From Holdemania sp. Marseille-P2844 (lineage in GTDB: Bacteria; Bacillota_I; Bacilli_A; Erysipelotrichales; Erysipelotrichaceae), in assembly GCF_900120005.1 (NCBI RefSeq), contig NZ_LT635450.1, positions 1 through 64,000 of the forward strand: a stretch of 64,000 nucleotides of DNA, given 5' to 3'. The notes below the pieces were generated by a model. That model searched no databases and was not told the origin of the DNA. It was given only the letters and a program-made list of their open reading frames with translations. A program made the position numbers and the translations under genes. Each line of letters starts with the position of its first letter. The first letter of the stretch is position 1. Positions 1 to 64,000 of this stretch are shown here, piece after piece.

Positions 1-91
1 TTCCTTAGAATAGCTGCTTTATGAATTGACGTTGTATTTGTGCTTTTCTTCCTGTTTAGTTTTCAAAGATCGACGCCCTCTCGCGAGGTGC
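1..91 (-). ncRNA. rRNA operon leader with boxA-like antitermination element
   Basis: Read on the minus strand, a hairpin around CTCGCGAG (78-86) is followed by TCTTTGAAAACTAAACAG (51-68). This string is nearly identical to the element that precedes 16S (and 23S) rRNA in Bacillus-type rrn operons. The 16S gene would begin just beyond base 1. The leader is seen; the rRNA gene itself is inferred because it lies outside the window. Confidence 0.7.
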
Positions 92-97
92 TCATTA

Positions 98-126
98 ATA
101 TTACCAAATCACCCCTTTTCTGTCAA
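98..126 (-). promoter_or_regulatory. sigma-A promoter of a leftward rRNA operon
   Basis: On the minus strand a perfect TTGACA (121-126) is followed by exactly 17 bases and TAATAT (98-103). The stretch upstream of the -35 (about 127-160) is a run of T and A like an UP element. Transcription would start near 91 and run off the left edge. The leader that follows matches rRNA leaders, so this is probably an rrn promoter. Confidence 0.8.
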
Positions 127-303
127 CTGATTTTTTAACTTTTTTTTCGATTTCTTCTTCCCCCTTTCATATCCCCTTTTGTTATCGTGTTTTTCGCTTA
201 TTTGATTATTTTTTTCTTTTATTTTGATGTTCAACAAGGAGCGCGTTTCCTGAATTCAAAGTTTATTCATGGCATCATTTTTACCCTTACGGATCCTAAT
301 CCT

Positions 304-474
304 CTATTTATCTGCGATGAACTCAATTTTTATTCCGTCCCTCTTTTCCAGTTCGTCTTTTAATTCTGGATAGGGAAAACTTCCTTGTATAGTGCGAAAC
401 CACGCTTTGCTTTCGATAAGAATCGAATCAGACCCTGCATCAATTAAAAAGCAAGAGGATGGATTTCCCCTCGC
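304..474 (-). pseudogene. possible remnant of a coding sequence
   Basis: The minus strand has an open frame of 56 codons, bounded by stops and without a start codon. It ends in a plausible protein tail (FPYPELKDELEKRDGIKIEF, then four residues and a stop). An overlapping frame just upstream (about 440-500) also reads sensibly, as if one gene had been frameshifted. I do not recognise the family. The rest of 130-684 is AT-rich and shows no other gene. Confidence 0.3.
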
Positions 475-684
475 TTAATTCTTCCTTGTAATAAATATCA
501 ATCAGTTAATTTCCAAGCGGGACTTTCAGAAGCAACACTTTCCTATATAATAGGATGAACGCGTTGGTTATCATTTTTCCCTTTTCTTCTTTACACTTTC
601 CGCGGACCTTTTTTTATCCCGCTCCGTTTTCAGACAGCGGATAGAGTCTCATCGGTTAATTTAATTCAGTTTTCAACGTTTTGG

Positions 685-987
685 TTAAAACATCGCGTCC
701 AGAAAATCCTGTTCTTCCTCCCCCTGCTTCAGCTGCCGGATCTGCTGCTCCAATTCTTCGATCGTCGCCAGCCGCTGCCGGATCAGCGATGACAGTGCGG
801 CGATCTCCTCGCTTTCCTTTTGATTCAGAAAGCATTGGTACGTCACCTTCCCTAACTGCAGCGTCGTTTGGAGGACCTCCTTTTTACATTGCTTGATCGT
901 CTTGCGGCGGTTGTAAATTTCGATTCGCAGATGAAAATGCCGGCGAATCTTGCTGATCCATTGAATTTCTTCTTTGTTTTCTTCCAT
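685..987 (-). CDS. small basic coiled-coil protein, unknown function
   Basis: This 100-residue protein starts at the ATG at 985-987, preceded by GAGGAGG; a longer upstream reading has no ribosome binding site and would overlap tgt. It is charged and helical. The N-terminal half (residues 10-45) is rich in Arg and Lys. Residues 55-90 have a heptad-like Leu/Ile pattern (SLIRQRLATIEELEQQIRQL), as in a short coiled coil. There is no signal peptide or membrane segment. It is divergent from tgt, with about 110 bp between the starts. I do not recognise a family; a nucleic-acid-binding or scaffolding role would be a guess. Confidence 0.6.
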   Translation of the reverse strand: MEENKEEIQWISKIRRHFHLRIEIYNRRKTIKQCKKEVLQTTLQLGKVTYQCFLNQKESEEIAALSSLIRQRLATIEELEQQIRQLKQGEEEQDFLDAMF

Positions 988-1075
988 ATTCCAGGCCTCC
1001 TCTTTCTTTAGACTTATGCCGGCGGGATTCAGCTTATTCCGGCTTTTCCTTTCAGGGAAGGGGCTTTTATGATAG

Positions 1076-2236
<1,161 letters not shown>

Positions 2237-2237
2237 T

Positions 2238-3260
2238 ATGAAAACAAGTGAATTTGATTTTGAGCTGCCGCAGGAGCTGATCGCGCAGACGCCGCTGGCG
2301 AAGCGGTCAGCGTCGCGGTTGTTAGTCCTGCATCGTTCCACCGGCGCGATTGAACACCGGCATTTCTACGATATCGTCGATTATTTAAAACCGGGCGACG
2401 TGCTGGTGCGCAACAACACGCGCGTCATTCCAGCCCGGCTGTTCGGCACGAAAGAGGAAACCGGCGCGCACGTCGAACTGCTGCTTTTGCGGCAGGAAGG
2501 CGACGAGTGGGAATGTCTGGTCGGCAACGCCAAAGTGGTCAAGCTGGGCACTATCATCTCGTTTAACGAAGGCGAGCTGAAAGCGGAATGCATCGGGATC
2601 GGCGAAAAAGGGCTGCGTCAGTTCCGGATGATCTACGACGGTATTTTCTATGAGATTCTGGAAAAACTGGGCAATGTTCCACTGCCGCCATACATCAAGG
2701 AAAAGCTGGAGGATCCGGAGCGTTATCAGACGGTTTACGCCAAGGTCAAAGGTTCCGCCGCTGCGCCGACAGCCGGTCTGCATTTTACGCCGGAGCTGTT
2801 CGATCAGCTGAAAGCCAAAGGCGTCGAGGTTGAGGATATCACGCTGCATGTCGGTTTGGGCACGTTCCGGCCGATGGATACTGAGGATATCGCCGATCAT
2901 CACATGCATTCGGAATTCTTCATGATGGATCAGGCCACGGCAGACCGGCTGAATCAGGCAAAAGCGGAAGGCCGGCGAATCATCGCGGTCGGTACGACCA
3001 GCTGCCGGACATTGGAAGCAATCATGAGCAAGTATGGCAAGTTCCGCGAGTGTCATGAAGATACCGATATTTTCATTTTCCCTGGTTATCAATTCAAAGC
3101 GATCGACGGTTTGATCACCAATTTTCATCTGCCGAAGTCGACGTTGGTCATGCTTGTGAGCGCGTTTGCGACCAAAGAACAGATCATGACGGCTTATCAG
3201 GCGGCGATCGACGAGAAATACCGCTTCTTCTCGTTCGGCGACAGTATGTTCATCGAATAG
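2238..3260 (+). CDS. queA: SAM:tRNA ribosyltransferase-isomerase QueA
   Basis: QueA transfers and isomerises the ribosyl group of S-adenosylmethionine onto preQ1 in tRNA, giving epoxyqueuosine. The 340-residue length is typical. Family hallmarks are the N-terminal [12 protein letters not shown], the [12 protein letters not shown] block (about 56-67), and the conserved [10 protein letters not shown] and GLGTFRP motifs (about 175-215). The ATG lies one base after the tgt stop, with GAGGGGG as ribosome binding site, which implies coupled expression. queH follows three bases downstream, so the product passes to a reductase encoded in the same transcript. Confidence 0.97.
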
Positions 3261-3263
3261 CTT

Positions 3264-3965
3264 ATGGAACAGAATAAACGACCGGCAAGTTCCAAACCGA
3301 AGATCAACTATTGGAAAATGAGCGTGGAGGAAATGGCGCGGATTGAGGCGGAAGGCCGACATCCGCGGCTGCTGATGCATGCCTGCTGCGCGCCGTGCAG
3401 CGCGTTTCCGCTGGAATTTCTCAGCGGCGTGTTTGAAGTTACGATTTATTACAACAACTCCAACATTTATCCGGCGGCTGAATATCAGCGCCGGCTGAAT
3501 GAATTAAAACGATACCTGGACGAGGTGAATCCAACGCTGCCCCATCCGGTCAGCTTGATCGTCCCGCCTTATCAAAACGAGGAATTTACCGCACGGTTAT
3601 CCTTTCTGAAGGATCAGCCGGAGGGAGCGGGCCGCTGCTTTCTGTGCTATGGTCTGCGAATGGACGAAGCTTACCGGTACGCCAGCGAGCATCACTTCGA
3701 TTATTTTACGACTGTCATGACGATCAGCCGGCAGAAGGACAGTCAGAAATTAAACGAAATCGGCCGGCAGCTGTCGCACAAATACCCGGACGTTCCATAT
3801 TTCTATTCGGATTTCAAAAAGAAAAAGGGCATCGACCGGGGACAGGAGCTGTCGCGGCTGCATCAGCTGTACCGGCAGGATTACTGCGGCTGTCTTTATT
3901 CTTATGAAAAACGGCAGGCTGATTTAAAACGCAAAGCTGAGGAAGCTTCATCGGATACCCGATGA
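3264..3965 (+). CDS. queH: epoxyqueuosine reductase QueH
   Basis: QueH (formerly DUF208) reduces epoxyqueuosine to queuosine and replaces the cobalamin-dependent QueG in many anaerobes. The protein has 233 residues. It shows the family's adjacent cysteines in MHACCAPCSAF (Cys41, Cys42, Cys45), the YYNNSNIYPAAEY segment, a second cysteine pair in GRCFLC, and YCGCLYS near the C-terminus; these would ligate an Fe-S cluster and a metal. It is the last gene of the tgt-queA-queH operon. A terminator hairpin overlaps its last codons. There is no preQ1 synthesis gene here, so precursor must come from elsewhere in the genome or from salvage. Confidence 0.93.
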   Translation: MEQNKRPASSKPKINYWKMSVEEMARIEAEGRHPRLLMHACCAPCSAFPLEFLSGVFEVTIYYNNSNIYPAAEYQRRLNELKRYLDEVNPTLPHPVSLIVPPYQNEEFTARLSFLKDQPEGAGRCFLCYGLRMDEAYRYASEHHFDYFTTVMTISRQKDSQKLNEIGRQLSHKYPDVPYFYSDFKKKKGIDRGQELSRLHQLYRQDYCGCLYSYEKRQADLKRKAEEASSDTR

Positions 3966-3974
3966 AGTTTTTAT
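3946..3974 (+). terminator. rho-independent terminator of the que operon
   Basis: CTTCATCGG and CCGATGAAG form a 9-bp stem with a 4-base loop, followed by TTTTT. The hairpin starts inside the last queH codons and includes its stop. Confidence 0.85.
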
Positions 3975-4155
3975 TTGGCCGGCTTGTCCCGGTCAGGATG
4001 GTTAAATACAACTTGCGAGGTGGGCGTTCTTGTCCAGCGTCCGCTTTTTTTTGCGATCACGCTCACAGCGATTCATGGGCTATCCTGTTGTCACTCCTAA
4101 TAGACATGACGTAAAAAACCTTGCAATCCGGGGGAATCCAAAAAAAGCAGCTTGT

Positions 4156-4169
4156 GGTATAATAAACCC
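4156..4169 (+). promoter_or_regulatory. extended -10 promoter placed for a leaderless tetR mRNA
   Basis: TG-G-TATAAT (TATAAT at 4158-4163) ends 6 bases before the ATG at 4170. The start site would therefore fall on or next to the ATG, leaving no room for a ribosome binding site. No good -35 is visible. Confidence 0.6.
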
Positions 4170-4730
4170 ATGAAAAAGAAGTCAAACAAAGAGAAAATTT
4201 TAGAACAGGTGCGGCAGCTGATCGCCGACGGGGCCTTTTCGGAGATCACAATCCGCGGAATCTGCGAACAGGCGGGGGTTTCCATCGGCAGCTTCTATCA
4301 TTATTTTCAGGCAAAGGAAGACGTGATCGTCGAATTATTCCGCAGCAACGCCCAGCGGGCGCGGGAAAACGAGCGATTGAATCTGACAAGTGCCGACGAA
4401 TGGGAAAACCTGCGGGCTTACGTTCGTTTTCAAATTTCATTCTTGGAAGAAACGTCGTTGGATCGCCTGCAGTTTCTATATGCTTACAACATCACACATT
4501 ATCAGTCAGACAGTCTGTCGCAATACCGTCAGATCGTGCGGGAGCTTTTAATCCGGGCTGCGGAAAAAGGACAGATGAAACCGGAGTACGCCGCCCAGGA
4601 GGTGCTGGATCATCTTTTTACGCTGATCCTTGGCAATTCAATCCGCTATTGCATGGAAAACGGCGATTATCCTGTCGGCGAGCAGCTGATGAAACAGGTG
4701 AATCACCTGATCACGCTGATTGCGGCTTAA
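4170..4730 (+). CDS. TetR family transcriptional regulator
   Basis: The protein has 186 residues with an N-terminal TetR DNA-binding domain (about 5-50). The recognition part ITIRGICEQAGVSIGSFYHYFQAKEDVI is typical of the family. The C-terminal ligand domain is generic, so the effector cannot be read. The chosen ATG follows a TATAAT by only 6 bases; an upstream in-frame TTG would lie before the -10 and is unlikely. It converges with the flavin reductase gene at 4811, whose promoter carries a perfect 18-bp palindrome. The likely job is repression of that gene. No copy of the palindrome is seen at its own promoter. Confidence 0.9.
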   Translation: MKKKSNKEKILEQVRQLIADGAFSEITIRGICEQAGVSIGSFYHYFQAKEDVIVELFRSNAQRARENERLNLTSADEWENLRAYVRFQISFLEETSLDRLQFLYAYNITHYQSDSLSQYRQIVRELLIRAAEKGQMKPEYAAQEVLDHLFTLILGNSIRYCMENGDYPVGEQLMKQVNHLITLIAA

Positions 4731-4743
4731 CCAGAGCACAATC

Positions 4744-4789
4744 AAAAAAAGTGAAGCAGCTTCCTTACAGGAAAAACGGCTTCACTTTT
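4744..4789. terminator. bidirectional terminator between tetR and the flavin reductase gene
   Basis: AAAAGTGAAGC (4747-4757) pairs with GCTTCACTTTT (4779-4789). A and T runs on the two sides make it usable for both convergent genes. Confidence 0.85.
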
Positions 4790-4810
4790 GTTATGACTTA
4801 CGCGCGGTCT

Positions 4811-6586
4811 TTATTTCGTTTTTTCCAAAGCGTATTGGGCGGCCTGCTGCCCCGCGATCCGGCCCATTGTAATAAACGATTGAATCGCAGTGCCGCTGCC
4901 TGGATATTCCTTATAGAACAGATCGCCGCTGCTGACTTCGCCGGCGGCATATAATCCCGGAATTACCTGATTTTGTTCGTTCACAACTTCGGCGTCCATC
5001 GTCGTCAGCGGACCGGCAAAGGTTCCGGACGTGTTCATCGTACATAAAACCGCATAGTACGGGCCTTCCTCGACCGGCTGCATCAAGTCGGCGTTTTTGT
5101 TGAAGTCTTCATCGTTACCGGCCGCGCAGAGTTCATTATACCGCTGAACCGTCTGCGTGAGTTTCTCCGGATCCATCCCGGCAGCGGCTGCCAGTTCTTC
5201 CAAGCTTGCGCCGGAATACGCAGTGCCGGCGTCCTCGGCGGCCTGAACATTCTCCGTTGCCCGGGCCGCATCCAGCAGAATGAAATATTTCGGCTGACCG
5301 GTTTGCGCCAGAACGACCGGCGTCCGGGCCGGGCGCGGCAGCGATTCGTCCATAAACCGCTGGCCGTCCAGACTGACAAACAGCCCGGCATAAGTAAATA
5401 AGTCCTGCATCGCCGCGCCAAACGGCAGAATCTGTGCGATCGCGCTGTCGTTGCCGACGATCTGCGCGCCGATTTCCCGCGCCATCAGCAAGCCGTCGCC
5501 TTCATTGCCTGCGCCGACATTGGTAATGGAATCCGCATAGGTCGGCGAATATTCTTTTTTTAATTCCGGATTGCGATCATAACCGCCGCTCGCCAGAATC
5601 ACGGCCTCCGCATGGATGAGCACGGAGGTGCCCGTCGATTGCGTGGCTTCTACGCCGACAACCTCGCCTTGTTCATTCACGATCAGTTTTTCGCCGCGGG
5701 TTTCGGTCATGATTTCCACGCCCGCTTCCTCAGCTTTTTTCTGCAGCGGCAGAATAAACCCGGCGCCGCTGCCCGCGGCTGCGTTCAAGCCGCGGTTGGG
5801 CTGCATTTTCGGGTTTGGCGTGTCGATCTGATCGGAGAATTCCACGCCGTTTTCAATCAGCCAGTCAACATTGGCGCTGGAACGTTCCGCAATCATTTTC
5901 AGTTTGTCTTCATCGACATGATGCTGGCCCAGCTCGATCAGAAAATCAGAGAACAATTTGGGGCTGTCCTCAATCCCCTGTTCGCGCTGGAATACGCTGT
6001 CCGCAGCCAGAAGCTTGCCCCCGGACAGACTGGTGCTGCCGCCCAGCACGCCCATTTTTTCAATCAGCAGTACGGATTTTGACGCCGCCGAAGCTTCAAC
6101 CGCGGCTGACAATCCAGCCACGCCGCCGCCAACGATCACGACATCGACGTCTTTTTCAATTTTTTCTTCCTTCGCGGTGGTTTCCACTTTGACATTCAGT
6201 GCGTCAATGTCCGCGCCCGCCGCCCTCAGAGCGGCTTCGCATGCCTGCAGGATCGCGTTGGATGTTTCCGTCGCCCCGGTCACCGTATCGACGCCCAACG
6301 ACTGCGTCTCCATAATCCGAGCTGGCATTTTTTCCAGCGCTGCATCGCAGATCCCGGCAGTTTCCTGATGGTCGCCGACCGTTACTGCAGTGATTTTATG
6401 GTCTTTGACCTCAACCTGAACGGCGAGCGTTCCGCCGTGGCCTTCGCCTGTTCCCGGATAAGTTCCGTCTTTGACTGCCAACAGCGGCGAAGCTGGCGCC
6501 GCTTCTGATTTTGGTGAACCGCAGCCGGCGGCGCTGAAAGTGATCGACAACGCCAGAACCGCGGTGATTGCTTTTCTGATGCTCAT
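4811..6586 (-). CDS. exported FMN-binding/FAD-dependent reductase lipoprotein
   Basis: This is a 591-residue flavoprotein of the fumarate/urocanate reductase-like class. A signal peptide ends in a lipobox with Cys22 (SAAGC), so it sits on the outer face of the membrane. Residues 38-125 form an FMN-binding domain with the flavinylation motif TVTGAT (acceptor Thr106), which ApbE would modify. An FAD domain follows, with VVIVGGGVAGLSAA at about 149-162 and a C-terminal TMGRIAG. The GQRFMDE..PR segment keeps the Arg equivalent to the proton-donor Arg of fumarate reductases. The C-terminal block reads YPGSGTAIQ instead of the usual NRLGGNA, so the substrate is probably not fumarate. Start supported by GAGGGAGG. 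Confidence 0.9.
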   Translation of the reverse strand: MSIRKAITAVLALSITFSAAGCGSPKSEAAPASPLLAVKDGTYPGTGEGHGGTLAVQVEVKDHKITAVTVGDHQETAGICDAALEKMPARIMETQSLGVDTVTGATETSNAILQACEAALRAAGADIDALNVKVETTAKEEKIEKDVDVVIVGGGVAGLSAAVEASAASKSVLLIEKMGVLGGSTSLSGGKLLAADSVFQREQGIEDSPKLFSDFLIELGQHHVDEDKLKMIAERSSANVDWLIENGVEFSDQIDTPNPKMQPNRGLNAAAGSGAGFILPLQKKAEEAGVEIMTETRGEKLIVNEQGEVVGVEATQSTGTSVLIHAEAVILASGGYDRNPELKKEYSPTYADSITNVGAGNEGDGLLMAREIGAQIVGNDSAIAQILPFGAAMQDLFTYAGLFVSLDGQRFMDESLPRPARTPVVLAQTGQPKYFILLDAARATENVQAAEDAGTAYSGASLEELAAAAGMDPEKLTQTVQRYNELCAAGNDEDFNKNADLMQPVEEGPYYAVLCTMNTSGTFAGPLTTMDAEVVNEQNQVIPGLYAAGEVSSGDLFYKEYPGSGTAIQSFITMGRIAGQQAAQYALEKTK

Positions 6587-6618
6587 TTTTTATCCTCCCT
6601 CTGGATTCTCTGACTCAA

Positions 6619-6636
6619 AACCGAACATGTTCGGTT
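6619..6636. promoter_or_regulatory. 18-bp perfect palindrome, likely TetR operator
   Basis: AACCGAACATGTTCGGTT lies directly downstream of the -10 of the flavin reductase promoter and covers its start site. This is the classic position for a repressor. The convergent TetR protein (4170-4730) is the obvious candidate ligand. Confidence 0.8.
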
Positions 6637-6638
6637 TC

Positions 6639-6667
6639 ATTGTACAGACTTCCCCTCACTTTGTCAA
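6639..6667 (-). promoter_or_regulatory. sigma-A promoter of the flavin reductase gene
   Basis: On the minus strand TTGACA (6662-6667), a 17-base spacer and TACAAT (6639-6644) make a near-consensus promoter. It would be strong unless repressed at the adjacent palindrome. Confidence 0.85.
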
Positions 6668-6740
6668 CACCTTCACATGATCGAATGGCGCTTTCGTGTT
6701 GATCACCTTCAAATTTCCCTGAAAATAACTGCGTGAACAG

Positions 6741-6770
6741 TTGTTTTGACGTGGGAAATAAGACTATAAT
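6741..6770 (+). promoter_or_regulatory. probable mgtE promoter
   Basis: TTGTTT (6741-6746), 18 bases, then TATAAT (6765-6770). The start site near 6777 leaves a leader of about 120 bases with GC-rich inverted repeats (GCCGG/CCGGC near 6820-6835) before mgtE. Confidence 0.6.
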
Positions 6771-6900
6771 GAAAGCATTGGAAACGCAGTCCAGCCAGTC
6801 CGTCAGACTTTAACGCCGCGCCGGCATGATCCGGCGGCAGATTGACCTGGACGACGCTTTTTTACGCACAGCGCCGGTTCTTCCGGATCAAGGAGATCGT

Positions 6901-8244
6901 ATGAAATTAGAAATCAGTAAAGAAGAACTGCGAAATTTTCTGCTGCACGCCACGGATGATCAGCTGGCAGAGATGATCGAGTTTATCCACCCGGTTGACA
7001 TTCTGGAAGTCATTCATGAATACAAAGATGACGAAGACGTCATCATGAAACGTCTGCCTTCGGACATCCTCGCCGAAATTGTCGATGAGGAAGAAGATGA
7101 GGAGAAATATGGCTTGTTGTCGCATTTCTCCGATACCGAGCAGATGGTCATCCTCGAAGAAATGTCGTCCGATGAAATTACCGACCTGGTTTCCGTTCTG
7201 GACGAGGCGGAATCAGAAGACGTCTTAAGCAAGATGAACGTCGAAGACCGCCAGGAGGTCCGCGAGCTGTTGAGCTACGATGCCGATACTGCCGGCGGAT
7301 TGATGGCGACGGAGTTTATCAGTCTATCCCAGCACATGAGCGTGCTGCAGACGTTGGAATATCTGCAAAAGGCGGCGCAGGACGCGGAAATGGCGTACTA
7401 CCTGTACGTCGTCGATCAAAGCAACGTGCTGACCGGAGTCGTTTCCCTGCGGGAAATCGTCGCTCACAGCTTTGACACGCAGATCCGCGACATCGCCAAT
7501 CCGAACGTCATCTCCGTGCCGGCCTCGACCGATCAGGAAGAAGTCGCGCGGATATTCAGCAAGTACAGCTTCCTGATGATGCCGGTTGTGGACGAGCAGG
7601 ATCATATTCTCGGAGTCATCACCGTTGACGACGTCATGGACATCATTGAAGAAGAAAACACGGAAGATATCCACCGACTGGCGCAGATCAATGAGGAAGA
7701 AAAAGTCGACGGCAGTCTGATCGAATCGTTGAAAAGCCGTCTGCCGTGGTTGTTTATCAATCTGCTTACAGCGTTTCTGGCCTCTTCCGTCGTCGCCGTC
7801 TTCTCCGGCACAATCGAAAAGGTCGTCGCGCTGGCGGCGGTCAACCCGATCATCGCCGGAATGGGCGGCAACGCCGGCACCCAATCGTTAACGATCGTCG
7901 TCCGCGGCATCGCATTGGGCGAGTTAACCGGCGACAACGCCCGGCGGGTCTTCTTCAAGGAGTTCGGCGTGGGTATTCTCAGCGGCGTCAGCATCGGTCT
8001 GGTCGTCGCCTTGCTCTGCGGCGTCATGCAGCAGAATCCGATTTTCGGACTGGTCGTCGGGCTGGCGATGCTGCTGAACATGGCGTTTGCGACAATCGCA
8101 GGTTACGCCGTGCCGGTCATCCTCAAGAAAATCAACGTCGATCCGGCGCTGGCCTCCTCCGTCTTCGTGACGACGGTCACCGACGTCCTGGGATTCTTCT
8201 TCTTTCTCGGACTGGCGACGCTCTTTCTGCCGTATCTGCTTTGA
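6901..8244 (+). CDS. mgtE: magnesium transporter MgtE
   Basis: MgtE is a Mg2+-gated magnesium channel in the cytoplasmic membrane. The 447 residues follow the standard order: an acidic helical N domain (1-125), two CBS domains (about 130-255), a connecting helix, then five membrane helices (about 280-447). The selectivity signature is in NPIIAGMGGNAGTQSL. The start at 6901 follows AAGGAGAT. An in-frame ATG at 6826 would add 25 residues but has no ribosome binding site, so it was not used. The 5' leader is long and structured but lacks the conserved M-box core. A terminator follows at 8277. Confidence 0.95.
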   Translation: MKLEISKEELRNFLLHATDDQLAEMIEFIHPVDILEVIHEYKDDEDVIMKRLPSDILAEIVDEEEDEEKYGLLSHFSDTEQMVILEEMSSDEITDLVSVLDEAESEDVLSKMNVEDRQEVRELLSYDADTAGGLMATEFISLSQHMSVLQTLEYLQKAAQDAEMAYYLYVVDQSNVLTGVVSLREIVAHSFDTQIRDIANPNVISVPASTDQEEVARIFSKYSFLMMPVVDEQDHILGVITVDDVMDIIEEENTEDIHRLAQINEEEKVDGSLIESLKSRLPWLFINLLTAFLASSVVAVFSGTIEKVVALAAVNPIIAGMGGNAGTQSLTIVVRGIALGELTGDNARRVFFKEFGVGILSGVSIGLVVALLCGVMQQNPIFGLVVGLAMLLNMAFATIAGYAVPVILKKINVDPALASSVFVTTVTDVLGFFFFLGLATLFLPYLL

Positions 8245-8276
8245 TCCGGCGCTTCGCTCTCATAAGCTGTCTTTCC

Positions 8277-8300
8277 GGCAGTCACAGGACTGCCTTTTTT
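8277..8300 (+). terminator. mgtE terminator
   Basis: GGCAGTC-ACAG-GACTGCC followed by six T. Confidence 0.9.
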
Positions 8301-8343
8301 AATGTCTTTGTGATATATTAAACCGGAAAAGGAGGCTGGCGGC

Positions 8344-9264
8344 ATGCTTTTATGTTGTTCCCAGCGCACCGATCTGTGCGCATTTTACAGTGACTGGCTT
8401 GTAAACCGATTCCAGGCCGGCCTCGTCGATATCCGCAATCCGTTCGCGCCCCGGCAGGTGCTGCGCGTGGATTGTTCGCCCGGTCAGGTCGACGCGGTCA
8501 TCTTCATGACCAAGAATCCAACGCCGATGCTGGATAAGATGGACGTCTTCCGTGACTATGCGGTCGGTTTTCAGATCACGGTGACGCCCTATGGCCCAGA
8601 GATCGAACCGGGCTTGTCGGATAAGCGGCAGGTTCTGGACAGCTTCCGGCAACTCGCCTGCAAGCTTGGCCCTTCCCACATGATTTTGCGGTATGATCCG
8701 ATTTTCTTATCCGAACGTTATGACGAAGCGTTTCATTGCCGGGCGTTTGAGCGCTGCTGCCAACAGCTGGCAGGTTCCTGCACGCAGGTCATCATCAGTC
8801 ATCTCGACTTCTATAAAAATACCCTGAAGCATCAGCGCGAGCTGAACTGGCAGCCGGATTCGCTGCAGCGATTTACAGCTCTGGCATGCCGGCTGGCTGA
8901 CATCGGCAGCCGTTATGGAATGCGCCTGCAGCTGTGCGCCGAGAATCTGGATCTGCGCAGCGCCGGCATTGAAAACCGCAGCTGCATCGACGCAGAATGG
9001 CTGCGGGAGCTGACCGGGAAAACGTTGGAATATCCGCTGACCCAGGCGCGGGCGCATTGTCATTGCCTGCAGGTCACGGATTTGGGCGAATACAACTGCT
9101 GCGCCCACCATTGCCGCTATTGCTACGCCAACTTTGACGAAGCGCAGATCGCCTCGCGGCAAGCCCGGCACGATCCTGAATCCACGCTGCTGATCGGTCA
9201 TCTGCAGCCTGACGATCAACTCATAACGAAAAAAAAGTCTGAACGGCAGCTGCGTCTGTTCTAG
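8344..9264 (+). CDS. DUF1848 family protein, probable Fe-S protein
   Basis: The 306-residue protein matches the DUF1848 family: N-terminal CCSQRTDLCAFYSDWLVNR, RNPFAP, VIFMTKNPTPML, QITVTPYG and RYDPIFLSERY in the usual order. The C-terminus has clustered cysteines in CCAHHCRYCYANF, a CxxxCxxC-like arrangement suggesting an iron-sulfur cluster. The molecular function of the family is not established, and a radical-SAM-like fold has been suggested only by analogy. The start follows AAAGGAGG. A bidirectional terminator overlaps the last codons, and the gene stands alone between mgtE and a convergent HAD gene. Confidence 0.85.
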   Translation: MLLCCSQRTDLCAFYSDWLVNRFQAGLVDIRNPFAPRQVLRVDCSPGQVDAVIFMTKNPTPMLDKMDVFRDYAVGFQITVTPYGPEIEPGLSDKRQVLDSFRQLACKLGPSHMILRYDPIFLSERYDEAFHCRAFERCCQQLAGSCTQVIISHLDFYKNTLKHQRELNWQPDSLQRFTALACRLADIGSRYGMRLQLCAENLDLRSAGIENRSCIDAEWLRELTGKTLEYPLTQARAHCHCLQVTDLGEYNCCAHHCRYCYANFDEAQIASRQARHDPESTLLIGHLQPDDQLITKKKSERQLRLF

Positions 9265-9272
9265 ACTTTTTT
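9231..9272. terminator. bidirectional terminator between convergent genes
   Basis: AAAAAAGTCT (9231-9240) pairs with AGACTTTTTT (9263-9272) across a 22-base loop. It includes the 3' end of the DUF1848 gene. Confidence 0.75.
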
Positions 9273-9275
9273 ATT

Positions 9276-9980
9276 TTATTCCAGCGTTTCAATTTTTTCC
9301 TGCAGCTTAGCCAGCGTGCCTTCAAACTCGCATTCCACCGGCAGGTTTTCCGTGTTTAACAAACAGTCGGTGATCAGCCAGCCTTCCATCCCCAGCGAAC
9401 GGGCCGTCATGTCTTCCTTAACGTCGTTGCCGATCATGACGCACTGCTTCGGATCCAGATTCAACCGGGTGAGAATTTCTTCATAATATTTCGGATTCGG
9501 CTTGCAATAGCGGCAAACCTCAAAGGTTGTGATCCAGTCAAAGTCGTTTTTATCCAATCCGGCCCAGCGGATCCGGTTTTCCGTAGCGATCCGCGGAAAG
9601 ATCGGATTGGTCGCCAGCACTAACGTATAACCTTTTTCTTTAAACCGTTTTACAATCTTATTCGCCAGCGGCGTCGGCGCGCAGGCTTCGACCGCTTCGT
9701 TGAATTCGTTGCGGTAGTAGTCGAGGAATTCATCCTCCAGCGTTTCATGATGCAAGCCGGTCAGGCGATCAAACACCTGCCAGAACACCTGTTCATTGGT
9801 AGCCCGGCCATCGTTGGTCACCATTGCGCCGGTGCCTTTCCATATCGTATCGACCAGCTGCTTCGGGTCGATCTTCCCCGCCATTTTCTTCGCCAGGCGG
9901 GAAAAATAACTGTGGACAAATTGATCTTGATCCATCGGCAGCAGCGTGCCGTCCAAATCAAAGAAGTATGTTTTTTTCAT
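9276..9980 (-). CDS. HAD-superfamily hydrolase
   Basis: A 234-residue cytoplasmic haloacid-dehalogenase-type phosphatase. Motif I is YFFDLDGTLLP (Asp8 nucleophile, Asp10), motif II is LATNPIF, the Lys-containing motif is in CKPNPKYYEEIL, and motif IV is MIGNDVKEDM. The helical insert between motifs I and II gives a subclass-I cap, as in phosphoglycolate phosphatase-like or nucleotidase enzymes. The substrate cannot be read. The start follows AAAGGAAT, and a promoter with TTTCAT, 17 bases and TATAAT lies at 10007-10035. Confidence 0.9.
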   Translation of the reverse strand: MKKTYFFDLDGTLLPMDQDQFVHSYFSRLAKKMAGKIDPKQLVDTIWKGTGAMVTNDGRATNEQVFWQVFDRLTGLHHETLEDEFLDYYRNEFNEAVEACAPTPLANKIVKRFKEKGYTLVLATNPIFPRIATENRIRWAGLDKNDFDWITTFEVCRYCKPNPKYYEEILTRLNLDPKQCVMIGNDVKEDMTARSLGMEGWLITDCLLNTENLPVECEFEGTLAKLQEKIETLE

Positions 9981-10006
9981 CGTCAGATTCCTTTCGCAAT
10001 GGCTTT

Positions 10007-10035
10007 ATTATACACAAATTTCCAGTTTCATGAAA
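10007..10035 (-). promoter_or_regulatory. promoter of the HAD gene
   Basis: On the minus strand TTTCAT (10030-10035), 17 bases, TATAAT (10007-10012) with TG just upstream of the -10. Confidence 0.6.
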
Positions 10036-10037
10036 GC

Positions 10038-10059
10038 GGACAATCTTGTTTGATTGTCC
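10038..10059. repeat. inverted repeat between HAD promoter and DedA-like gene
   Basis: GGACAATC-TTGTTT-GATTGTCC is a perfect 8-bp inverted repeat directly upstream of the HAD -35. It is also 10 bases past the stop of the DedA-like gene. There is no T run, so it may be an operator or a weak transcript-end hairpin. Confidence 0.55.
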
Positions 10060-10068
10060 ATTTCTCAT

Positions 10069-10764
10069 TCATTTTCCCGATTCACTCCCGCGATCAGCGC
10101 GGCGTTTCTGGATCCAGGCGGCCGCCAGCGCGGCGAGGACGGCGGCAAGGGCAACCATCATCGCTTCCCGCACCCTGCCTTCAATCAGGAAGTTTCCGAT
10201 CAGCGAACCGGCCAGCACCGGAATGATCGAGCCGAATGCGCAGGAAAACAGAAAAACCGGCCAGCGGACGTCCGACACCGCCGCCAGATAGGGCTTGACC
10301 AGATTGGGCAGGACCGGCAGAAGGAACATTAAAAAGCAATAGAGTTCTTTGTTTTTCCCCGCCAGCCAGTGACGGAAACGTTCCAGCATCCGCGTGATCT
10401 TCGACTTTGGCGACAGCTGGCCGAGCAGTTTTTCCGCAAACAGATAGACAACGCCGTTGCCCAAAACCATCCCGGTCAGAATTATGATCGTCCCCAACAA
10501 AGGCCCATAACTGGCGCCGGCCGCCGCCTGCAGCGACAGCGCGGGAATCAGCGACGTGATCACCTGCACCGCCTGAAGCAGAATCAGAAACAACACGCCC
10601 TTCAGCCCCAGCGCGCGAAAGTACAGCCGGATCGCCTGTTCGTCGCCGCTTTTCAATAGCGCGTTGACCGCCGGAAGAAAATCCAAAGCCGCCAGCACAA
10701 GCAAAAGTACGCCCGCGATTGCGGCGATTCCCTGCAGCCGATTCCATTTTCGTTGCTTCTTCAT
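10069..10764 (-). CDS. TVP38/TMEM64 (DedA-like, VTT domain) membrane protein
   Basis: A 231-residue membrane protein with an N-terminal helix (about 10-30) and a VTT/SNARE-associated core. It includes SLIPALSLQAAAGASYGPLLGT and the FLLPVLPNLVKPYLAAVSD segment, both hallmarks of this family of lipid-transport-like proteins, and ends in a basic tail. The exact substrate is unknown. Its only plausible ribosome binding site, GGTGAT, lies inside the downstream arm of the terminator hairpin at 10771-10795. Translation may therefore be limited when that hairpin forms. Confidence 0.85.
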   Translation of the reverse strand: MKKQRKWNRLQGIAAIAGVLLLVLAALDFLPAVNALLKSGDEQAIRLYFRALGLKGVLFLILLQAVQVITSLIPALSLQAAAGASYGPLLGTIIILTGMVLGNGVVYLFAEKLLGQLSPKSKITRMLERFRHWLAGKNKELYCFLMFLLPVLPNLVKPYLAAVSDVRWPVFLFSCAFGSIIPVLAGSLIGNFLIEGRVREAMMVALAAVLAALAAAWIQKRRADRGSESGK

Positions 10765-10765
10765 A

Positions 10766-10795
10766 AGAAAAAATCACCAGGGATCCCGGTGATTT
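10766..10795 (-). terminator. terminator hairpin that also masks the next gene's SD
   Basis: On the minus strand AAATCACC and GGTGATTT pair around GGGATCCC and a run of T follows. It begins at the stop codon of the 52-residue ORF. The DedA-like start ATG comes 3 bases after the T run, and its SD-like GGTGAT is the hairpin's second arm. Confidence 0.8.
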
Positions 10796-10952
10796 ATAGA
10801 TGAATGACTTCCTGCGTCGTTTTAACAATCATCGTAATATCAGCGCCTGTTACATCAAAATCAACGTCTTTCACCGTTAAGCTGATTTCCTTTAACAGTT
10901 TCTCTGCTTTTTTCTGCGCGAGTTCATTTAACTGTTTAAACTCAATTTTCAT
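10794..10952 (-). CDS. small acidic/basic protein of 52 residues, unknown
   Basis: A short ORF starts at ATG 10950-10952 after GAGGTG (9 bases) and reads MKIEFKQLNELAQKKAEKLL, then a beta-rich tail ending in IVKTTQEVIHL. It has one amphipathic helix, then KDVDFDVTGADITMIVKT, and no membrane segment. A terminator starts at its stop codon, and AT-rich promoter-like sequence lies upstream (ATAAAAT near 10970-10980). These signals argue that it is a real small gene. I do not recognise a family. Confidence 0.6.
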   Translation of the reverse strand: MKIEFKQLNELAQKKAEKLLKEISLTVKDVDFDVTGADITMIVKTTQEVIHL

Positions 10953-11060
10953 ATCTAACACCTCGCTTCTATTTTATCATGAAAGGCCCACTTTGAATAT
11001 AGCGGAATTCTGACAAGTTTTGTCGAATTCTTAACTTTTTTATTGCATTTTGCGGGTTGT

Positions 11061-11930
11061 TTATTCTACTAACCGTTTGATAAAGTTGCCTGTGATCTGC
11101 AAGCCCTCGTTGACGATGATGAAAGCTTTGGGATCCAGCTGCGTAATCATCCGGCGCAGTTCATTGACCTCATCCTTCGACACAATGGTGACCAGAACCT
11201 CGGTTTCCGTCTGGGTATAGGCGCCTAAGCCCTTCCAATACGTCACCCCGCGCACAAAATCCTTGAGGATCCGGTTTTTGATTTCCGGGTTCTTGGTAAA
11301 GATCATCAGGCTCATCTCGATGTTCTGCAGGTGAACCTTATCGAGCACAAATGAATATACCGCCGCATAGATAATGCTGTAAATCGCGATCGGCAGATCA
11401 AACAGGAACGCGCACAGACTGTACACCAGCGCGTTGAACAGCAGCTGGATCTTCCCGACGCTGAACGCTTTCCAATGCAGCGCGGCATACACGCCGACGA
11501 TATCTGTTCCGCCGCCGCTGGCCCCGCTGACCAGCGTCATCCCGATGCCCAATGCCCCGACGATCGCCCCGATGATGAGCGAAGCCAACACATCGTCCAG
11601 AATCGGCACGACTGGAATGGGAATCAGCGAGAAGCAGACAGTCTGGGTGATCAGTGAAAGTAGCGTCCCAAGAAAGAATTTCCGGCTCAGCGAGCGAAAG
11701 GCCATAAAAAACAGCGGCACATTGATTAAAAAGTTGATCACGCCCGCGATATCGAAACTGAAACGCATTCCCATCCGACTGACCAGCACGGACCGGATAA
11801 TCTGCGACAGTCCGACAATTCCGCCGTTATAGAGATTGACCGGAACGACGAAAAGATTAATCGAAGCCGCAAACAGCGCCGAGCCGAACAGAATCATCGT
11901 GTAATCATAAATTTGTGAATGGCGTTTCAT
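11061..11930 (-). CDS. YitT family membrane protein
   Basis: The protein has 289 residues. About five to six membrane helices in residues 10-180 include the family segment FVVPVNLYNGGIVGLSQI and GASGGGTDIVG. They are followed by a cytoplasmic DUF2179 domain (about 215-285, with VTYWKGLGAYTQTETEVLV). YitT proteins are common in Bacillota, often in several copies; their transport role is not settled. The start follows AGGAGGAACC. It is divergent from the LysR gene at 12111, with an interrupted palindrome between them at 12040-12062. Confidence 0.92.
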   Translation of the reverse strand: MKRHSQIYDYTMILFGSALFAASINLFVVPVNLYNGGIVGLSQIIRSVLVSRMGMRFSFDIAGVINFLINVPLFFMAFRSLSRKFFLGTLLSLITQTVCFSLIPIPVVPILDDVLASLIIGAIVGALGIGMTLVSGASGGGTDIVGVYAALHWKAFSVGKIQLLFNALVYSLCAFLFDLPIAIYSIIYAAVYSFVLDKVHLQNIEMSLMIFTKNPEIKNRILKDFVRGVTYWKGLGAYTQTETEVLVTIVSKDEVNELRRMITQLDPKAFIIVNEGLQITGNFIKRLVE

Positions 11931-12039
11931 GAAATGGTTCCTCCTGGGTTTCCCACGGATCTTCTCTTATTTTATATGAACTGGGGTAATTCTGCCAGCC
12001 TATTTTTGAGTTTTCATCTTTCTCTTTTATCTTGTTCAT

Positions 12040-12062
12040 TTCCCGATCAAATTAATCGGGAA
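12040..12062. promoter_or_regulatory. interrupted palindrome, candidate LysR operator
   Basis: TTCCCGAT-CAAATTA-ATCGGGAA is an 8+7+8 symmetrical site between the divergent YitT and LysR genes. It lies just upstream of the extended -10 TGGTATGAT (12077-12084) of lysR. Confidence 0.6.
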
Positions 12063-12110
12063 CCGGCTTGTTTTATGGTATGATAAAGATAAGTAAAGCA
12101 GGTGATTTGA

Positions 12111-13025
12111 ATGGACGTCAAAGCGTTATCCTACTACGTCGCCATCGCCGATCAGAAAAGCATCAACAAAGCGGCTGAAATTCTGTACATCAGCCAGCCG
12201 GTTTTATCCCGAACCGTTCAGGCGTTGGAAGACGAGCTGGGCGTCCAGCTGTTAATCCGCAATAATCATGGGATTGAAATGACTCCGGTCGGCCAGAGCT
12301 TGTATTATTATGCCCACAGCATTCTTTCCCAGTTTGAGGAAATCGAACGGTTAAAGAAAACGTACCACGCGGTTGTGGAAACCCGCCTGCAGGTATCAAC
12401 GGCAATGCTTCTGCTTCAGGATGCGATCGTGCAGGAATACTTCAAGTCAGTCCCCAGCGATCATGCGGTCATCAATATTCAGGAAACGGGCATCGAACAG
12501 GCGATCAAGAACGTCAGCGATCAGGGATCCGAGATCGCGATTCTGACGTTGAACTCCGTGCAGCATCGCGTCATGACCAAGGTGATCAAAGTTCAGGGCT
12601 TGCAGATGCATTCGATCAAGAAGGATGCGGTTTATGTTCATCTCGCCCAGTCGCACCCATTAGCCAGCCGAAGTACGATTACCACGTCCGAGCTGTTGGA
12701 CATGACCTATCTGCGGATGCCGCAGGATTTCTACACCCAGCTCAATTACACCTTCAAAGTTGGCGATCAGGAACTGACCAATTTCAAGAAGACCGTGACT
12801 GTTAACAATTACCACACGATGATCAATCTGTTGAAGCACAGTGATTCGTTCATGTTCGGCAACTGTTGGCAGGCCGCCGATCTCAAGAAAGGCGGCATCG
12901 CTTCCATCCCTGTGGAAACTGACAATGTCTCTCGTCATTTGGTCTGGATCGAACGCCAGCGGCATACCTTATCTAACGAAGCCAAGCTCTTTCTGGATTT
13001 GTTTTGTTCATCACTTGCGGTATAA
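12111..13025 (+). CDS. LysR family transcriptional regulator
   Basis: The protein has 304 residues. The winged helix-turn-helix is at 1-60 (SINKAAEILYISQPVLSRTVQALEDELGVQLL), followed by a linker helix and a periplasmic-binding-like effector domain. The ATG follows AGGTGAT. The neighbour across the shared upstream region is yitT, the usual target arrangement for a LysR protein. The effector is unknown. About 130 bp separate it from the exported protein gene at 13156, which has its own promoter-like region and very different base composition. Confidence 0.92.
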   Translation: MDVKALSYYVAIADQKSINKAAEILYISQPVLSRTVQALEDELGVQLLIRNNHGIEMTPVGQSLYYYAHSILSQFEEIERLKKTYHAVVETRLQVSTAMLLLQDAIVQEYFKSVPSDHAVINIQETGIEQAIKNVSDQGSEIAILTLNSVQHRVMTKVIKVQGLQMHSIKKDAVYVHLAQSHPLASRSTITTSELLDMTYLRMPQDFYTQLNYTFKVGDQELTNFKKTVTVNNYHTMINLLKHSDSFMFGNCWQAADLKKGGIASIPVETDNVSRHLVWIERQRHTLSNEAKLFLDLFCSSLAV

Positions 13026-13155
13026 CGTTATTTTACTAAGGTATATTTTCACAAAAAGCATAACCAGGCTATACTTTATTGGTATTACTCTCTCCCCTTT
13101 TTCCCCATTATAATAAAGATGTAAACATATTCTAATTAAGAGGAGGAATATTATA

Positions 13156-13632
13156 ATGAAGAAAAAAGCGATTCTTGGTTTCATGACCGGTGCGGCGATC
13201 GTCGCGGCGACCACGGGGTCTTATGCGGCGTGGGATAAATTGAGTGTTACTAATGCACATCTAATTACAATTGCTAAGCCCGTTACAGTCACGTCCACAT
13301 TATCAGGGGCTGATGAATTTAGTGTTTCAAACAACGAAGATAGTCGTGCTTTAGAGTCAGCTCCTGTATATACAGTTGAGATGCCAATTTCTGTTGAGCC
13401 ATCAAATCATGAGGTTAAATTGACTCCTTCCGCAAGTTTATCTGGTGATATTACTAATAATAACCCTACTATTGAGGTATACAAGGGGGCGGAAAAGATT
13501 GATCTTACCAAACCGATTGATGCAGGAGATTATACTATAAAAGCTGCATTTACTATGCCAGATGATGCTCCTACTAGTTTAGATGATGTAACTGCTACAA
13601 TAACAGCGACGCTCGTTCCAGCGACTAATTAG
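13156..13632 (+). CDS. exported protein with SipW-type signal peptide
   Basis: A 158-residue secreted protein begins MKKKAILGFMTGAAIVAATT and continues GSYAAWDKLSVTNAH. This resembles the signal peptides of TasA and CalY (camelysin) proteins, which end in a conserved Y-A-A-(F/W) and are cut by SipW. The mature part is Ser/Thr-rich and predicted beta-rich, with no Cys. At about 130 residues it is shorter than TasA. The sequence is clearly richer in A+T than its neighbours, hinting at separate origin. The start follows AGGAGG. A strong UUCG terminator follows, and the dedicated-type signal peptidase is the next gene. A fibre or surface role is inference. Confidence 0.75.
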   Translation: MKKKAILGFMTGAAIVAATTGSYAAWDKLSVTNAHLITIAKPVTVTSTLSGADEFSVSNNEDSRALESAPVYTVEMPISVEPSNHEVKLTPSASLSGDITNNNPTIEVYKGAEKIDLTKPIDAGDYTIKAAFTMPDDAPTSLDDVTATITATLVPATN

Positions 13633-13641
13633 TATATATTT

Positions 13642-13666
13642 AAGCCATCTTCGGATGGCTTTTTTA
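13642..13666 (+). terminator. UUCG-loop terminator
   Basis: AAGCCATC-TTCG-GATGGCTT followed by T. The UUCG tetraloop makes it very stable. Confidence 0.92.
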
Positions 13667-13727
13667 AAAGTATCTTTGATTCTAACCTGAATACTGATAA
13701 AATAGAGATAACTGCGGGGATAGTAAC

Positions 13728-14672
13728 ATGGGGACAAAGAAAAAGTGGAGAGTTAAACCGAAGATTGTAAATTGGATATTCCGATTTATATCTTTTGTTT
13801 TGTTCTGCTATATCTTGGGAATGTTGTTCTTTCCCGATACCATGATCAAACTAACCGGTTTTCAATTCTATACGGTATTGAGCGGAAGTATGGAACCGAA
13901 GATTCCAACCTATTCGCTGGTGTTGTCGAAGAACATACAATCCGATGATGAGCTGGTTCCCGGTACAATTATTACCTTCCATGCGAACCGGCTGGGGGAA
14001 GATACAGTATTGACGCATACTTTAGCCAAGACCGAAGTAGAATCGGATGGCCGGGTACGGTATTATACACAAGCCTATGCTTATGAAGGGCTGGATGAAT
14101 ATCACACATACCGGCAGGATATCGTCGGCATCTACGTCATGCACGTTCCTTTCCTGGGGAAGATCGTCTTGTTCTTACAGAGTCAGTATGCCTGGTTCAT
14201 CATTCCGATAGTGGTTGTCATCCTGTTCTTATCGTGGATCGTAGAACTGTTGATGGAGCGCAACGAACTGATCGGCAAGCGCAACGCGGATAAGTTAACC
14301 AGCGATCTGAAAGAGATCGAACAGGCTGAGTTCACCTTCGACAGCACAACCATTCAGAATTCCTTCCTTGTCGTCAAAGGACTGGTCGTTTATTCCGGAC
14401 AGTGGCAGACGCCGATCGCCCGGATCGACTTTATGAATGAGAAATATGAAATTCTCGATACGGCACTGTTGTATCTGCGGCCGAAGAAATCCAAGCTGGA
14501 GCACAAGCTGAAGTGGGTAGCGGTGGTCAAATATGACAAGAAAATCAAATATCAGGACGCTCATCTCTACTCTCTGGATTATCCGTTAAGTGAGAAAGAG
14601 AAAAAACAGCTGAAGAAAAAGATCAGGAAAGAAAATCGCATGCTGAAAAAATCCAAGTCGAGGGCAGTCTGA
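13728..14672 (+). CDS. SipW-like (ER-type) signal peptidase I
   Basis: A 314-residue membrane serine peptidase. A first membrane helix (18-37) is followed by the nucleophile in LSGSMEP (Ser54). The general base is a His (TVLTHTL, His97) instead of Lys, as in ER-type and SipW enzymes. A second membrane helix lies at about 155-178. The cytoplasmic C-terminal 130 residues are an unusual extension, charged, with a Lys-rich end. It follows the gene for a protein with a SipW-type signal, the likely substrate. TAAAAT lies upstream at about 13697, and the ribosome binding site is GGGGAT. A terminator overlaps the stop. Confidence 0.88.
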   Translation: MGTKKKWRVKPKIVNWIFRFISFVLFCYILGMLFFPDTMIKLTGFQFYTVLSGSMEPKIPTYSLVLSKNIQSDDELVPGTIITFHANRLGEDTVLTHTLAKTEVESDGRVRYYTQAYAYEGLDEYHTYRQDIVGIYVMHVPFLGKIVLFLQSQYAWFIIPIVVVILFLSWIVELLMERNELIGKRNADKLTSDLKEIEQAEFTFDSTTIQNSFLVVKGLVVYSGQWQTPIARIDFMNEKYEILDTALLYLRPKKSKLEHKLKWVAVVKYDKKIKYQDAHLYSLDYPLSEKEKKQLKKKIRKENRMLKKSKSRAV

Positions 14673-14687
14673 AAAAGACTGCCTTTT
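14663..14687 (+). terminator. terminator of the signal peptidase gene
   Basis: GGCAGTCT and AGACTGCC with a 5-base loop, then TTTT. It overlaps the stop codon at 14670-14672. Confidence 0.85.
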
Positions 14688-14714
14688 CGTTGGATTCCTG
14701 TTAAAAGCCCGGCG

Positions 14715-14978
14715 TCAGCCGGCGACTTCGTTTTCCTCCTCGACGAATTCATACATGTTCATTTCGTCAAAATCACAGAATTCAGCGATGGTCATATTAA
14801 AACCTAACGCTAATTGATGAATCGTCGCGATTCCCGGATTCTTGGTATGTCCTTTGATGATGTTCTCCAGAGTGGACGTGCTCACGCCGGACATTTCGGA
14901 TAATTTGTAGAATGAAATATTTCCTCTTTGTTTGCATAATTCCCGAATTCTATTCGATATCAATGTGACGTATTCCAT
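14715..14978 (-). CDS. small Xre-type helix-turn-helix regulator
   Basis: An 87-residue protein made of one Cro/C1-type HTH (about 5-65; ISFYKLSEMSGVSTSTLENIIKG) and an acidic tail FVEEENEV. It has no effector domain. It faces the signal peptidase gene tail to tail. Upstream at 15036-15059 is a 24-bp nearly perfect palindrome, a likely binding site. The start follows AAAGGAAGC. It could be a phage-like or plasmid-type regulator, but no partner toxin gene is next to it. Confidence 0.85.
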   Translation of the reverse strand: MEYVTLISNRIRELCKQRGNISFYKLSEMSGVSTSTLENIIKGHTKNPGIATIHQLALGFNMTIAEFCDFDEMNMYEFVEEENEVAG

Positions 14979-15387
14979 AGTTCAGCTTCCTTTCTTTTGT
15001 TTTTTGCGGTTCTATGATAGCAACGTGGTTTCCAGATTATTCCCATATATGGAAATAATATTTTTGCAGGTAAATAATTTTGAAAGAATAGCTGAAAAAG
15101 AGAACGAAGAATTATCACGTAAACTAAAGATAAGTAGAAATTTCAAATAACATTTATTGCGAAAGAAGGAGGTAAAAAATAAATTTATCATTTTTTCTTA
15201 TTTCTACTAATTTCAATTAAATAGGAATTACATCCTCTATCATAATCAATTTTTACAGATAATAAATACATTGTTTATTTCAAGTTTTTCATGAATTTAT
15301 TCATTTTTTGATATATATTTTTTATGATGCCTGAAAACTTAGGAATATAAGTGCCGGCAAGAAGGAAATCAGACCCGGCCAAAGAAA
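14979..15387. other. AT-rich intergenic region, no credible gene
   Basis: This stretch is strongly A+T rich, unlike its surroundings. It contains the palindrome at 15036-15059 and an isolated GGAGG at 15167-15171 that is not followed by a start codon of any ORF. The open frame at 14932-15150 looks random. It could be an insertion scar or promoter region. Confidence 0.5.
15036..15059. promoter_or_regulatory. 24-bp palindrome upstream of the Xre gene
   Basis: The two 12-base arms (ATTATTCCCATA and TATGGAAATAAT) are symmetrical except for one position. The site lies about 60 bp upstream of the Xre start and probably serves for autoregulation. Confidence 0.6.
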
Positions 15388-15431
15388 AACTCTGCTTCTC
15401 CCGAAATCCTTGCTTTGGGAGAAGCAGAGTT
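15381..15431 (-). terminator. long-stem terminator of the cyclophilin gene
   Basis: Two 15-base arms (15388-15402 and 15417-15431) pair perfectly. On the minus strand TTTTTC follows. Confidence 0.9.
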
Positions 15432-15445
15432 AAATTAAAGATTGA

Positions 15446-15886
15446 TTATTCTTCAGTGATTTCCACCTTGGTCATGACATCGCCGTTGCGCATGGCACGG
15501 ACAGCGCCGAGGTTGTCCGTCACCTGACCGAAGACCGTATGCACGCCGTCCAGATGCGGCTGCGGATCATGACAGATGAAGAACTGGCAGCAGCCGGTAT
15601 CCTTGCCGCGGTGAGCCATCGACATCGCGCCCGCGATATGCTTGTGCGGATTGTTTTTTGTTTCGCAGGGAATCGTGTAGCCCAGATCGCCCGCGCCGGT
15701 GCCGTAAGGGCAGCCGCCCTGGGAAACGAAATGCGGAATGACGCGGTGGAAAGTCTTGCCGTTGTAATAACCTTCCTTAATCAGCTTGACGAAGTTGGCG
15801 ACGGTGATCGGCGCTTCGTCCGGATACAGCTCAAACGGAATTTCCGCTCCGTTGGCCATCGTAATTTTACCTTGAATTAAACCCAT
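15446..15886 (-). CDS. cyclophilin-type peptidyl-prolyl isomerase
   Basis: A 146-residue cytoplasmic foldase that isomerises peptidyl-proline bonds. Cyclophilin motifs are clear: [13 protein letters not shown] (catalytic Arg in FHRVI), [23 protein letters not shown] and VFGQVTDNL. There is no signal peptide. The start follows AAGGAGCG. It is a single gene with its own strong terminator. Confidence 0.95.
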
Positions 15887-15943
15887 AATTTGTTCGCTCC
15901 TTTTCTTTCCTTCTTATTCTACTCTATTTTCAAAATCCTTGCA

Positions 15944-16435
15944 TTAAGATTCGCAGGTCAGCCGGTACCGCACAACGATCTGCGGCGTACCCATGTCTAA
16001 CGTCTTTTCCACAGGCTCGGCCGTAAATCCGCAGTGTTCATAAAACTGGCGGGCCTGGACATTCGACTTGAGAACCCACAGGACAAATGTGGAATAGCCG
16101 CGCTGGCGCAGCTGATCAATTCCTGCCTGCATCAGCCGCCGGCCAATCCCCTGACGTTGAAACTGGGGCAGCAGATACAGCGCCACGATCTCACCCAGCA
16201 GTTCACCGTTGTCTTCTTCCCTGCCGATCCGGCAGAAACCGACGATCTTGTCCGCCTGTTCCGCCAGCCAGATCTCCGCGCAGCCATTTCGCTTAAACGT
16301 TTCCAAGCTGCGCTGAAGGGTGCGGGTTTTCAGAAATTGGGGGTCGATCAGCCCGGCGTACGCGGCCTGCCAGCTCAGTGCGTGAACTTCTGCCAGACCC
16401 TGTGCATCCTGCGGACTGGCTTGACGGATTCTCAT
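15944..16435 (-). CDS. GNAT family N-acetyltransferase
   Basis: The protein has 163 residues. The acetyl-CoA binding motif A is in VALYLLPQFQRQGIGRRLMQAGI (Q/R-x-x-G-x-G), followed by VLWVLKSNVQARQFYEHCGF. This gives the GNAT fold, and the substrate is unknown. It begins 11 bases after the DUF885 lipoprotein stop, with GAGGAAT overlapping that gap, so the two are co-transcribed. Confidence 0.92.
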   Translation of the reverse strand: MRIRQASPQDAQGLAEVHALSWQAAYAGLIDPQFLKTRTLQRSLETFKRNGCAEIWLAEQADKIVGFCRIGREEDNGELLGEIVALYLLPQFQRQGIGRRLMQAGIDQLRQRGYSTFVLWVLKSNVQARQFYEHCGFTAEPVEKTLDMGTPQIVVRYRLTCES

Positions 16436-16445
16436 TCAGCATTCC

Positions 16446-18230
16446 TCATTTCTGGGATTGGATATACGTCTGGACGTCTTGTTCAATCAAGTCAAACGGA
16501 CGCGGGCCATTATCCAGAATCACGCTGTAAAAGGCTTTCTGATCAAACCGATCCGACAGGGCTTCGCGGGCTTGATCGCGCAGCTGTTCCATCTTCATTT
16601 CGCCCACGCCGTATGGCAGCAGCACGCCCGGGTTGGCAACCAGCTGAGGATAAATCTGTGCCGCTGCGTCTTCATAGCCGAAATTGCTCAGGTAGCTTGT
16701 CAGATCTGCTTCGCTCCAGCCTAAGCCGTTCACCCCCATATCGCACAGGGATTGCAGATAGTAGCCGAACATTGCGTTGATCTGCAGGGTTTCAATCAGA
16801 TTTTCATCGTCGATGCCCAGCCAGCGGTAAGCTTCCAGCGCGATGATTTCCGCCCAGCCTTCCGCGTAGGCAGTTTCCGAAAGGACACGGCGGATCGGGT
16901 GAGGATCGGTATTCTGAAAATAGTTATGTTGGTAACAATGTCCCGGAAAGCCTTCATGCGCCAGCGTAGTCCACAGTGTTTCGGAATTGTCGGCATAGGC
17001 AGGGTTGACCTTCATAATATTTTCCGTTTCCTGATCCAGCGGTGGAATCAGATAGTAGGCGATCGTATTCTCGCTGGCGATACTCGCATCAAGGAAGCTG
17101 ACGGTATAGCGGATCGAGGGGATTTCCGGCACCACTTCCGTCATTTTCTTTTCAAATTCCGCTAACAGCTCCGCCGCGTCGACGGTCGGGAATTCCACAG
17201 CTTCCAGCTTCTCCAGCAGGCTTGGATCCTGCTGGAGAAGCGTCTGCATGCGCTGCAGCTTCTGAATCAGGAAATTCTCCAGCTCACTGGCCAGCTCCAT
17301 GATCGTCTGATCGGTGCCGGTTTTGGCTTGCATCAACAGCTGGTAATAAGCGCGGCCCTGCTCGCCATACGCTGCCGCCAGACCGCCCTGCCCCTTGGCG
17401 CTGCCGCGCAGGGCTTCCAGTTCTTCCCGGACATGACGGTAGCTTGGCAGATAGGTTTCCTTCATCAGCGTTTCATTCTCGTTGGCATAGCGCTGACGCT
17501 GCTCGTCGCTCAGGCTGTCAATCGCGGCCAGCTTTTCCTGAAAATTAACGATCAGGGCATTGTCGTCTACCTTTTCCACAAACCGGTCGATTTCGGCCAG
17601 CGTGCTGTCGAGGGTTTCATCCTGCAGGAAGTAGCCGCGCCGAGCCTGGTTTTGAGTATAGGTCACAGCTTCGTTAAGATAGCGTTCTACATCCGCCAGC
17701 AGCGTCAGATACAGCTGGACGTCCTCTTCCGTTTCCATGCGGAACTCGAGGAAGTTCTGATTTAACGCGCCGATCAAGCCTTGGTTCGGCTCGAACAGAA
17801 ATTGCAGGGGCATGTATTCGTTCATCGCTGACGTTTGTTCCAGATCGCGCTGCAGCAGCTGATAATTGAGCTGCTGGACGGCCGTGAGATCCTCCGGCTT
17901 GAACTTCAGTAAATTCTGCAGCGCGGCTTCGGTTTCCTGTTGATGGCGCAGTTCATCGGCTTCGCTCAGACTGCCCAGCGTCATCGGTTTCTCACGGATG
18001 CCCAGAGCCGCGGGATCCGTCGCTGAAAAATGCAGCGTCAGGGCGTCCTGCGTCAGCTGGCGGCGGGTTTCCTCCATCAGGAATTCATCGAAAGCTTTTT
18101 GAACTTCCGTGGTTCCCGTCTGCGCTTGCGGCGCGGGACTCGCTTTTTTTGCGGAAAACAGCGCGCAGCCGCTGCCGGACAGGATCAGCGCGGATGCCGC
18201 CAGCGCCAGTCCGATTTTTTTCAGGTTCAT
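16446..18230 (-). CDS. DUF885 lipoprotein, putative metallopeptidase
   Basis: A 594-residue protein with a lipoprotein signal (lipobox SGSGC, Cys22), a linker rich in Ala/Pro, and a helical DUF885 domain. Near residue 400 it has TLAHEGFPGHCYQ, the HExxxxH-type signature of this family, followed by ETAYAEGWAEIIALEAY, which supplies the downstream Glu. Members behave as zinc carboxypeptidase-like enzymes; the substrate here is not known. The protein should sit outside the cytoplasmic membrane. It is first in an operon with the GNAT gene. The start follows AAGGAGAAGG. Confidence 0.88.
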   Translation of the reverse strand: MNLKKIGLALAASALILSGSGCALFSAKKASPAPQAQTGTTEVQKAFDEFLMEETRRQLTQDALTLHFSATDPAALGIREKPMTLGSLSEADELRHQQETEAALQNLLKFKPEDLTAVQQLNYQLLQRDLEQTSAMNEYMPLQFLFEPNQGLIGALNQNFLEFRMETEEDVQLYLTLLADVERYLNEAVTYTQNQARRGYFLQDETLDSTLAEIDRFVEKVDDNALIVNFQEKLAAIDSLSDEQRQRYANENETLMKETYLPSYRHVREELEALRGSAKGQGGLAAAYGEQGRAYYQLLMQAKTGTDQTIMELASELENFLIQKLQRMQTLLQQDPSLLEKLEAVEFPTVDAAELLAEFEKKMTEVVPEIPSIRYTVSFLDASIASENTIAYYLIPPLDQETENIMKVNPAYADNSETLWTTLAHEGFPGHCYQHNYFQNTDPHPIRRVLSETAYAEGWAEIIALEAYRWLGIDDENLIETLQINAMFGYYLQSLCDMGVNGLGWSEADLTSYLSNFGYEDAAAQIYPQLVANPGVLLPYGVGEMKMEQLRDQAREALSDRFDQKAFYSVILDNGPRPFDLIEQDVQTYIQSQK

Positions 18231-18304
18231 GTTTTTCCTTCTCCTTTCGACGACGTCGGTTCGTCATCGTTAGTTTAGCATCAAAGCGGGCGGCGCATAC
18301 GTGA

Positions 18305-19858
18305 TCAGCGGCGCAGACTGACTTCGCTTAAATCCCAGACGACGTCTGCCAGATCGGTGTAGAATTCTTTTTCATGACAGACCAGCAGCACCGTTCCCGG
18401 ATATTCAGCGATTGCTTTGTGCAGCTCGTCCTTGGCGTCCTGATCGAGATGGTTGGTCGGTTCGTCCAGAAAAAGCACGTTATACGGCGTGTTCAGCAGC
18501 TTGCACAGCCGCAGCTTCGCCTGTTCCCCCCCGGACAGCACCATCACCTGACTTTCGATCTGATCCGTCGTCAAGCCGCACCGGGCTAACGCGCTGCGGA
18601 TTTCATATTGGGAATAGGCGGGATAGGTCTGCCACAATTCCTCGATGCAGGTGCGGCGGATCGGCTCGGTGATTTCCTGTTCAAAATAGCCGATCTGTAC
18701 ATGCTCACCCAGCTGGACGGAACCGCTGACCGGTGGGATCAGCCCCATCAGGCTTTTCATCAGCGTTGTCTTGCCCAGTCCATTCGCGCCGGTAATCACC
18801 ACTTTCTGACCCTTTTCCTGCACCCGGTTGATCGGTTTGGACAGTGGTTCGTCATAGCCGATCACCAGATCGCTTGTGGAAAAGATGACCTTGCCTGGGG
18901 TTTTTCCCATCTGAAAGCGGAACGTCGGCTTCGGCTTTTCCGCGCTCAGCTCAATCCGTTCCATCTTCGCCAGCTTCTTCGCACGGGAATTCGCCATGCC
19001 GCGGGTCGCGACCCGCGCCTTGTTGCGGGCGACGAAATCCTCCATTCGGGCAATTTCCTGCTGCTGACGCTGATACGCCGCTTCCAGCGCCAGCTTGTTC
19101 TGTTCGTACAGGCGGTGGAATTCGTCGACGTTGCCGACATAGCGGGTCAGCCGGCAGTTTTCCACATGGTAGATGAGATTGACGACCTCGTTGGTAAACG
19201 GCATATCGTGAGAAATCAGGATAAACGCGTTTTCATAGTTCTGCAGATAGGTTTTCAGCCAGCGGATATGCTGCTCGTCGAGATAGTTGGTCGGTTCGTC
19301 CAGAAGCAGAATGTCCGGTTTTTCCAAAAGCAGCTTCGCTAACAGAATTTTCGTGCGCTGGCCGCCGGACAATTCGCTGACGTCCCGATCCAGCCCGATC
19401 TCGCTCAGCCCCAGCGCCTGGGCGACTTCCTCAATCTTGACGTCGATCTGGTAGAAATCATGGTGTTCCAGCGTATCCTGCCATTCGCCGATCTGTTCCA
19501 GCAGCTCGTTCATCTCGTCTTCCGTGCAGTCTGCCATCTTTTCATAACCGGCCGTGATCTGTTTTTCGATATCGAATAGCCCGGCAAAGGCCTGCGCCAG
19601 AGCGTCATGGATCGTCATTCCCGGTTCCAACACGGCGTGCTGATCCAGATAGCCGACCTTCACGTTCTTACTCCAGGTGATTTTTCCTTCCTCCGGTTCC
19701 AGCTTGCGCGTAATGATTTTCATAAACGTGCTCTTGCCCTCGCCATTGGCTCCCAGCAGCCCGACGTGTTCGCCTTTTAACAGGCGGAACGAGACGTCCT
19801 CAAAAATACTGCGGCCGCCAAAGCTGTGGCTGCAGTGCTCCAGTGTTAAAATACTCAT
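18305..19858 (-). CDS. ABC-F family ATPase (YfmM-like)
   Basis: A 517-residue cytoplasmic protein with two ABC domains and no membrane segments. Walker A is GANGEGKST (about 36-44) and GANGLGKTT (about 350). Signatures are LSGGQRTK and LSGGEQAK, and Walker B is ILLLDEPTNYLD and VLFLDEPTNHLD. The linker between domains (about 240-300) is a charged helical hairpin rich in Arg, as expected for ABC-F factors that act at the ribosomal E site. The N-terminus resembles Bacillus YfmM. Whether it confers antibiotic protection or serves translation cannot be told. The start follows AAGGAAGGG. Confidence 0.92.
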   Translation of the reverse strand: MSILTLEHCSHSFGGRSIFEDVSFRLLKGEHVGLLGANGEGKSTFMKIITRKLEPEEGKITWSKNVKVGYLDQHAVLEPGMTIHDALAQAFAGLFDIEKQITAGYEKMADCTEDEMNELLEQIGEWQDTLEHHDFYQIDVKIEEVAQALGLSEIGLDRDVSELSGGQRTKILLAKLLLEKPDILLLDEPTNYLDEQHIRWLKTYLQNYENAFILISHDMPFTNEVVNLIYHVENCRLTRYVGNVDEFHRLYEQNKLALEAAYQRQQQEIARMEDFVARNKARVATRGMANSRAKKLAKMERIELSAEKPKPTFRFQMGKTPGKVIFSTSDLVIGYDEPLSKPINRVQEKGQKVVITGANGLGKTTLMKSLMGLIPPVSGSVQLGEHVQIGYFEQEITEPIRRTCIEELWQTYPAYSQYEIRSALARCGLTTDQIESQVMVLSGGEQAKLRLCKLLNTPYNVLFLDEPTNHLDQDAKDELHKAIAEYPGTVLLVCHEKEFYTDLADVVWDLSEVSLRR

Positions 19859-19861
19859 AGT

Positions 19862-20513
19862 CTAACCCTTCCTTATTTAATTTGATACGATAACGGATTC
19901 AGTGTAACGAATGGCGGTGAGGTTGTCAATTCCAAGCACGGATTTCAGCATTTTTCTTAGGCTTCAAAATAAAAGTTTGAAGACCTTACTGAATTTCAGC
20001 GGACGCCAAACTTTTCACTTTTATTCATGTTCGGGATGATCGGCTCAAGCTCATAGTGCTGCCCCCTTCTTATCAGCTTCAGGCACGCATGACTGCATCC
20101 TTAAACTGGATTCCGGTTGTTCGCGCACCCTTATCAGGACACAGCCGGGCAAGTTCCCGCCTTATCACTTTGCCCCATCCCTTCCGGCAGGATCCTGCGT
20201 CAAAAGTTCAAGAACCCCAGATCCGGTCTTTTACCGTACATTCCGAGAAAACGACATTTCCCATTGCTTGAAGCTGTTTTCAGCTTCTCATTTTGTGAAA
20301 ATTTCGCAGACAAGCCTTGTAAATTACGCTTTGACGAATCCCCCTTCAATGATGATCCTTGTAATGGACACAAATCTGCCAGGTTTCTTGATCACAACAC
20401 CATCCTCCTGCCCCGCAATCTGCGCCCCCCGCAAGGGAAGGAAGCAAAAGCAAATCTTGTGGTACATCATAAACTGCTTTTATCCGCTGTCCTTTCTTTC
20501 AATCCTAAATAAA
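19862..20513. other. 650-bp intergenic region without a convincing gene
   Basis: Open frames on the plus strand (20056-20522) are rich in Ser/Pro/Arg, lack ribosome binding sites and look random. Short minus-strand stretches read more sensibly (for example a tail ending GRFVSITRIIIEGGFVKA, near 20330-20390) but are interrupted; they may be remnants. Inverted repeats are present: GAAGCTG-TTTT-CAGCTTC at 20272-20289, and CTTCAAA/TTTGAAG near 19973-19993. Confidence 0.4.
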
Positions 20514-20532
20514 ACCCGGTAAAATCCCGGGT
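20508..20532 (-). terminator. terminator of the small coiled-coil gene
   Basis: On the minus strand ACCCGG-GATTTTA-CCGGGT is followed by TTTATTT. Confidence 0.75.
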
Positions 20533-20555
20533 CAACTTTGTCAGATCATCGTTAA

Positions 20556-20861
20556 TTAATCAATGTTTTTGAGCACGGCCAGCTGGCGCTGAAGATCGGC
20601 GATCGTCATCTGCGAGGTGCGCACCTGTTCCAGCCAGTTTTCCACATCTTGCATCTCCCGCTCTTCTTCCCGAGCCGACACATAAGCCCGGCCAATTTCC
20701 ATGTACGCCGTATTCAACATCTCTTCCGTGGCTTTCAGCTGCCGTTTCAGTTCGATCTGGCGTTTCGTCTGATCCAGCTTGTCCTTCGCCCGCTCCGTGC
20801 CCTTTTCCGCGGCCTGCGCAACGTTCTGGACAAGCTTTTCCGCCTGTTTCTTGAAATCCAT
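20556..20861 (-). CDS. small coiled-coil protein, unknown
   Basis: A 101-residue, entirely helical and highly charged protein. Residues 5-60 are Lys/Gln/Glu-rich (AAEKGTERAKDKLDQTKRQI). A second helix at 75-101 ends in MTIADLQRQLAVLKNID, with leucines at heptad spacing. There is no signal or membrane segment. It lies 14 bases downstream of the DUF308 membrane protein gene, so the two share a transcript and may work together at the membrane in stress, which is only a guess. The start follows GGGAGG. Confidence 0.65.
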   Translation of the reverse strand: MDFKKQAEKLVQNVAQAAEKGTERAKDKLDQTKRQIELKRQLKATEEMLNTAYMEIGRAYVSAREEEREMQDVENWLEQVRTSQMTIADLQRQLAVLKNID

Positions 20862-20875
20862 TTCTGATTCCTCCC

Positions 20876-21463
20876 TTACCGGTTTTTAAAGGAAAGCATT
20901 TCGACAAACAACGCGATGCCTCCCAGTATACAATATGCCGCAATCAGCGTCGTCAGCACGATCGCCGAGCTTAACGGACTGATCAGAAAGCAAATTCCCG
21001 CGATCACCGAAAGCACGCCGCCCGCCATCGCCATGCCGGAACCCTCGACCCGAAAATAGTTCAGCTTCATCGCGTAATCAAGCTTATGAATTCCAATCAC
21101 AATCGCGCTGACGCCCAGGAGGACGGCGAACACCGTGATGACCATTTCCGCATCGGCCCGCAAAAGCAGAACTGCGATCAACAGATCGAACAGCCCGCGG
21201 ACAATCGTCAAACTTTGCCGAAACAGCGCGCTGGTTGACAGGTAATCAAGAATTTCCACGATCCCCACCAATCCGAGGATCACCGCAATCCCCCGCTCAA
21301 TCCACAGGACGACCGATTGCGGACAGAACAACAGCACGATGCCCAGCACGACCAGCGCCGCCGCCAGACCCAATCCCATCCGGCGCAGGGAACGTAATTT
21401 ACGGTTGATTTTATTCTGCATTTCATAAAAACTTTCCTGACTGCCTGAACTAAAAATAAACAT
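20876..21463 (-). CDS. HdeD/DUF308 family membrane protein
   Basis: A 195-residue protein with six predicted membrane helices (about 28-185). They come in short pairs typical of DUF308, for example LAAALVVLGIVLLFCPQSVV and FAVLLGVSAIVIGIHKLDYA. In enterobacteria HdeD is linked to acid resistance; in Bacillota the role is unknown. The ATG at 21461-21463 follows GGAGGCGG; an ATG 7 codons upstream has none. It is first in an operon with the small coiled-coil gene. Confidence 0.8.
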   Translation of the reverse strand: MFIFSSGSQESFYEMQNKINRKLRSLRRMGLGLAAALVVLGIVLLFCPQSVVLWIERGIAVILGLVGIVEILDYLSTSALFRQSLTIVRGLFDLLIAVLLLRADAEMVITVFAVLLGVSAIVIGIHKLDYAMKLNYFRVEGSGMAMAGGVLSVIAGICFLISPLSSAIVLTTLIAAYCILGGIALFVEMLSFKNR

Positions 21464-21555
21464 AAAACCGCCTCCATTTTTCATTCAGCGTTATTTCTTT
21501 CTTTCATTATTCGCTTCTTTTCCCAGCTTGTCAACCTGCGCAGCCGGAAGTGCTC

Positions 21556-22353
21556 TCAATCTGCCAGCAGCCTGTCGATTAAATCTGCTACCCCTTCCTC
21601 ACGGCAGCTTGCCAGCTGCGGCCAGCCGCGGTCTTTCAGAGTTTGGGAAGCGTTGGCGACGATATAAGGATGACCGACAATTTCCAGCATGCTCATATCG
21701 TTCTCACTGTCGCCAACCGCGTACAATTCGCTTAACTCCAGATGCAGCTTGTTTGCCAGAGCCCGCACCCCAACCGCCTTGGTCTGGCGCTGATCATGGA
21801 TTTCCAGCAGCTCGCTGCTGGTGCGCATCAGCTGCAGCCCCAGCGCTTCCGGATGCAGCTGATGGCGCAAACGCCGCGGAGTTTCCTCATCATGAATATC
21901 AATGAACATCAACAGTTTAACAACCGCCTGAGGATCGATCGAATCGCGCAGCACTACATGCGGATCCTTTAAAAATTCCAGATGATCGATCTGCGACTGC
22001 GGCATCGGCCGGTTGATCACAATCTCATCCAGCGTGTATGCGAAATAAGGAATCCCCAGCTGATCCATCACGTCCATGCACCGCCGGCTCCGCGCCCCGA
22101 CGCACGCCAGCCGCTCAAACCGGCCGGTCGAGGGTTCTGCCAGAACACCGCCGTTGGAAGCAATATGCCAGCCTTGCCGCATTCTCAGCAAGGCGATCAA
22201 ATCGTCAAACGCACAGGCGTTCTTGCCGCTGGCAAACACCAGCCGATGTCCGGCCGCCAGCCACCGCCGCAGCGCGGCTTCACTGCGGAGCGGAAGTTCC
22301 TTCATCGCTTCAATCAAGGTGTTGTCAATATCCAGAATCAACGTTTTCACCAT
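21556..22353 (-). CDS. Cof-type HAD phosphatase
   Basis: A 265-residue HAD hydrolase of subclass IIB. Motif I is TLILDIDNTLIEA (Asp8 and Asp10 after the chosen start), motif II is VFASGKNACAF, and motif IV is YAVGDSENDMSMLEIVGHPYIVANA. Cof/YidA-like enzymes dephosphorylate small sugar or cofactor phosphates; the exact substrate is open. The start at 22353 follows AAAGGAGA. It is divergent from the rRNA methylase gene. Confidence 0.9.
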   Translation of the reverse strand: MVKTLILDIDNTLIEAMKELPLRSEAALRRWLAAGHRLVFASGKNACAFDDLIALLRMRQGWHIASNGGVLAEPSTGRFERLACVGARSRRCMDVMDQLGIPYFAYTLDEIVINRPMPQSQIDHLEFLKDPHVVLRDSIDPQAVVKLLMFIDIHDEETPRRLRHQLHPEALGLQLMRTSSELLEIHDQRQTKAVGVRALANKLHLELSELYAVGDSENDMSMLEIVGHPYIVANASQTLKDRGWPQLASCREEGVADLIDRLLAD

Positions 22354-22464
22354 AACCTGTTTCTCCTTTGCGCTTCGTATGAACAAGACTTGTTCGTTGG
22401 AATTATTTTACCGTTTTTTATGTAAATATGCTACACTATCCCCATAAAAGAGAGGTCTTTGCTT

Positions 22465-23256
22465 ATGATATCCTTCTTATGTCCGGTCTGCCGTCAGCCG
22501 CTGACGCTGAAGCAGTCGGTTTATCAATGCGAAAAACGCCACAGCTATGATCTGTCGCGTTTTCATTACGTCAATTTAATCCGCTCATCGAAGAAGATCC
22601 ACGGCGATAACGCGGAAATGGTCAAAGCCCGGACACGCTTCCTGCAAAGCGGTGCTTACCAGCCGCTGAAAGCGAAGTTAACCGAATTCGTTCAGGCGCT
22701 CAATCCGTCGGCGGTGCTGGATTCCGGCTGCGGCGAGGGTTACTATACCGCGCTGTGCGAAACATTGAAAGATTGCGAATGCTTCGGGATCGACTTATCC
22801 AAGGAAGCCCTGAAACAGGCAGGCCGGAGTTGTCCTTCCGTTCATTTTGCGGCGGCGTCAGTCTTTGAGCTGCCGCTGCCGGATCAGTCGATTGATGTCA
22901 TCTGGTCCTGCTTTGCGCCGCTGGCAATGGCGGAGAATGCGCGCGTGCTGAAAGCTCAGGGCAAACTGATCGTCGTGAGTCCCGGACCGCGGCACTTATG
23001 GGGCTTAAAAGAAGTCTTATATGATACTCCGTATCTCAATCCGCAGGAAACGATGACAACTCCGGAGTTTGATCTGATCGAAGAACAGACGTTGCATTAT
23101 GAAATTCAGTTGGAAAGTCAGGCGCAGATTCAGGATCTCTTTACGATGACCCCGTATTATTACAAGACTTCGATTCAGGACAAACAGAAGCTGGCCGTTT
23201 TGACGCAGCTGTCGACGGAAGTGGAATTCATCCTGCGGATTTACGAGAAAAAATAA
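22465..23256 (+). CDS. 23S rRNA (guanine-N1) methyltransferase, RlmA-like
   Basis: A 263-residue class I methyltransferase. The N-terminal zinc ribbon has CPVCRQPL (Cys5, Cys8) and YQCEKRHSYD, as in RlmA(I/II), which methylate G745 or G748 of 23S rRNA. The SAM site is VLDSGCGEGYYT (about 83-94), with DLSKEALKQA and WSCFAPLA following. The start is the ATG at 22465, after AGAGAGGT. RlmA-II enzymes can affect tylosin-type macrolide sensitivity. Which guanine is modified cannot be told from sequence alone. Confidence 0.9.
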   Translation: MISFLCPVCRQPLTLKQSVYQCEKRHSYDLSRFHYVNLIRSSKKIHGDNAEMVKARTRFLQSGAYQPLKAKLTEFVQALNPSAVLDSGCGEGYYTALCETLKDCECFGIDLSKEALKQAGRSCPSVHFAAASVFELPLPDQSIDVIWSCFAPLAMAENARVLKAQGKLIVVSPGPRHLWGLKEVLYDTPYLNPQETMTTPEFDLIEEQTLHYEIQLESQAQIQDLFTMTPYYYKTSIQDKQKLAVLTQLSTEVEFILRIYEKK

Positions 23257-23325
23257 TCCTGATTACAAATTAACGAAATCCCGCTCTGTTAAAATTACCC
23301 GGGAAATAATTGAGGTGAGTTCACC

Positions 23326-24063
23326 ATGAAAATCACGCTGGCCGCCGCTTTCTCGATCCAGGGAAACATCAGTCAGAACATGGACAAAATTGAAGCTGTA
23401 CTGCGGACGCATCCTGATCAGGATTTCGTCCTTTTCGGCGAGGCGTTTATTCAGGGCTTTAACAGCCTGAATTTCAATCCGGATCATGACCAGCAATTTG
23501 CTTTGGATCACGGCGATCCGCCGCTGCGCCGTCTGCAGGAAATGGCGAAAACGTTTCATTCCGGAATCGGCGTCGGGTATTTCCGATTTCATGCAGGAAA
23601 ATGGACGAGCAATGATCTGATCATTTCCAATTCGGGAGAAATCCTGTTGGATTACGCGCGAATGTCGCCGGGCTGGAAAATTCCCGGCGCAAATCCTCAA
23701 TTTTACACGGAAGGAAAGCAGAGCGGGATCTTCAGCTATCGGGGAAAACGAATCGGCGTACTGCTGTGCGGCGACGGCTGGACGGACGAGGTTGTTTCCG
23801 CGATGGTTTCGCAACAGCCGGACCTTGTATTCTGGCCGGTCTTCGTCTGCTTTCCTCTTGATGAATGGAAGCAGGGACAAGCTGAGGCGTATGCCGCTCA
23901 GGCCGCAAGCTTCGCAAAGCGGGTTGTGCTGATCAACAATCTGGACTCACCGGGGGTAAAGGAGCCGGCGCTGGGCGGCGCTTTCGATATTCAAAACGGA
24001 CGGATTCGGGCTTCGCTGCCCTGGGCTCAGGAAGGCTGTCTGACACTGGAAATACCGGAATAA
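23326..24063 (+). CDS. carbon-nitrogen hydrolase (nitrilase superfamily)
   Basis: A 245-residue nitrilase-fold amidase. The catalytic triad is visible: Glu in LFGEAFIQG (about 39), Lys in YARMSPGWKIPG (about 120; the usual motif is K-x-x-L), and Cys in GVLLCGDGWTDE (about 147). The enzyme should hydrolyse a small amide or carbamoyl compound; the substrate is unknown. The start follows GAGGTGAG. A terminator follows immediately at 24055. Confidence 0.85.
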   Translation: MKITLAAAFSIQGNISQNMDKIEAVLRTHPDQDFVLFGEAFIQGFNSLNFNPDHDQQFALDHGDPPLRRLQEMAKTFHSGIGVGYFRFHAGKWTSNDLIISNSGEILLDYARMSPGWKIPGANPQFYTEGKQSGIFSYRGKRIGVLLCGDGWTDEVVSAMVSQQPDLVFWPVFVCFPLDEWKQGQAEAYAAQAASFAKRVVLINNLDSPGVKEPALGGAFDIQNGRIRASLPWAQEGCLTLEIPE

Positions 24064-24077
24064 CAATCCGGTTTTTT
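24055..24077 (+). terminator. terminator of the nitrilase gene
   Basis: CCGGA-ATAACAA-TCCGG followed by six T; it overlaps the stop codon. Confidence 0.8.
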
Positions 24078-24112
24078 CTTTACCAGACAGGCAGATTAAA
24101 TTTTCATTTCAG

Positions 24113-24124
24113 CTTGTATACAAG
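24113..24124. promoter_or_regulatory. CTTGTATACAAG palindrome, GntR-type operator
   Basis: A perfect 12-bp palindrome lies four bases upstream of the -35 of the GH88 gene. TTGTATACAA cores are typical for GntR-family sugar-acid regulators; no GntR gene is in the window. Confidence 0.6.
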
Positions 24125-24128
24125 ATTG

Positions 24129-24157
24129 TTGAACTTCTTGCATAAACTTGCTACAAT
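24129..24157 (+). promoter_or_regulatory. promoter of the GH88 gene
   Basis: TTGAAC (24129-24134), 17 bases, TACAAT (24152-24157). The start near 24164 leaves a 17-base leader with AGAGAGGAG. Confidence 0.8.
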
Positions 24158-24181
24158 AGGAACATAGAGAGGAGATTTCTC

Positions 24182-25345
24182 ATGAACTTTGCAAACTATC
24201 CTGAACTGACCGATACCGAGCTCAACGACGCGATCCATTACGCCGTCGAACAGGTGCGCAGCGGCTTGAACGATTTCACCACCAGCATGAAGTATCCCAA
24301 CAGCGTCAACAATTTTTATCCGCAGATGGACAATACCGAATGGACCAACGGTTTCTGGACCGGCGAGGTCTGGCTGGCTTATGAAGCGACGAAGGAAGAG
24401 TGCTTCAAACAGACCGGTCTGACGCATGTCGAAAGCTTCTTAGACCGCGTCAACCGCAACATCGTGCTGGAACATCATGACCTCGGTTTCCTGTACTCCC
24501 CTTCCTGCGTTGCGGCCTATAAACTGCTCAACGATGAAAAAGCCAAAGAAGCGGCGTTGAAAGCAGCGGACAAGCTGATCACCCGGTTTCAGGAAAAAGG
24601 CGGCTTTATTCAGGCCTGGGGTCCGTTGGGGGCGAAGGACAACTACCGCTTAATCATCGACTGTCTGCTGAACCTGCCGTTATTGTATTGGGCGACGGAA
24701 GTCAGCGGCGATCCGAAATATCGTGAAATCGCGCTGAAGCACATTCATACGGCGTTAAGCGTCGTCATCCGTCCGGATTATTCGACCTATCATACCTATT
24801 TCTTCGATCCGGAAACAGGCAAGCCGAGCCACGGCGTATCCCATCAGGGCAACCGCAACGAATCGGCCTGGGCCCGCGGTCAGAGCTGGGGCGTTTATGG
24901 TCTGGCGATCAGCTACAAATACACGCATAACCCGGAATATCTCGAGCTGTTCCGCCATGTCACGAAATACTTCATTGATCATCTGCCAGGTGATCTGATT
25001 CCATACTGGGATTTTGATTTCACCGACGGCAGCGATGAACCGCGTGATTCTTCAGCCAGCGCGATCGCAGCCTGCGGCATGCTGGAAATGGCGAAATACG
25101 TAGAAAAGGCAGAAGCTGACGAGCTGATCAGCGACGCCAGGCGGATGATCAAGGCTTTGTATGATCACTGCGCCGTCAAGGATCCGAAAATCTCCAACGG
25201 CCAGCTGCTCAACAGCACTTACTGCCGCAGCACCCCGACCAACGGCTGCCGTCAGCACGGCGTCGACGAATGCTGCAGCTGGGGGGATTACTTCTACTTT
25301 GAAGCGCTCACCCGCTTAAGCAAAGACTGGGAAATGTACTGGTAA
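24182..25345 (+). CDS. GH88 unsaturated glucuronyl hydrolase
   Basis: A 387-residue (alpha/alpha)6-barrel enzyme that hydrates and cleaves the unsaturated uronic acid from oligosaccharides made by polysaccharide lyases (from hyaluronan, chondroitin, heparin or similar). The two catalytic Asp residues are in EHHDLGFLY (Asp100) and RLIIDCLLN (Asp160). WTNGFWTGEVWLAYE and the C-terminal CSWGDYFYFEAL are family hallmarks. There is no signal peptide, so it acts on imported disaccharides in the cytoplasm. It is followed by an RpiR gene and PTS EIIA/EIIB genes, usual partners for uptake of such disaccharides. It has its own promoter, operator and terminator. Confidence 0.93.
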   Translation: MNFANYPELTDTELNDAIHYAVEQVRSGLNDFTTSMKYPNSVNNFYPQMDNTEWTNGFWTGEVWLAYEATKEECFKQTGLTHVESFLDRVNRNIVLEHHDLGFLYSPSCVAAYKLLNDEKAKEAALKAADKLITRFQEKGGFIQAWGPLGAKDNYRLIIDCLLNLPLLYWATEVSGDPKYREIALKHIHTALSVVIRPDYSTYHTYFFDPETGKPSHGVSHQGNRNESAWARGQSWGVYGLAISYKYTHNPEYLELFRHVTKYFIDHLPGDLIPYWDFDFTDGSDEPRDSSASAIAACGMLEMAKYVEKAEADELISDARRMIKALYDHCAVKDPKISNGQLLNSTYCRSTPTNGCRQHGVDECCSWGDYFYFEALTRLSKDWEMYW

Positions 25346-25369
25346 TCACTTTCCTGTACCGATCAAAGA

Positions 25370-25395
25370 AACAGCGTCCAACGGCGCTGTTTTTC
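25370..25395 (+). terminator. terminator of the GH88 gene
   Basis: AACAGCG and CGCTGTT around an 8-base loop, then TTTTC. The region from here to 25682 shows no credible gene. Confidence 0.8.
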
Positions 25396-25682
25396 TTATG
25401 GAGCCAGAAAGGGCTTTGCTTACAAAAAAAGGCGGCTGCTTTCCAAGAAGGCCCCATACTCTGAAAACGAGCCGGATTTCCAACGGCTTCTTCTTAGCTT
25501 CTTTCCCAACGCCTCGCTGAGCCTGCTTTTTTTATTTGATTGCATGCTGCTTTGTCAAAGAGGGCCGAAGCTCCCGCATTTCCCGCGGTTTTAGAGTTAA
25601 AAAAAACGCAAAAGCGATCTCAGCCTTTACGCTCCTGCCTGCTTATCCAGCCGTCCGCGGAAGGGACGAATTCTGGTTATCC

Positions 25683-26519
25683 TTACAGATACGTTTTCTT
25701 TTTCCGGTATTGCCAGAACTGATCATAATGTTGTTGAAAATAAGCGGAGAAGATGAGATCACAGAGAAACTGCGCCGAACAGGCCGATGAAAAATTGGCG
25801 ATCTTGATCTGCGGATTTTCCTTGCTGCAAAGAAATAACCGGTAGTCCGCATAATAATGCAGCTTCGGATCCAGCCGGCTGGAGATCAGCACAATCTTCG
25901 CCTCATGCATCCGCAGCGCCTTTACGCATTCCAGCATGTAGCTGGAAATTCCCGCATAAGAAACCACCAAAGCCACGCTGTCGCGATCGGCGGTACTGCA
26001 CACCAGCCGCCCGTCCGTCAGTTCTGAAGGCATCTGGATATTCACCCCGATTTCCTGCAGCTTCTGCATCAAACTCCGGCCGATCAACAAGTTGCTTCCG
26101 CTGCCGATGAAAAAGATCCGCCGGGCCTGCGTCAGCGTCTCAACGATCGCCCGGAATTCCTTAAAATCCAGCATGCGCAGCGTGTCGTCGACCGTCTGCT
26201 TGTAAATATTGGCGATGTTGGCCGTCAGGCTTTCAAGGCTGTCGTCAGAAGAAAAGGGCACGCTGAAGTCGACGTTCTGATACTGGCTGAGTTCTTCGTT
26301 CAACTCTTTCGACAACAACAATTTCAATTCGTTGAAGCCCTTCACTTCCATTTTCCGGCACAAGCGGAAAATACAGCTGATGGAGACATGACATTGTTCA
26401 GACAACTGGCGATAATCCATTTCAACCGCTTCCGTCGTATGCTTCAGAAGATATTCCGCAAGCGTTTGTTCATTCGCACTCAGCGAATGGGTATTTCTTA
26501 ACCGTTCCCGGATATTCAT
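25683..26519 (-). CDS. RpiR family transcriptional regulator
   Basis: The protein has 278 residues. The N-terminal RpiR HTH (about 1-75) includes YRQLSEQCHVSISCIFRLCRKM. A SIS phosphosugar-binding domain (about 105-245) contains RRIFFIGSGSNLLIGRSL and VALVVSYAGISSYML. Such regulators sense sugar phosphates and control sugar operons. The start at 26519 follows AAGGAGGG. It is divergent from the EIIA/EIIB genes and close to the GH88 gene, so it likely governs uronate-sugar uptake. Confidence 0.92.
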   Translation of the reverse strand: MNIRERLRNTHSLSANEQTLAEYLLKHTTEAVEMDYRQLSEQCHVSISCIFRLCRKMEVKGFNELKLLLSKELNEELSQYQNVDFSVPFSSDDSLESLTANIANIYKQTVDDTLRMLDFKEFRAIVETLTQARRIFFIGSGSNLLIGRSLMQKLQEIGVNIQMPSELTDGRLVCSTADRDSVALVVSYAGISSYMLECVKALRMHEAKIVLISSRLDPKLHYYADYRLFLCSKENPQIKIANFSSACSAQFLCDLIFSAYFQQHYDQFWQYRKKKTYL

Positions 26520-26673
26520 GACAATCCCTCCTTCATTATAAAGAGACAATCGGGAAATGCAAATTTATCGGCTGAAATGACAATATTTTTTCGCTGGATT
26601 CTCTTATCTCACCAACAACTCAAAATTCTTTTCCAACCCCTTCCCTAACGCTGTTCAACCTCTTTTTGGCCGT

Positions 26674-26679
26674 TATAAT
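26674..26679 (+). promoter_or_regulatory. -10 element of the PTS genes
   Basis: TATAAT lies in a promoter-like position, but the -35 is poor. The 75-base leader contains GCCGG-CAGCCTCT-CCGGC (about 26702-26721), a small hairpin before the EIIA ribosome binding site. Confidence 0.5.
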
Positions 26680-26758
26680 AAGAGTAGAAGCGAGATACGG
26701 AGCCGGCAGCCTCTCGCCGGCGATCGATCTTCCTCTGAAGAAACGAGGAGATGAGTTT

Positions 26759-27187
26759 ATGATTGGAATTCTGATCTGTGGTCATGATCACTTTGCCTGT
26801 GGGATGCGGGAAGCGGCGGAAATGTTATGCGGTCCGCAGGCTTATCTGCAGGCGCTGGACTACAAGCTGAACGAGGATCTCGACGTCTATCGTCAAAATC
26901 TGCGTAACCAGATTGAAGCCTGGGAGCCGGAAACCGAAGAAATCCTGTGTCTGTGCGACATTCAGGGCGGCTTTCCAATGGAAGCCTGCCTGACACAGCT
27001 TCCGGATAAGAAAGTTAAAATCATCACGGAGACGACCTTAACCTTACTGACCTATCTGCTTGTTCATCGCAATGGCAGCCAGAGTTCGCGTCAGTTAATT
27101 GACAACGCGCTGCTGGAAGCCAAAGAAGCCATTCATGTCATCGACCCGCAAATCTTGTTTGCGGATCAGAAAGGAGAAGCATCATGA
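26759..27187 (+). CDS. PTS EIIA component, mannose/sorbose family
   Basis: A 142-residue cytoplasmic phosphocarrier. The phosphorylated His is probably His9 in LICGHDHFACGM (aligned with the TH-G motif of EIIA-Man). The LCDIQGGFPMEAC segment matches the DLFGG(S/T)P loop. It accepts phosphate from HPr and passes it to EIIB. The start at 26759 follows GAGGAG. It overlaps the EIIB gene by four bases (ATGA). No EIIC or EIID gene follows, so its permease must be elsewhere. Confidence 0.88.
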   Translation: MIGILICGHDHFACGMREAAEMLCGPQAYLQALDYKLNEDLDVYRQNLRNQIEAWEPETEEILCLCDIQGGFPMEACLTQLPDKKVKIITETTLTLLTYLLVHRNGSQSSRQLIDNALLEAKEAIHVIDPQILFADQKGEAS

Positions 27188-27669
27188 GTATATTGAACAT
27201 CCGCATCGACGAACGGCTGATCCATGGTCAGGTGGCTACCGTTTGGACAAATCAGCTGAATATTACACGTATTCTGGTCATTGATGATTTAGCCGCTGTT
27301 GACGACATCCAGAAAATCGCATTGAAAATGGCCTGTCCTTCTTCTTCCCGCTTATCCATTCTCAATGCGGAACGCGCGGTTCAGCGATTAAATGAAAATG
27401 CTTATGATAAAGACCGTCTGATGATTATCATGCGGGGGCCGGCTACCGCCAGAAAGGTTCTGGATCTGGGTTATTTCATGCCAACCATCAATGTCGGCAA
27501 CATTTCGAATAAAATCGGATCCACGCGCATCAAGCATACTGTCTGCGTTACGCCGCAGGAAGCGGAAGATTTCCGTTACATCGAATCCAAAGGTGTCAAA
27601 GTGACGATTCAGATGCTGCCTCAGGATGAAAAGCTTGATTTTATGCCAATGATCGCCAATATTCATTAA
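27184..27669 (+). CDS. PTS EIIB component, mannose/sorbose family
   Basis: The protein has 161 residues. The phosphorylated His14 is in the family signature RIDERLIHGQVATVW. The rest matches the EIIB-Man fold (ILVIDDLAAVDD, LMIIMRGPATARKVLDLG). It overlaps EIIA by ATGA. A strong terminator 35 bases later closes the unit, so EIIA and EIIB form a two-gene operon without the membrane subunits. It may serve a permease encoded with other hyaluronate- or chondroitin-type genes, or act in regulation. Confidence 0.92.
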   Translation: MSILNIRIDERLIHGQVATVWTNQLNITRILVIDDLAAVDDIQKIALKMACPSSSRLSILNAERAVQRLNENAYDKDRLMIIMRGPATARKVLDLGYFMPTINVGNISNKIGSTRIKHTVCVTPQEAEDFRYIESKGVKVTIQMLPQDEKLDFMPMIANIH

Positions 27670-27703
27670 TTTTCTTTTTCCATAAGTGCGCTGAAAAAGC
27701 GAA

Positions 27704-27738
27704 ACCCAGCCCGGCTGCAACCCGGGCTGGGTCTTTTT
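27704..27738 (+). terminator. terminator of the EIIA-EIIB operon
   Basis: ACCCAGCCCGG pairs with CCGGGCTGGGT (11 bp), then CTTTTTC. Confidence 0.9.
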
Positions 27739-27787
27739 CATTGGGCGGCAACAGCGCGGCGATTAAGAAAGACCTCGATTTCTGAAA

Positions 27788-28723
27788 TCAAGCCTGCTCA
27801 ATCAAAAGTCTGCGCTGGCGCGTCAGCTTTGCGCTTTCACGGCAGGCCTGATCCTGCAGCGCCATCAGATGATCCAGCAGCGCTTGAATCTCCCTGCGGG
27901 TCCGTTCAGCCTGAACGCAAGCTTTTTCCACCCGCTCCGAAACGGTCCAGTCCGTAACGAAACTGTCAAACAGGATATCCAGAATTCGTAAAAACGGATC
28001 GAGCGTTAATCCCAGCGAGGGGTGAAGCTCCACATCCGCCAGCTCGCTTTCAAAACAACGCAGCTGCTCTTCCAGCTGCCGGGCCAGCTGCTGCGCCTCA
28101 TCCAGACAGCGATGCTTCACAAAGCCGGTGATCATTCCGCCGCCAAATAAATCGACGGTCGCCCACGTCCGCGCTTCATCCATTTTTTCAACCAGCTGGC
28201 AAGCCAGACCCCGCGCCATTTCCCCGGCGTCGGCGGCTTCCCGCAATTCCTTCTGCTTTCGCTCCCATTCCCTCTGCCGCATTTCCAGCCGCAACAGGGC
28301 GGCGGCTTTCTGCGGATGTTCCTCCGCCAGCTGATCCGCTTTCTGTTCCAACAGCGATGCCCAACGTTTCCCGCAATCCTTCAGCGTATGAAGCTCCTGT
28401 TCGATCCGGGCGATCCGGGCTTCCAGTTTTTCCTGCTGCCGGCAGGCGGCCTCAACTCTGACGGCGGCGACAACCGCTTCCTGACGCTGCTCTGACAGTT
28501 TTTCATGCCACTGACCGTTAAGCCGTGCCCACAAAGTGGTCCAGCTGAAGGCTTCAAGCTGATCAACATCCTGTTCTTCCTTCTTTAATCGCTGCTTCCG
28601 CTGCCCGACTTCTCCATTCAACGTTACCTGCTGAGCTTTCAGGCGCTCCAACTGAGCCTTCAGTTTCACCTGTCGGTCCCGCTGTCTGCGGATTTCTTCC
28701 CATTCCTGATCCAATGCCGTCAT
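27788..28723 (-). CDS. long coiled-coil protein of unknown function
   Basis: A 311-residue soluble protein. Residues 1-60 and 85-165 are coiled coil, rich in Glu, Gln, Arg and Leu. At about 185-210 a non-coiled patch reads WATVDLFGGGMITGFVKHRC, then LDEAQQLARQLEEQL. This GGG-M-IT...KH...LDEAQ patch recurs in uncharacterised Bacillota proteins of similar length, as far as I recall. It has no signal peptide or nucleotide-binding motif. The start follows GAGGAG. It stands alone between a PTS operon and a phosphoesterase gene. I do not assign a function. Confidence 0.75.
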   Translation of the reverse strand: MTALDQEWEEIRRQRDRQVKLKAQLERLKAQQVTLNGEVGQRKQRLKKEEQDVDQLEAFSWTTLWARLNGQWHEKLSEQRQEAVVAAVRVEAACRQQEKLEARIARIEQELHTLKDCGKRWASLLEQKADQLAEEHPQKAAALLRLEMRQREWERKQKELREAADAGEMARGLACQLVEKMDEARTWATVDLFGGGMITGFVKHRCLDEAQQLARQLEEQLRCFESELADVELHPSLGLTLDPFLRILDILFDSFVTDWTVSERVEKACVQAERTRREIQALLDHLMALQDQACRESAKLTRQRRLLIEQA

Positions 28724-28824
28724 CTTTGATTCTCCTCATCCTGTCTTTGTTTAACATGTTGCTTGTCCTATCGGTATTTTCAGTTTTAACGTCGCCCGTG
28801 GATTATCGGATTGGGCGCCGGACT

Positions 28825-30075
28825 TCAATACGCCACATGAACGTGATCTCCAGGACTTTGTTCAGTCCTGGTTAACAACGCCTTTAGCCAGCGTTTCCAG
28901 ATGGTATCCGGTCCCAGCGTCTGCCAGGCTTGATAGCCGGGATGCGCAAGCAGCTCGGCCCGGACTTGATCGAGCTGACCCTGACGGTAGCTGAACATCG
29001 TCTGCTGAAACAAATCCTCCATCGCTTGCCGCTGTTCACAAGTCAGTTCCACATTTTTCAATGTAGAATCCAGCGTGTTTTGATTTGCCTGGCGTTGAGC
29101 CTGGACCGAATAGGCGGGAAAGTCGAGCAGATCGGGGTTGGAAAGTCCCTGCTTCTTCGCCCAGGTGGCGACGTCGATTGTCCTTTGCGTGTAGTCCAGC
29201 TCTCCCTGCGTGCTGATCTCGATGCGGCCATAGGTATTCGGCCAGGCAATCGGCATCGGCAGTACGATTTCCGTCAGACTTTGGGATCCGATCGTTTCCG
29301 TCTGAATATGCCCCGTGTGGCGGTGACCGCTGATGTGCGTCCTGATATTCAGCTGTTCCAGCAATGTCTTCGCCGCATCGGCCGTATGGACGATATCGTT
29401 GGATGTGGTCACGGTGTGATCGAGCAGATTGTGATGGCTGAACGTCAGTGTCAGCCAGCCTGACTCGCGCGCCTGATTTCCCAGTGTTTTCAGCCATTCC
29501 AATGTCGAGGCGGACAGTGTTCCTTCACTGCCGCCGGGTCGTTCACTGTTGGTATCGAGCAGAATCAACAGCACGCCGGCCTCGGTAAGCTCCGCGTAAC
29601 TCAGCGACGCGGGATCGCGCGAATAAGCCTGATCATATCCGAATTCATGATACAGAGACACAAATTCCTCGCGGGTTACCATCGCCAGATCATGGTTGCC
29701 GCAAATCACCCGCACCGGTACGGTTTCATTCACTTTCCGCAGCAGTTCAGCCATTTTCTGATGATCCTGTGCATCGCCCTGATTGACTAAATCACCTGTC
29801 AGGATAATGTAGTCGGGTTTCGCCGCTTCCATCTGTGCCAGCATCGCCGAAGTGATGGCTTCGTTGTAGATCATCTGCGGCACTACGGACACCTGCGACT
29901 GCAGCCGCTCGCTTTGATAATGAAGATCTGACGAGAAAAGCAGCGTTAATGGCGTCTTAAGTTCTGCAAAAGGGATCGCCGAGAGGGCCTGCGGTTGAGA
30001 GGGAATGGCCGGAACTGCCGTGCAGCCGCTAAGGCAGAGCGCCAGTCCCAGTATTTTCATCATCTTTTTTAACAT
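28825..30075 (-). CDS. calcineurin-like metallophosphoesterase lipoprotein
   Basis: The protein has 416 residues. A lipoprotein signal (LGLALCLSGC, Cys16) anchors it outside the membrane. The five metallophosphoesterase motifs are in order: SSDLHY (Asp), LTGDLVNQGD, CGNHDLA, FSHHNLL and SGHRHTGH. These bind two metals and would hydrolyse phosphomonoesters or diesters. The C-terminal 130 residues are helical. The start at 30075 is chosen because GAGGA and the signal peptide fit there; an upstream in-frame start has neither. The substrate is unknown. Confidence 0.9.
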   Translation of the reverse strand: MLKKMMKILGLALCLSGCTAVPAIPSQPQALSAIPFAELKTPLTLLFSSDLHYQSERLQSQVSVVPQMIYNEAITSAMLAQMEAAKPDYIILTGDLVNQGDAQDHQKMAELLRKVNETVPVRVICGNHDLAMVTREEFVSLYHEFGYDQAYSRDPASLSYAELTEAGVLLILLDTNSERPGGSEGTLSASTLEWLKTLGNQARESGWLTLTFSHHNLLDHTVTTSNDIVHTADAAKTLLEQLNIRTHISGHRHTGHIQTETIGSQSLTEIVLPMPIAWPNTYGRIEISTQGELDYTQRTIDVATWAKKQGLSNPDLLDFPAYSVQAQRQANQNTLDSTLKNVELTCEQRQAMEDLFQQTMFSYRQGQLDQVRAELLAHPGYQAWQTLGPDTIWKRWLKALLTRTEQSPGDHVHVAY

Positions 30076-30386
30076 CGGTCTTTTCCTCAGATTCTTTTTT
30101 ATCCCATGATCCCATGCCTCGGACAAAACCGCAAGCGGCGGCGGACATGGAATTTTCTGATCGCAGGCTTGTAGAATCCCGCGATTGGATATTTCTGGTT
30201 CTCATTGTAGCCAAATTTCAATGTCATTGCCACGACTTTGACCACTTTTTTTCGCAGTTTGGCAGCATAACCAATTCTCGGCCGCCAGACAGTTTCCCAT
30301 ACGCTTTCTTTCCAGGCCGCCGCGGATCTTTGATTGATTTTATCATCGGTATCCCAAACGTTGTCCTCACTCTCCGGCTATTGGGA
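30076..30386. other. intergenic region of about 310 bp
   Basis: No ORF with a ribosome binding site. A minus-strand TACAAT near 30205-30210 could be the -10 of the phosphoesterase gene. Nothing else is recognised. Confidence 0.4.
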
Positions 30387-30863
30387 TCAGCGGTATTTTT
30401 TCGCAGTATGCACGCACCAGAAAATAGCGGCGCAAATTCCGACAGCCACGCTCAGCACAAACCCGAGGATCAACCCGGCGGGCAGTGAACGGCCAGTCAT
30501 GCTGAAATATTCCAGCAGTGCAAACCAGAGGACCACAAGCAGCTCTGCCAGGGAGAGAATCCTCAATGTAACTGCCTCAAGCGCTTCGCGGTTATGTTCC
30601 GTAACTGCAACCGGAATATTCCACAGCTTCGGATGCCGGCTGACCCATTCCAAACCCGCCATCATCAGAATTGAAATCCATGGCAGAACCAGCAGCTCAG
30701 CTTTGCTTCCCCAGCGGTCGACCTTTCCGGCCGCGTCGAAATGAGCCGGGATCCGATCAGGCAGAGAAGCCCATCGCAGAAATAAACCTGTCAGCTGGAC
30801 GATCACGATCAGCCAACATCCGTTTCGGCACCTTTGATGAAATTGCTTCGCTTTTTCTTTCAT
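30387..30863 (-). CDS. DUF1648 domain membrane protein
   Basis: The protein has 158 residues with four predicted membrane helices (about 16-36, 60-80, 105-125, 130-150). The DUF1648 signature WASLPDRIPAHFDAAGKVDR lies between helices one and two, followed by WGSK. This domain occurs in SdpI-like immunity proteins and other small membrane proteins; the role here is unknown. The start at 30863 follows GGAGGAAT. It is an isolated gene. Confidence 0.8.
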   Translation of the reverse strand: MKEKAKQFHQRCRNGCWLIVIVQLTGLFLRWASLPDRIPAHFDAAGKVDRWGSKAELLVLPWISILMMAGLEWVSRHPKLWNIPVAVTEHNREALEAVTLRILSLAELLVVLWFALLEYFSMTGRSLPAGLILGFVLSVAVGICAAIFWCVHTAKKYR

Positions 30864-31256
30864 TTCACATTCCTCCCCATGGACTCCATCGAATTCCAAC
30901 CTCCGCGCATTTTCCTTAGCTCCAGCCTTCCACTGATCCCAAACCTTTTCAAGCCCTTTTTCAACGGAGAGCGCCTGCGCCTGATTCTTCGTTTATTGTA
31001 CGCGTTTCCGCATTCCCAATGCAATCCCCGACCTCGTGCAGAACTTTAAAATTGCAAAAAAAGAGTCTGCCCCTTATTTTGGGAAAGACAGACTCTTGTC
31101 AGGAAGCTATAACATTGAAGGATTGACGTGAAGGAAAGGCGGAAGTTGACTGCCAAAGCCGGAGGGAATCGCAGCCAGCCTCCCCGCGCCTTCCGGAATA
31201 GGGATCCTGCGGATTGCTTTCCTTTCTGCGGATGAATTTGTTTTTACCGCTGAAGC
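30864..31256. other. intergenic region of about 390 bp
   Basis: Apart from the terminator at 31055-31097 (for the leftward FAD gene), I see no gene or motif. The small open frames here have no ribosome binding site. Confidence 0.4.
31055..31097 (-). terminator. terminator downstream of the FAD reductase gene
   Basis: AAGAGTCTG and CAGACTCTT (31061-31069, 31089-31097) pair. On the minus strand a run of T follows. It lies 160 bases after the stop codon at 31257. Confidence 0.75.
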
Positions 31257-33197
31257 TTATTTGAAGATTGCCTTTAACGCGTCCAACAGGTTGTTGGAAT
31301 CCAGCGTGGCGCCGGAGATCGCGTCGACTTCGACATTCTGACCGTTGATCACTTCGTCGAAGAAGGCTTTCAGCTGGTCGTCGTCCATAAACATATTTTC
31401 GCGTCCGGATACGATTTCCAGATTGGTAATCTTGCCACCCTCAACCGTAGCCCGCAGTGTGTACTCGCCATGATTGCCCTTGATCAGCTGATCATACTGA
31501 CCATCCGGTTTCTTGGTGATGTCGATAGTTTCCTCAACCTCGCCGCTGACCTCCGTCGTGACCGTCGAACGGCCGCCGAATGCCGTATCCGCCGCAGCAC
31601 GTCCGGTTGCGATGGCTTCCGCCAAGAACATTCCATTTTGATACAGGTTGGAAACATACGAGCCTAACTCGCCGGCTTCGTACAGATTCGGAATCGGATT
31701 GTCATTCCAATCCAGCACCTGAGCTTTGACGTTGCGTTCCGCGCCGCCGGTCGTCGCCACCAGCGTCGGAGTAATGCCGACGGCATAGAACGGTGCGGTA
31801 TCAATCGGTTCCATTGTTTCCACGCTGCGGCCGAATTCGTCGCGTCCGGATTTGCATCCGGCATTGTAGTCGTCGATCGTGGCTTTCAGCGCTTCTGGAT
31901 CGCGGCCCAGTTTTTCTGCCAGTTCTTCAATCGTATCGGCTTTGATGATCCAGCCCTTCGCCACTTCTTCGGAGTTATCGTCGGACCAGACGTAGCCTTC
32001 AGTTGTGATCGGCCAGCTCAGCCACTTCGTGACGATCGCGCCGGCCGTGCGGGTCTTTTCATCGAAGATCAAATCAACCGGCAGAGCGCGGTCATGCGGC
32101 AGATCGACATAATGGCCGTATTCCTTAAATTTCATGTGCTGACGATGATACGCCGCGGATTCGTTGTAGAAACGCTTGTTATCGGCGCAGACCTCGATCC
32201 AGCTCTTGCCGGCCATCGAGAAGTTGCGCATGAATGTCGCTTCGTGTTCCGGCACCTTGATGCCCAGCCAGAAGCCGCCCGACTGCGTCTGATTCTTCAT
32301 GTGCCAGATCTTCGCGCCAGTGTTCATCAACGCGTGGATGCCATCGCCTGTGTTGCCCGGAGTCCCGCCGGTGTAAACAACGTCCATCCCATGGAAATCG
32401 CGCTGCATCTGTAAATTATTTTCGTAACCGCCGCAGGCCAACAGGACACCCTTATTGGCTTTGATGCGGATTTCCTTGCCATCCGCGCCCTTGGCGACGA
32501 CGCCCTTAACCTCTTTGGTTTCCAGATTCTGAATCAAGCTTGTAAAGGCCGTTGAGAACATCAGTTCAATATTTTCACCGCGGTCACGAACCGCCAGATC
32601 GAAACCTCTCCAGACGCCGCCGTATTCGAACGTCGTTCCGGCTTTGCGGACATGCGCGGAACAGCCCTTAAAGCTGGATCCGTCCAGATCCGGGAATTCC
32701 GTAACTAATGAGCCCCAGGCCAGCGGTCCTCCGCCGACATAGCCCAGCTCATAGCCCACTTTATCAACCGTCGCCTGAATCCAGCCGCGCTGATCAGAGA
32801 ATTCCTTCGCCATGAAATCGACATATTCTTCCGGAATCGGATTCGGCTGACTGCAGGCGATCAGGTATTTCTTAAAGGTCTCCAGATCATCCGGCGCCGG
32901 CACGATCACGGTCTGGCCGGATGCGATCGAGTTGCCGCCCGCCTGCGCTTCTTCCATTTTTTCCAGAATACAGATCTTGGCGTTGGGGTCAATGTCGTTG
33001 GCTTCCAGCGCGGCGGCTTCCCCCGCCAAACCATAGCCGACGATCAGGAAATCGCATTCCTTGTCAAACTTTTCCTCCGTTGTCGCAGCCGCCGGTGCGT
33101 CGTTGGACGAACAAGCACCTAACAGCCCCAGTGCCGCAGCCCCCGCGACGGTCGCGGCGCTGCCTTTCAAAAAGTCCCGTCGAGAAATATTCTTCAT
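31257..33197 (-). CDS. Tat-exported FAD reductase with C-terminal FMN domain
   Basis: A 646-residue flavoprotein. The N-terminus MKNISRRDFLKG carries a twin-arginine signal, and LLGAC (Cys29) a lipobox, so it should be folded before export and anchored outside. The FAD domain (about 50-540) begins DFLIVGYGLAGEAAALEA. The C-terminal FMN-binding domain (about 565-646) has DAISGAT, the covalent FMN site. In the catalytic block (NKRFYNESAAYH), Tyr stands where fumarate reductases have Arg, so another substrate is likely. The start at 33197 follows GAGGAGGG. It is divergent from a LysR gene, its likely regulator. Confidence 0.9.
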   Translation of the reverse strand: MKNISRRDFLKGSAATVAGAAALGLLGACSSNDAPAAATTEEKFDKECDFLIVGYGLAGEAAALEANDIDPNAKICILEKMEEAQAGGNSIASGQTVIVPAPDDLETFKKYLIACSQPNPIPEEYVDFMAKEFSDQRGWIQATVDKVGYELGYVGGGPLAWGSLVTEFPDLDGSSFKGCSAHVRKAGTTFEYGGVWRGFDLAVRDRGENIELMFSTAFTSLIQNLETKEVKGVVAKGADGKEIRIKANKGVLLACGGYENNLQMQRDFHGMDVVYTGGTPGNTGDGIHALMNTGAKIWHMKNQTQSGGFWLGIKVPEHEATFMRNFSMAGKSWIEVCADNKRFYNESAAYHRQHMKFKEYGHYVDLPHDRALPVDLIFDEKTRTAGAIVTKWLSWPITTEGYVWSDDNSEEVAKGWIIKADTIEELAEKLGRDPEALKATIDDYNAGCKSGRDEFGRSVETMEPIDTAPFYAVGITPTLVATTGGAERNVKAQVLDWNDNPIPNLYEAGELGSYVSNLYQNGMFLAEAIATGRAAADTAFGGRSTVTTEVSGEVEETIDITKKPDGQYDQLIKGNHGEYTLRATVEGGKITNLEIVSGRENMFMDDDQLKAFFDEVINGQNVEVDAISGATLDSNNLLDALKAIFK

Positions 33198-33244
33198 TTT
33201 CTTTCCCTCCTCTGGTTTCACATTGTGAAACTTTTGTCGATTTC

Positions 33245-33273
33245 ATTATAGGATTGCAAGGGGTTTCAAACAA
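33245..33273 (-). promoter_or_regulatory. promoter of the FAD reductase gene
   Basis: On the minus strand TTGTTT (33268-33273), 17 bases, TATAAT (33245-33250). Confidence 0.75.
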
Positions 33274-33377
33274 TCGAAATACTTTATCGTTTAATAAAAT
33301 TTTTTTATTATACATCAAGAAATCTGATACAATGTGATTAGCTGATCGTCAATATGATCACAAAGGGGGAATTGTCG

Positions 33378-34274
33378 TTGAACACCAGCCAGATCCGTGC
33401 TTTTCTTACCGTCGCTCAAACCTTGAGCTACATCCGTGCCGCCGAACTGCTCTATACCACGCAGCCGGTCGTCAGCTATCAGATCAAAGCGCTGGAAACG
33501 GAGCTGGGCGTCACCTTGTTCAACCGCACGCACCGCAGCGTGGAGCTGACAGCCGCCGGGTCCTATTTTTATAAGCAAATGGAACCGCTGCTGCGGCAGC
33601 TGGAAGCGATCGTTCAAACTGTACAGTCGATGAACGCCCAGACGCCGAAGCTGATTAACTTGTTAGTCCGCCGTCTGGCTGATTACGGCAAGCTGACGCA
33701 GATCATCAAAAATTACTCGGAGACATGTCCGCTGATTCATGTTAATATCCTGACGCAGGAGGATCGCGGCAGCCGTCAGCTGCTGATCACCGGCGAAGTG
33801 GAGATGGCCTTCTGTTATCAATACGAAGTGGAGAGTGATCCCAAGTTGAAATTTCTGCCGATTATGGAATCGCAGTATTACGTGCTTGTCAGTAAAACGC
33901 ATCCGCTGGCAGCGTATAAATATCTGACTTTCGACGATTTGGCAGGCCAGAAGCTGATCCTGGCCAATACGGAGCTGCACCGCAATCCGCGGCTGATCAC
34001 AAGGCCGCAGCTGCAGGCAAAAAAGATCGTAGTACAGACCGTTTACACAAGTTTTGACAGTATGTTGATCGCGGTGCAGTCGGGAATCGGTTTCACCATT
34101 CTGCCCTGCTCGCGGTCAAAGAAATTCTCCGGCTTATTGAAAATTCCGCTGAAGGATGTCAGACCGATGCCGTTAGGCATCGCGTGGTATGGCGCGCGGA
34201 TGTCGCCGGAACTGGAAGCATTCATCGCGCTTGCTGAAAAGCAGAATGTCGAACAACCGCCCGCCATTGTATGA
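33378..34274 (+). CDS. LysR family transcriptional regulator
   Basis: A 298-residue LysR protein. The HTH is at about 1-60 (SYIRAAELLYTTQPVVSYQIKALETELGVTLF), followed by an effector domain. The start is set at TTG 33378 because GGGGGA lies 7 bases upstream and residues then run NTSQIRAFLTVAQT, the normal LysR beginning. An in-frame ATG at 33354 has no ribosome binding site and adds 8 residues. It is divergent from the Tat-exported FAD reductase, whose expression it probably controls in response to that enzyme's substrate. TACAAT at about 33328 may be its -10. Confidence 0.9.
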   Translation: MNTSQIRAFLTVAQTLSYIRAAELLYTTQPVVSYQIKALETELGVTLFNRTHRSVELTAAGSYFYKQMEPLLRQLEAIVQTVQSMNAQTPKLINLLVRRLADYGKLTQIIKNYSETCPLIHVNILTQEDRGSRQLLITGEVEMAFCYQYEVESDPKLKFLPIMESQYYVLVSKTHPLAAYKYLTFDDLAGQKLILANTELHRNPRLITRPQLQAKKIVVQTVYTSFDSMLIAVQSGIGFTILPCSRSKKFSGLLKIPLKDVRPMPLGIAWYGARMSPELEAFIALAEKQNVEQPPAIV

Positions 34275-34425
34275 TCCGTGAATCAAAAGTAACCAAAGCC
34301 GCAGCTTAAGAAAATTCAGCTGCCCGATAATAAAACGTTATGGCAGCACTGTACCTCTTTATGATGCTGTTCTCTTCAATTCCAGATTTGCGTTTAACGT
34401 CAGACTCATCGTGAATCCGTCGTCA

Positions 34426-34982
34426 TTACCGTTTTTCCCTATTGACAGTTTTTTTCAGATAACCATTCTGTGCGATTTCAGGCATTCTGTTGGTATTGCC
34501 ATGGACGCCGGAAAAAAGCATTCCAAGATCATAAAAACTGATATCATTGACAATCGCAAACTGATAATAGAACACTGCCTGCTCAAAGATCCGAAAATAA
34601 GCGTCTGCCGAAGCCATAAGGAGGGCACAGTCATAAACCTTATACTATTATAACGGATCAGCGGCAAATTCTGATCCGTTTTACGCCAGACAATAAAAGC
34701 GGCCGACGAAGGCTTTCAGCTTCGCGGAAAATGTCCAAAAATAAAGCGGGGGGAGCAAACACAAATCAACAACACTGTTTTGATTTTCAAAATCAGTGAA
34801 TGCAAATCGTCGTGCTGAACACAAGGGTTGCCATAATGATAGACATTGCGGCCCGGGCATCCTTCGTCACGGGCTTCATCCGAAGAAACATCTTCTGTCG
34901 GATAACCCGCATCCTTCTCCCCCTGATCAACGAGCTGGCGGATATTTTCCTTTGGACGACCGCCGCTCAGGATCACTAACAC
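34426..34982 (-). pseudogene. flavodoxin-family (NADPH-dependent FMN reductase) pseudogene
   Basis: Three minus-strand pieces line up with one flavodoxin-fold FMN reductase. The first is MLVILSGGRPKENIRQLVDQ to CVQHDDLHSL (34982 to about 34790). After a frameshift near 34745 comes PLYFWTFSAKLKAFVGRFYC (about 34690-34745). Beyond three in-frame stops, DCALLMASADAYFRIFEQAV to the tail (34640-34426) follows. These match the family order of phosphate loop, Cys-rich CVQxDD, PLYFWTxSAxLKAFxDR and C-terminal ALL..(S/G). The stops flank an inverted repeat (AACGGATCAG/CTGATCCGTT, 34653-34681). The gene is therefore broken and cannot make a full protein. Confidence 0.8.
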
Positions 34983-35252
34983 ATGTTTTATTTTGATCTC
35001 CCTTTCCTTTCTCGAATGCTTTTTATCGTGGAAATTCTATTATCGGTTCTTCCCTGATGAAGTACATACTTTTCTGATATATACCCTCCTTCAGAGAAGT
35101 GATATCCATGAGTATCGAATAAGTCAGCCGAAAAAAGCAATCGGTGTCAGATAGCCATCTGGTTATACTTTGACGATGATCGGAAGAAAATGGCGACTCA
35201 TCAAATTATATTATGTTGATTAGTTGAACATTAAAAAATCAGGTTTAACAAG

Positions 35253-35411
35253 TTGTATCGGAAAAGGGGAACGATTCTGTATGAAACCTTAAGCGGACTA
35301 TTAAAGAAAATGGAAAGAGACGCACTGATCCTGCGGCAAAAGTATCCGCAAATCCAGGTGAAGTTAGAGAACAGCCCACAGATAAAGGCCGTTCGCTCTA
35401 TCCAATCATAG
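35253..35411 (+). pseudogene. possible coding remnant
   Basis: A 52-codon frame, possibly starting at TTG 35253 after AACAAG, reads ETLSGLLKKMERDALILRQK near its middle and ends KAVRSIQS. It has protein-like composition (helical, charged) but no good ribosome binding site. I do not recognise it. Confidence 0.25.
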
Positions 35412-35510
35412 AAACAATGTGTCCATGGGGATTGATAGATCATGAACCAGCCTATAAGTCCACTCAGGCTGCGCCTGTCCTTTCAAAGAAAAGGCCTTCA
35501 ATCCAAAAAG

Positions 35511-35553
35511 AACAGGATGCCATGCAGAAATAATCATCTGCCTGTATCCTGTT
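35511..35553 (-). terminator. hairpin, probable terminator of the Nudix gene
   Basis: AACAGGAT and ATCCTGTT form the outer stem with GCAGA/TCTGC inside. On the minus strand CTTTTT follows. Confidence 0.6.
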
Positions 35554-35640
35554 TCCCATACTGTTTTTTTGTATATAGATTTGATTGAATTCTGGCGAAA
35601 TTTTTTAAGCAGACCTTATCTAAGAGGACAGGATTCATCT

Positions 35641-36117
35641 TCAATTTTGATCCAGTATCAATTCCACATGGTCCGGTAAGGTTCTGACATGGGTTTTGAC
35701 GAATTCCGGCTGAAAATTGAGATGACTTAATTCATTGAAAGCAACCCATTCAAAACGATGTTCTATTTGGCCTTCCCAACGGGAAAAAGAATTCATCGAC
35801 CGCAGCAAGGAGGATTTACGCAAGGAAACGAGAAAATAAAAACAGATTTCATGAAACCGCCGTTGGCTGGCCGCTTCCGTGAAGAACGCCTGCGTCACCC
35901 ATAACGGCCTTTCAATTACAGCCTGGATCCCGATTTCCTCTTGTAATTCACGAATCAATGCCTGTTGAGCTGTTTCATTCAGCTTTACGCGGCCGCCTGG
36001 CAAATAGGCATAAGGCAGTTTCTTATCCTTCATCACAAGCAGATTTTCACCGCAAAGCATCACCGCACAGGTCCTGACATTGAAACAGGATGTTCCGACA
36101 TCAAATGAAATATCCAT
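35641..36117 (-). CDS. Nudix hydrolase
   Basis: A 158-residue enzyme that hydrolyses nucleoside diphosphates linked to another group. The Nudix box GGRVKLNETAQQALIRELQE, then EIGI (about 41-64), has all the Glu residues of GX5EX7REUXEEXGU. The N-terminal strand VRTCAVMLCGENLLVMKDKK and the PGG turn are typical. The substrate is not predictable. The ATG at 36115-36117 is preferred because AGGAGG is 8 bases upstream; the ATG two codons earlier is too close to it. Confidence 0.92.
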   Translation of the reverse strand: MDISFDVGTSCFNVRTCAVMLCGENLLVMKDKKLPYAYLPGGRVKLNETAQQALIRELQEEIGIQAVIERPLWVTQAFFTEAASQRRFHEICFYFLVSLRKSSLLRSMNSFSRWEGQIEHRFEWVAFNELSHLNFQPEFVKTHVRTLPDHVELILDQN

Positions 36118-36335
36118 GTTCATCGCCTCCTGATTCTCAGGATAACGAATGCTCTGGAAAAACGCAAGCGGAATTCAGGAAAAGTCGTATTCTGATCCAA
36201 GTCAGAATTATCCGGTATAACCGTAATCGAACCGCAAATTCAGGGCGTAAATAAATCGTAAGATTTTTTCCAGCTTTCAAGAATTGACTTTCGCGTTAAA
36301 ACTGGAATAATGAATAACAGAAACAGGAGGGCTAT

Positions 36336-36968
36336 ATGTTTAGAAATCGCAAAAAACAAGAAGAACTGGATGATGAACCAGCATTCTTTGAAAACGTTGC
36401 AGCTCCTGCAACGGAAATGATACCCCAGCCAAAACAGGAGGAAGTGGAAAAAATGGAAAATAAGCAGACGATCAGCGCGGAGGAATCCGTATTAACCGAA
36501 GACGTAACGATCAACGGTGATCTGGAATGCGATTGCAGCCTGACGATTCTCGGTACCGTTAACGGCAGTGTGCATTGTGGCAAGGATCTGTTAGTGAAAG
36601 GCCAGATTAATGGCGATGTAACTGCGATGAATCTGGAATTGCGCAACGGTCAGATCGAAGGCAATGTGGTTTGCACGAATTCGTTAACCATGGATCGGGA
36701 GTGCAGCATCCGCGGCAATGTTAGCGCCGGGGAATGTCTGACCGACGGTCAGATCTATGGTAATCTGATGATTGCGGAAGACCTGCATGTTCAGAAAAAC
36801 GCCTGGATTGAAGGCGATATCACAGCGAAACAGTTCAGTGTGCTGCAAGGTGCGCATCTGGAAAGCAAGATCGTCATGATCGAGCAGGCTGCTGCGGAAG
36901 AAACTGCCGAAGAAAAGGAAATCGAAGAAGTTTTCCAAACGGCGGACGAGGAAGAAGCATCTAATTAA
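36336..36968 (+). CDS. bactofilin-like polymer-forming protein
   Basis: The protein has 210 residues. The central bactofilin domain (about 50-180) is a run of short beta repeats with spaced Gly and hydrophobic residues (VTINGDLECDCSLTILGTVN, GQINGDV, GQIEGNV, GQIYGNL, AWIEGDI). It probably forms a beta helix that polymerises without nucleotide. The N-terminus (1-48) is charged and disordered and the C-terminus is Glu-rich. The start follows AGGAGG. It is a lone gene with a UUCG terminator. A role in cell shape or envelope organisation is inferred from the family. Confidence 0.88.
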   Translation: MFRNRKKQEELDDEPAFFENVAAPATEMIPQPKQEEVEKMENKQTISAEESVLTEDVTINGDLECDCSLTILGTVNGSVHCGKDLLVKGQINGDVTAMNLELRNGQIEGNVVCTNSLTMDRECSIRGNVSAGECLTDGQIYGNLMIAEDLHVQKNAWIEGDITAKQFSVLQGAHLESKIVMIEQAAAEETAEEKEIEEVFQTADEEEASN

Positions 36969-36972
36969 CCTA

Positions 36973-36997
36973 AAGGCACGCTTCGGCGTGCCTTTTC
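36973..36997 (+). terminator. UUCG-loop terminator of the bactofilin gene
   Basis: AAGGCACGC-TTCG-GCGTGCCTT followed by TT. Confidence 0.92.
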
Positions 36998-37144
36998 CTT
37001 AGCTTTTTTAATTTTAAAGATTTTGAAACTGGAAAATAGTTTAACGGTATTGAAAGAAGGTGGAATACCACTGAGAGATTCTTCATATTCTACCGGTATT
37101 TTACTCCTCTTCTCTCACTTCATTACAGCATCAAAAAAAGAAAT

Positions 37145-38179
37145 TCATGCGTAATTTTTTATCTTCTCCGCAATCTGTTCCGCAGTCAATTCAGGATAGT
37201 TTTCATGACAGGAAAATATCTGTCGGATTACAGTTTCATCTTCATCTAAAATCTCCGCAATTTCTGAAATGGGCTTGCCTTTTTTCATATTTTTCAGCAC
37301 CAGTTTAATGACTTTGCATAATTCGCCTCGTTCCAAACCTCGTTCCATGCCCTGTTCCAGCCATTCCCGCTGACGATCCGCTCTTTCCAGTTCCGCCATG
37401 ATCGCCTTCGTTTCTCTGAAATAAGCTTCAAAGTCCATCGTCATCTCACTCATCTTCCTGACCACCTTTCTGAGATTCTCATCTTGATTACAAATCTGCT
37501 CGATCCATTCCCGCTTTTCCGGTTTCGCCAGGTTTCCATACAAGATTGCCCACCGTTCCAGTCCGCTCAGTTTCCAAACCGGCTTCGCCGTCAGATAATC
37601 GGTTCTTCCTGTCTCCATAATACTCAAATGAGTTATTTGTGTCAAGGGGATCTGCATTGTTCTTAAACTCATTTCCGTCTCATCCGTCACAATCCCGGAT
37701 CGGGGGAAAAACGGATAATCCGCGATCAGGATCAGCCACGCCGCTTTCATCTGTCCATATTCCTTCCCCCGCAGCTTCTGTCCCGCTAAAAGCCGGGCCA
37801 GGTAATACTGCATCCGCTTCATGATCGTTTTAAAATCGCCATGCCGCTGCGATTCGATCACAAAGAAGATTTCGTCATTGATGATCCCATGGATATCGTA
37901 ACGGATGGCTTTCTGGTCCGCGTGATCTACACGGGCTTCCTGCGCCTCAACGGTCAGCGAACGAATCGTGCAGTAATTCCATTGCGACAAAAAACAAGTC
38001 AGCGCTTCGGTATCTTCAGGATTGCCCAAGACAGACTTCAGGATCCAGTCGGTGAGAATGGACGACTTCGATACGGACGGCTGTATTCCGATATTTTGAT
38101 CTCCCTTTTCTTCGGTACGCCATCTCGTTGGTCTGTACCCCGCTTTGTCTTCATGAATCTGGTTGGCTTCAACGATCAT
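37145..38179 (-). CDS. Rpn family recombination-promoting nuclease
   Basis: A 344-residue protein of the Rpn/PD-(D/E)XK nuclease-transposase family. The nuclease core is at about 25-230: RYDIHGIINDEIFFVIESQRH supplies the Asp and the E-x-Q pair, and KRMQYYLARLLAGQ follows. The C-terminal segment (about 270-344) has charged helices and an EIAEILDEDETVIRQIF repeat-like motif. Such proteins often sit in accessory DNA and show phase variation or horizontal spread. The ATG at 38179 is chosen for its 9-base spacing to GGGAG. No inverted repeats flank it, so it is not a complete insertion sequence. Confidence 0.85.
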   Translation of the reverse strand: MIVEANQIHEDKAGYRPTRWRTEEKGDQNIGIQPSVSKSSILTDWILKSVLGNPEDTEALTCFLSQWNYCTIRSLTVEAQEARVDHADQKAIRYDIHGIINDEIFFVIESQRHGDFKTIMKRMQYYLARLLAGQKLRGKEYGQMKAAWLILIADYPFFPRSGIVTDETEMSLRTMQIPLTQITHLSIMETGRTDYLTAKPVWKLSGLERWAILYGNLAKPEKREWIEQICNQDENLRKVVRKMSEMTMDFEAYFRETKAIMAELERADRQREWLEQGMERGLERGELCKVIKLVLKNMKKGKPISEIAEILDEDETVIRQIFSCHENYPELTAEQIAEKIKNYA

Positions 38180-38469
38180 TTCTTTCATCTCCCATCACTT
38201 CTAATATTGCGGTTTTTTTGAAAAAGCCCCGCTCATTTCGATGAAATTTGATAAATATTAACAAATTTTGAAGAAAGTAATGAAACTATTTTCAATAGTT
38301 ACTCCTTGAAGGTAATCTCCTGCCCTCCCTCCAGCAGGAAAACAAAAAAGCGGCTCCAACGATGTCCGCTCTGCCTCCTTGAAGCGAGAGGCCGGTTTCA
38401 TTCGATAAAGCCACTTTTTTACGATTATCTAATATTACGGTGAAATGCTATCCGATCAGGAAAATCCGC
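38180..38469. other. intergenic region with large bidirectional hairpin
   Basis: AAAAAAGCGGCT (38344-38355) and AGCCACTTTTTT (38409-38420) can pair over a long loop that has its own GCCTC/GAGGC stem. It follows the PatB-like gene and probably ends the aspartate operon. No gene is seen. Confidence 0.55.
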
Positions 38470-39663
38470 TTATGCGGCGGCGGAGTCCTTTTCGTAAGCC
38501 TGCGCCATCCGGGCCAGACTCTCTTCCAACAAAGACGTCGGACAAGCCAGGTTGATCCGCTCGAAGCCGCTGCCTTCCTCACCGAACAAATACCCTTCGT
38601 CCAAGAACAACAGCGCTTTCTTTGTCATGAATTCTTCCTGTTCGTTTTGATCCGCGAAATAAGCCCGCAGATCCACCCATAACAGATATGTTCCTTCCAG
38701 CGGAGATACAATCGCCTTCGGGAAATGGCTGGCGAAGAATTCGACAGCCGTTTTACGGTTGGTTTCCAACAACCCCAGCAGCTCATCCAGCCAGCCCTCG
38801 CAATGACGATATGCCAGTGTCGCCGCTTCATAGGCCATGATGTTCAGATGACCGTTGATATAACTGCTCATCGTGGCCTTGTAGGCTGCGCGCAGCTCAG
38901 CGTTGGGAATCACGATATTCGAGCACTGCATCCCCGCCAGATTGAACGTCTTCGAGACCGACGTGCAGACGATCATGCGGTCGCTCAATTCCGGCGACAA
39001 CGAAGCGAAGACGGTATGCTCGTAACCTGGCAGAATCAGATCGAAATGAATCTCATCGGAAACGATCAGAACGTCGTGTTTCAGACACAGTTCGCCGACC
39101 CGCGTCAGTTCCGCCTTCGTCCAGACGCGGCCGATCGGATTATGCGGACTGCAGAAGATCAACATTTTCACTTCCGGATCGGCCAGCTTGGCTTCCAGAT
39201 CGTCAAAATTGATCGAATATACGCCTTCCTGATTGATCAGACTGCTGGTCACCGGCGTGCAGCCGCAGGCTTCAATCGTCTTTTTAAACGGATAGTAGAC
39301 CGGTGTGAGGATCGCAATCTTTTCACCCGGTTTTACAAACGCGCGGACGGCGACGTTGATGGCCGTGACGACGCCCGGAAGCAGAACCAGCCACTCTTTT
39401 TCGATTGTCCAATGATGGCGGCGCTGCATCCAGTTCACCGTTTCCGTGTAGTAATCTTCACCGGCGTCGGTATAGCCTAAGATCCGGTGATCGAGAAACT
39501 GTTTCAGACCTTCAATGATCTCCGGCGGATTCATTAATTCCATATCCGCGACGGATAACGGAACGATTCCCTCCGGCACTTCCGGGTTTTGCTTACGCAT
39601 CCCTTTCCACTTGCTGGAATTCTGGGACTGTCGGTTGATTCGAGTTGTGAAATCATAGCTCAT
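38470..39663 (-). CDS. PatB/MalY-type PLP-dependent C-S lyase
   Basis: A 397-residue fold-type I PLP enzyme. The PLP lysine is in CTSVSKTFNLAGMQ (about 233), with IFCSPHNPIGRVW and VSDEIHFDLI placing cofactor contacts. The PLSVADMEL segment near residue 40 is typical of the PatB/MalY cystathionine beta-lyase branch. It would cleave cystathionine or cysteine to pyruvate, ammonia and a thiol or sulfide. The ATG at 39663 follows GGGGG by 8 bases. It is the last gene of the aspartate operon, 56 bases after the malic enzyme. An aminotransferase role is less likely. Confidence 0.88.
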   Translation of the reverse strand: MSYDFTTRINRQSQNSSKWKGMRKQNPEVPEGIVPLSVADMELMNPPEIIEGLKQFLDHRILGYTDAGEDYYTETVNWMQRRHHWTIEKEWLVLLPGVVTAINVAVRAFVKPGEKIAILTPVYYPFKKTIEACGCTPVTSSLINQEGVYSINFDDLEAKLADPEVKMLIFCSPHNPIGRVWTKAELTRVGELCLKHDVLIVSDEIHFDLILPGYEHTVFASLSPELSDRMIVCTSVSKTFNLAGMQCSNIVIPNAELRAAYKATMSSYINGHLNIMAYEAATLAYRHCEGWLDELLGLLETNRKTAVEFFASHFPKAIVSPLEGTYLLWVDLRAYFADQNEQEEFMTKKALLFLDEGYLFGEEGSGFERINLACPTSLLEESLARMAQAYEKDSAAA

Positions 39664-39719
39664 ACTCATTACCCCCACTTTCTGACTTCAGCTTACAACC
39701 AGGACTTGAAACACAGAAC

Positions 39720-40898
39720 TTATTTCCGGATATAACCGCTCTTGATGCAGGCTTCTCTGACCGCTTTGGAAACAGCCGGGACAACGCGGGAATCAAACGG
39801 CGATGGAATGATGTATTCTTCCGTCAGTTCCTCCGCCGGAATCAGATCGGCGATCGCCTGAGCGGCCGCAATCTTGACGTCCTCGGTAATCTGGGTCGCT
39901 TTCGCATCCAATGCCCCGCGGAAAATGCTCGGGAAGGCTAACAGGTTGTTGACCTGATTCGGGAAATCGGAACGGCCGGTCGCGGCGATCAGCGCTCCGC
40001 CCTTTTTCGCTTCATAGTAATCAATTTCCGGTGTCGGGTTCGCTAAAGCGACGATGAAGCAATCTTTGTTCATCGTGGCGATGTCTTCCTTCGTCAACAG
40101 GTTGCCCTTGGAAACGCCGATGAACACATCCGCGCCGACTAACGCCGCCTTTAAGTCCGCCGGACTTTCGCCATGCAGATTGGTGTATTCGAGCAGCTCC
40201 TGCTTCAGCGGGTTGTAGCTGTCCTTTTTATCCGGATGCAATACGCCCTTGGAATCAAACGCCAGAATGTTCTTGAAACCGTAGTTGTACATCATCTTGA
40301 TAATCGAGCTGCCGGCCGCGCCGACGCCGTTGACGATGACCTTCATGTCTTCCGGCTTTCTGCCTGTTAACCGCAGACCGTTGATCAGTGCCGCCAGAAC
40401 GACGATCGCCGTACCATGCTGATCATCATGGAAAACCGGGATGTTCAGTTCTTCAATCAAACGCCGTTCGATCTCCACGCAGCGCGGAGCGCTGATGTCT
40501 TCCAGATTGATCGCGCCCAGGCCCGGGGAAATCAGCTTGCAGACCTTGATGATGTCTTCCGGATCCTTGGAATCCACGCAGATTGGGAACGCGTCCAGCC
40601 CGGCGAAGCGGTGCATCAATAACGCCTTACCTTCCATGACCGGCAGACCGGCGACCGCGCCGATATCGCCTAAGCCCAGCACCGCAGTACCGTCGGTGAC
40701 AACCGCAACAGTGTTGCCCTTGCCGGTATAGCGGTAGGCATTTTCCGGATCTTTGTTGATTTCCAGACACGGCTGAGCGACGCCCGGCGTGTAGGCCAGC
40801 GTCAGATCTTCCGGTGTTTCGCAGGGAACCTTCGGTTCGATGGATAATTTGCCATGGTGCAGTTCGTGCAGTTTCAGTGCGTCTTCATAAACAGTCAT
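39720..40898 (-). CDS. malic enzyme, NAD(P)-dependent
   Basis: A 392-residue short-form malic enzyme that oxidatively decarboxylates malate to pyruvate. Recognisable parts are AYTPGVAQPC (about 33-42), VVTDGTAVLGLGDIGA (nucleotide and substrate region), HDDQHGTA, and the NAD-binding GVGAAGSSIIKM. Its ribosome binding site GTGGAGGG lies in the last codons of aspA, and the start is 4 bases past the aspA stop, which suggests coupling. In the operon it completes aspartate to pyruvate. Confidence 0.95.
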   Translation of the reverse strand: MTVYEDALKLHELHHGKLSIEPKVPCETPEDLTLAYTPGVAQPCLEINKDPENAYRYTGKGNTVAVVTDGTAVLGLGDIGAVAGLPVMEGKALLMHRFAGLDAFPICVDSKDPEDIIKVCKLISPGLGAINLEDISAPRCVEIERRLIEELNIPVFHDDQHGTAIVVLAALINGLRLTGRKPEDMKVIVNGVGAAGSSIIKMMYNYGFKNILAFDSKGVLHPDKKDSYNPLKQELLEYTNLHGESPADLKAALVGADVFIGVSKGNLLTKEDIATMNKDCFIVALANPTPEIDYYEAKKGGALIAATGRSDFPNQVNNLLAFPSIFRGALDAKATQITEDVKIAAAQAIADLIPAEELTEEYIIPSPFDSRVVPAVSKAVREACIKSGYIRK

Positions 40899-40902
40899 TG
40901 TG

Positions 40903-42366
40903 TTATCCCTCCACTTTTTCTTTCTTCTTATTTTTGGCTAAACGTTTCTTGCCCGGAATGCCCGGCTTGGTCATTTCCTGAACGTCCATGATGATTTCCA
41001 GGTCATGCTCGGTAATCAATCCGCTTTCCAGCAGCACCTCGCGCAGCGTGCGGTTTTCGATCAGCGCCTGCTTGGCGATCCGGCTGGCATTGGCGTAGCC
41101 GATATGCGGGGCAAAGGCCGTGATCGGGGAAACCGAGCGTTCAACGAAGAACAGGCAGTTTTCCTTATTCGCCTTAATGCCGTCGATCGCGTTCAGACGC
41201 AGCGTATGGCAGGCGTTAGCCATAATCTCAATCGACTCGAACAGATTCTTAAACAGCACCGGTTCGAAGACGTTCAGCTCCAGCTGTCCGGCTTCCGCCG
41301 CCTTGGCGATCGTCACGTCGTTGCCGATGACGTTGAAGCAAGCCTGGTTGCAGACCTCGGCGATGACCGGATTGACCTTGCCCGGCATGATCGAGCTGCC
41401 CGGCTGCCGGTCCGGCAGCTTGATTTCCGCTAAGCCGGCTTTCGGCCCGGAGGCCATCATTCGCAAATCGTTGCACATCTTGGACAGATTGACTGCCAGC
41501 ACCTTCAGCGCGCCGGAGGCAAACGCCAGCGTATCGCAGTTGCGGGTGCCGTCGACCAGATCCTTGGCGGAGCTGAGCGTGATGCCGCTGATTTCTGAAA
41601 GCACAGGCACGATCATCTTCTTGTATTTTTCATCGGCATTCAAGCCTGTGCCGACAGCCGTCGCGCCCATATTGACGGCCTTCAGATCATTGAAGGCGAC
41701 ACGGATTCGCTTGATATCGCGGCCGACCATCGTCGCATAGGCATGAAATTCCTGACCTAAACGAATCGGAACGGCGTCCTGCAGGTGTGTCCGGCCCATC
41801 TTGATCACGCCGTCGAATTCCTTCGCTTTTTTAAGCAGGGAATGCTGCAGCTCGGTCAATTCGTTTAACAGCACCTCGACCAAAGCCAGCGCCGTCAGAC
41901 GGCCGGCGGTCGGGAAGACGTCGTTGGTCGACTGACCGAAGTTGATATGATCGTTCGGATGGATATAATCATAGACGCCGATCTCGCGGCCGGCCAGCTG
42001 CGCGGCCCGGTTGGCGATGACTTCGTTGGCGTTCATGTTGAACGACGTGCCCGCCCCGCCCTGGATACAGTCGGTGATAAACCACTGATCCAGCTTGCCA
42101 GCGATGACCTCGTCGCACGCCTCGGTGATATACTTCAGACGTTCATCATCCAGAAATCCGCACTGGTTGTTGCAGTAGGCGCTGGCTTTTTTGACCTTGC
42201 CGATCGAGCGGATCATCTGCGTATGCATCCGCCGGCCGGTGATCTGGAAATTGGTCATGGCCCGCTGTGTCTGCGCGCCGTAGAGGGCCTCTTTCGGGAC
42301 TTCGATTTCGCCCAGTGAATCATGTTCCCACCGGAACTGTTCCGGGGTTTGTTCTGTTGCGTTCAT
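40903..42366 (-). CDS. aspA: aspartate ammonia-lyase (aspartase)
   Basis: A 487-residue member of the aspartase/fumarase superfamily that converts aspartate to fumarate and ammonia. The superfamily signature loop GSSIMPGKVNPV (about 320) is present, along with TDCIQGGAGTSFNMNANEVIANRA, INFGQSTND and GRTHLQDAVPI. The KVNP-type loop and TDCIQGGAGTS match aspartases better than class II fumarase, and class I fumarase genes are next to it. The start ATG at 42366 overlaps the DUF523 stop (ATGA). Upstream GTG 42399 lies inside the previous gene. The Lys-rich tail (KKRLAKNKKKEKVEG) is an oddity. Confidence 0.93.
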   Translation of the reverse strand: MNATEQTPEQFRWEHDSLGEIEVPKEALYGAQTQRAMTNFQITGRRMHTQMIRSIGKVKKASAYCNNQCGFLDDERLKYITEACDEVIAGKLDQWFITDCIQGGAGTSFNMNANEVIANRAAQLAGREIGVYDYIHPNDHINFGQSTNDVFPTAGRLTALALVEVLLNELTELQHSLLKKAKEFDGVIKMGRTHLQDAVPIRLGQEFHAYATMVGRDIKRIRVAFNDLKAVNMGATAVGTGLNADEKYKKMIVPVLSEISGITLSSAKDLVDGTRNCDTLAFASGALKVLAVNLSKMCNDLRMMASGPKAGLAEIKLPDRQPGSSIMPGKVNPVIAEVCNQACFNVIGNDVTIAKAAEAGQLELNVFEPVLFKNLFESIEIMANACHTLRLNAIDGIKANKENCLFFVERSVSPITAFAPHIGYANASRIAKQALIENRTLREVLLESGLITEHDLEIIMDVQEMTKPGIPGKKRLAKNKKKEKVEG

Positions 42367-42806
42367 GCTTTTTGTGAATTCTCCTTTTCTTCTTGCCACT
42401 CATCTTCCGTGAACACCCGGACGCCGTTTTGGATCAACAGCTCGGTTGTCAAACCGTGGCCTTCCCTCAGCGTGCGGGTGAAACTTCCATCATAAATCAA
42501 ACCTTTGCCGCAGGAGGGACTTTTGGCTTTCAGCACCGCCAGCGTGATATGATGTTTCTGAATCAGCGCCAGCGCGGCTTCGGCGCCCTTGCGGTACTCG
42601 GCAGTGCAGTCCTTACCGGACTGCGTGCAGATCTGGCAGCCCTGGCGTTCGCACGGATCGCGCGGGATGCCCAGTCCGCCCAGCACTTCCGGACAGATCG
42701 CCACGGCTTCCCCGCGTTCAACCATTTCCTTCAGCGCTTGCACGGTATTGGCCTTGCCGTCATAGCGGCAGGCCCTCCCCGCCAGACAGGCGCTGACGGC
42801 GATCAT
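42363..42806 (-). CDS. DUF523 family protein
   Basis: A 147-residue Cys-rich protein with the family blocks VSACLAGRACRYDG (Cys7, Cys13), AICPEVLGGLGIPR, and KAKSPSCGKGLIYDG. The four or more conserved Cys suggest metal or sulfide handling, but the function is not established. It overlaps both neighbours by ATGA, fumB before and aspA after, so it is tightly coupled to aspartate and fumarate catabolism. That placement is the main hint of its role. Confidence 0.88.
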   Translation of the reverse strand: MIAVSACLAGRACRYDGKANTVQALKEMVERGEAVAICPEVLGGLGIPRDPCERQGCQICTQSGKDCTAEYRKGAEAALALIQKHHITLAVLKAKSPSCGKGLIYDGSFTRTLREGHGLTTELLIQNGVRVFTEDEWQEEKENSQKA

Positions 42807-43336
42807 TCAAAATCCTCAGCGTACAGATCGTTTCCCTGACTGTCGAAGCAGACGAAGACCGGGAAATCCTCGACCTCCAGCCGCCGGATCGCTTCGCTTT
42901 GTAAATCCTCAAACGCGATCGTTTCGGCTTTTTTCACGCGCAGGCCCAACAACGCGCCGGCTCCCCCAACCGCGGCGAAATAGACCGCCTGATTGCGGAT
43001 AATCGCCTGCTTGACCGCATCGCTGCGCTTGCCCTTGCCGATCATACCGGCCAGGCCCAGATCCAGCAGCTGTGGGGTATAGACGTCCATGCGCGTCGCC
43101 GTGGTCGGGCCGGCGCTGCCAAAGGTCATCCCCGGAGGCGTCTGGGTCGGACCAACATAATAAATAATCTGATCCTTCAGATCAAACGGCAGCGGTGCTC
43201 CGGCGTCCAGCAGCTCCTTCATCCGTTTGTGCGCCGCATCCCGCGCCGTATAGATCACGCCGCTTAACAGCACCTGTTCCCCTGCGCGCAGGGACCGGCG
43301 GTCTTCCATCGTTAACGGCAGTTGAATTTTCTTCAT
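42803..43336 (-). CDS. class I fumarate hydratase, beta subunit
   Basis: A 177-residue C-terminal half of the Fe-S fumarase or L(+)-tartrate dehydratase. Family blocks are LLSGVIYTARDAAHKRM, IIYYVGPTQTPPG, FGSAGPTTATRMD, and IGKGKRS (about 105-111). With the alpha subunit encoded just before it, this hydrates fumarate to malate. It starts on the last base of the alpha gene stop (overlapping) and ends overlapping DUF523 by four bases. FumA/FumB-type and tartrate dehydratase subunits are hard to tell apart, but aspartase in the operon favours fumarate. Confidence 0.92.
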   Translation of the reverse strand: MKKIQLPLTMEDRRSLRAGEQVLLSGVIYTARDAAHKRMKELLDAGAPLPFDLKDQIIYYVGPTQTPPGMTFGSAGPTTATRMDVYTPQLLDLGLAGMIGKGKRSDAVKQAIIRNQAVYFAAVGGAGALLGLRVKKAETIAFEDLQSEAIRRLEVEDFPVFVCFDSQGNDLYAEDFE

Positions 43337-44181
43337 TACAGCACCACCTTTTTATGCCGGGTTACATGGCAGTTGATGTTGACCGCCACCGGCATGCCCG
43401 CGATGTGCGTCGGAAACCATTCGATGTTGACCTTCAGCGCCGTCGTGCGGCCCTTCAGCCCCATCGGTCCGATGTTGAGCTGATTGATCTGTTCAAGGCA
43501 TTCACGTTCCAGCTGGCGGTATTGTTCGTTCTCATTCTCACTGTCCAAAGGCCGGACTAATGCCCGCTTAGCCAGGTAGGCGGCATAATCCATCGTCCCG
43601 CCGACACCGACGCCGACGACCATCGGCGGACAGGCGTTCGGGCCGGCCAGCTTGACGGTTTCCAGGATGAAATCCCGGACGCCTTCGACGCCTTCGGCCG
43701 GCTTGCACATTTTGATGCGCGAGCAGTTCTCCGAGCCGAAGCCCTTCGCCGCACATTCGATCACGACCTGATCGCCTTCCACAATCTCCGTGTAGATCAC
43801 CGCCGGAGTGTTGGTCAGCGTATTTTTCCGCTCAAACACCGGATCGCTGACCACGGAATTGCGCAGGTAGCTTCCCTGATAGGCTTCTTCTACGCCCTTG
43901 TTGACCGCGTCCTTTATCGATCCCCCGGTAAAGTGAACATCCTGGCCGATCGTCAGCCACACGACCGCCATCCCGGTATCCTGGCAGATCGGCAGCCGCT
44001 TCGTCCTGGCCAGCTCAGCGTTTTCCATTAACAGCGCCAGCGCCTGTTTGGCCCTGGGTTTGTCTTCCTTTTCGGCATAGGTGACCAGTTTCGCCATCAC
44101 GTCGTCAGGATATTCAAAGGCGATGCCGCTGCAGCAGTCCCTTACGATTTCCTGTATTTCTTTGACTTCAATTTCTCGCAT
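43336..44181 (-). CDS. class I fumarate hydratase, alpha subunit
   Basis: A 281-residue N-terminal half of the Fe-S fumarase. Cluster cysteines lie in RLPICQDTGMAV, CAAKGFGSENCSR and GPNACPPMVVGVG, which together would bind a [4Fe-4S] cluster with a free site for substrate. The ATG at 44181 has AAAGGG at 9 bases; an in-frame TTG at 44217 lies before the likely transcription start, so it was rejected. It is first in the operon, with a promoter at 44206-44234 and an inverted repeat further upstream. Confidence 0.92.
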   Translation of the reverse strand: MREIEVKEIQEIVRDCCSGIAFEYPDDVMAKLVTYAEKEDKPRAKQALALLMENAELARTKRLPICQDTGMAVVWLTIGQDVHFTGGSIKDAVNKGVEEAYQGSYLRNSVVSDPVFERKNTLTNTPAVIYTEIVEGDQVVIECAAKGFGSENCSRIKMCKPAEGVEGVRDFILETVKLAGPNACPPMVVGVGVGGTMDYAAYLAKRALVRPLDSENENEQYRQLERECLEQINQLNIGPMGLKGRTTALKVNIEWFPTHIAGMPVAVNINCHVTRHKKVVL

Positions 44182-44205
44182 ACTCCTAAGCCCTTTCTGT
44201 TTGTT

Positions 44206-44234
44206 ATTGTAACACAAACAAATCGGGGAATGAA
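44206..44234 (-). promoter_or_regulatory. promoter of the fumarase-aspartase operon
   Basis: On the minus strand TTCATT (44229-44234), 17 bases, TACAAT (44206-44211). The start near 44199 leaves a short leader of about 18 bases to the ATG at 44181. Confidence 0.65.
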
Positions 44235-44259
44235 CTGCTTAATCCGCGCATTCCAGGAT

Positions 44260-44296
44260 GTTCCTTGACAAGATATAAATTCTTTCATCAAGGAAC
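44260..44296. promoter_or_regulatory. inverted repeat upstream of the operon promoter
   Basis: GTTCCTTG and CAAGGAAC are separated by 21 bases and end 26 bases upstream of the operon's -35. They could be a regulator site shared with the divergent flavin-binding gene. Confidence 0.5.
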
Positions 44297-44382
44297 GCAG
44301 CACATTTGAAACCACTTTCAGAAACATCGTTTCACTGCCATTTTCAATGATTCGGGAATACAATAGAAATTGAGGTGAAAGC

Positions 44383-44886
44383 ATGAAAAAAATTGAGATT
44401 GAAAAACTGGATCGGAATCTGATTTCCCTGATCCATAACGACTGGGCCGTGCTGACGGTTCAGGACGAGGGCAAGGTCAACGGCATGACCGTCAACTGGG
44501 TTCAGATGGGCTGGCTGTGGAACAAAGCGGTGGTCACCGTGTACGTTCGGCCGCAGCGTCACACCTACCCGCTGATCGAACGGGAAAACAGCTTCTCGCT
44601 GGCGTTCTTCGACAACGATCAACGGGAAAAGCTGGCGTATCTGGGCAAAGCCAGCGGCAAAGATGAGGATAAGCTGGCGCATGTCGGCTATACGACAACT
44701 CTGCTCGACGGAGCGCCGTGCATTGATCAGGCGCGTCTGGTGCTGGTTCTGAAGAAGCTGGCGACGATGGAAGTCAGCGACGCTGAGTTTATCGACAAAG
44801 CCGTGGAAGACGCAAGTTATCCAAACCGTGATTACCACAAGGCTTATACGTGTGAAATTGTCGCCGCTTATCTAAACGAGGCATAA
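44383..44886 (+). CDS. flavin reductase-like FMN-binding protein
   Basis: A 167-residue protein with the split-barrel fold of flavin reductase-like proteins. MTVNWVQMGWLWNKAVVTVYVRPQRHTYPLIE (about 34-65) is the flavin-contact block, and FSLAFFDNDQREKLAYLGKASGKDEDK follows in the standard order. It probably binds FMN and may reduce flavins or other small molecules; the exact reaction is unclear. The start follows GAGGTG, and TACAAT at 44362-44367 is a likely -10. It is divergent from the fumarase operon, with a bidirectional terminator downstream. Confidence 0.88.
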   Translation: MKKIEIEKLDRNLISLIHNDWAVLTVQDEGKVNGMTVNWVQMGWLWNKAVVTVYVRPQRHTYPLIERENSFSLAFFDNDQREKLAYLGKASGKDEDKLAHVGYTTTLLDGAPCIDQARLVLVLKKLATMEVSDAEFIDKAVEDASYPNRDYHKAYTCEIVAAYLNEA

Positions 44887-44917
44887 TTTTCAAACAATTC
44901 GCAAACGGATTTGATTT

Positions 44918-44969
44918 TCTTGTACTGTTTCCTTGTGCAGTGTCCTTGTGCAGTGTTCTTGTGCAGTGT
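44918..44969. repeat. 13-bp tandem repeat, four units
   Basis: CCTTGTGCAGTGT occurs at 44931-44943 and 44944-44956. TCTTGTGCAGTGT is at 44957-44969 and a degenerate copy at 44918-44930. The repeat lies between a stop codon and the terminator at 44976, so it is in untranslated sequence. Confidence 0.85.
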
Positions 44970-44975
44970 CCATAA

Positions 44976-45030
44976 AAAAAGCTGTGGTCGCTCCGGCTGA
45001 TTCCTGCCTGATTGATGACCACAGCTTTTT
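44976..45030. terminator. bidirectional terminator with 14-bp stem
   Basis: AAAAAGCTGTGGTC (44976-44989) and GACCACAGCTTTTT (45017-45030) are exact complements. Confidence 0.9.
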
Positions 45031-45123
45031 ATCTTCTTTCTCAAAGTATGCAGGCGCGCATCTTTTTGCGATGCTGCTTTCCATGTCGATTTTTTTAAAT
45101 TATAAGGATTGCGCAGATTCAGC

Positions 45124-45645
45124 CTAACAATGCCACTGAATTTTTGCCGGACAGGGTTCGTCCTTGACGGATTGAGCTGAAAGCGAAGCATACGCATCCT
45201 GCCAGATTTGACGGGTCAGCTCCTCCATTTCAGACGCAGGCAAATCCAGTCCCTGATCATAGACAAGGGCCGCGGCCGCATAGAACAGAAACCCCAGCGC
45301 ATTGGTCGGCGTGGTCAGTGTGCCGCAGGCCGCAGCGATCGCGCGGGCAGCGGCCTGGGTGATCGGATCTGGGGTTTCCCGGGCGATCTGGCCGGCTTCC
45401 TGAATCCACGGTTTTCCTGTCTTTCCCGGCTGATTTTGCTGCACAACCATTTGACACGCCTGAATCAGCGCAGTCAGCCGGTTATCCCCGCCGGCTTTTT
45501 TCTGATAGATCGGCAAGATCCTGCTTTCAACATACCCAAGAGACCAGCGCGCCAGTGTGGTTTCACTCTGAGTTTCGATCAGCCGCATCATTGCGATGCA
45601 TTCCGGCGAATTGACATCGCCCAACATTTTTCGTAATTTTGCCAT
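45124..45645 (-). CDS. Imm-5-like putative immunity protein
   Basis: A 173-residue helical protein matching the Imm-5-like domain. Features are LARWSLGYVESRILPIYQKK, then an alanine-rich segment (ITQAAARAIAAACGTLTTPT, followed by NALGFLFYAA). Imm-5 proteins are predicted to protect against polymorphic toxins, but many stand alone. No toxin gene is in the window. The start at 45645 (MAKLRKML) is preferred because it clears the def stop and has AAGGAAAT upstream. It is last in the LysR-ogt-DUF3795-def cluster. Confidence 0.75.
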   Translation of the reverse strand: MAKLRKMLGDVNSPECIAMMRLIETQSETTLARWSLGYVESRILPIYQKKAGGDNRLTALIQACQMVVQQNQPGKTGKPWIQEAGQIARETPDPITQAAARAIAAACGTLTTPTNALGFLFYAAAALVYDQGLDLPASEMEELTRQIWQDAYASLSAQSVKDEPCPAKIQWHC

Positions 45646-45665
45646 TTTCCTTATTTCCTTCTGAT

Positions 45666-46079
45666 TTAAATCAAAATGCCTTCGCAATGATCCAATTCGT
45701 GCTGAATCACCTGCGCGGTAAAACCGCTGAATGTCCGTTGCTTGATTCGGCCCTGTTCATCCTGATAGCGCAGCTGCAGCTTTTCAAAGCGCTGCGCCCG
45801 GCGCGTGCCTGACAGTGATAAACAGCCTTCCTCAGCCGTATATTTTCTCCCTTCGACCTTAATGACCTGCGGATTGATCAGCACCAGCGGCTGATCCGCA
45901 ACAAAAACCGCGATTATCCGGACGGACTGACCGATCATGTTGGCGGCCATTCCGGCGCAGTGATCCGCATGCGCCCTCAGCGTGTCCTTCAGATCTGCCG
46001 CAACGGCCAGATCCATGTCCGTTGCCTCCCGGCTGGGGCGGCTGAGCAGAATCGGATCCGTTACTATTTCTCGAATCAT
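45666..46079 (-). CDS. def: peptide deformylase with altered motif 1
   Basis: A 137-residue Fe/Zn enzyme that removes formyl groups from nascent protein N-termini. Motif 2 (EGCLSLSG, metal Cys) and motif 3 (QHELDHCEG, catalytic Glu and two His) are intact. Motif 1, normally GxGLAAxQxG, reads GMAANMIG here: Met replaces the Gln that stabilises the transition state. The enzyme is therefore likely slow or divergent; a standard deformylase may be elsewhere. The start at 46079 follows AAAGGGTGAT. It is in a cluster of closely spaced genes. Confidence 0.85.
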   Translation of the reverse strand: MIREIVTDPILLSRPSREATDMDLAVAADLKDTLRAHADHCAGMAANMIGQSVRIIAVFVADQPLVLINPQVIKVEGRKYTAEEGCLSLSGTRRAQRFEKLQLRYQDEQGRIKQRTFSGFTAQVIQHELDHCEGILI

Positions 46080-46087
46080 GAAATAAA

Positions 46088-46672
46088 TCACCCTTTCTTT
46101 TCAACGTTTGTTTTCTCCTGAACCGGTTTCTTCAAATTTCGTTTCAGGAGAATATCATGGCGCTGCGCCGCTGCCTGCAGCTGATTTACCGCCGCGGCAG
46201 CTTTTTCCTTTACTGGCATCGCCGGATCCAGCGTCCGCAATCTTGTCATGACCGTTTCCAGCTCCGCCAAAGGAAGCAGCGTCACGGCCCGACAATAAAA
46301 GCTTTTGCGGCGGCCTTCGTTATAATCTTCCAGCAATTCCGCCAGGATTGCCAGTTTCTGTTCCATCTGTGCTTCAAAAGCGGCAGGCCCGATCCTTTTC
46401 AACTGATCCAGATCCTTCAGCCGGTGATGGCAGGTCACAAACGAAACGGTATCCTCAATGGCGGACATCAGCTTGCAGGGATAGTGTTCACATTGGCTGC
46501 AATATTCAATCCCGCCTTGTTCTGCGGCGCATTTCAAAAGCTTGCAGCGGGGTCTGCCCGGCGCTCCGCAGCCGGGACAATGACCGCCCAGATACAGTGT
46601 GCAGCAGCCGCAGGCCAGACCACACAGCGAGAACTTCGGATAGGCCCGCAAGCCTTCATTTTTTATCGTCAT
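46088..46672 (-). CDS. DUF3795 Cys-rich protein
   Basis: A 194-residue protein. The N-terminal half has many cysteines in CGLACGCCTLYLGGHCPGCG, CKLLKCAAEQGGIEYCSQC and EHYPCKLM, as in DUF3795 proteins, which likely bind a metal or zinc. The C-terminal half is helical (about 90-185). The function is unknown. The start follows GGAGAGG. It lies 8 bases upstream of def. Confidence 0.8.
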   Translation of the reverse strand: MTIKNEGLRAYPKFSLCGLACGCCTLYLGGHCPGCGAPGRPRCKLLKCAAEQGGIEYCSQCEHYPCKLMSAIEDTVSFVTCHHRLKDLDQLKRIGPAAFEAQMEQKLAILAELLEDYNEGRRKSFYCRAVTLLPLAELETVMTRLRTLDPAMPVKEKAAAAVNQLQAAAQRHDILLKRNLKKPVQEKTNVEKKG

Positions 46673-46690
46673 TTTGTTTCTTCCTCTCCT

Positions 46691-46990
46691 TTACCGGAGC
46701 TGCCATTGATATTTTGCCATATCTACGCAGCCGTTGGGCTTAAATTCAACGCCTTCTGCTTCCAGCAGGCACCGCTGTTCATCCCATCCCGGCGCTGTCC
46801 GGCCCTGACTGTTGACCACGCGGTGACATGGATAATCGCCATAGAATTCAGAATGTGAACAAGCTTTGCCGACATGCCGGCCATGGCGGGGATATCCGGC
46901 CAGCTCGGCGATCTGGCCATAGCTGGCAACCTGGCCATAGGGTATCTCGCTGATCACCGCCAGCACCAGCGCTTCAAAATCTTCCTTCAT
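46691..46990 (-). CDS. Ogt/MGMT-type DNA-binding domain, alkyltransferase-like
   Basis: A 99-residue protein with only the C-terminal domain of O6-alkylguanine-DNA alkyltransferases. The helix-turn-helix region is IPYGQVASYGQIAELAGYPRHGRHVGKA, and the active-site motif YPCHRVV retains the acceptor Cys. Alkyltransferase-like (ATL) proteins, by contrast, often carry Trp. It may repair alkylated guanine or flag it for excision repair. Its start overlaps the LysR stop by about 16 bases, so the two share a transcript. Confidence 0.88.
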   Translation of the reverse strand: MKEDFEALVLAVISEIPYGQVASYGQIAELAGYPRHGRHVGKACSHSEFYGDYPCHRVVNSQGRTAPGWDEQRCLLEAEGVEFKPNGCVDMAKYQWQLR

Positions 46991-47876
46991 CGCCGTTCTC
47001 CCTTTCAGTTTGCTTGATTAATTGTTTCCAGCAGCGAATCGCTTCCGATTCAAATTTATCGCGGTGATAGATCATCCAGTTCTGATTTTCCAATTCGATT
47101 CCTTCGATCTTTACTTCCGTCAGCTCGCCAGCCGCCAGGGGTGAACGAACCATCTGCCGGGGTAATAACGCGATCCCCAAGCCGGCCAGCGCGGCTTGCT
47201 TCAGGACTTGGGAATTGACGCTTTCCCAGGCGGGTTTGACCTGGATCTGGCGCAGCCGCAGCGCACTGTCCAGACTGTCGCGGATCGCGCTGCCCGGCTC
47301 CCGCAATAACCACGCCTGATCCCCCAGCTGATCCAGCTTCAACGTTTCAAATCCGGCAGCCGGCAGGTCCGGACGGCAGACAAAGGCCAGCCGATAGCGG
47401 GAAAATGGCAGCTTCACGATGCTTTCTTCCTCACATATTCCTTCGGTAAAGCCCAGATCCACTTCATTCGCCAGCACTTTCCTGACGATTTCCTTCGCCC
47501 GATCCACCTGTACCTGCACCGGCGTCTTCGGACATTGCCGACGAAACTGCGCTATCAGAGAAGGCAGCCACATATTGGCGATCGTAATGCTCGATCCGAT
47601 CCGTAATGGCGCCTGCTTTTCCAGATCAGCTGTGCTTTGTTCAAGATCTTCAATCGCTTCAAGAATGGGAACAAGCTTATGGTACAGCTGCATACCGCAT
47701 CCGTTGACCCTGCAGTGACGGCCGATCCGGTCTAATAACGTGTAGCCTAACTGCTGCTCCATTTCACTCACCACATGCGAGACCGCCGGCTGACTCATAT
47801 ATAAGATCTGCGCTGCCCGGGTAACGCTTCCCTGCTCGACCACGGCCCGAAATACTTTCCACTGCCGGATTGTCAT
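46974..47876 (-). CDS. LysR family transcriptional regulator
   Basis: The protein has 300 residues. The HTH is at about 1-60 (VEQGSVTRAAQILYMSQPAVSHVVSEMEQQLGYTLLDRIG), followed by a CbbR-like effector domain. The start at 47876 follows AAAGGAGG; an upstream extension of 18 residues has no support. It is first in a tight leftward cluster and divergent from the chromate transporter genes at 48016, which it may also regulate. Sequence near 47925-47945 has LysR-like T-N11-A spacing. Confidence 0.9.
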   Translation of the reverse strand: MTIRQWKVFRAVVEQGSVTRAAQILYMSQPAVSHVVSEMEQQLGYTLLDRIGRHCRVNGCGMQLYHKLVPILEAIEDLEQSTADLEKQAPLRIGSSITIANMWLPSLIAQFRRQCPKTPVQVQVDRAKEIVRKVLANEVDLGFTEGICEEESIVKLPFSRYRLAFVCRPDLPAAGFETLKLDQLGDQAWLLREPGSAIRDSLDSALRLRQIQVKPAWESVNSQVLKQAALAGLGIALLPRQMVRSPLAAGELTEVKIEGIELENQNWMIYHRDKFESEAIRCWKQLIKQTERENGDEGRF

Positions 47877-48015
47877 CCTGATCCCTCCTTTGCGGCACGC
47901 TGTCCTATTTTGCCGCTGTCTTTTTAGCATAACTAAATAGTAATGGAAAACATAGATTTTTGCAATTTTACTTCATCCTTTATTTTACAGATAATAGATC
48001 CGGAGGGTGAAACTT

Positions 48016-48582
48016 ATGAAATCATGGAAAACCGGACTCTGGCTTTTCGCCGTCAATTTGTATATCAGTACGTTTACGTTCGGAGGCGGATACATCGTCA
48101 TTCCGATGATCCGCAAGATCTTTGTGCAGCAGAAACAGCTCTTTACGGAATCCGAGCTGTTGGAGATGGCGGCGATTGCCCAATCCTCACCCGGTGCGAT
48201 CGCTGTCAACCTCTCAGTTCTGGCCGGCCGGCGTACGCTGGGCATGGCCGGAGCCTGGATCAGTGCGGTGGGGGCCGTTATGCCTTCGTTTATCATCCTG
48301 GCGCTGATTTCTTCCTGTTATGATGCCTTCCGCACCCAGCCGGTCATCAATGCCTGCCTTAAAGGCATGGAAGCCGGGGTTGCGGCGCTGATCGTGCAGC
48401 TGGTCTATGAGATGAGCGCTGTGATCTTGAAGCAGAAGCAAACGCTTCACAGCTTGATTTTACCCGTCACGTTTTTCTGCGGTTTTGTCCTGGAAATTCC
48501 GGCGATGACGCTGCTTTTGTTCTGGACGGGGATCTCGCTTGTACTCAGTTTTATCAATAATCAACGGAGGAACAGGGCATGA
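48016..48582 (+). CDS. chrA: chromate transporter, N-terminal-type half
   Basis: A 188-residue CHR-family protein with one of the two CHR domains. The signature is FGGGYIVIPMIRKIFVQ (about 22-38), followed by AIAQSSPGAIAVNLSVLAGRR, and it has about six membrane helices. Paired short CHR proteins form a heteromeric chromate or anion exporter. The ATG at 48016 follows GGAGGGTG. It overlaps the second half by four bases. TTTACT and GATAAT near 47970-47998 may be its promoter. Confidence 0.88.
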   Translation: MKSWKTGLWLFAVNLYISTFTFGGGYIVIPMIRKIFVQQKQLFTESELLEMAAIAQSSPGAIAVNLSVLAGRRTLGMAGAWISAVGAVMPSFIILALISSCYDAFRTQPVINACLKGMEAGVAALIVQLVYEMSAVILKQKQTLHSLILPVTFFCGFVLEIPAMTLLLFWTGISLVLSFINNQRRNRA

Positions 48583-49136
48583 ATCTGATTCTGGACTTGT
48601 TTGTCACCTTTTTAAAAATTGGTTTGTTCAGCATCGGCGGCGGTTATGCGACCCTGCCTCTGATTCAGCAGCAGGCTGTCGTCGTTCATCCGTGGCTGAC
48701 GCTGCAGGAATTCACCGACATCATCACGCTGTCGCAGATGACGCCCGGTCCGCTGGCAGTCAACACCTCGACGTTTGTCGGCATGCGTTTAGGCGGGCTG
48801 GCCGGGGCGATCGCGGCGACCGGGGGCTGCGTGCTGTGCGGAATTTTGATCAGTCTGGCGCTGCAGCGCTTTTTCAGCCGCAACGGCGATCAGAAAGCGG
48901 TATTGCATCTGCTTGAAACGTTGAAATCGGCTTCTGTGGGTCTGATCGCCGCCTCCGCCGCGACGATTGTTCTGATCGCGCTGTGCGGGGTTTCCTCATG
49001 GAAGCAGCCGCTGCAATTCAACGGGACGGCACTGATTCTATTTGCGCTGTCGCTGGCGGCGATCGTCAAAGGAAAACTGGGTCCGATTCCCGTTTTGATC
49101 CTCAGCGCGCTGGCCGGTTGTCTGTTTTATCTCTAA
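48579..49136 (+). CDS. chrA: chromate transporter, C-terminal-type half
   Basis: A 185-residue second CHR-domain protein. The motif SIGGGYATLPLIQQQ (about 18-32) is followed by LSQMTPGPLAVNTSTFVGMRLGG, and it has about six membrane helices. Its start overlaps the first half's stop (ATGA), as expected for a two-subunit short-CHR exporter. Whether the natural substrate is chromate or another anion is not clear from sequence. Confidence 0.88.
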   Translation: MNLILDLFVTFLKIGLFSIGGGYATLPLIQQQAVVVHPWLTLQEFTDIITLSQMTPGPLAVNTSTFVGMRLGGLAGAIAATGGCVLCGILISLALQRFFSRNGDQKAVLHLLETLKSASVGLIAASAATIVLIALCGVSSWKQPLQFNGTALILFALSLAAIVKGKLGPIPVLILSALAGCLFYL

Positions 49137-49254
49137 CCTTCCTTATTGAGAAAATCTTAAGTTCCAAAAATGAACGAAATCAGGTAGAATAAAAGCGCAA
49201 GACCACAGATTAAAATCAGGGAAATTCTAAATCTGCGGGTATGGAGGAGGAACT

Positions 49255-49788
49255 ATGAAAAAACTTGCTGCTGCTTTATTAACAATCGCTTTATTACTGA
49301 CCACTGGCTGCTCCGGAGGCACCAGTAAAGAAACCGGCAACGTCATCGCCCGGCACTCCGAGGATGAAGACGGTCTTTATTACGGCAACCTTGGCGATAC
49401 GATGCGCAACGAATTCTTCGACTTCATCGTTGAAGACGCCGCGCTGACCGACAGCTTCGGCGGGTATACCGCAAAAGAGGGGATGCAGCTGTTATGCATC
49501 ACCGTGAAAGAAACCAACACCTTCGGCGAAGCGCTGCCGATGTTTGATCAGGATTTCATGCTGACTTGGGAATCGACGGAGGAATTGTACTATCCGTTAG
49601 TCAATCTTGACGACAAGTCGGTCATGCCGGAAGAATTTGAGCTGTCCAAAGGCAAGTCCGCGACGTACAAGCTGGTCTTTGAGGTTCCGGCGGAGGAACC
49701 GGAATTCCTGTTGATCTATCTGGAGGAATTCGACAATGATGAAACTGGCGACATGTTCGTCGTCACGCTCAACCCGAACGCTCAGTAA
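49255..49788 (+). CDS. DUF4352-like lipoprotein
   Basis: A 177-residue lipoprotein. The signal ends in LLTTGCSGG (Cys19). The mature part is acidic and predicted beta-rich (LLCITVKETNTFGEALP, YKLVFEVPAEEPEFLLIYLE), like the immunoglobulin-like DUF4352 fold of Bacillota surface lipoproteins. The role is unknown. The start follows GGAGGAAC. A single gene; no clear terminator follows. Confidence 0.75.
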   Translation: MKKLAAALLTIALLLTTGCSGGTSKETGNVIARHSEDEDGLYYGNLGDTMRNEFFDFIVEDAALTDSFGGYTAKEGMQLLCITVKETNTFGEALPMFDQDFMLTWESTEELYYPLVNLDDKSVMPEEFELSKGKSATYKLVFEVPAEEPEFLLIYLEEFDNDETGDMFVVTLNPNAQ

Positions 49789-50379
49789 ATCATCCAGGCT
49801 GGTTTTCTAACCGGGGCGTTCGTAATCCGACAGGAAACGGGGTGCGGCTGAGCTTGAAAATCAGCCGGTAAGGGAGCATCGGCACTTATCTTTATTTAGT
49901 TACAAACAGTAAATCAAGCAGAATCAGCGCGGCCCTTTCGGGTAAGCCTTGGCAGGCGCTGGATTTCTGCCTTTTTTATATTCTGCTTTTTCTTGATTTT
50001 CAGCTTTTTTAACATTCTGTTGTTCTTGATGTCCTGTTTTTTCCTTGGTTGTTTTCTCCTTAGTTGTTTATTCCTTATGTCCTGCTTTTCCCTTATGTCC
50101 TGCTTTTCCCTTATGTCCTGCTTTTTCATGAGGCTTTGTTTTCTCGCACGACTTTTCCCTGATCCTCCCTCTTATTCAAAACCTTCCCCGGCAATTCTGC
50201 TGCGCAAGCCAAAACACTGCCAGACCTGCCGCTCCGCGCCGGTCCCGGATTGGCATGGCTTCCTTCTGCTTTTCATTGGTCTGCCCACAGCGTGTCCGTC
50301 ATGAATCACCCGATACCTTGCATTCCTTCCTTCATCTCGATACAATGAGGGTAACAGGAATGAGAAGGAGAATCGACGC
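49789..50379. other. 590-bp region with repeats but no clear gene
   Basis: It holds hairpin GGCTGA-GCTTGAAAA-TCAGCC (about 49849-49869), a C-T-rich stretch, and the 18-bp tandem repeats at 50073-50126. The minus-strand frame 49914-50129 reads KQDIREKQDIREKQDIRNKQ, which is driven by the repeats and has no ribosome binding site. I see no supported gene. Confidence 0.5.
50019..50126. repeat. 18-bp tandem repeats
   Basis: CCTTATGTCCTGCTTTTC is repeated at 50073-50090, 50091-50108 and 50109-50126 (last copy with one extra T instead of C). Degenerate copies run back to about 50019. Unit length is a multiple of 3, which explains the long shadow ORFs in both strands. Confidence 0.85.
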
Positions 50380-51126
50380 ATGAAACCGAAAATAGAAATT
50401 TGCTGCGGAAGCGCGCAGGATTGTCTGGCCGCTCAGGCCGGGGGCGCGGATCGGATCGAGCTGAACTCCGCCCTGGCTTTGGGCGGCTTGACGCCGACGC
50501 TGGCCAATCTGATTCAGGCGAAAAAAGCCGTGTCGCTGCCGATCATTGCAATGGTACGCAGCCGGGGCGCAGGCTTCTGCACCACCGACGCGGAATTTGA
50601 AATCTTATTGACCGACGCCGAACTGCTTTTAAAGCATGGGGCGGCGGGTCTGGCCTTCGGCGCATTAAACGCCGACCGCACCATCAATGCCGCGCAAACC
50701 CGGGCCATGGCTGACCTGGCCCACCAGTATGGCAGGGAGTTTGTTTTCCATCGGGCGTTTGACTGCACCGTTGATTTCGACGCCGCGATGCGGCAGCTGA
50801 TCGACTGGAAGGTGGACCGGGTGCTGACCAGCGGCGGGGAAGCGAAAGCGGAACAGGGAATTGAAACGATCGCGAGGCTGCAGCGAAACTATGGCAGTCA
50901 GATTGAAATTCTGGCCGGCAGCGGCGTCAATGCGGACAACGCGCAGCTTTTGTTAAAGCAGACTGGCGTTTGCCAGCTGCATTCCTCATGCAAAGACTGG
51001 CTGACCGATCCGACGACCGCCGGCAATCACGTCACTTACGCCTTTGCTTCGGCGCCGCATGAGCTGGATTATGATGTGGTCAGCGAACAGAAGGTTCGTG
51101 AATTAGCGCTGGCCGCCGCTGGATGA
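50380..51126 (+). CDS. cutC: CutC family protein
   Basis: A 248-residue TIM-barrel protein of the CutC family. It begins IEICCGSAQDCLAAQAGGAD, continues RIELNSALALGGLTPT, and has the conserved IIAMVRSRGAGF, FHRAFDCT and VLTSGGEAKAEQG blocks. Historically it was named for copper homeostasis; its enzymatic function is still uncertain. The start follows AGAAGGAGAA. A strong terminator follows the adjacent convergent Xre gene. Confidence 0.93.
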   Translation: MKPKIEICCGSAQDCLAAQAGGADRIELNSALALGGLTPTLANLIQAKKAVSLPIIAMVRSRGAGFCTTDAEFEILLTDAELLLKHGAAGLAFGALNADRTINAAQTRAMADLAHQYGREFVFHRAFDCTVDFDAAMRQLIDWKVDRVLTSGGEAKAEQGIETIARLQRNYGSQIEILAGSGVNADNAQLLLKQTGVCQLHSSCKDWLTDPTTAGNHVTYAFASAPHELDYDVVSEQKVRELALAAAG

Positions 51127-51190
51127 GTCCCTCTTTGGGATTAAGCAGCTCTTGCCTGGTGCACAAAGCGGCGGCTGAAAAGCCAAACGA

Positions 51191-51240
51191 AAACCGATTC
51201 TTCACCTTTGCATCAACCAAGGTCAGGAATCGGTTTTTTT
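51191..51240. terminator. bidirectional terminator between cutC and Xre genes
   Basis: AAACCGATTC (51191-51200) pairs with GAATCGGTTT (51227-51236), with inner ACCTTTG/CAAGGT pairing. T runs are on the plus side and it overlaps the Xre stop. Confidence 0.85.
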
Positions 51241-51711
51241 CTTCTTCCGGGAATGTCCCGGCTGTTTTATGATTTTCACTTCGGGTTGAGGTTCAATCCA
51301 TTCTTCTTTGTCTTCATTGACCAGACCCGCGGTTTCCAGCGACGCCAGTTCACTCAGCTTCGGCCACAGTCCATCCTGCCGAGCCAGCTCTTTGGTCAGC
51401 ATCCGGATCACGCGCTGATGCCCCGAGGAACATTGATGAAAGCAATTCAACAGCTCCACGTCTTTGTTCTGCAGCACGATCTCCTGGCTTTTCCGCACGC
51501 GCCCATGATAATCCAACAGATAGTTGAAATCGACGCCGAAGATTTCCGCCATGCCGAACAGCGTGTTGATATCCGGTTCCGCGACATTATTCTCATACCG
51601 GGAAATCGCGCCGTCGCTCAAGCTTAAATCCTGCCCCAGAGCTTCCTGGCTGATTCCCCGTTCTTCCCGCAGCAGACGCAGATTCTCGCCCAATGAGAGT
51701 TTTGCTTTCAT
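51223..51711 (-). CDS. Xre family transcriptional regulator
   Basis: The protein has 162 residues. An HTH (about 6-60) reads LGENLRLLREERGISQEALG and then LSDGAISRYENNVAEPD. A linker and a helical C-terminal region follow (VELLNCFHQCSSGHQRVIRMLTKEL), then a Lys-rich end. It is divergent from a 64-residue Cys-rich protein gene, which is its likely target. The start follows GGAGGGG. Direct repeats CGTAAAACAA/CGTAAAAA near 51754-51772 may be its site. Confidence 0.88.
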   Translation of the reverse strand: MKAKLSLGENLRLLREERGISQEALGQDLSLSDGAISRYENNVAEPDINTLFGMAEIFGVDFNYLLDYHGRVRKSQEIVLQNKDVELLNCFHQCSSGHQRVIRMLTKELARQDGLWPKLSELASLETAGLVNEDKEEWIEPQPEVKIIKQPGHSRKKKKTDS

Positions 51712-51846
51712 CCGGCCCCTCCCTTCCTTGTTTTCGTATAAGAATCATATCGTAAAACAACGTAAAAATTTGCCATTTCTCGCTAATGGATAATCTTTAT
51801 TTTTCTCTTTATCCGAGATAAAATAGAGTTCGACCAGGAGGTGCTT

Positions 51847-52041
51847 ATGGAAAATCCATTTCAGGTTAATTTGAACCTGCTGCCAAACGACGCAAAGACT
51901 GATCTCCCCCGGCTGGAAGCTCTGCTTTTCCTCTGCTGCAGCCATGCCGCGCTGCGTTGTCCCTACACAAAGACTCCCTGCGATCAGCGCTGCATCGCCC
52001 ATATCGAGCAGACGCGAAAAGGTGCAGCCGAAACAGACTGA
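51847..52041 (+). CDS. small Cys-rich protein of 64 residues
   Basis: The gene starts at ATG 51847 after a near-perfect AGGAGGTG. It encodes MENPFQVNLNLLPNDAKTDL, then LEALLFLCCSHAALRCPYTK, TPCDQRCIAHIEQ and a polar tail. Five cysteines (CC, RC, PC, RC) in 25 residues suggest metal or disulfide binding. There is no signal peptide. GATAAAAT at about 51816 is a plausible -10. It is divergent from an Xre gene. I do not recognise the family, but the signals support a real gene. Confidence 0.65.
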   Translation: MENPFQVNLNLLPNDAKTDLPRLEALLFLCCSHAALRCPYTKTPCDQRCIAHIEQTRKGAAETD

Positions 52042-52158
52042 CCGGACATTTACAGAATTCCGTCTGACTTCAAGGGTGATCTTCCTCCTTTTTCTTTTGT
52101 CCTGCAGTCTCCTGAAAAGCCGGTAAATTTTAATTTGTGGAAAAGTAGCGCAGCGGAC

Positions 52159-52187
52159 TTGTCAGGACGGGGGAAAAGTGTTATATT
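52159..52187 (+). promoter_or_regulatory. htpG promoter
   Basis: TTGTCA (52159-52164), 17 bases, TATATT (52182-52187), just upstream of the CIRCE element. Confidence 0.85.
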
Positions 52188-52190
52188 ATC

Positions 52191-52217
52191 TTAGCAGTCA
52201 CTTATCAAGAGTGCTAA
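52191..52217. promoter_or_regulatory. CIRCE element (HrcA operator)
   Basis: TTAGCAGTC, 9 bases, GAGTGCTAA is the CIRCE inverted repeat with one mismatch. It overlaps the start site of the htpG promoter, so HrcA would repress htpG until heat shock. Confidence 0.92.
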
Positions 52218-52232
52218 AAGGAGGAAATCATT

Positions 52233-54128
52233 ATGGCTAAAAAACAGTTTAAAGCTGAATCCAAGCGTCTTTTGGATCTGATGATTCATTCTATCTATAC
52301 CAACAAGGAAATCTTTCTGCGGGAGCTGATCTCCAACGCGTCAGACGCCCTGGACAAGCGGTATTACCTGTCGCTGACCGATGAAAATCAGCGCGTCGAT
52401 AAGAGCGAATTAAAAATCCGGATCGATCTGGACAAGGACAACCGCACGATCACGCTGACTGACAGCGGCATCGGCATGACCCAGGAGGAACTGGAGACCA
52501 ACCTCGGCACGATCGCTCACAGCGGTTCGCTGGAATTCAAGCAGAAGCTGGAGGAAGGCACCAGCGATGTCGATATCATCGGTCAGTTCGGCGTCGGTTT
52601 CTACTCCGCGTTCATGGTTGCCCAGCGGATCATCGTCGAAACCCGCAGCGCCCAGAGTGAACAGGGTTATTCCTGGATCTCCAACGGCGAGGACGGCTAC
52701 ACCATTTCGCCGATCATGAAGGAGACTGTCGGCACGAAGATCATCCTTGAATTGAAGGAAGAAAGCGAAGACGACAAGGTCGACGAATATCTTGACGAAT
52801 ACACGATCAAAAACCTGATCCGCAAGTATTCCGATTATGTCCGCTGGCCGATTGAGATGGAAGTGGAAACGACCAAAACCGTCGAAGGCAAGGACGAACC
52901 GGAAACGGTAAAGGAAATCCAGACGCTGAACTCGATGGTTCCGTTATGGAAGCGCAACAAATCGGAAATCAAGGAAGACGAATACAACGAGTTCTATAAG
53001 AACAAATTCATGGATTGGGAAAATCCGGCCAAAGTCATGCATTATTCCGTGGAAGGCACGACGTCCTACAACGCGCTGTTGTTCATCCCGGCCAAAACAC
53101 CGTACAACTTCTACAGCGCCGATTATGAACCGGGACTGCAGCTTTACTGCAAGGGCGTGTTCATCATGGACAAAGCCAAGGATCTGGTACCGGATTACTT
53201 CCGCTTCGTCCGCGGTCTGGTCGACAGCGACGATCTGAATCTGAACATCTCGCGTGAAATCCTCCAGCAGGACCGGCAGATGAAAACGCTGGCCAAGAGC
53301 ATTGAGAAAAAGATCAAGAACACCTTGGAAGACATGCTGAAAAACGATCGGGAGAAATATGAAGAATTCTTCAAGAACTTCGGTCTGTCGCTGAAATTCG
53401 GCGTTTACCAGGACTATGGCATGCACAAAGACCAGCTGCAGGATCTGTTGTTGTTCAAGTCCACGCACAACGATGAATACACGACGCTGGACGAATATGT
53501 CTCCCGAATGAAGGAAGGCCAGGATCAGATCTACTTTGCCAGCGGCGAGAGCATCGAGCTGATCAAAAAGCTGCCGCAGATGGAAAAGCTCCAGGACAAA
53601 GGCTATGAAGTCCTGTATTTCACAGACGACGTCGACGAATTCGCCGCCAACATCATGATGGAATACAAGGAAAAGAAGTTCAAGTCGATCAATCAGGGTG
53701 ATCTGGATCTGGACGATGAGGAAGAAAAGAAGGCCAAGGAGGAGAAGACGCAGGAAAACAAGTCGATGCTGGACAAGATGAAGGAAGCACTGGGCGAAAA
53801 AGTCAAGGAAGTCCGCCTGTCCTCCCGTCTGAAATCCCATCCGGTCTGCCTGGTCTCCGACGAAGGTCTGTCAATGGAAATGGAAAAAGTCCTGAATCAG
53901 ATGCCAAACCAGAATGAAGTCAAGGCTGGCAAAATTCTGGAAATCAATCCGGATCATGAGATCTTCGCGACGCTGCAGAAGATTTATGACAAGCATCCGG
54001 AACTGATGGACGAATACACCGATCTGCTTTATACGCAGGCGATGTTAATCGAAGGTTACAAGATTGAAGATCCGATCGCGTATGCCAATCAGGTCTGCGA
54101 TCTGATGATCCGCGCCAACCAGGAATAA
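52233..54128 (+). CDS. htpG: chaperone HtpG (Hsp90)
   Basis: A 631-residue bacterial Hsp90 that refolds or remodels client proteins with ATP. The GHKL ATPase domain (about 1-220) has ELISNASDALDK, DSGIGMTQEEL and GQFGVGFYSAFM. The middle domain (about 230-500) has SREILQQDRQMKTL, followed by the dimerisation domain. The start follows AAGGAGG. Its own CIRCE promoter and terminator make it a monocistronic heat-shock gene. In Bacillus subtilis htpG is not under HrcA, so this wiring differs. Confidence 0.97.
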   Translation: MAKKQFKAESKRLLDLMIHSIYTNKEIFLRELISNASDALDKRYYLSLTDENQRVDKSELKIRIDLDKDNRTITLTDSGIGMTQEELETNLGTIAHSGSLEFKQKLEEGTSDVDIIGQFGVGFYSAFMVAQRIIVETRSAQSEQGYSWISNGEDGYTISPIMKETVGTKIILELKEESEDDKVDEYLDEYTIKNLIRKYSDYVRWPIEMEVETTKTVEGKDEPETVKEIQTLNSMVPLWKRNKSEIKEDEYNEFYKNKFMDWENPAKVMHYSVEGTTSYNALLFIPAKTPYNFYSADYEPGLQLYCKGVFIMDKAKDLVPDYFRFVRGLVDSDDLNLNISREILQQDRQMKTLAKSIEKKIKNTLEDMLKNDREKYEEFFKNFGLSLKFGVYQDYGMHKDQLQDLLLFKSTHNDEYTTLDEYVSRMKEGQDQIYFASGESIELIKKLPQMEKLQDKGYEVLYFTDDVDEFAANIMMEYKEKKFKSINQGDLDLDDEEEKKAKEEKTQENKSMLDKMKEALGEKVKEVRLSSRLKSHPVCLVSDEGLSMEMEKVLNQMPNQNEVKAGKILEINPDHEIFATLQKIYDKHPELMDEYTDLLYTQAMLIEGYKIEDPIAYANQVCDLMIRANQE

Positions 54129-54155
54129 GCTTCAATCAAAACCCAGATAAAAAAC

Positions 54156-54212
54156 AAGGAAGAAATGGAAGAACACCTGTCTAAAGCGTGTTCTATCCCT
54201 TCTTCCTTTTCT
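54156..54212 (+). terminator. htpG terminator
   Basis: AAGGAAGAA/TTCTTCCTT and AGAACAC/GTGTTCT form a two-part stem, followed by T-rich sequence. Confidence 0.8.
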
Positions 54213-54289
54213 TTTCCCCCAGCTTAATGCTATAATTACATTTATTCAGGTTAGATTATTATTTAATGAATAACAAGGAGGAATAAGGC

Positions 54290-55645
54290 ATGAATTCTCT
54301 GACAGAGATCAACGCCCGGCAGCTTCTCGGTCTGCTTGCGAACTGTTTCGATATGATCGATCCGCGCCTGATCGGCCATGAGCTGCGTTCAGCTTCCTAT
54401 GCCGACCAGCTGCTGGAAGCCGCGGGGATCGAGGGAGAAACCCGGCGGGATCTGGACTGCCTTGTTTTTCTGCATGATATCGGCGCTTACAAAACGGAAG
54501 AAATTGCGCGGATGATCCAGTTTGAAACAGAAACGTGTTGGGATCATGCGATCTACGGCATGCTTTTCCTGCACCATTACTCTCCGTTTTCCACGATGGC
54601 CGACGCGGTCATGTTTCATCACAGCCGCTATGACAAAATGCTGGAAGCGGGAATTGACCGCAGAACAGCCCAGACTGCCAGTCTGATCAGTTTCTGCGAC
54701 CGTCTGGATATCTTTCTCACCTATGGTCACGGAACCCTCGCCCAATTTTTACAACGAATCCGCCGCAGGGAGTACGCAGGCTGGTTTTATCCTGCGCTTC
54801 TGGAACTGGCTGAGAAAGCCGACCTGAAATCCGTTGCGGCCGCGAGGCCGGATTTTCTGTTTCAGCGGGAACGGCAGTTCCCATTTTCATCGCGCCAGAT
54901 AGAAACGCTGCTGACGATGTTGATCGTCGTCATCGACTTTCGTTCCCGCCACACGGTTACGCACACGATGATCACCGCCTCGACGGCAGTGCAGCTGGGA
55001 CGCCGGTGCGGCGTTTCCGCTGATGATCAACAGGCGCTGAAAATTGCCGGAATGTTCCATGACTTGGGGAAAATCGGCATTCCGCTGGACATTCTGGAAA
55101 ATCCCGGACGGCTGACCCCAGCGGAAATGACAATCATGAAGACGCATGTGGAAAAAACAGCGGCAATCCTGAACGGCTGGGTCAGTGAGGAAATCTGCGA
55201 TATCGCGCTGCGTCATCATGAAAAGCTGGATGGTTCCGGTTATCCGGACGGACTAACACTCCAGCAGCTGACGCTTCCCCAGCGGATTCTGGCCGTCGCC
55301 GACATCTTCAGCGCTTTGACTGGGGAGCGCAGTTACAAACAGGCTTACCCGCTGGAACGCTCATGCCAGATTCTAGCCGAGATGCGGGATGCGGGCCAGC
55401 TGGATCCGCAGGTCGTCAATGCCGTGCTGGACGATCCGCAGGGATTAGACGCCCTCAATCAACAAAACTGCCGGGAAATTATCGACAGCTATCAATGCAT
55501 CCAGGCTGAAAGTCAGGCTCTGTATGGCTGCCTGACGGATCTGACGCAGGCGGAGAGCTGCCTGAACGAACTATGGCAGAAACTCAAAGCGGACGCTTCA
55601 ACACCCCATTCCGCAAGCGCAATGTTGAAAGAAGACTTCCTTTAA
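54290..55645 (+). CDS. HD-GYP domain protein
   Basis: A 451-residue protein with two HD folds. Residues 60-140 contain a first HD-like part (FLHDIGAYKTEE, MFHHSRYDK). Residues 210-390 contain a full HD-GYP domain (FHDLGKIGIPLDIL, ALRHHEKLDGSGYPDGL), expected to degrade cyclic-di-GMP or a related dinucleotide. A C-terminal helical segment ends the protein. It has no membrane segment or receiver domain. The start follows AAGGAGGAAT, and TATAAT at about 54231 may be its -10. A terminator follows. Confidence 0.92.
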   Translation: MNSLTEINARQLLGLLANCFDMIDPRLIGHELRSASYADQLLEAAGIEGETRRDLDCLVFLHDIGAYKTEEIARMIQFETETCWDHAIYGMLFLHHYSPFSTMADAVMFHHSRYDKMLEAGIDRRTAQTASLISFCDRLDIFLTYGHGTLAQFLQRIRRREYAGWFYPALLELAEKADLKSVAAARPDFLFQRERQFPFSSRQIETLLTMLIVVIDFRSRHTVTHTMITASTAVQLGRRCGVSADDQQALKIAGMFHDLGKIGIPLDILENPGRLTPAEMTIMKTHVEKTAAILNGWVSEEICDIALRHHEKLDGSGYPDGLTLQQLTLPQRILAVADIFSALTGERSYKQAYPLERSCQILAEMRDAGQLDPQVVNAVLDDPQGLDALNQQNCREIIDSYQCIQAESQALYGCLTDLTQAESCLNELWQKLKADASTPHSASAMLKEDFL

Positions 55646-55663
55646 AATCAAACTTCATCCTGA

Positions 55664-55686
55664 GGCCGGACAATCCGGTCTTTTTT
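55664..55686 (+). terminator. terminator of the HD-GYP gene
   Basis: GGCCGGA-CAA-TCCGGTC (one G-T pair) then six T. The stretch to 55940 has no credible gene. Confidence 0.85.
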
Positions 55687-55940
55687 CATTGTTGGCAAAG
55701 CTCTTGCCGCCTGGCAGCAGATTTCGGCCCCCGGCGTGTCCGCTCCATCATAAAAACGACGGGTGAACTTCGCTGAACGTTCCCCATCGTTTTCCAACGT
55801 GCCGCTTCGCTTATCTTTTCAGGCCATTTTCCTTTTCCGTTTCAGCCCGCGCTAACCACTGCAGCCTGTTTTCCAGCGGCTGCGGCTTCGCTGATATTTC
55901 TTTCCCGCTTCAAGGCGGATGTACTCATTTTCTTCGCCGC

Positions 55941-57113
55941 TTATTCACCGGTGTAATCGCGGTCGAAGGTGATGACCGTGTACCACTTTTTCTTCTGCCG
56001 GCTTAATTGGGCATTGATCTGATCGCGGATCTCGTCAAAACTCAGCTTGCACGCAAACGGAACAACGATATCAAAAATCAGATTCGTGTGCGTGGGTCCG
56101 CTGACCATCCGGAAATCATGAAAACTTAACTGTTCGTCAATCCGGGCAAGAATTTCCTGCATCATCTTCCGCGCTTCTTCAATCTCCTGATTATCCGTTT
56201 CAATCGGATCCATGTGAATCGTAAACATGACGTGCAGCTGCTCGTAAATTGCCTTTTCCACCTCGTCGATCGTATCGTGGATCTGAAGCAGATTGTCGTG
56301 AGCGCTGACCTCGGCATGCGCGCTGCCGATCAAATTACCCGGACCATAGCTGTGGATGATCAAATCATGCAGACCCAGAATTTCCGGACGGCTCAGCATG
56401 ATCTGTGAGATTTTGCCCACCAGCTCTTTATCTGCCGGCTGCCCTAACAGCTCGCCGATCGTATCTTTTATTATGCCGTAGCCGGAAAACAGGACGAATA
56501 TCGAAACGACCACGCCCATAATTCCATCGACCGGCCAGCTGACAAACGCTGACAGCACCAGAGAAACCACCGTCGCCGCCGTGGCGATCACATCGTTCAG
56601 GCTGTCCTGCGCCGTCGCCAGCATCACCGACGAATCAATCCGCCGGCCCAGTTTCCGATTAAAGCCGCACATCCAGAATTTCACGCCGATCGACGCCAGC
56701 AGCGAGATCAGCACAACCCAGCTGAACCGGACGGTTTCCGGATGAATGACCTTCATGACGGAGCTTTTTAACAGCTCAAAACCGACGATCAGAATGACCG
56801 ACGCCAGCACCAGCGACGTCAGATATTCAATCCGGCCATGACCGAACGGGTGATCCTTATCCGCCGGCTTCGCCGCCAATTTGTAGCCAAACAGCGTCAC
56901 GACGCAGCTGGCGCTGTCCGAGAGGTTATTGAACGCATCCGAGGTGATGGAAATGGAATGGGCGATTGTTCCCATGACCAGCTTCACCGCAAACAACAAT
57001 ACGTTGCAGGCAATTCCAGTCAGGCTGCTCAGAAATCCATAATTCTCCCGAACTTTCGGATCCTCAGTCTGCGCATAATTGTTAACAAATTTTCTAATCA
57101 GAAATTCAGTCAT
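55941..57113 (-). CDS. cation diffusion facilitator (CDF) transporter
   Basis: A 390-residue metal/proton antiporter. Six membrane helices (about 30-210) carry HSISITSDAFNNLSDS and HPFGHGRIEYLTSLVLA, the Asp/His positions of the transport site. The C-terminal cytoplasmic domain (about 215-390) has ferredoxin-like folds and a further 80-residue tail. The metal (zinc, manganese, iron or cobalt) cannot be told. The start at 57113 follows GGGAGTGAG. It is co-oriented with and 55 bases after the gene at 57169, whose promoter carries the WYL-linked palindrome. Confidence 0.92.
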   Translation of the reverse strand: MTEFLIRKFVNNYAQTEDPKVRENYGFLSSLTGIACNVLLFAVKLVMGTIAHSISITSDAFNNLSDSASCVVTLFGYKLAAKPADKDHPFGHGRIEYLTSLVLASVILIVGFELLKSSVMKVIHPETVRFSWVVLISLLASIGVKFWMCGFNRKLGRRIDSSVMLATAQDSLNDVIATAATVVSLVLSAFVSWPVDGIMGVVVSIFVLFSGYGIIKDTIGELLGQPADKELVGKISQIMLSRPEILGLHDLIIHSYGPGNLIGSAHAEVSAHDNLLQIHDTIDEVEKAIYEQLHVMFTIHMDPIETDNQEIEEARKMMQEILARIDEQLSFHDFRMVSGPTHTNLIFDIVVPFACKLSFDEIRDQINAQLSRQKKKWYTVITFDRDYTGE

Positions 57114-57168
57114 CGAACTCACTCCCTTGAGTGATTAGTTTACCACAAAAGGTTCGGGTTAGCCCAGA

Positions 57169-57726
57169 CTATTTTACGTTCAGCACTCCGGCGCGGGCCT
57201 TATTCACACTCCGGCTTTCCCATAAGCGCAGACGGACCGGAAAATAAGGCATAAAAACAAGCAGCGGAAACAGGGTAAGCGGCCAGACTGACCCGGTCTG
57301 GGCATACGCTGGTTCCATGACGTGAACGCGCAGCGACGGAGGCATCAGAAAAAACAAGCCGCAGAACAACAAGGCCAGCGCCGTCAGCCAGTCCAGCGAC
57401 CAGCGGATTTCCTGACGTTCGCTTTTTTTCATGGAAGCGACCCAACGGCATCCTGACATCGCGATCACGCCATTCAAGACTACCCCGATCTGCCAGCCCG
57501 GATTTCCAGCCATCGGCTGCAGCGCCAGAATCGCCCCGCCGGCCAGCCCGGATAAAACCGCCGCTTTCCACGGCCAGCGCCGGCGGCTCTCCGTTTGAAA
57601 GAAAACCAGCGCGCAAGCCGTGACCGCAAGCAGGAATACTCCTGCGCTGCCATATCCGGAAATCAGATATCCCATTCCCGCCAGCTGTCCGCCAGCCGCC
57701 AACATTCCTTTATGTTTTAACTCCAT
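57169..57726 (-). CDS. small membrane protein of unknown function
   Basis: A 185-residue protein with about five membrane helices (7-27, 28-44, 55-72, 108-128, 145-165). The central basic loop (VASMKKSERQEIRW) lies in the cytoplasm. There is no recognised domain. The start follows GGGAGGG. It is divergent from the WYL gene with a shared palindromic operator, and upstream of a CDF transporter, so it may share that control. Confidence 0.65.
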   Translation of the reverse strand: MELKHKGMLAAGGQLAGMGYLISGYGSAGVFLLAVTACALVFFQTESRRRWPWKAAVLSGLAGGAILALQPMAGNPGWQIGVVLNGVIAMSGCRWVASMKKSERQEIRWSLDWLTALALLFCGLFFLMPPSLRVHVMEPAYAQTGSVWPLTLFPLLVFMPYFPVRLRLWESRSVNKARAGVLNVK

Positions 57727-57778
57727 CGTTTGTCCCTCCCTTAATGCGTCCTAATCATACCACAGCCGCGATTTTTCA

Positions 57779-57807
57779 TTGTCCGATTAATCGGACAGTG
57801 ATACAAT
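57779..57807 (+). promoter_or_regulatory. WYL gene promoter overlapping an 18-bp palindrome
   Basis: TTGTCC (57779-57784), 17 bases, TACAAT (57802-57807). The perfect palindrome TGTCCGATTAATCGGACA (57780-57797) covers its -35. It also covers the region upstream of an extended -10 (TGGTATGAT) for the divergent membrane-protein gene. It is a likely operator for the WYL regulator itself. Confidence 0.78.
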
Positions 57808-57842
57808 ATTTTTAAGAAATTTTAATCAGGAGGGGATCTTTC

Positions 57843-58829
57843 GTGGCGAATCAGCGGTCGCAGAAACAAAAGCTGTTGGAAATCCTGCGTCTGCTTGAAC
57901 AGGAAACAGACAGTGATCATCCGATCAAATGTGATGAAATCATCGCCTTACTTAATCAGAAAGGGATCAGCGCCGAGCGCAAGTCCGTGTATTCCGATCT
58001 CGATATTCTGCGTCAGGCAGGCTGGGATATCCGCTATCAGAAAAATCGGGGCTACTGGCTGCGCCGGCGCTACACCCTCGCGCAGCTGAAACTGCTCAGC
58101 GACGCCGTCGGCTCACTGGCTATTCTCTCCGCTGACCAGGCGGAACAGCTCAACGCGACGCTGGGGCAGGAATGTTCGCGCTATCAGCAGCCGCAGTTAA
58201 CGCCGGTTCTGCCGGCCCGCCGCGATTCTGACGTCGACATTCTCGGCAACATTGATCAGATCCTGAAGGCGCTGCGCGAAAATGTGGAAATCGAGTTCCG
58301 GTACTTTGACATCACCGTGCATAAACAGAAACGCTACCGCCGTCAGTCGCAGTCCTATCAGCTTTTTCCTTACGCGCTGATCCGTGAAAACCAGCGGTAT
58401 TATTGCGTATGCTACTCGTTTCATCATCAGGGCTTCTCCCATTACCGGCTGGATAAAATGGAACAGATCCGGCTGAGGAGCGAACCGCTGCCCCGGATTC
58501 CTTTCGATCTGAAGGAATATGCCGCCCGCAGCTTCGGCATGTACGCCAGCGACCCCGTCAACATGACGCTGCGCTTTGATTTATCTCTGGCGAATACCGT
58601 TTTCGATCGGTTCGGTCAGGACGTCATGATCACGCGCATCACCGATCAGGATTTTGATGTCAATTTGACTTTGAGCGTCGCCCCGCCCTTTTTGGGCTGG
58701 TTGTTTCAGTTTGGCCGGAAGGTCCAAATCCTGCAGCCCTCTTCGCTGAAGGCAAAACTGCGGGAAGCTGCTGAAGCTGCGCTGGCTTCGTTAAATGACG
58801 AATCGGCAAAGCCGCCCTTTGCGGACTAA
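57843..58829 (+). CDS. WYL domain transcriptional regulator
   Basis: A 328-residue protein starting at GTG 57843 after AGGAGGGG. The N-terminal winged helix (about 5-75) is followed by a WYL domain (about 135-260; VEIEFRYFDITVHKQKRYRR, FPYALIRENQRYYCVCYS) that senses a ligand or nucleic acid, and a WCX-type C-terminal region. The palindrome at 57780-57797 suggests autoregulation and control of the divergent membrane protein/CDF genes. Confidence 0.9.
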   Translation: MANQRSQKQKLLEILRLLEQETDSDHPIKCDEIIALLNQKGISAERKSVYSDLDILRQAGWDIRYQKNRGYWLRRRYTLAQLKLLSDAVGSLAILSADQAEQLNATLGQECSRYQQPQLTPVLPARRDSDVDILGNIDQILKALRENVEIEFRYFDITVHKQKRYRRQSQSYQLFPYALIRENQRYYCVCYSFHHQGFSHYRLDKMEQIRLRSEPLPRIPFDLKEYAARSFGMYASDPVNMTLRFDLSLANTVFDRFGQDVMITRITDQDFDVNLTLSVAPPFLGWLFQFGRKVQILQPSSLKAKLREAAEAALASLNDESAKPPFAD

Positions 58830-59103
58830 TGCCTTGCAAGCTGGCCGCTGATTTTCCGACATGGCTGCCCACCTGTATCCTTGAACATCCTTCACGCTTC
58901 AAAAGCCGGGAAGTTGAAGCTGTCGGAAATAAGCTTTAATCACTGGCAAGAGCGTTTTTTATCCGTTTTTTCGCTTTTAAAACCACTGAATATCGTTTAT
59001 TTTGTGAACAGATCTTCCTTCCATTTTGGTAATTATCTGAAAATTCAATGTTTTGAACAGATGAAAATGATATAATAAATGCACATTCAAAGGAGAGAAG
59101 CCT

Positions 59104-59820
59104 ATGAAGCTCTGTATCGGTTTGTGCGACGATAATCCGCTCCATCTGCGTATGATCGCGCAGGAACTCCGGCGTTTGTGCGAAATGCGGGAAATCGAAG
59201 CTGAGATTCACCCCTGGGACAGCGGCGCACAGCTGCTGAAAGACCTGGAATCCTACGAAATCCAGCTCTATATTCTGGATATCCGGATGCCGGGCATCAC
59301 CGGAATCGAGGTCGCGAAACAAATCAATCTGGTCCAGCCCTCAGCGCAGATTATTTTCATTTCCAGTTATCTGGAGTATTTTTCCGACGTTTACGAAACC
59401 GAACATCTGTATTTCGTCCTGAAATCGCAGATGGCGCAGCGGCTGCCGGATGCCCTGGACCGGGCGCTGAACAAGCTGGGACAAGCCCAGGCCGGTGTCA
59501 GCTTCATGCTTCGCAGCCGCAGCCAGGTCATTCCGATTCCGATTCATTCGATTCTCTGCATCGAAAAGGAACTGCGTAAGATTATCGTCACAACCACGCA
59601 TGACCACTATGAAATGTACGCAAAGCTGCAGGAAGTGCTGTCCCAGCTGCCGCCGGATGAATTCTTCCAATGCCACCGTTCCTACATCGTGGCATTCCGG
59701 CATATCGAACAGATCTGCGGCAATGAAATTCTGCTTTCCAACGGTAAGCATATTCCGATTGGCAGGACTTTTATGAAACCGCTGAAAGAAGCGCTGTTAA
59801 AGCGGCAGTTTTCGAAATGA
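59104..59820 (+). CDS. LytTR response regulator (AgrA-like)
   Basis: A 238-residue regulator. The receiver domain (1-120) has Asp9/Asp10 in GLCDDNP, the phospho-acceptor Asp in YILDIRMPG (about 59), and Lys in FVLKSQ. A LytTR DNA-binding domain (about 140-235; FFQCHRSYIVAFRHI, IPIGRTF) follows. No histidine kinase gene is next to it. The promoter has an extended -10 TGATATAAT (59070-59078), and the start follows AAAGGAGAG. A terminator hairpin is at 59871. It is probably an orphan partner of a distant kinase. Confidence 0.92.
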   Translation: MKLCIGLCDDNPLHLRMIAQELRRLCEMREIEAEIHPWDSGAQLLKDLESYEIQLYILDIRMPGITGIEVAKQINLVQPSAQIIFISSYLEYFSDVYETEHLYFVLKSQMAQRLPDALDRALNKLGQAQAGVSFMLRSRSQVIPIPIHSILCIEKELRKIIVTTTHDHYEMYAKLQEVLSQLPPDEFFQCHRSYIVAFRHIEQICGNEILLSNGKHIPIGRTFMKPLKEALLKRQFSK

Positions 59821-59864
59821 AACTCCGACATACAACCGGGATTTCCCAGCATTGAAGCCTTCTG

Positions 59865-59987
59865 TCAAAGCGCAAACCTGACGTTTGCGTTTTTATTTTG
59901 GACGCTATCGCCGATCTTCACTTTTTGGACGTTATCACAGATCTTCACTTTTTCTACGTTATTGCCGATCTTCACTTTCCTATCCAC
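59865..59987 (-). CDS. possible 40-residue protein with 9-residue repeats
   Basis: Starting at GTG 59985-59987 after AAGGAAGG, the frame reads MDRKVKIGNNVEKVKICDNV, then QKVKIGDSVQ and a short tail. It has three KVKI(G/C)(N/D)(N/S)V(E/Q) units produced by the 27-bp tandem DNA repeat. The ribosome binding site supports translation; conservation is untested. Its end overlaps the LytTR terminator on the other strand. It could equally be a chance frame in repeat DNA. Confidence 0.4.
   Translation of the reverse strand: MDRKVKIGNNVEKVKICDNVQKVKIGDSVQNKNANVRFAL
59871..59895 (+). terminator. terminator of the LytTR gene
   Basis: CGCAAAC-CTGAC-GTTTGCG followed by TTTTTATTTT. Confidence 0.82.
59898..59978. 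repeat. 27-bp tandem repeat, three units
   Basis: Units 59898-59924, 59925-59951 and 59952-59978 share GATCTTCACTTT and ACG-TAT(C/T) positions, differing at a few bases. Their length is a multiple of 3. Confidence 0.88.
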
Positions 59988-60113
59988 CGTAAGTCCTTCC
60001 TTTTTTGCCCTGCGCCAGCTTTGCGGCAGCGGCGAAGCTGGCGGCAGACTGGCTTTTAACCGCCGGGTTTTACAAATCGGACAAGGCCAAAAACGCATTG
60101 ATAAGAAAAGAAC

Positions 60114-60157
60114 GCAAAAAAACAGCCGGGTCCGTCATTTTCAGGAAACCGGCTGTT
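60114..60157 (-). terminator. terminator of the BTAD regulator gene
   Basis: AACAGCCGG (60121-60129) pairs with CCGGCTGTT (60149-60157). On the minus strand a run of T follows. Confidence 0.82.
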
Positions 60158-60218
60158 CGTTTCTTCTTAAAATCCGCCGCATTCAAGCGTCAGGCCGTCA
60201 TACTCAAGCCGCAAGGCA

Positions 60219-61379
60219 TCAGGCTGCATTAGGCAAGGTCTGCGGTTGAATTTCACAGACATAATATTGCAGCTTTGCCTGATCGGCCGGATAGCGCTTA
60301 TGGAAACGCGTACAAATCCGCTGCGCCGCGATCTCGCCGTCTTCCTGCCGCCGCAGATTCATCATCACCGCGTACTGACTTCTGGAAATCCGGCAGAAAA
60401 TATCGCTGCTGCGCAGTTCGCTTTCCAACACCCGGCTCAGATATTCCAGCTGATCGTTTTCCGGCTGCGCGCCTTTAATGCTCCGCAGTTCCATCATCAT
60501 CAGATAGAAGCTGTCCCGTGACCGTTGAATTTCCCGCACCCGCGCCTGATACAGCTTTTGAAAAACGGATCGATCGCAGAAAAACGCCAGCGGTTCGCTG
60601 ATATCCTCGTTCAGGGAAGAAACCAGTTCCTCCATCGTCACCGCTTCGCCGTTTTCCACGCTGATAAAATAGATCAATGCCTGCGACTTGCCCTGGAATT
60701 CAATTCCATACTCCTTCCGAAACGCCGCCGCGACCTGTTCATAATAATGAATCGCTTCGTTGTATTGCCGCTGTCGGATCATCACCCGGAGCATCAGATA
60801 GTTGACCTGATCGTTAAACGGTTCGACTGCCAAAAGCGCCTTGTATAAATTCTGCGCTTGTTGAACCAGCTCGTTCTGTTCCAGATCCTCCGCGATTTTA
60901 TCGGTGATGTTCAGAACTTTCTGCCACTGTTTTTCCCGTTCCTCCACAATCCACGCGTCTTCCAGATCCGCTAGAAATTCGCCCTGGATTAAGCTCGTCA
61001 ACGTTTTGGCGTCGCCGCAGTCGGGCCGCAGCGCAATCTTGTCCAGATGCGCAATATCCAGATCGAAATCCGCCGACGGATTCAATCGGTAACCGCCCCG
61101 GACGGTCTGGATCCAATCCCGGCCGCCTCCGCCCGGCAGTTCTTCCAGCGCTTTGCGCAAGCGGAAAATGGCGAACTTCAGCGCGTTCAGCGGATTCCGG
61201 CTGTCCGGCCAGAATACTTCAATTAACTGTTCCTTGGTGATGGCCCGGTCGCGGTGAAGGATCAAATAGGCGAAAATGGAAGCGATCTGCTTTCCCATTG
61301 AAGCCCCGAAGTTGATTTCCTTTCCCCGCACCCGAAGCGTAAACTTTCCCATCATCGTGATTTTCCACTTCATGTTCAT
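60219..61379 (-). CDS. BTAD regulator with degenerate GGDEF-like C-terminus
   Basis: A 386-residue protein. The N-terminal OmpR-like winged helix (about 1-95) has QIASIFAYLILHRDRAITKE and WPDSRNPLNALKFAIFRLRKAL. A BTAD helical-repeat domain (about 100-235) follows. The C-terminal part (about 260-380) resembles a GGDEF fold, with SFYLMMMELRSIKG and DIFCRISRSQYAVMM, but the GGDEF motif reads SRSQY, so it should be inactive. The start ATG at 61379 follows TGAGG. It may integrate second-messenger or other signals; target unknown. Confidence 0.82.
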   Translation of the reverse strand: MNMKWKITMMGKFTLRVRGKEINFGASMGKQIASIFAYLILHRDRAITKEQLIEVFWPDSRNPLNALKFAIFRLRKALEELPGGGGRDWIQTVRGGYRLNPSADFDLDIAHLDKIALRPDCGDAKTLTSLIQGEFLADLEDAWIVEEREKQWQKVLNITDKIAEDLEQNELVQQAQNLYKALLAVEPFNDQVNYLMLRVMIRQRQYNEAIHYYEQVAAAFRKEYGIEFQGKSQALIYFISVENGEAVTMEELVSSLNEDISEPLAFFCDRSVFQKLYQARVREIQRSRDSFYLMMMELRSIKGAQPENDQLEYLSRVLESELRSSDIFCRISRSQYAVMMNLRRQEDGEIAAQRICTRFHKRYPADQAKLQYYVCEIQPQTLPNAA

Positions 61380-61446
61380 CCACGTGTACCTCACATTATC
61401 ATCAGTGTAACAAATTTTCCGGCAAATGAGAAATACAATCTCAAAA

Positions 61447-61716
61447 TTATTTGAGGTTAGCCAGAATCACGGCCGCGGCGATCAGATTTTCAAGCCCCGC
61501 CAGAACTGCAATCCGGACAAACGAAGGTTTTGATACCTTGTGATGAGCGATGATCATGCCTGCGGCCAGCCCCAGTGCGCCGCCCAGAAAAGCGAGCGTA
61601 AAAAACACCCTTTCAGGAACCCGCCAGCGATGGGTGCGGGCGCAGAATTTATCCCATAGACACAACACGATTTCCGCCAGGTTCACAAACCAGAAGGCAT
61701 AGAAGCCAAAATTCAT
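61447..61716 (-). CDS. DUF1294 family membrane protein
   Basis: An 89-residue protein with three membrane segments (about 3-22, 37-58, 66-86). The family hallmark DKFCARTHRWRVPERVFF lies between the first two, followed by GGALGLAAGMIIAHHKVSK. The function is unknown. Its ATG overlaps the stop of the M24 peptidase gene by four bases, so it is co-transcribed. Confidence 0.9.
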   Translation of the reverse strand: MNFGFYAFWFVNLAEIVLCLWDKFCARTHRWRVPERVFFTLAFLGGALGLAAGMIIAHHKVSKPSFVRIAVLAGLENLIAAAVILANLK

Positions 61717-62768
61717 AACACCGGCTGATCCTTCGGATCATGGTTGAGTACCTCGCAGCCGTCACTGGTCACCAGCACAAGGTCCTCAATCCGTACCCCG
61801 CCGACACCCGGCAGATAGATCCCCGGTTCAATCGAGAAGCACATGCCTTCCTCAACGACGATCTCATCGACCGCGCTGACGTCGAATGGTTCATGCACGC
61901 TTAAACCGATCCCATGTCCGGTACGGTGGATGAAATATGAACCATAGCCCGCTTCCTCAATCACCTGACGGCAGGCCCGGTCAATGTCGCAGAACCGCAC
62001 GCCCGGCTTCACTGCCGCAATTCCCGCCAGATTCGCCCGCCGCACGGTCTCATAGACCTCTTCCATTGTGTTCTGCCCGACGAAGTATGTCCGCGTCATG
62101 TCCGAACAATACCCTTCAAATTGACAGCCCATGTCGACGATCACCGACATGCCTTCTTCTAAAACCTTATCTGACGGCACGGCATGCGGATCGGCGCAGT
62201 TTTCCGCAAACGCGACGATCGTGTCGAAGGACGGATCGCTGTCCGCCAGTTCCCTGAATGCCGCGTTGATTTCCTGTTCCAGCTGCTTCTCACTCTTGCC
62301 CACCTGAATCAGCTCGCGCACCCGTGCCATGACTTTATCGTTATTCAGCGAAGCCTGGCGCATCTTTGCCTGCTCGGACGGATCCTTAACGCTGCGGATG
62401 CGGTCGACAAGATTACCGTCGACGATTTCCAGATCCGGGCGCAGCGCCATCAGACGGATCAGAAAGCCTGCGGACCAGAACTTGTCGATCCCGACCTTCC
62501 CGCTTAAGAATTGGGAAACGACCTGTACCCCATCCTCGGTATCGTTGTAGCGGACAAGCTCAAAGTCAGCCTGAGGGGTCATCGGAAACAGCTCGTTAAG
62601 CACCAGCTTCGGCAACCCTTCCGTCGTAACGACTAATGCGATCAGCCGTTCGCCGCAAGAGAAGCGGCGCCCGATAAAATATTCGACCGCGCTGTGATCG
62701 GAAATCACACAAGCACGCAGCCCTTCCTCCTGCATTTTCTTTTGAAGTCGTTCTACCCGTTCTTTCAT
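61713..62768 (-). CDS. M24 family Xaa-Pro peptidase
   Basis: A 351-residue cytoplasmic metallopeptidase of the PepP/PepQ type that removes N-terminal residues before proline or splits X-Pro dipeptides. An N-terminal creatinase-like domain (1-120) is followed by a pita-bread catalytic domain. Metal ligands are in VIVDMGCQFEGYCSDMTRT (two Asp), HRTGHGIGLSVHE (His), FSIEPGIYL (Glu) and GGVRIEDLVLV (Glu). The start follows AAAGGATAAAAGG. The DUF1294 gene overlaps its end. Confidence 0.93.
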   Translation of the reverse strand: MKERVERLQKKMQEEGLRACVISDHSAVEYFIGRRFSCGERLIALVVTTEGLPKLVLNELFPMTPQADFELVRYNDTEDGVQVVSQFLSGKVGIDKFWSAGFLIRLMALRPDLEIVDGNLVDRIRSVKDPSEQAKMRQASLNNDKVMARVRELIQVGKSEKQLEQEINAAFRELADSDPSFDTIVAFAENCADPHAVPSDKVLEEGMSVIVDMGCQFEGYCSDMTRTYFVGQNTMEEVYETVRRANLAGIAAVKPGVRFCDIDRACRQVIEEAGYGSYFIHRTGHGIGLSVHEPFDVSAVDEIVVEEGMCFSIEPGIYLPGVGGVRIEDLVLVTSDGCEVLNHDPKDQPVL

Positions 62769-62793
62769 GATGTTTTCCTTTTATCCTTTCTTT

Positions 62794-63951
62794 TTACTTC
62801 GTTTCAAACCGGGAGCAATCCGGTTTCTGTCTTTCTGCAAGCACTGACGGCTCTTCCGCCAAGAGCGGCGCTTGTTTCCTTACGGCGATGTCTTCCGCAT
62901 GCGACTTGAGGGACGCCGGTTCCGCTTTCTCTGGCGTTGATCCGGCTTCCTCGGCCAGAACCACGTTGAGCCATTTGCGGTGGGCTCCGACGATCGGTAT
63001 CGTGTCCAGCTGATCTTCAGCGATCCAGAAGCAATGCTCCGGCAGCGCTTCGTTGACCTGATTGTTCCATTGTCCGCGATAACATTCCATATTCCACACA
63101 CGATGGGAAAACACATGCTTGCGCCGTCCCTTATAATCGAGCTGATCCGTGAGTTCCAGCGGCACCGCGCTTTGCGGCAGACGGTACAGTCCTTCCATCA
63201 GCCCGTCCGACCAGTCGTCGCTCAGCAGAATCTGATGTTGATCGTTCTCGATCCAATACGTATACAGCTGCAGTTCCAGCGGCGGTTTCGCCTTTTTCTT
63301 GACTGGGTATTGACGCCAGCTGCCATCCTGCCCCGCGCCGCACATCGGCGCTAACGGACAAAGCAGGCACTGAGGATTTTTCGGCGTGCAGACCAGCGCG
63401 CCGATCTCCATCATCGCCTGGGTAAACACCGCGGGATCGCTGCCCTCCATCCAGTCGTACACCTGACGCCAAACAAAATCAACCGTCGTTTTCTTCGTGA
63501 TATCCTCGCCATATCGGAGCACGCGCGTCGTCACCCGCAGGACGTTGCCATCGACGGCCGGTGCGCGCAGGCCGTAAGCGATGCTGCCGATCGCCCCGGC
63601 AGTGTAAAAGCCAATCCCGGGTATCGTGCGCAGCTGTTCGACATCGGCCGGCAAGATTCCGCCATAGCGCCCGGCCACAACCTTCGCGCCCTCATGCAGC
63701 TTGCGCGCCCGGTTATAATAGCCTAACCCCTGCCAACCATGCAGCACATCTTCTATCGGCGCCTTGGCTAACGCTTCCACGGTCGGCCAGCGCTCCATCC
63801 AGCGCCTGTAATACGGAAGCATGGAATCGATCCGCGTCTGCTGCGCCATGATCTCGCTGACCCAGATTGCATAGGGATCACGGGTCTGGCGGAATGGCAG
63901 CTCGCGATGATGGATCTTATACCATGCGCATAGTTCTTCCTGAAAATTCAT
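62794..63951 (-). CDS. mutY: A/G-specific adenine glycosylase MutY
   Basis: A 385-residue DNA repair glycosylase that removes adenine paired with 8-oxoguanine. The helix-hairpin-helix is in LRTIPGIGFYTAGAIGSIAYG (about 103-123), followed by VDGNVLRV with the catalytic Asp. The Fe-S ligands are C-X6-C-X2-C-X5-C in CTPKNPQCLLCPLAPMC. A C-terminal Nudix-like 8-oxoG recognition domain (about 215-330) follows, then an unusual 50-residue tail rich in Glu, Ala, Pro and Lys. The ATG at 63951 follows GGTGAAG, and TACAAT just upstream (63969-63974) is a likely -10. Confidence 0.95.
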   Translation of the reverse strand: MNFQEELCAWYKIHHRELPFRQTRDPYAIWVSEIMAQQTRIDSMLPYYRRWMERWPTVEALAKAPIEDVLHGWQGLGYYNRARKLHEGAKVVAGRYGGILPADVEQLRTIPGIGFYTAGAIGSIAYGLRAPAVDGNVLRVTTRVLRYGEDITKKTTVDFVWRQVYDWMEGSDPAVFTQAMMEIGALVCTPKNPQCLLCPLAPMCGAGQDGSWRQYPVKKKAKPPLELQLYTYWIENDQHQILLSDDWSDGLMEGLYRLPQSAVPLELTDQLDYKGRRKHVFSHRVWNMECYRGQWNNQVNEALPEHCFWIAEDQLDTIPIVGAHRKWLNVVLAEEAGSTPEKAEPASLKSHAEDIAVRKQAPLLAEEPSVLAERQKPDCSRFETK

Positions 63952-64000
63952 TTTCTTCACCGCGCTTATTGTACCGTGTTTTCCGTTAAAACTCAAACTT

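Follow-up and report, generated by a model that had tools for sequence, protein, structure and literature searches.

In Holdemania sp. Marseille-P2844, the genes for a LysR-type regulator (304 aa; 12111..13025, + strand), a small exported protein (158 aa; 13156-13632, + strand) and a SipW-like signal peptidase (314 aa; 13728-14672, + strand) form one three-gene unit within the 64,000-nucleotide stretch of DNA that was analysed, hereafter the window. With moderate confidence, we read this unit as a self-contained surface-fibre module which is controlled by its LysR protein and exports a SipW-processed donor-strand subunit with an exchangeable body, possibly without a chaperone. The initial annotation had placed the last two genes correctly, but overlooked the LysR gene upstream as well as how extremely the mature domain has diverged. 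What is known of SipW-dependent fibres comes mostly from Bacillus and Clostridium perfringens, and among the open-licence literature no paper was found that names SipW together with Holdemania or Erysipelotrichaceae. If our reading is true, gut commensals would have such a fibre system reduced to three genes, one of them its own regulator, with a subunit family not described before and a hypervariable body. This would indicate at what small size these systems can operate, allow the need of donor-strand assembly for a chaperone or nucleator to be tested cleanly, and point to a surface structure in the human gut that is under strong diversifying pressure.

A conserved module of LysR, substrate and SipW

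The gene order LysR, substrate, SipW is the same in the window and in loci from 10 further species of the order, the matches from the same genus being those in H. filiformis DSM 12042 and H. massiliensis AP2. Across 315 genomes of the order, members of the SipW subfamily (threshold E <= 1e-30) were found in 13, and the substrate profile identified the identical 13, with a single adjacent pair in each genome. The co-conservation check proposed in the initial annotation has thus come out in favour of a dedicated SipW-substrate pair; the description as a two-gene module, however, has to be given up, because LysR belongs to it as a third gene that is likewise conserved, as is its putative operator region. 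An ortholog of the regulator (PF00126, 3e-18; PF03466, 2e-9) is located upstream in 11 of the 13 genomes carrying the pair. A profile of this LysR, run over the same 315 genomes, gave 11 matches of at least 400 bits, every one of them directly upstream in a module genome; the next-best LysR anywhere reached at most 298 bits, and the four loci examined lie neither beside sipW nor beside a substrate. Judged by its genomic context, the regulator is dedicated to the module.

Outside the order, the trio occurs in Faecalicatena orotica, Anaerovorax odorimutans, a Ruthenibacterium MAG and a Merdimonas MAG, where the neighbourhoods are unrelated, and the pair is found without a LysR directly upstream in two Clostridium genomes and two Erysipelotrichales MAGs. 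Since the flanking genes differ between genera, the trio itself is the unit. Elsewhere the module is rare: among 392 genomes of the F. orotica order one carries it, and 2 of 225 genomes in the order of the Clostridium MAG do if only clear members are counted. This patchy distribution suggests horizontal spread of the module; no relative of it was found in the phage and plasmid records searched, and the viral contigs yielded one weak SipW match. The module encodes no chaperone or second substrate, and neither a cell-wall anchor nor an accessory nucleator was found within it. A search of the same genome with the substrate profile and the signal-motif pattern likewise revealed no second substrate.

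Promoter region

The gap between the LysR and substrate genes contains a block at 13059..13088 (+ strand; CATAACCAG...TTGGTATTAC) which is conserved in ten loci and represents a putative LysR operator, followed by a -10 box of the substrate promoter, TATAAT (13109..13114, + strand), conserved across the same ten loci. The common pattern reads ATAAC-AG...AAGTATTA--CAAA and then TATAAT, with zero indels from the operator to the -10 box in all ten. The aligned upstream regions have 20 near-invariant columns, compared with 2.8 +/- 1.5 (maximum 6) in 100 mononucleotide shuffles. A good -35 box is absent, which is consistent with an activator-dependent promoter, as is usual for such promoters, and the activity of the substrate promoter may well depend on LysR.

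SipW peptidase

The peptidase comprises a first membrane segment and the catalytic part, to about residue 157 (13728..14199, + strand), and a second membrane segment with a C-terminal extension (14200..14669, + strand), the hydrophobic segments being located at about residues 12-42 and 146-179. The Ser/His dyad that had been described for it, the arrangement of SipW and SEC11 peptidases with His instead of Lys as general base, was recovered as S54 (SGSMEP) and H97 (LTHT), both invariant in 19 relatives. Matches were obtained to the SipW model NF046067 (6e-18) and to TIGR02228 (5e-13), with scores that are below the curated cut-offs (65.1 bits vs 190 and 49.3 vs 51.85, respectively); the SipW of one other member (L045) exceeds the TIGR02228 cut-off at 59.7, and the SipW profile reaches SEC11C at 8e-10. 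The SipWs of the module form a well supported clade apart from SipW of Bacillus and Paenibacillus and from the two additional peptidases of SipW type that the Holdemania genome carries. These two are encoded at G000:C16:21591-22001 (L003), beside a sortase-looking gene, and at G000:C13:105038-105520 (L002), near a gene resembling a tyrosine recombinase.

The C-terminal extension, which was reported earlier as 130 cytoplasmic residues, is present as ~138 residues of predicted cytoplasmic location and is conserved in three Holdemania species. As a part of the system it had to be rejected, because most other module SipWs end shortly past the second membrane segment, and the tails in Anaerorhabdus, Longicatena and G009 showed no demonstrable homology to the Holdemania extension. 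By its distribution, the extension is a lineage-specific addition and not a defining trait.

Both genes had also been assigned terminators of their own. The two hairpins do exist, one with a T run at 13642..13665 (+ strand, -10.9 kcal/mol) and a module terminator with a GC-rich stem and T run at 14663..14687 (+ strand, -17.0 kcal/mol), but they are no evidence of separate transcription, as the first lies inside what is an operon in relatives. The hairpin at 13642-13665 is kept in eight Erysipelotrichales members and absent where the gap between substrate and SipW is 1-31 nt, the gap being 1-20 nt in Faecalicatena, Merdimonas, Ruthenibacterium and the two MAGs. As this gap is down to 1 nt in relatives, the hairpin is most likely an attenuator within the operon. 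In sipW-bsaA, a longer transcript is produced through terminator readthrough (PMC7395162). Converging on sipW from the other side, a small Cro/C1-type regulator (14715-14978, - strand) is conserved in three Holdemania species; it is weakly similar to the SlrR model (3e-7), a match that could be due to nothing more than the HTH fold.

Substrate protein

The substrate begins with a signal peptide (13156..13227, + strand; predicted cut SYA/AWD) that is identical to that of H. filiformis in 24 of 24 residues. Its end, ...TTGSYA followed by AWDKL, shows the same pattern as that of TasA (TWA, then AFNDI). The likeness to TasA/CalY signal peptides claimed by the initial annotation therefore stands for the cut site as read by eye, but not for the profile of SipW-dependent-type signal peptides (TIGR04088), which matched control TasA proteins and none of 18 members at E of 1. 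As S-Y-A also meets the ordinary -3/-1 rule, the signal peptide would suit the general signal peptidase too; we infer that the substrate is cleaved by SipW. The mature protein is small, as had been stated (134 aa), with a content of Ser and Thr that is moderate (23%); it is free of Cys and lacks an LPXTG wall-sorting motif. In the related locus of Clostridium sp. SM-530-WT-3G (L039, about 4270-4860), the mature part of the substrate gene contains an in-frame TAA near its beginning, although sipW is intact.

The AT-richness of the coding sequence, another feature noticed at the outset, was confirmed: GC3 is 0.24 in the mature part vs 0.67 in the signal peptide (Fisher p = 7e-5), and the substrate ORF has the lowest GC3 of 61 ORFs in the window (median 0.66). 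High-expression codon bias was considered as the cause and is not sufficient, as C at third positions amounts to 0.07 in the mature part vs 0.32 in EF-Tu; at fourfold sites both are rich in T (0.48 and 0.44, respectively). The second-lowest GC3 of the window ORFs (0.33) was observed at 20560-20943 on the - strand.

No Pfam, NCBIfam or PDB sequence match was obtained for the substrate. Leave-one-out profiles recover all 18 mature domains as one family at E 1.1e-17 or better, and the bodies without the first 22 residues are still recovered at 3e-11 or better. The TasA/CalY models PF12389 and NF046066 had no match to the window substrate at E of 1 and are absent among the matches listed for the 18 member substrates, which in the Pfam scan of all members comprise the first 25 families. 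Similarly, TIGR04090 (BsaA) matched none of the 18 members at E of 1 and the controls at about 1e-5. The positive controls, TasA proteins of Paenibacillus and Sutcliffiella, match PF12389, NF046066, TIGR04088 and TIGR04090. These comparisons support a single substrate family which, at the level of sequence, is distinct from TasA/CalY (PF12389) and BsaA (TIGR04090), as the initial annotation had surmised for TasA. It might be argued that the locus is nonetheless a far-diverged TasA/CalY (camelysin) or BsaA operon, given the SipW partner, the signal peptide and a first mature strand that is TasA-like: profile comparison with TasA by hhalign gave an E of 0.0013 over 41 columns at a probability of only 18%, the aligned part being the signal peptide and the first mature residues. 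The four family models that recognise the controls and do not appear at E of 1 among the matches listed for the substrates, the separate clade of the module SipWs, and a regulator of the LysR type instead of SinR or a two-component system make such an origin improbable.

Divergence of the mature domain

Compared to H. filiformis, the signal peptide is 100%, SipW 97% and the flanking proteins 92-97% identical, whereas the mature domain is only ~33% identical. The divergent part consists mainly of a hypervariable, predicted Ig-like body (13294..13629, + strand; 33% aa identity to the sister species) with a conserved last strand, VTATL. Between the two species, dN and dS are 0.040 and 0.56 for LysR, 0 and 0.67 for the signal peptide, 0.014 and 0.38 for SipW, and 0.67 and 1.17 for the mature domain. 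The edges of the divergence are sharp, as it sets in immediately downstream of the AWD codons and extends to about 10 nt beyond the stop codon, with the terminator and the remaining gap up to sipW being identical. The dS of the mature part, although the alignment is rough at such distance, is ~2-3x that of the flanks, which speaks for an imported old allele rather than for point mutations accumulated in place.

The identity of 33% between mature bodies of sister species is similar to the level between orders (mean 30%). Two Stoquefichus genomes likewise combine 89% identity in SipW with 23% in the body; a counter-case is provided by members G261 and G259 (SipW 83%, body 79%). In the mature-domain tree, a grouping of the three Holdemania was not rejected (p 0.55), whereas that of the two Stoquefichus and Longibaculum was (p 0.025), which fits a replacement of the domain in the latter group. 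As to silent donor cassettes, no second copy was found in the own genome by protein search (E up to 10) or with the signal-motif pattern, whose two other matches do not read as signal peptides. Taken as a whole, the body has probably diversified through allele replacement.

Competition systems often combine a hypervariable cargo with a constant secretion signal. The mature domain could thus be a secreted antibacterial or diffusible effector, the bodies of sister species being 33% identical as a result of strain competition. We consider this highly unlikely, as no immunity gene adjoins the substrate, the members are true homologues of one domain and not swapped unrelated domains, and no toxin family of note appeared among the matches listed in family scans. 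Very fast diversification is also what would be expected of an exposed surface structure under selection by phages, the immune system or binding partners.

Predicted fold and N-terminal strand

Structure prediction of the mature protein had been advised in the initial annotation. AlphaFold models of the mature proteins of the window and of Anaerovorax (monomers, both from one shared alignment) have moderate confidence (pLDDT 71 and 75, respectively) and display an Ig-like sandwich with an unstructured N-terminus. In Foldseek searches, the best PDB matches to both were mostly fibre subunits: ranks 1-14 for the first model are all pilus or fibre subunits at E 0.01-0.04 (CfaB, FimG/FimA, PapA/PapE, the Sulfolobus thread and the TasA fibre), and likewise ranks 1-8 for the second, with CfaB at 7e-4 and the TasA fibre at rank 4 (3e-3). 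The pattern is consistent, though built from individually weak matches, and most of the matched proteins are donor-strand-exchange subunits. VIA-align Z scores did not exceed 6.3 and 7.5, which is too low to tell kinship from a shared sandwich arrangement, and unrelated sandwiches of the Ig-like type score just as high; thus, the fold alone is no proof of mechanism.

Conservation is concentrated at mature residues 1-20, 101-110 and 121-130, that is, at the N-terminus and the last two strands. The N-terminal segment, AWDKLSVTNAHLITIAKPVTVT (13228..13293, + strand), contains a W and a D that are nearly invariant in 18 members, has low pLDDT in both models and is a putative donor strand. In TasA, the mature N-terminus serves as donor strand and is anchored by F29 and I32 (PMC9674648), a spacing which is matched by W26-x-x-L29 of the substrate.

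Alternatively, the substrate might remain a monomer after export by SipW and act, secreted or attached to the surface, as an Ig-like adhesin or binding protein. Hypervariability would suit an exposed binding protein, and the VIA-align scores are equally good for sandwiches outside fibres, such as domains of carbohydrate-active enzymes and the GspB adhesin. However, fibre subunits dominate the Foldseek ranking for two members, the monomer models leave the conserved N-terminus of the mature protein without structure, and a wall-sorting motif that could retain a monomer is lacking. A monomer accordingly appears unlikely, albeit the most serious of the alternatives, and polymerisation by donor-strand exchange is the reading followed below.

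Proposed mechanism and comparison with known systems

What we infer, namely polymerisation, cleavage by SipW, dependence on LysR and function, would come together as follows. LysR would activate the promoter between its own gene and the substrate gene, and the leaky terminator behind the latter would set a high ratio of subunit to peptidase. The ~14-kDa subunit would be exported by Sec and cut at SYA/AWD by its own SipW, which would free the conserved N-terminal strand (AWDxLxxT...). The Ig-like sandwich would be incomplete until filled by the strand of a neighbour, so that mature subunits might polymerise head to tail through donor-strand exchange, as in TasA. Apart from the donor and closing strands, the body would diversify very fast, probably through allele replacement. 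More tentatively, it might be speculated that gut Bacillota possess in this module a donor-strand pilus of minimal make-up that needs no chaperone, is LysR-switched and antigenically variable, and in which signal peptide, donor and closing strands remain constant while the body is swapped as a cassette between strains and species.

The module resembles tapA-sipW-tasA of Bacillus subtilis (PMC9674648) in its dedicated SipW, and the substrate resembles TasA in the kind of signal peptide, in a mature N-terminus with an aromatic residue at +2 and an aliphatic one three residues on, and in its predicted beta-sandwich, TasA likewise using its mature N-terminus as donor strand. In contrast to that operon, the substrate has no family match, about half the size of TasA and a hypervariable body, TapA is missing, and LysR takes the place of SinR. 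The sipW-bsaABCRSD locus of C. perfringens (PMC7395162) is similar in providing an anaerobe with a small SipW-dependent secreted protein and in its intra-operon terminator with readthrough, and BsaA self-polymerises, in E. coli too (PMC7395162); however, bsa has two-component control, accessory genes and sipW in first position, and the BsaA profile does not match the module substrate. The sipW-tasA and calY products of Bacillus cereus (PMC4292775, PMC13082335) are also SipW-processed, sortase-independent filament subunits, but there two subunits of the PF12389 family co-assemble with a chaperone-like CapP under control of SinR. Chaperone-usher pilins (CfaB, FimA, PapA), the best Foldseek matches, share the predicted Ig-like subunit with a free N-terminal strand, yet are Gram-negative, need a chaperone and an usher, and have no sequence relation to the substrate. 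Finally, behind sipW of a Clostridium MAG (L040:5707-6963) lies the gene for a second protein, 418 aa long, with a signal peptide of the same kind and an AKWDKL start, possibly a larger subunit or a tip protein.

Follow-up and report, generated by a model that had tools for sequence, protein, structure and literature searches.

Two neighbouring units around GH88 in Holdemania, and an EIIB that may serve unlinked EIIC-EIID permeases

The segment 24113-27738 of the stretch analysed here (64,000 nucleotides in all, referred to as the window) is, on balance, best explained as two neighbouring but independent units, the EIIB of the second being a detached phosphocarrier that would serve EIIC-EIID-only permeases in trans; we hold this reading with modest confidence. 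The first unit would be GH88, a cytoplasmic enzyme controlled via the palindrome CTTGTATACAAG together with the unlinked kduI-kduD; it would free the unsaturated uronate from glycosaminoglycan disaccharides, which KduI and KduD would process onward. The second would be an accessory cassette in which RpiR faces EIIA-EIIB and probably induces the cassette upon sensing a sugar phosphate, the presumed ligand. The window EIIB could receive its phosphate from the divergent EIIA beside it or from a different EIIA, and would then support sugar phosphorylation at permeases encoded elsewhere. The computed basis comprises gene content, a separate operator, a detached EIIB clade, EIIC-EIID-only loci and selection; from the gene content and the trees we infer the phosphotransfer in trans and its likely partners.

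All the features named by the original prediction (GH88, the operator, RpiR, the overlapping EIIA-EIIB pair and the terminator) were found where it had placed them:

24113..24124, no strand assigned: palindromic operator CTTGTATACAAG, exact match, 58 bases ahead of the GH88 start
24182..25345, + strand: GH88, predicted unsaturated glucuronyl hydrolase, 387 aa (Pfam; phmmer; orthologues)
25683..26549, - strand: RpiR-family regulator, HTH_6 + SIS, divergent from EIIA (Pfam; orthologue)
26574..26592, no strand assigned: possible RpiR operator, candidate block GAAATGA(C/A)AATATTTTTTC in the RpiR-EIIA gap, suggested by conservation in 2 species
26759..27187, + strand: mannose-family EIIA, divergent, ATG at 26759 (Pfam PF03610; residue counts; predicted EIIA-Man fold)
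27184..27669, + strand: mannose/sorbose-family EIIB, intact RLIHGQV active site (Pfam PF03830; trees; BLAST)
27704..27732, + strand: intrinsic-terminator-like hairpin with a stem of 11 pairs, closing the EIIA-EIIB unit

The EIIA and EIIB reading frames share 4 bases. Neither EIIC nor EIID is present, as had been noted: PF03609 and PF03613 place no gene in the window and there is none within 125 kb, the closest EIIC on the same contig being C13:153055. Any permease for the pair is thus unlinked to it, as one of the proposed options had it. GH88 and the PTS genes do share a strand (+); they do not form a single operon, since the oppositely oriented RpiR separates them. The view of GH88, RpiR and EIIA-EIIB as one uronate-sugar locus disagrees with the operator and the species distribution, which also contradict one operon or regulon for GH88 and EIIA-EIIB; judged by the operator alone, the PTS genes are not co-regulated with the UGL.

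On comparison of the Holdemania genomes, RpiR-EIIA-EIIB is a cassette separate from GH88, found in 2/4 species. In H. massiliensis it again lies beside GH88 without adjacent EIIC or EIID. In H. filiformis, GH88 and the flanking genes are present but no part of the cassette lies between them, the distance from GH88 to the next gene being 150 bases, versus 2443 in the window; an uncultured Holdemania species likewise has GH88 without the cassette. The original prediction had allowed for EIIC and EIID being adjacent in relatives and lost here; both are also absent in H. massiliensis, and a recent loss in the genome of the window is therefore rejected. The RpiR protein consists of HTH_6 and SIS domains only, with no PTS-regulation domain (Pfam), which fits the RpiR/MurR family; its H. 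massiliensis orthologue (77%) is C-terminally truncated. The candidate block in the RpiR-EIIA gap is conserved in these 2 species only, and a shared-motif search of the regions ahead of the solo EIIB and of five EIIC-only operons did not find it.

The EIIB matches PF03830 (E=2.4e-45, Pfam) and has a PTSIIB_sorb domain with the RLIHGQ histidine; the active-site His is present in 91/91 EIIBs, that of the window included. The trees place it, with seven other EIIBs, in a Holdemania clade (support 80/97), and its BLAST identities show a gap from 60% to 45%. The clade members, which represent 3 orthologue groups and are not independent, are all separated by over 2.5 kb from the nearest EIIC (8/8, versus 4/78 of the other EIIBs), and for six of the eight the stretches fetched contain no EIIA within 7 kb. 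The whole-genome check for unpaired EIIC and EIID genes that had been proposed shows that such genes exist: genus-wide, 17/92 Holdemania EIICs have no EIIB within 2 kb. The sister group of EIIC-only type I is formed by the EIICs of complete Clostridia clusters (support 99/97). Outside the detached clade, its closest relatives include the EIIBs of those clusters (43-45%) and the EIIB of the sole type II/IV/V-group EIIC that kept its EIIB, in a tree whose deep branches are poorly resolved; EIIC-only type III has no specific link to the clade. Several EIIC-EIID-only permeases sit with amino-sugar genes (NanE, NagA, SIS isomerases). The solo EIIB C15:561530 and the EIIC-EIID C14:608 were rejected as orphans: they look unlinked because contigs end between them, and are 3.8-3.9 kb apart in H. 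massiliensis and H. filiformis. A literature search found nothing on free mannose-family EIIBs or on the PTS of Holdemania.

Besides the failure to find a shared motif, the poorly resolved deep EIIB branches and the lack of a specific link for type III, two observations speak against phosphotransfer in trans. All EIIC-only types (I to V) occur in H. filiformis, where this cassette is missing and therefore not essential to those permeases; two other detached EIIBs in that species could suffice for them. The second is that the window EIIA lacks residues thought to position the phosphate and contact HPr. This EIIA matches PF03610 (E=1.6e-14, Pfam), with an EIIA-man domain and the His10-Asp67 pair; structure prediction gives an EIIA-Man fold (pLDDT 73.7), and AgaF is its best NCBIfam match, below the cut-off. 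In E. coli/S. pneumoniae numbering it has Phe72, Glu75, Glu94 and Thr96, as does its orthologue, in place of Ser/Thr72 and the suggested HPr-contact residues Asn75, Gly94 and Asn96. Roles in phosphate positioning and HPr contact are assigned to positions 72, 75, 94 and 96 in the excerpted text of PMC7587183. Ser/Thr72 and Gly94 are found in 74/76 EIIAs, the window EIIA and its orthologue being the only two without both; Asn75 and Asn96 are variable in other EIIAs as well. These substitutions suggest that the phosphate donor or the role of the window EIIA may differ from the usual.

Because this EIIA lacks otherwise invariant residues, a regulatory or sensing pair is kept as a rival, which we regard as possible but less likely. 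Here EIIA would be no normal HPr-fed carrier, and EIIA-EIIB, instead of moving sugar, would inform RpiR or a different regulator of the phosphorylation state. Both EIIAs retain the His and the Asp and are under constraint, the divergent RpiR adjoins EIIA, and a mannose-family EIIA is kept in Brucella with no permease, a regulatory role being proposed for it in the excerpted text of PMC2937029. A sensing role sits less easily with the canonical EIIB and with its clade, most of whose members have no EIIA nearby; moreover, EIIC-EIID permeases in need of an EIIB exist, and RpiR, with HTH_6 and SIS alone, carries no PTS-regulation domain.

Returning to the first unit, GH88 exceeds the cut-off for PF07470 (E=5e-22, Pfam), and among proteins of solved structure it is closest to unsaturated glucuronyl hydrolases of streptococci (S. 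agalactiae UGL 2zzr, phmmer E=1.8e-121, residues 3-387). By family and by this near full-length match to a characterised UGL, it is an unsaturated glucuronyl hydrolase. Orthologues occur in three other Holdemania (97, 98 and 85%), the gene being kept in 4/4 species. The CTTGTATACAAG site ahead of it is the sole match at up to 2 mismatches within the window. Genome-wide there are 2 exact sites (expected 0.05) and 0 with one mismatch, the second exact site lying upstream of kduI-kduD; in 4/4 Holdemania genomes searched, perfect sites occur in the upstream regions of GH88 and kduI and only there. Promoter-like hexamers (TTGAAC-17-TACAAT) lie directly downstream of CTTGTATACAAG, before GH88. The predicted operator is thus borne out as a real one and, being common to kduI-kduD, as part of uronate metabolism. 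Judged from the conserved sites, GH88 and kduI-kduD are a UGL/KduID regulon whose operator is conserved across species. The regulator is presumably a GntR/FCD protein; no copy of the FCD regulator of one genome (G001) was found among the collected loci. Among the matches listed for the 10-base core TTGTATACAA, no title was evidently on a bacterial operator; the titles listed for Holdemania and glycosaminoglycans held nothing on the pathway, and no occurrence of Holdemania or GntR was found in PMC12838403, on KduI clusters.

The separate operator also bears on the proposal that EIIA-EIIB power the uptake of the glycosaminoglycan disaccharides of GH88 through an unlinked EIIC-EIID, the best candidate being type V, near the solo EIIB. 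GH88 adjoins the cassette in both species that hold it, and UGL is coupled with mannose-family EII genes in streptococci (PMC6837340, excerpted text) and in family relatives (the G009 and G034 loci). A weaker CTTGTATACAAG copy lies 270 bases ahead of the type V EIIC, with 1 mismatch in 2 species and 2 in the genome of the window; this third copy, missing in G001 and distant from the start codon, is only a weak lead. Genome searches found no CTTGTATACAAG site at the EIIA-EIIB pair, GH88 occurs without the cassette in two species, and the UGL-linked EIICs of G009 and G034 cluster with none from Holdemania; we consider this proposal unlikely.

Both EIIA (dN/dS about 0.14) and EIIB (pN 0.087 versus pS 0.754) are under purifying selection, and it is therefore very unlikely that the cassette is a relic of a once complete RpiR-EIIABCD operon, now decaying after loss of EIIC and EIID: its patchy distribution and the truncated RpiR of H. 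massiliensis would fit decay, but two species have undamaged EIIA and EIIB frames in an identical EIIC/EIID-free layout, and the EIIB active site is retained.

Mannose-family EIIB is normally regarded as the permease-specific step and is encoded with EIIC and EIID. With a free EIIB clade and so many EIICs without a nearby EIIB in a genus of gut commensals, a relaxed specificity of EIIB toward many permeases becomes testable. A more speculative and rather doubtful extension is that the Holdemania PTS has been rewired many-to-few, lineage-specific free EIIBs serving several EIIC-EIID-only permeases; the cassette would be an RpiR-controlled plug-in whose EIIA has a changed donor or is a sensor, one sugar signal tuning several permeases. 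EIIC-EIID-only permeases should not be taken as broken, nor should unlinked EIIA-EIIB pairs be assigned to the substrate of a neighbouring enzyme. The GH88-kduID operator would define a simple two-operon regulon for the use of host glycosaminoglycan uronate.

The proposed sharing of a soluble subunit among several mannose-family permeases resembles the Aga PTS of E. coli, in which the EIIA AgaF is said to serve two permeases, each with its own EIIB; there only EIIA is common, whereas in Holdemania it would be EIIB. The Clostridia RpiR/EIIC-EIID/EIIB/EIIA clusters (L055, with NanE, and L056), whose EIIB is 43-45% identical and whose EIIC is sister to type I, keep EIIB and EIIA inside the cluster, while Holdemania type I has neither. 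In the streptococcal GAG cluster, as given in the excerpted text of PMC6837340, the UGL (gbs1889) lies with EIIA (gbs1890) and EIIB-EIIC-EIID (gbs1886-1888), and in one S. agalactiae strain 55 genes lie between EIIA and UGL. The window is similar in having a UGL of the same family with a mannose-family EIIA and EIIB nearby; it differs in having no EIIC or EIID, an RpiR of its own at the pair, an operator that is not shared and an EIIA with only remote similarity (4tkz, E=2e-8). Finally, the EIIA-deficient transporters PtsG, GamP and PtsA of Bacillus subtilis are fed by noncognate EIIAs (PMC6148471, excerpted text), and a soluble PTS domain would likewise be given in trans in Holdemania; the Bacillus case concerns the glucose family and EIIA only, whereas here the family is that of mannose and, more unusually, it is EIIB that is detached from EIIC-EIID.

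The features named in the original prediction, namely a GH88 gene with its operator, an RpiR regulator gene and an EIIA–EIIB pair closed by a terminator, are each real, and neither EIIC nor EIID is present in the window. They are arranged as follows:

24113-24124: operator, CTTGTATACAAG
24182-25345, + strand: GH88, unsaturated glucuronyl hydrolase (UGL)
25683-26549, - strand: RpiR regulator
26759-27187, + strand: EIIA
27184-27669, + strand: EIIB

The EIIA and EIIB frames overlap by 4 bases and a strong hairpin closes the pair; in a sequence search, the GH88 product is close to a streptococcal UGL across its full length. The reading of these genes as one uronate PTS locus is not upheld: the region instead holds a UGL gene of a UGL–KduID regulon and, next to it, an accessory cassette of RpiR, EIIA and EIIB. 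The genome (3.68 Mb in 17 contigs, the window lying on C13) is not poor in EIIC or EIID. A genome-wide profile search returned 28 EIIC, 29 EIID, 26 EIIB and 26 EIIA matches, four of the last lying inside open frames whose size (591-956 residues) is LevR-like.

The operator belongs to GH88 and kduI-kduD. The genome contains two exact copies and none with a single mismatch; the dinucleotide content of 464 kb of its sequence predicts 0.05 exact copies. One copy lies 58 bases upstream of GH88; the other lies 52 bases upstream of the inferred start of kduI, which is followed by kduD (KduI, PF04962, and a short-chain dehydrogenase, respectively, in a domain search). When the search was extended to six further genomes, perfect copies were found once at GH88, once at kduI and nowhere else in each of the three other Holdemania, and were absent from family members G009, G033 and G034. 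Within Holdemania the operator is invariant although the rest of the GH88 upstream region drifts, and no such site was found at EIIA–EIIB. A one-mismatch copy in the uncultured Holdemania G001 lies 20 bases upstream of a GntR/FCD regulator gene, whose product is a candidate binder of the operator; no copy of this gene was found among loci fetched from other genomes. An imperfect operator is also seen 270 bases upstream of a type V EIIC (see below) in three Holdemania (L024:434-445, L057:5064-5075, L083:10254-10265), and a WYL-domain regulator gene (L030:503-1486) lies immediately upstream of kduI-kduD on the same strand. A second UGL (L049:7606-10861; C16:105605-108860 in the window's genome), 61% identical to the first and without a CTTGTATACAAG site, neighbours a heparinase II/III-family lyase and an AraC-type regulator.

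The cassette is separable from GH88. The latter is present in all four Holdemania (85-98% identity), while an EIIA orthologue (E <= 1e-15) was detected, among 59 relatives and apart from the window's own genome, in H. massiliensis alone (76% identity); a second EIIA match there, at 27%, was rejected as a paralogue. H. massiliensis has the same order of GH88, RpiR, EIIA and EIIB, again without EIIC or EIID. In H. filiformis, 150 bases separate GH88 from the gene found past EIIB in the window, where these two genes are 2443 bases apart. All four genes are maintained, judging from dN/dS against the H. massiliensis orthologues (EIIA 0.14, RpiR 0.09, GH88 0.02) and, for EIIB, a pN of 0.087 against a saturated pS of 0.754. 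The H. massiliensis RpiR (L027:16372-17088) is truncated by ~25 residues, ending within or just past the SIS domain.

The window EIIA has a predicted EIIA-Man fold (pLDDT 73.7, from 4 sequences; best PDB match 3lfh, E 5.8e-10). Residues were compared across 76 EIIAs (81 rows, less 5 LevR-like). His10 and Asp67 are present in all, and Ser/Thr72 and Gly94 in 74 each; the two that lack both are the window EIIA and its orthologue, which carry Phe72 and Glu94 instead. These two alone have Glu at position 75, where the others carry Gln, Asn, His, Thr or Leu, and share Thr96 with three others. Passages of PMC7587183 describe Ser72 as contributing to phosphate positioning and suggest Asn75, Gly94 and Asn96 as HPr contacts; the changes thus leave room for an altered donor or sensing role. 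Elsewhere in the genome, a lone EIIA (L023:7470-7883; C16:185469-185882) lies beside an apparent integrated mobile element (recombinase and coupling protein, named by eye).

Identity of the window EIIB is 86% with its orthologue and 60-65% with six further EIIBs from Holdemania, dropping to ~45% at most with all others. The eight sequences fall in a single clade (SH-aLRT 94; 80/97 in a second tree). None of the eight has an EIIC within 2.5 kb, and the same is true of 4 of 78 other EIIBs. One distance (contig C15 of the window's genome) is inflated by a contig end, relatives showing 2.7-3.9 kb. The Fisher p of 9e-9 overstates independence, since the rows are related by descent and the eight represent three orthologue groups. 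Another EIIA–EIIB pair without its own EIIC/EIID (L025; C17:48124-48974) lies 2 kb past a complete A-CD-B cluster with a fused EIIC-EIID, a layout shared by H. massiliensis and H. filiformis.

EII genes were collected around profile-search places in the four Holdemania genomes, with EIIA in the three other than the window's looked for in fetched stretches only; the region at a partial EIIC (H. filiformis C34:36316) and a partial EIIC too short to call (C34:150841) were left out. Seventeen of 92 EIICs have no EIIB within 2 kb, and fall into six types (regulators named by eye): type I with NanE, a SIS protein and RpiR; type II with GntR and a SIS protein; type III with a sulfatase and a DUF3604 protein; type IV with NagA, a SIS protein and GntR; type V, with a solitary EIIB 2.7-3.9 kb away; and type VI, in H. 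filiformis only. The cassette fits this picture, seen across the genus, of EIIBs detached from membrane subunits and of EIIC-EIID-only permeases. One EIIC-EIID-only operon (L019:5702-10331), carrying a sulfatase (PF00884) and a DUF3604 protein, is possibly a sulfated-sugar permease; an EIID gene (L021:7652-8494; C15:357651-358493) has no EIIC, EIIB or EIIA adjoining.

The trees offer a hint of partnership. Two Clostridia clusters, L055 (EIIC-EIID-NanE-EIIB-EIIA) and L056 (EIIC-EIID-EIIB-SIS-EIIA, NanE not called), each with RpiR upstream, have EIICs sister to Holdemania type I (99/97) and EIIBs 43-45% identical to that of the window; they hold EIIA and EIIB, whereas type I has neither adjoining. 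Another group joins types II, IV and V (85/71), and the one member of this group with its own EIIB (H. filiformis C33:336647) has an EIIB ranking next to the detached clade (45%). By these two kinships, the EIIB-less EIICs are kin of EIICs whose EIIBs are related to the detached clade, which is suggestive of partnership, not proof, the EIIB tree being weak in its deep branches.

In other family members, G009 and G034, the UGL lies with EIIB-EIIC-EIID, a heparinase-like lyase, a LacI-type regulator and KDG-pathway genes (named by eye); no EIIA was found near it in the fetched stretch, and the EIIC trees place no Holdemania member in this EIIC type. No report of in-trans sharing of mannose-family EIIB was found in the open-access literature searched. 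In B. subtilis it is EIIA that is known to be shared in trans (passages of PMC6148471), whereas the Holdemania pattern concerns EIIB of the mannose family.
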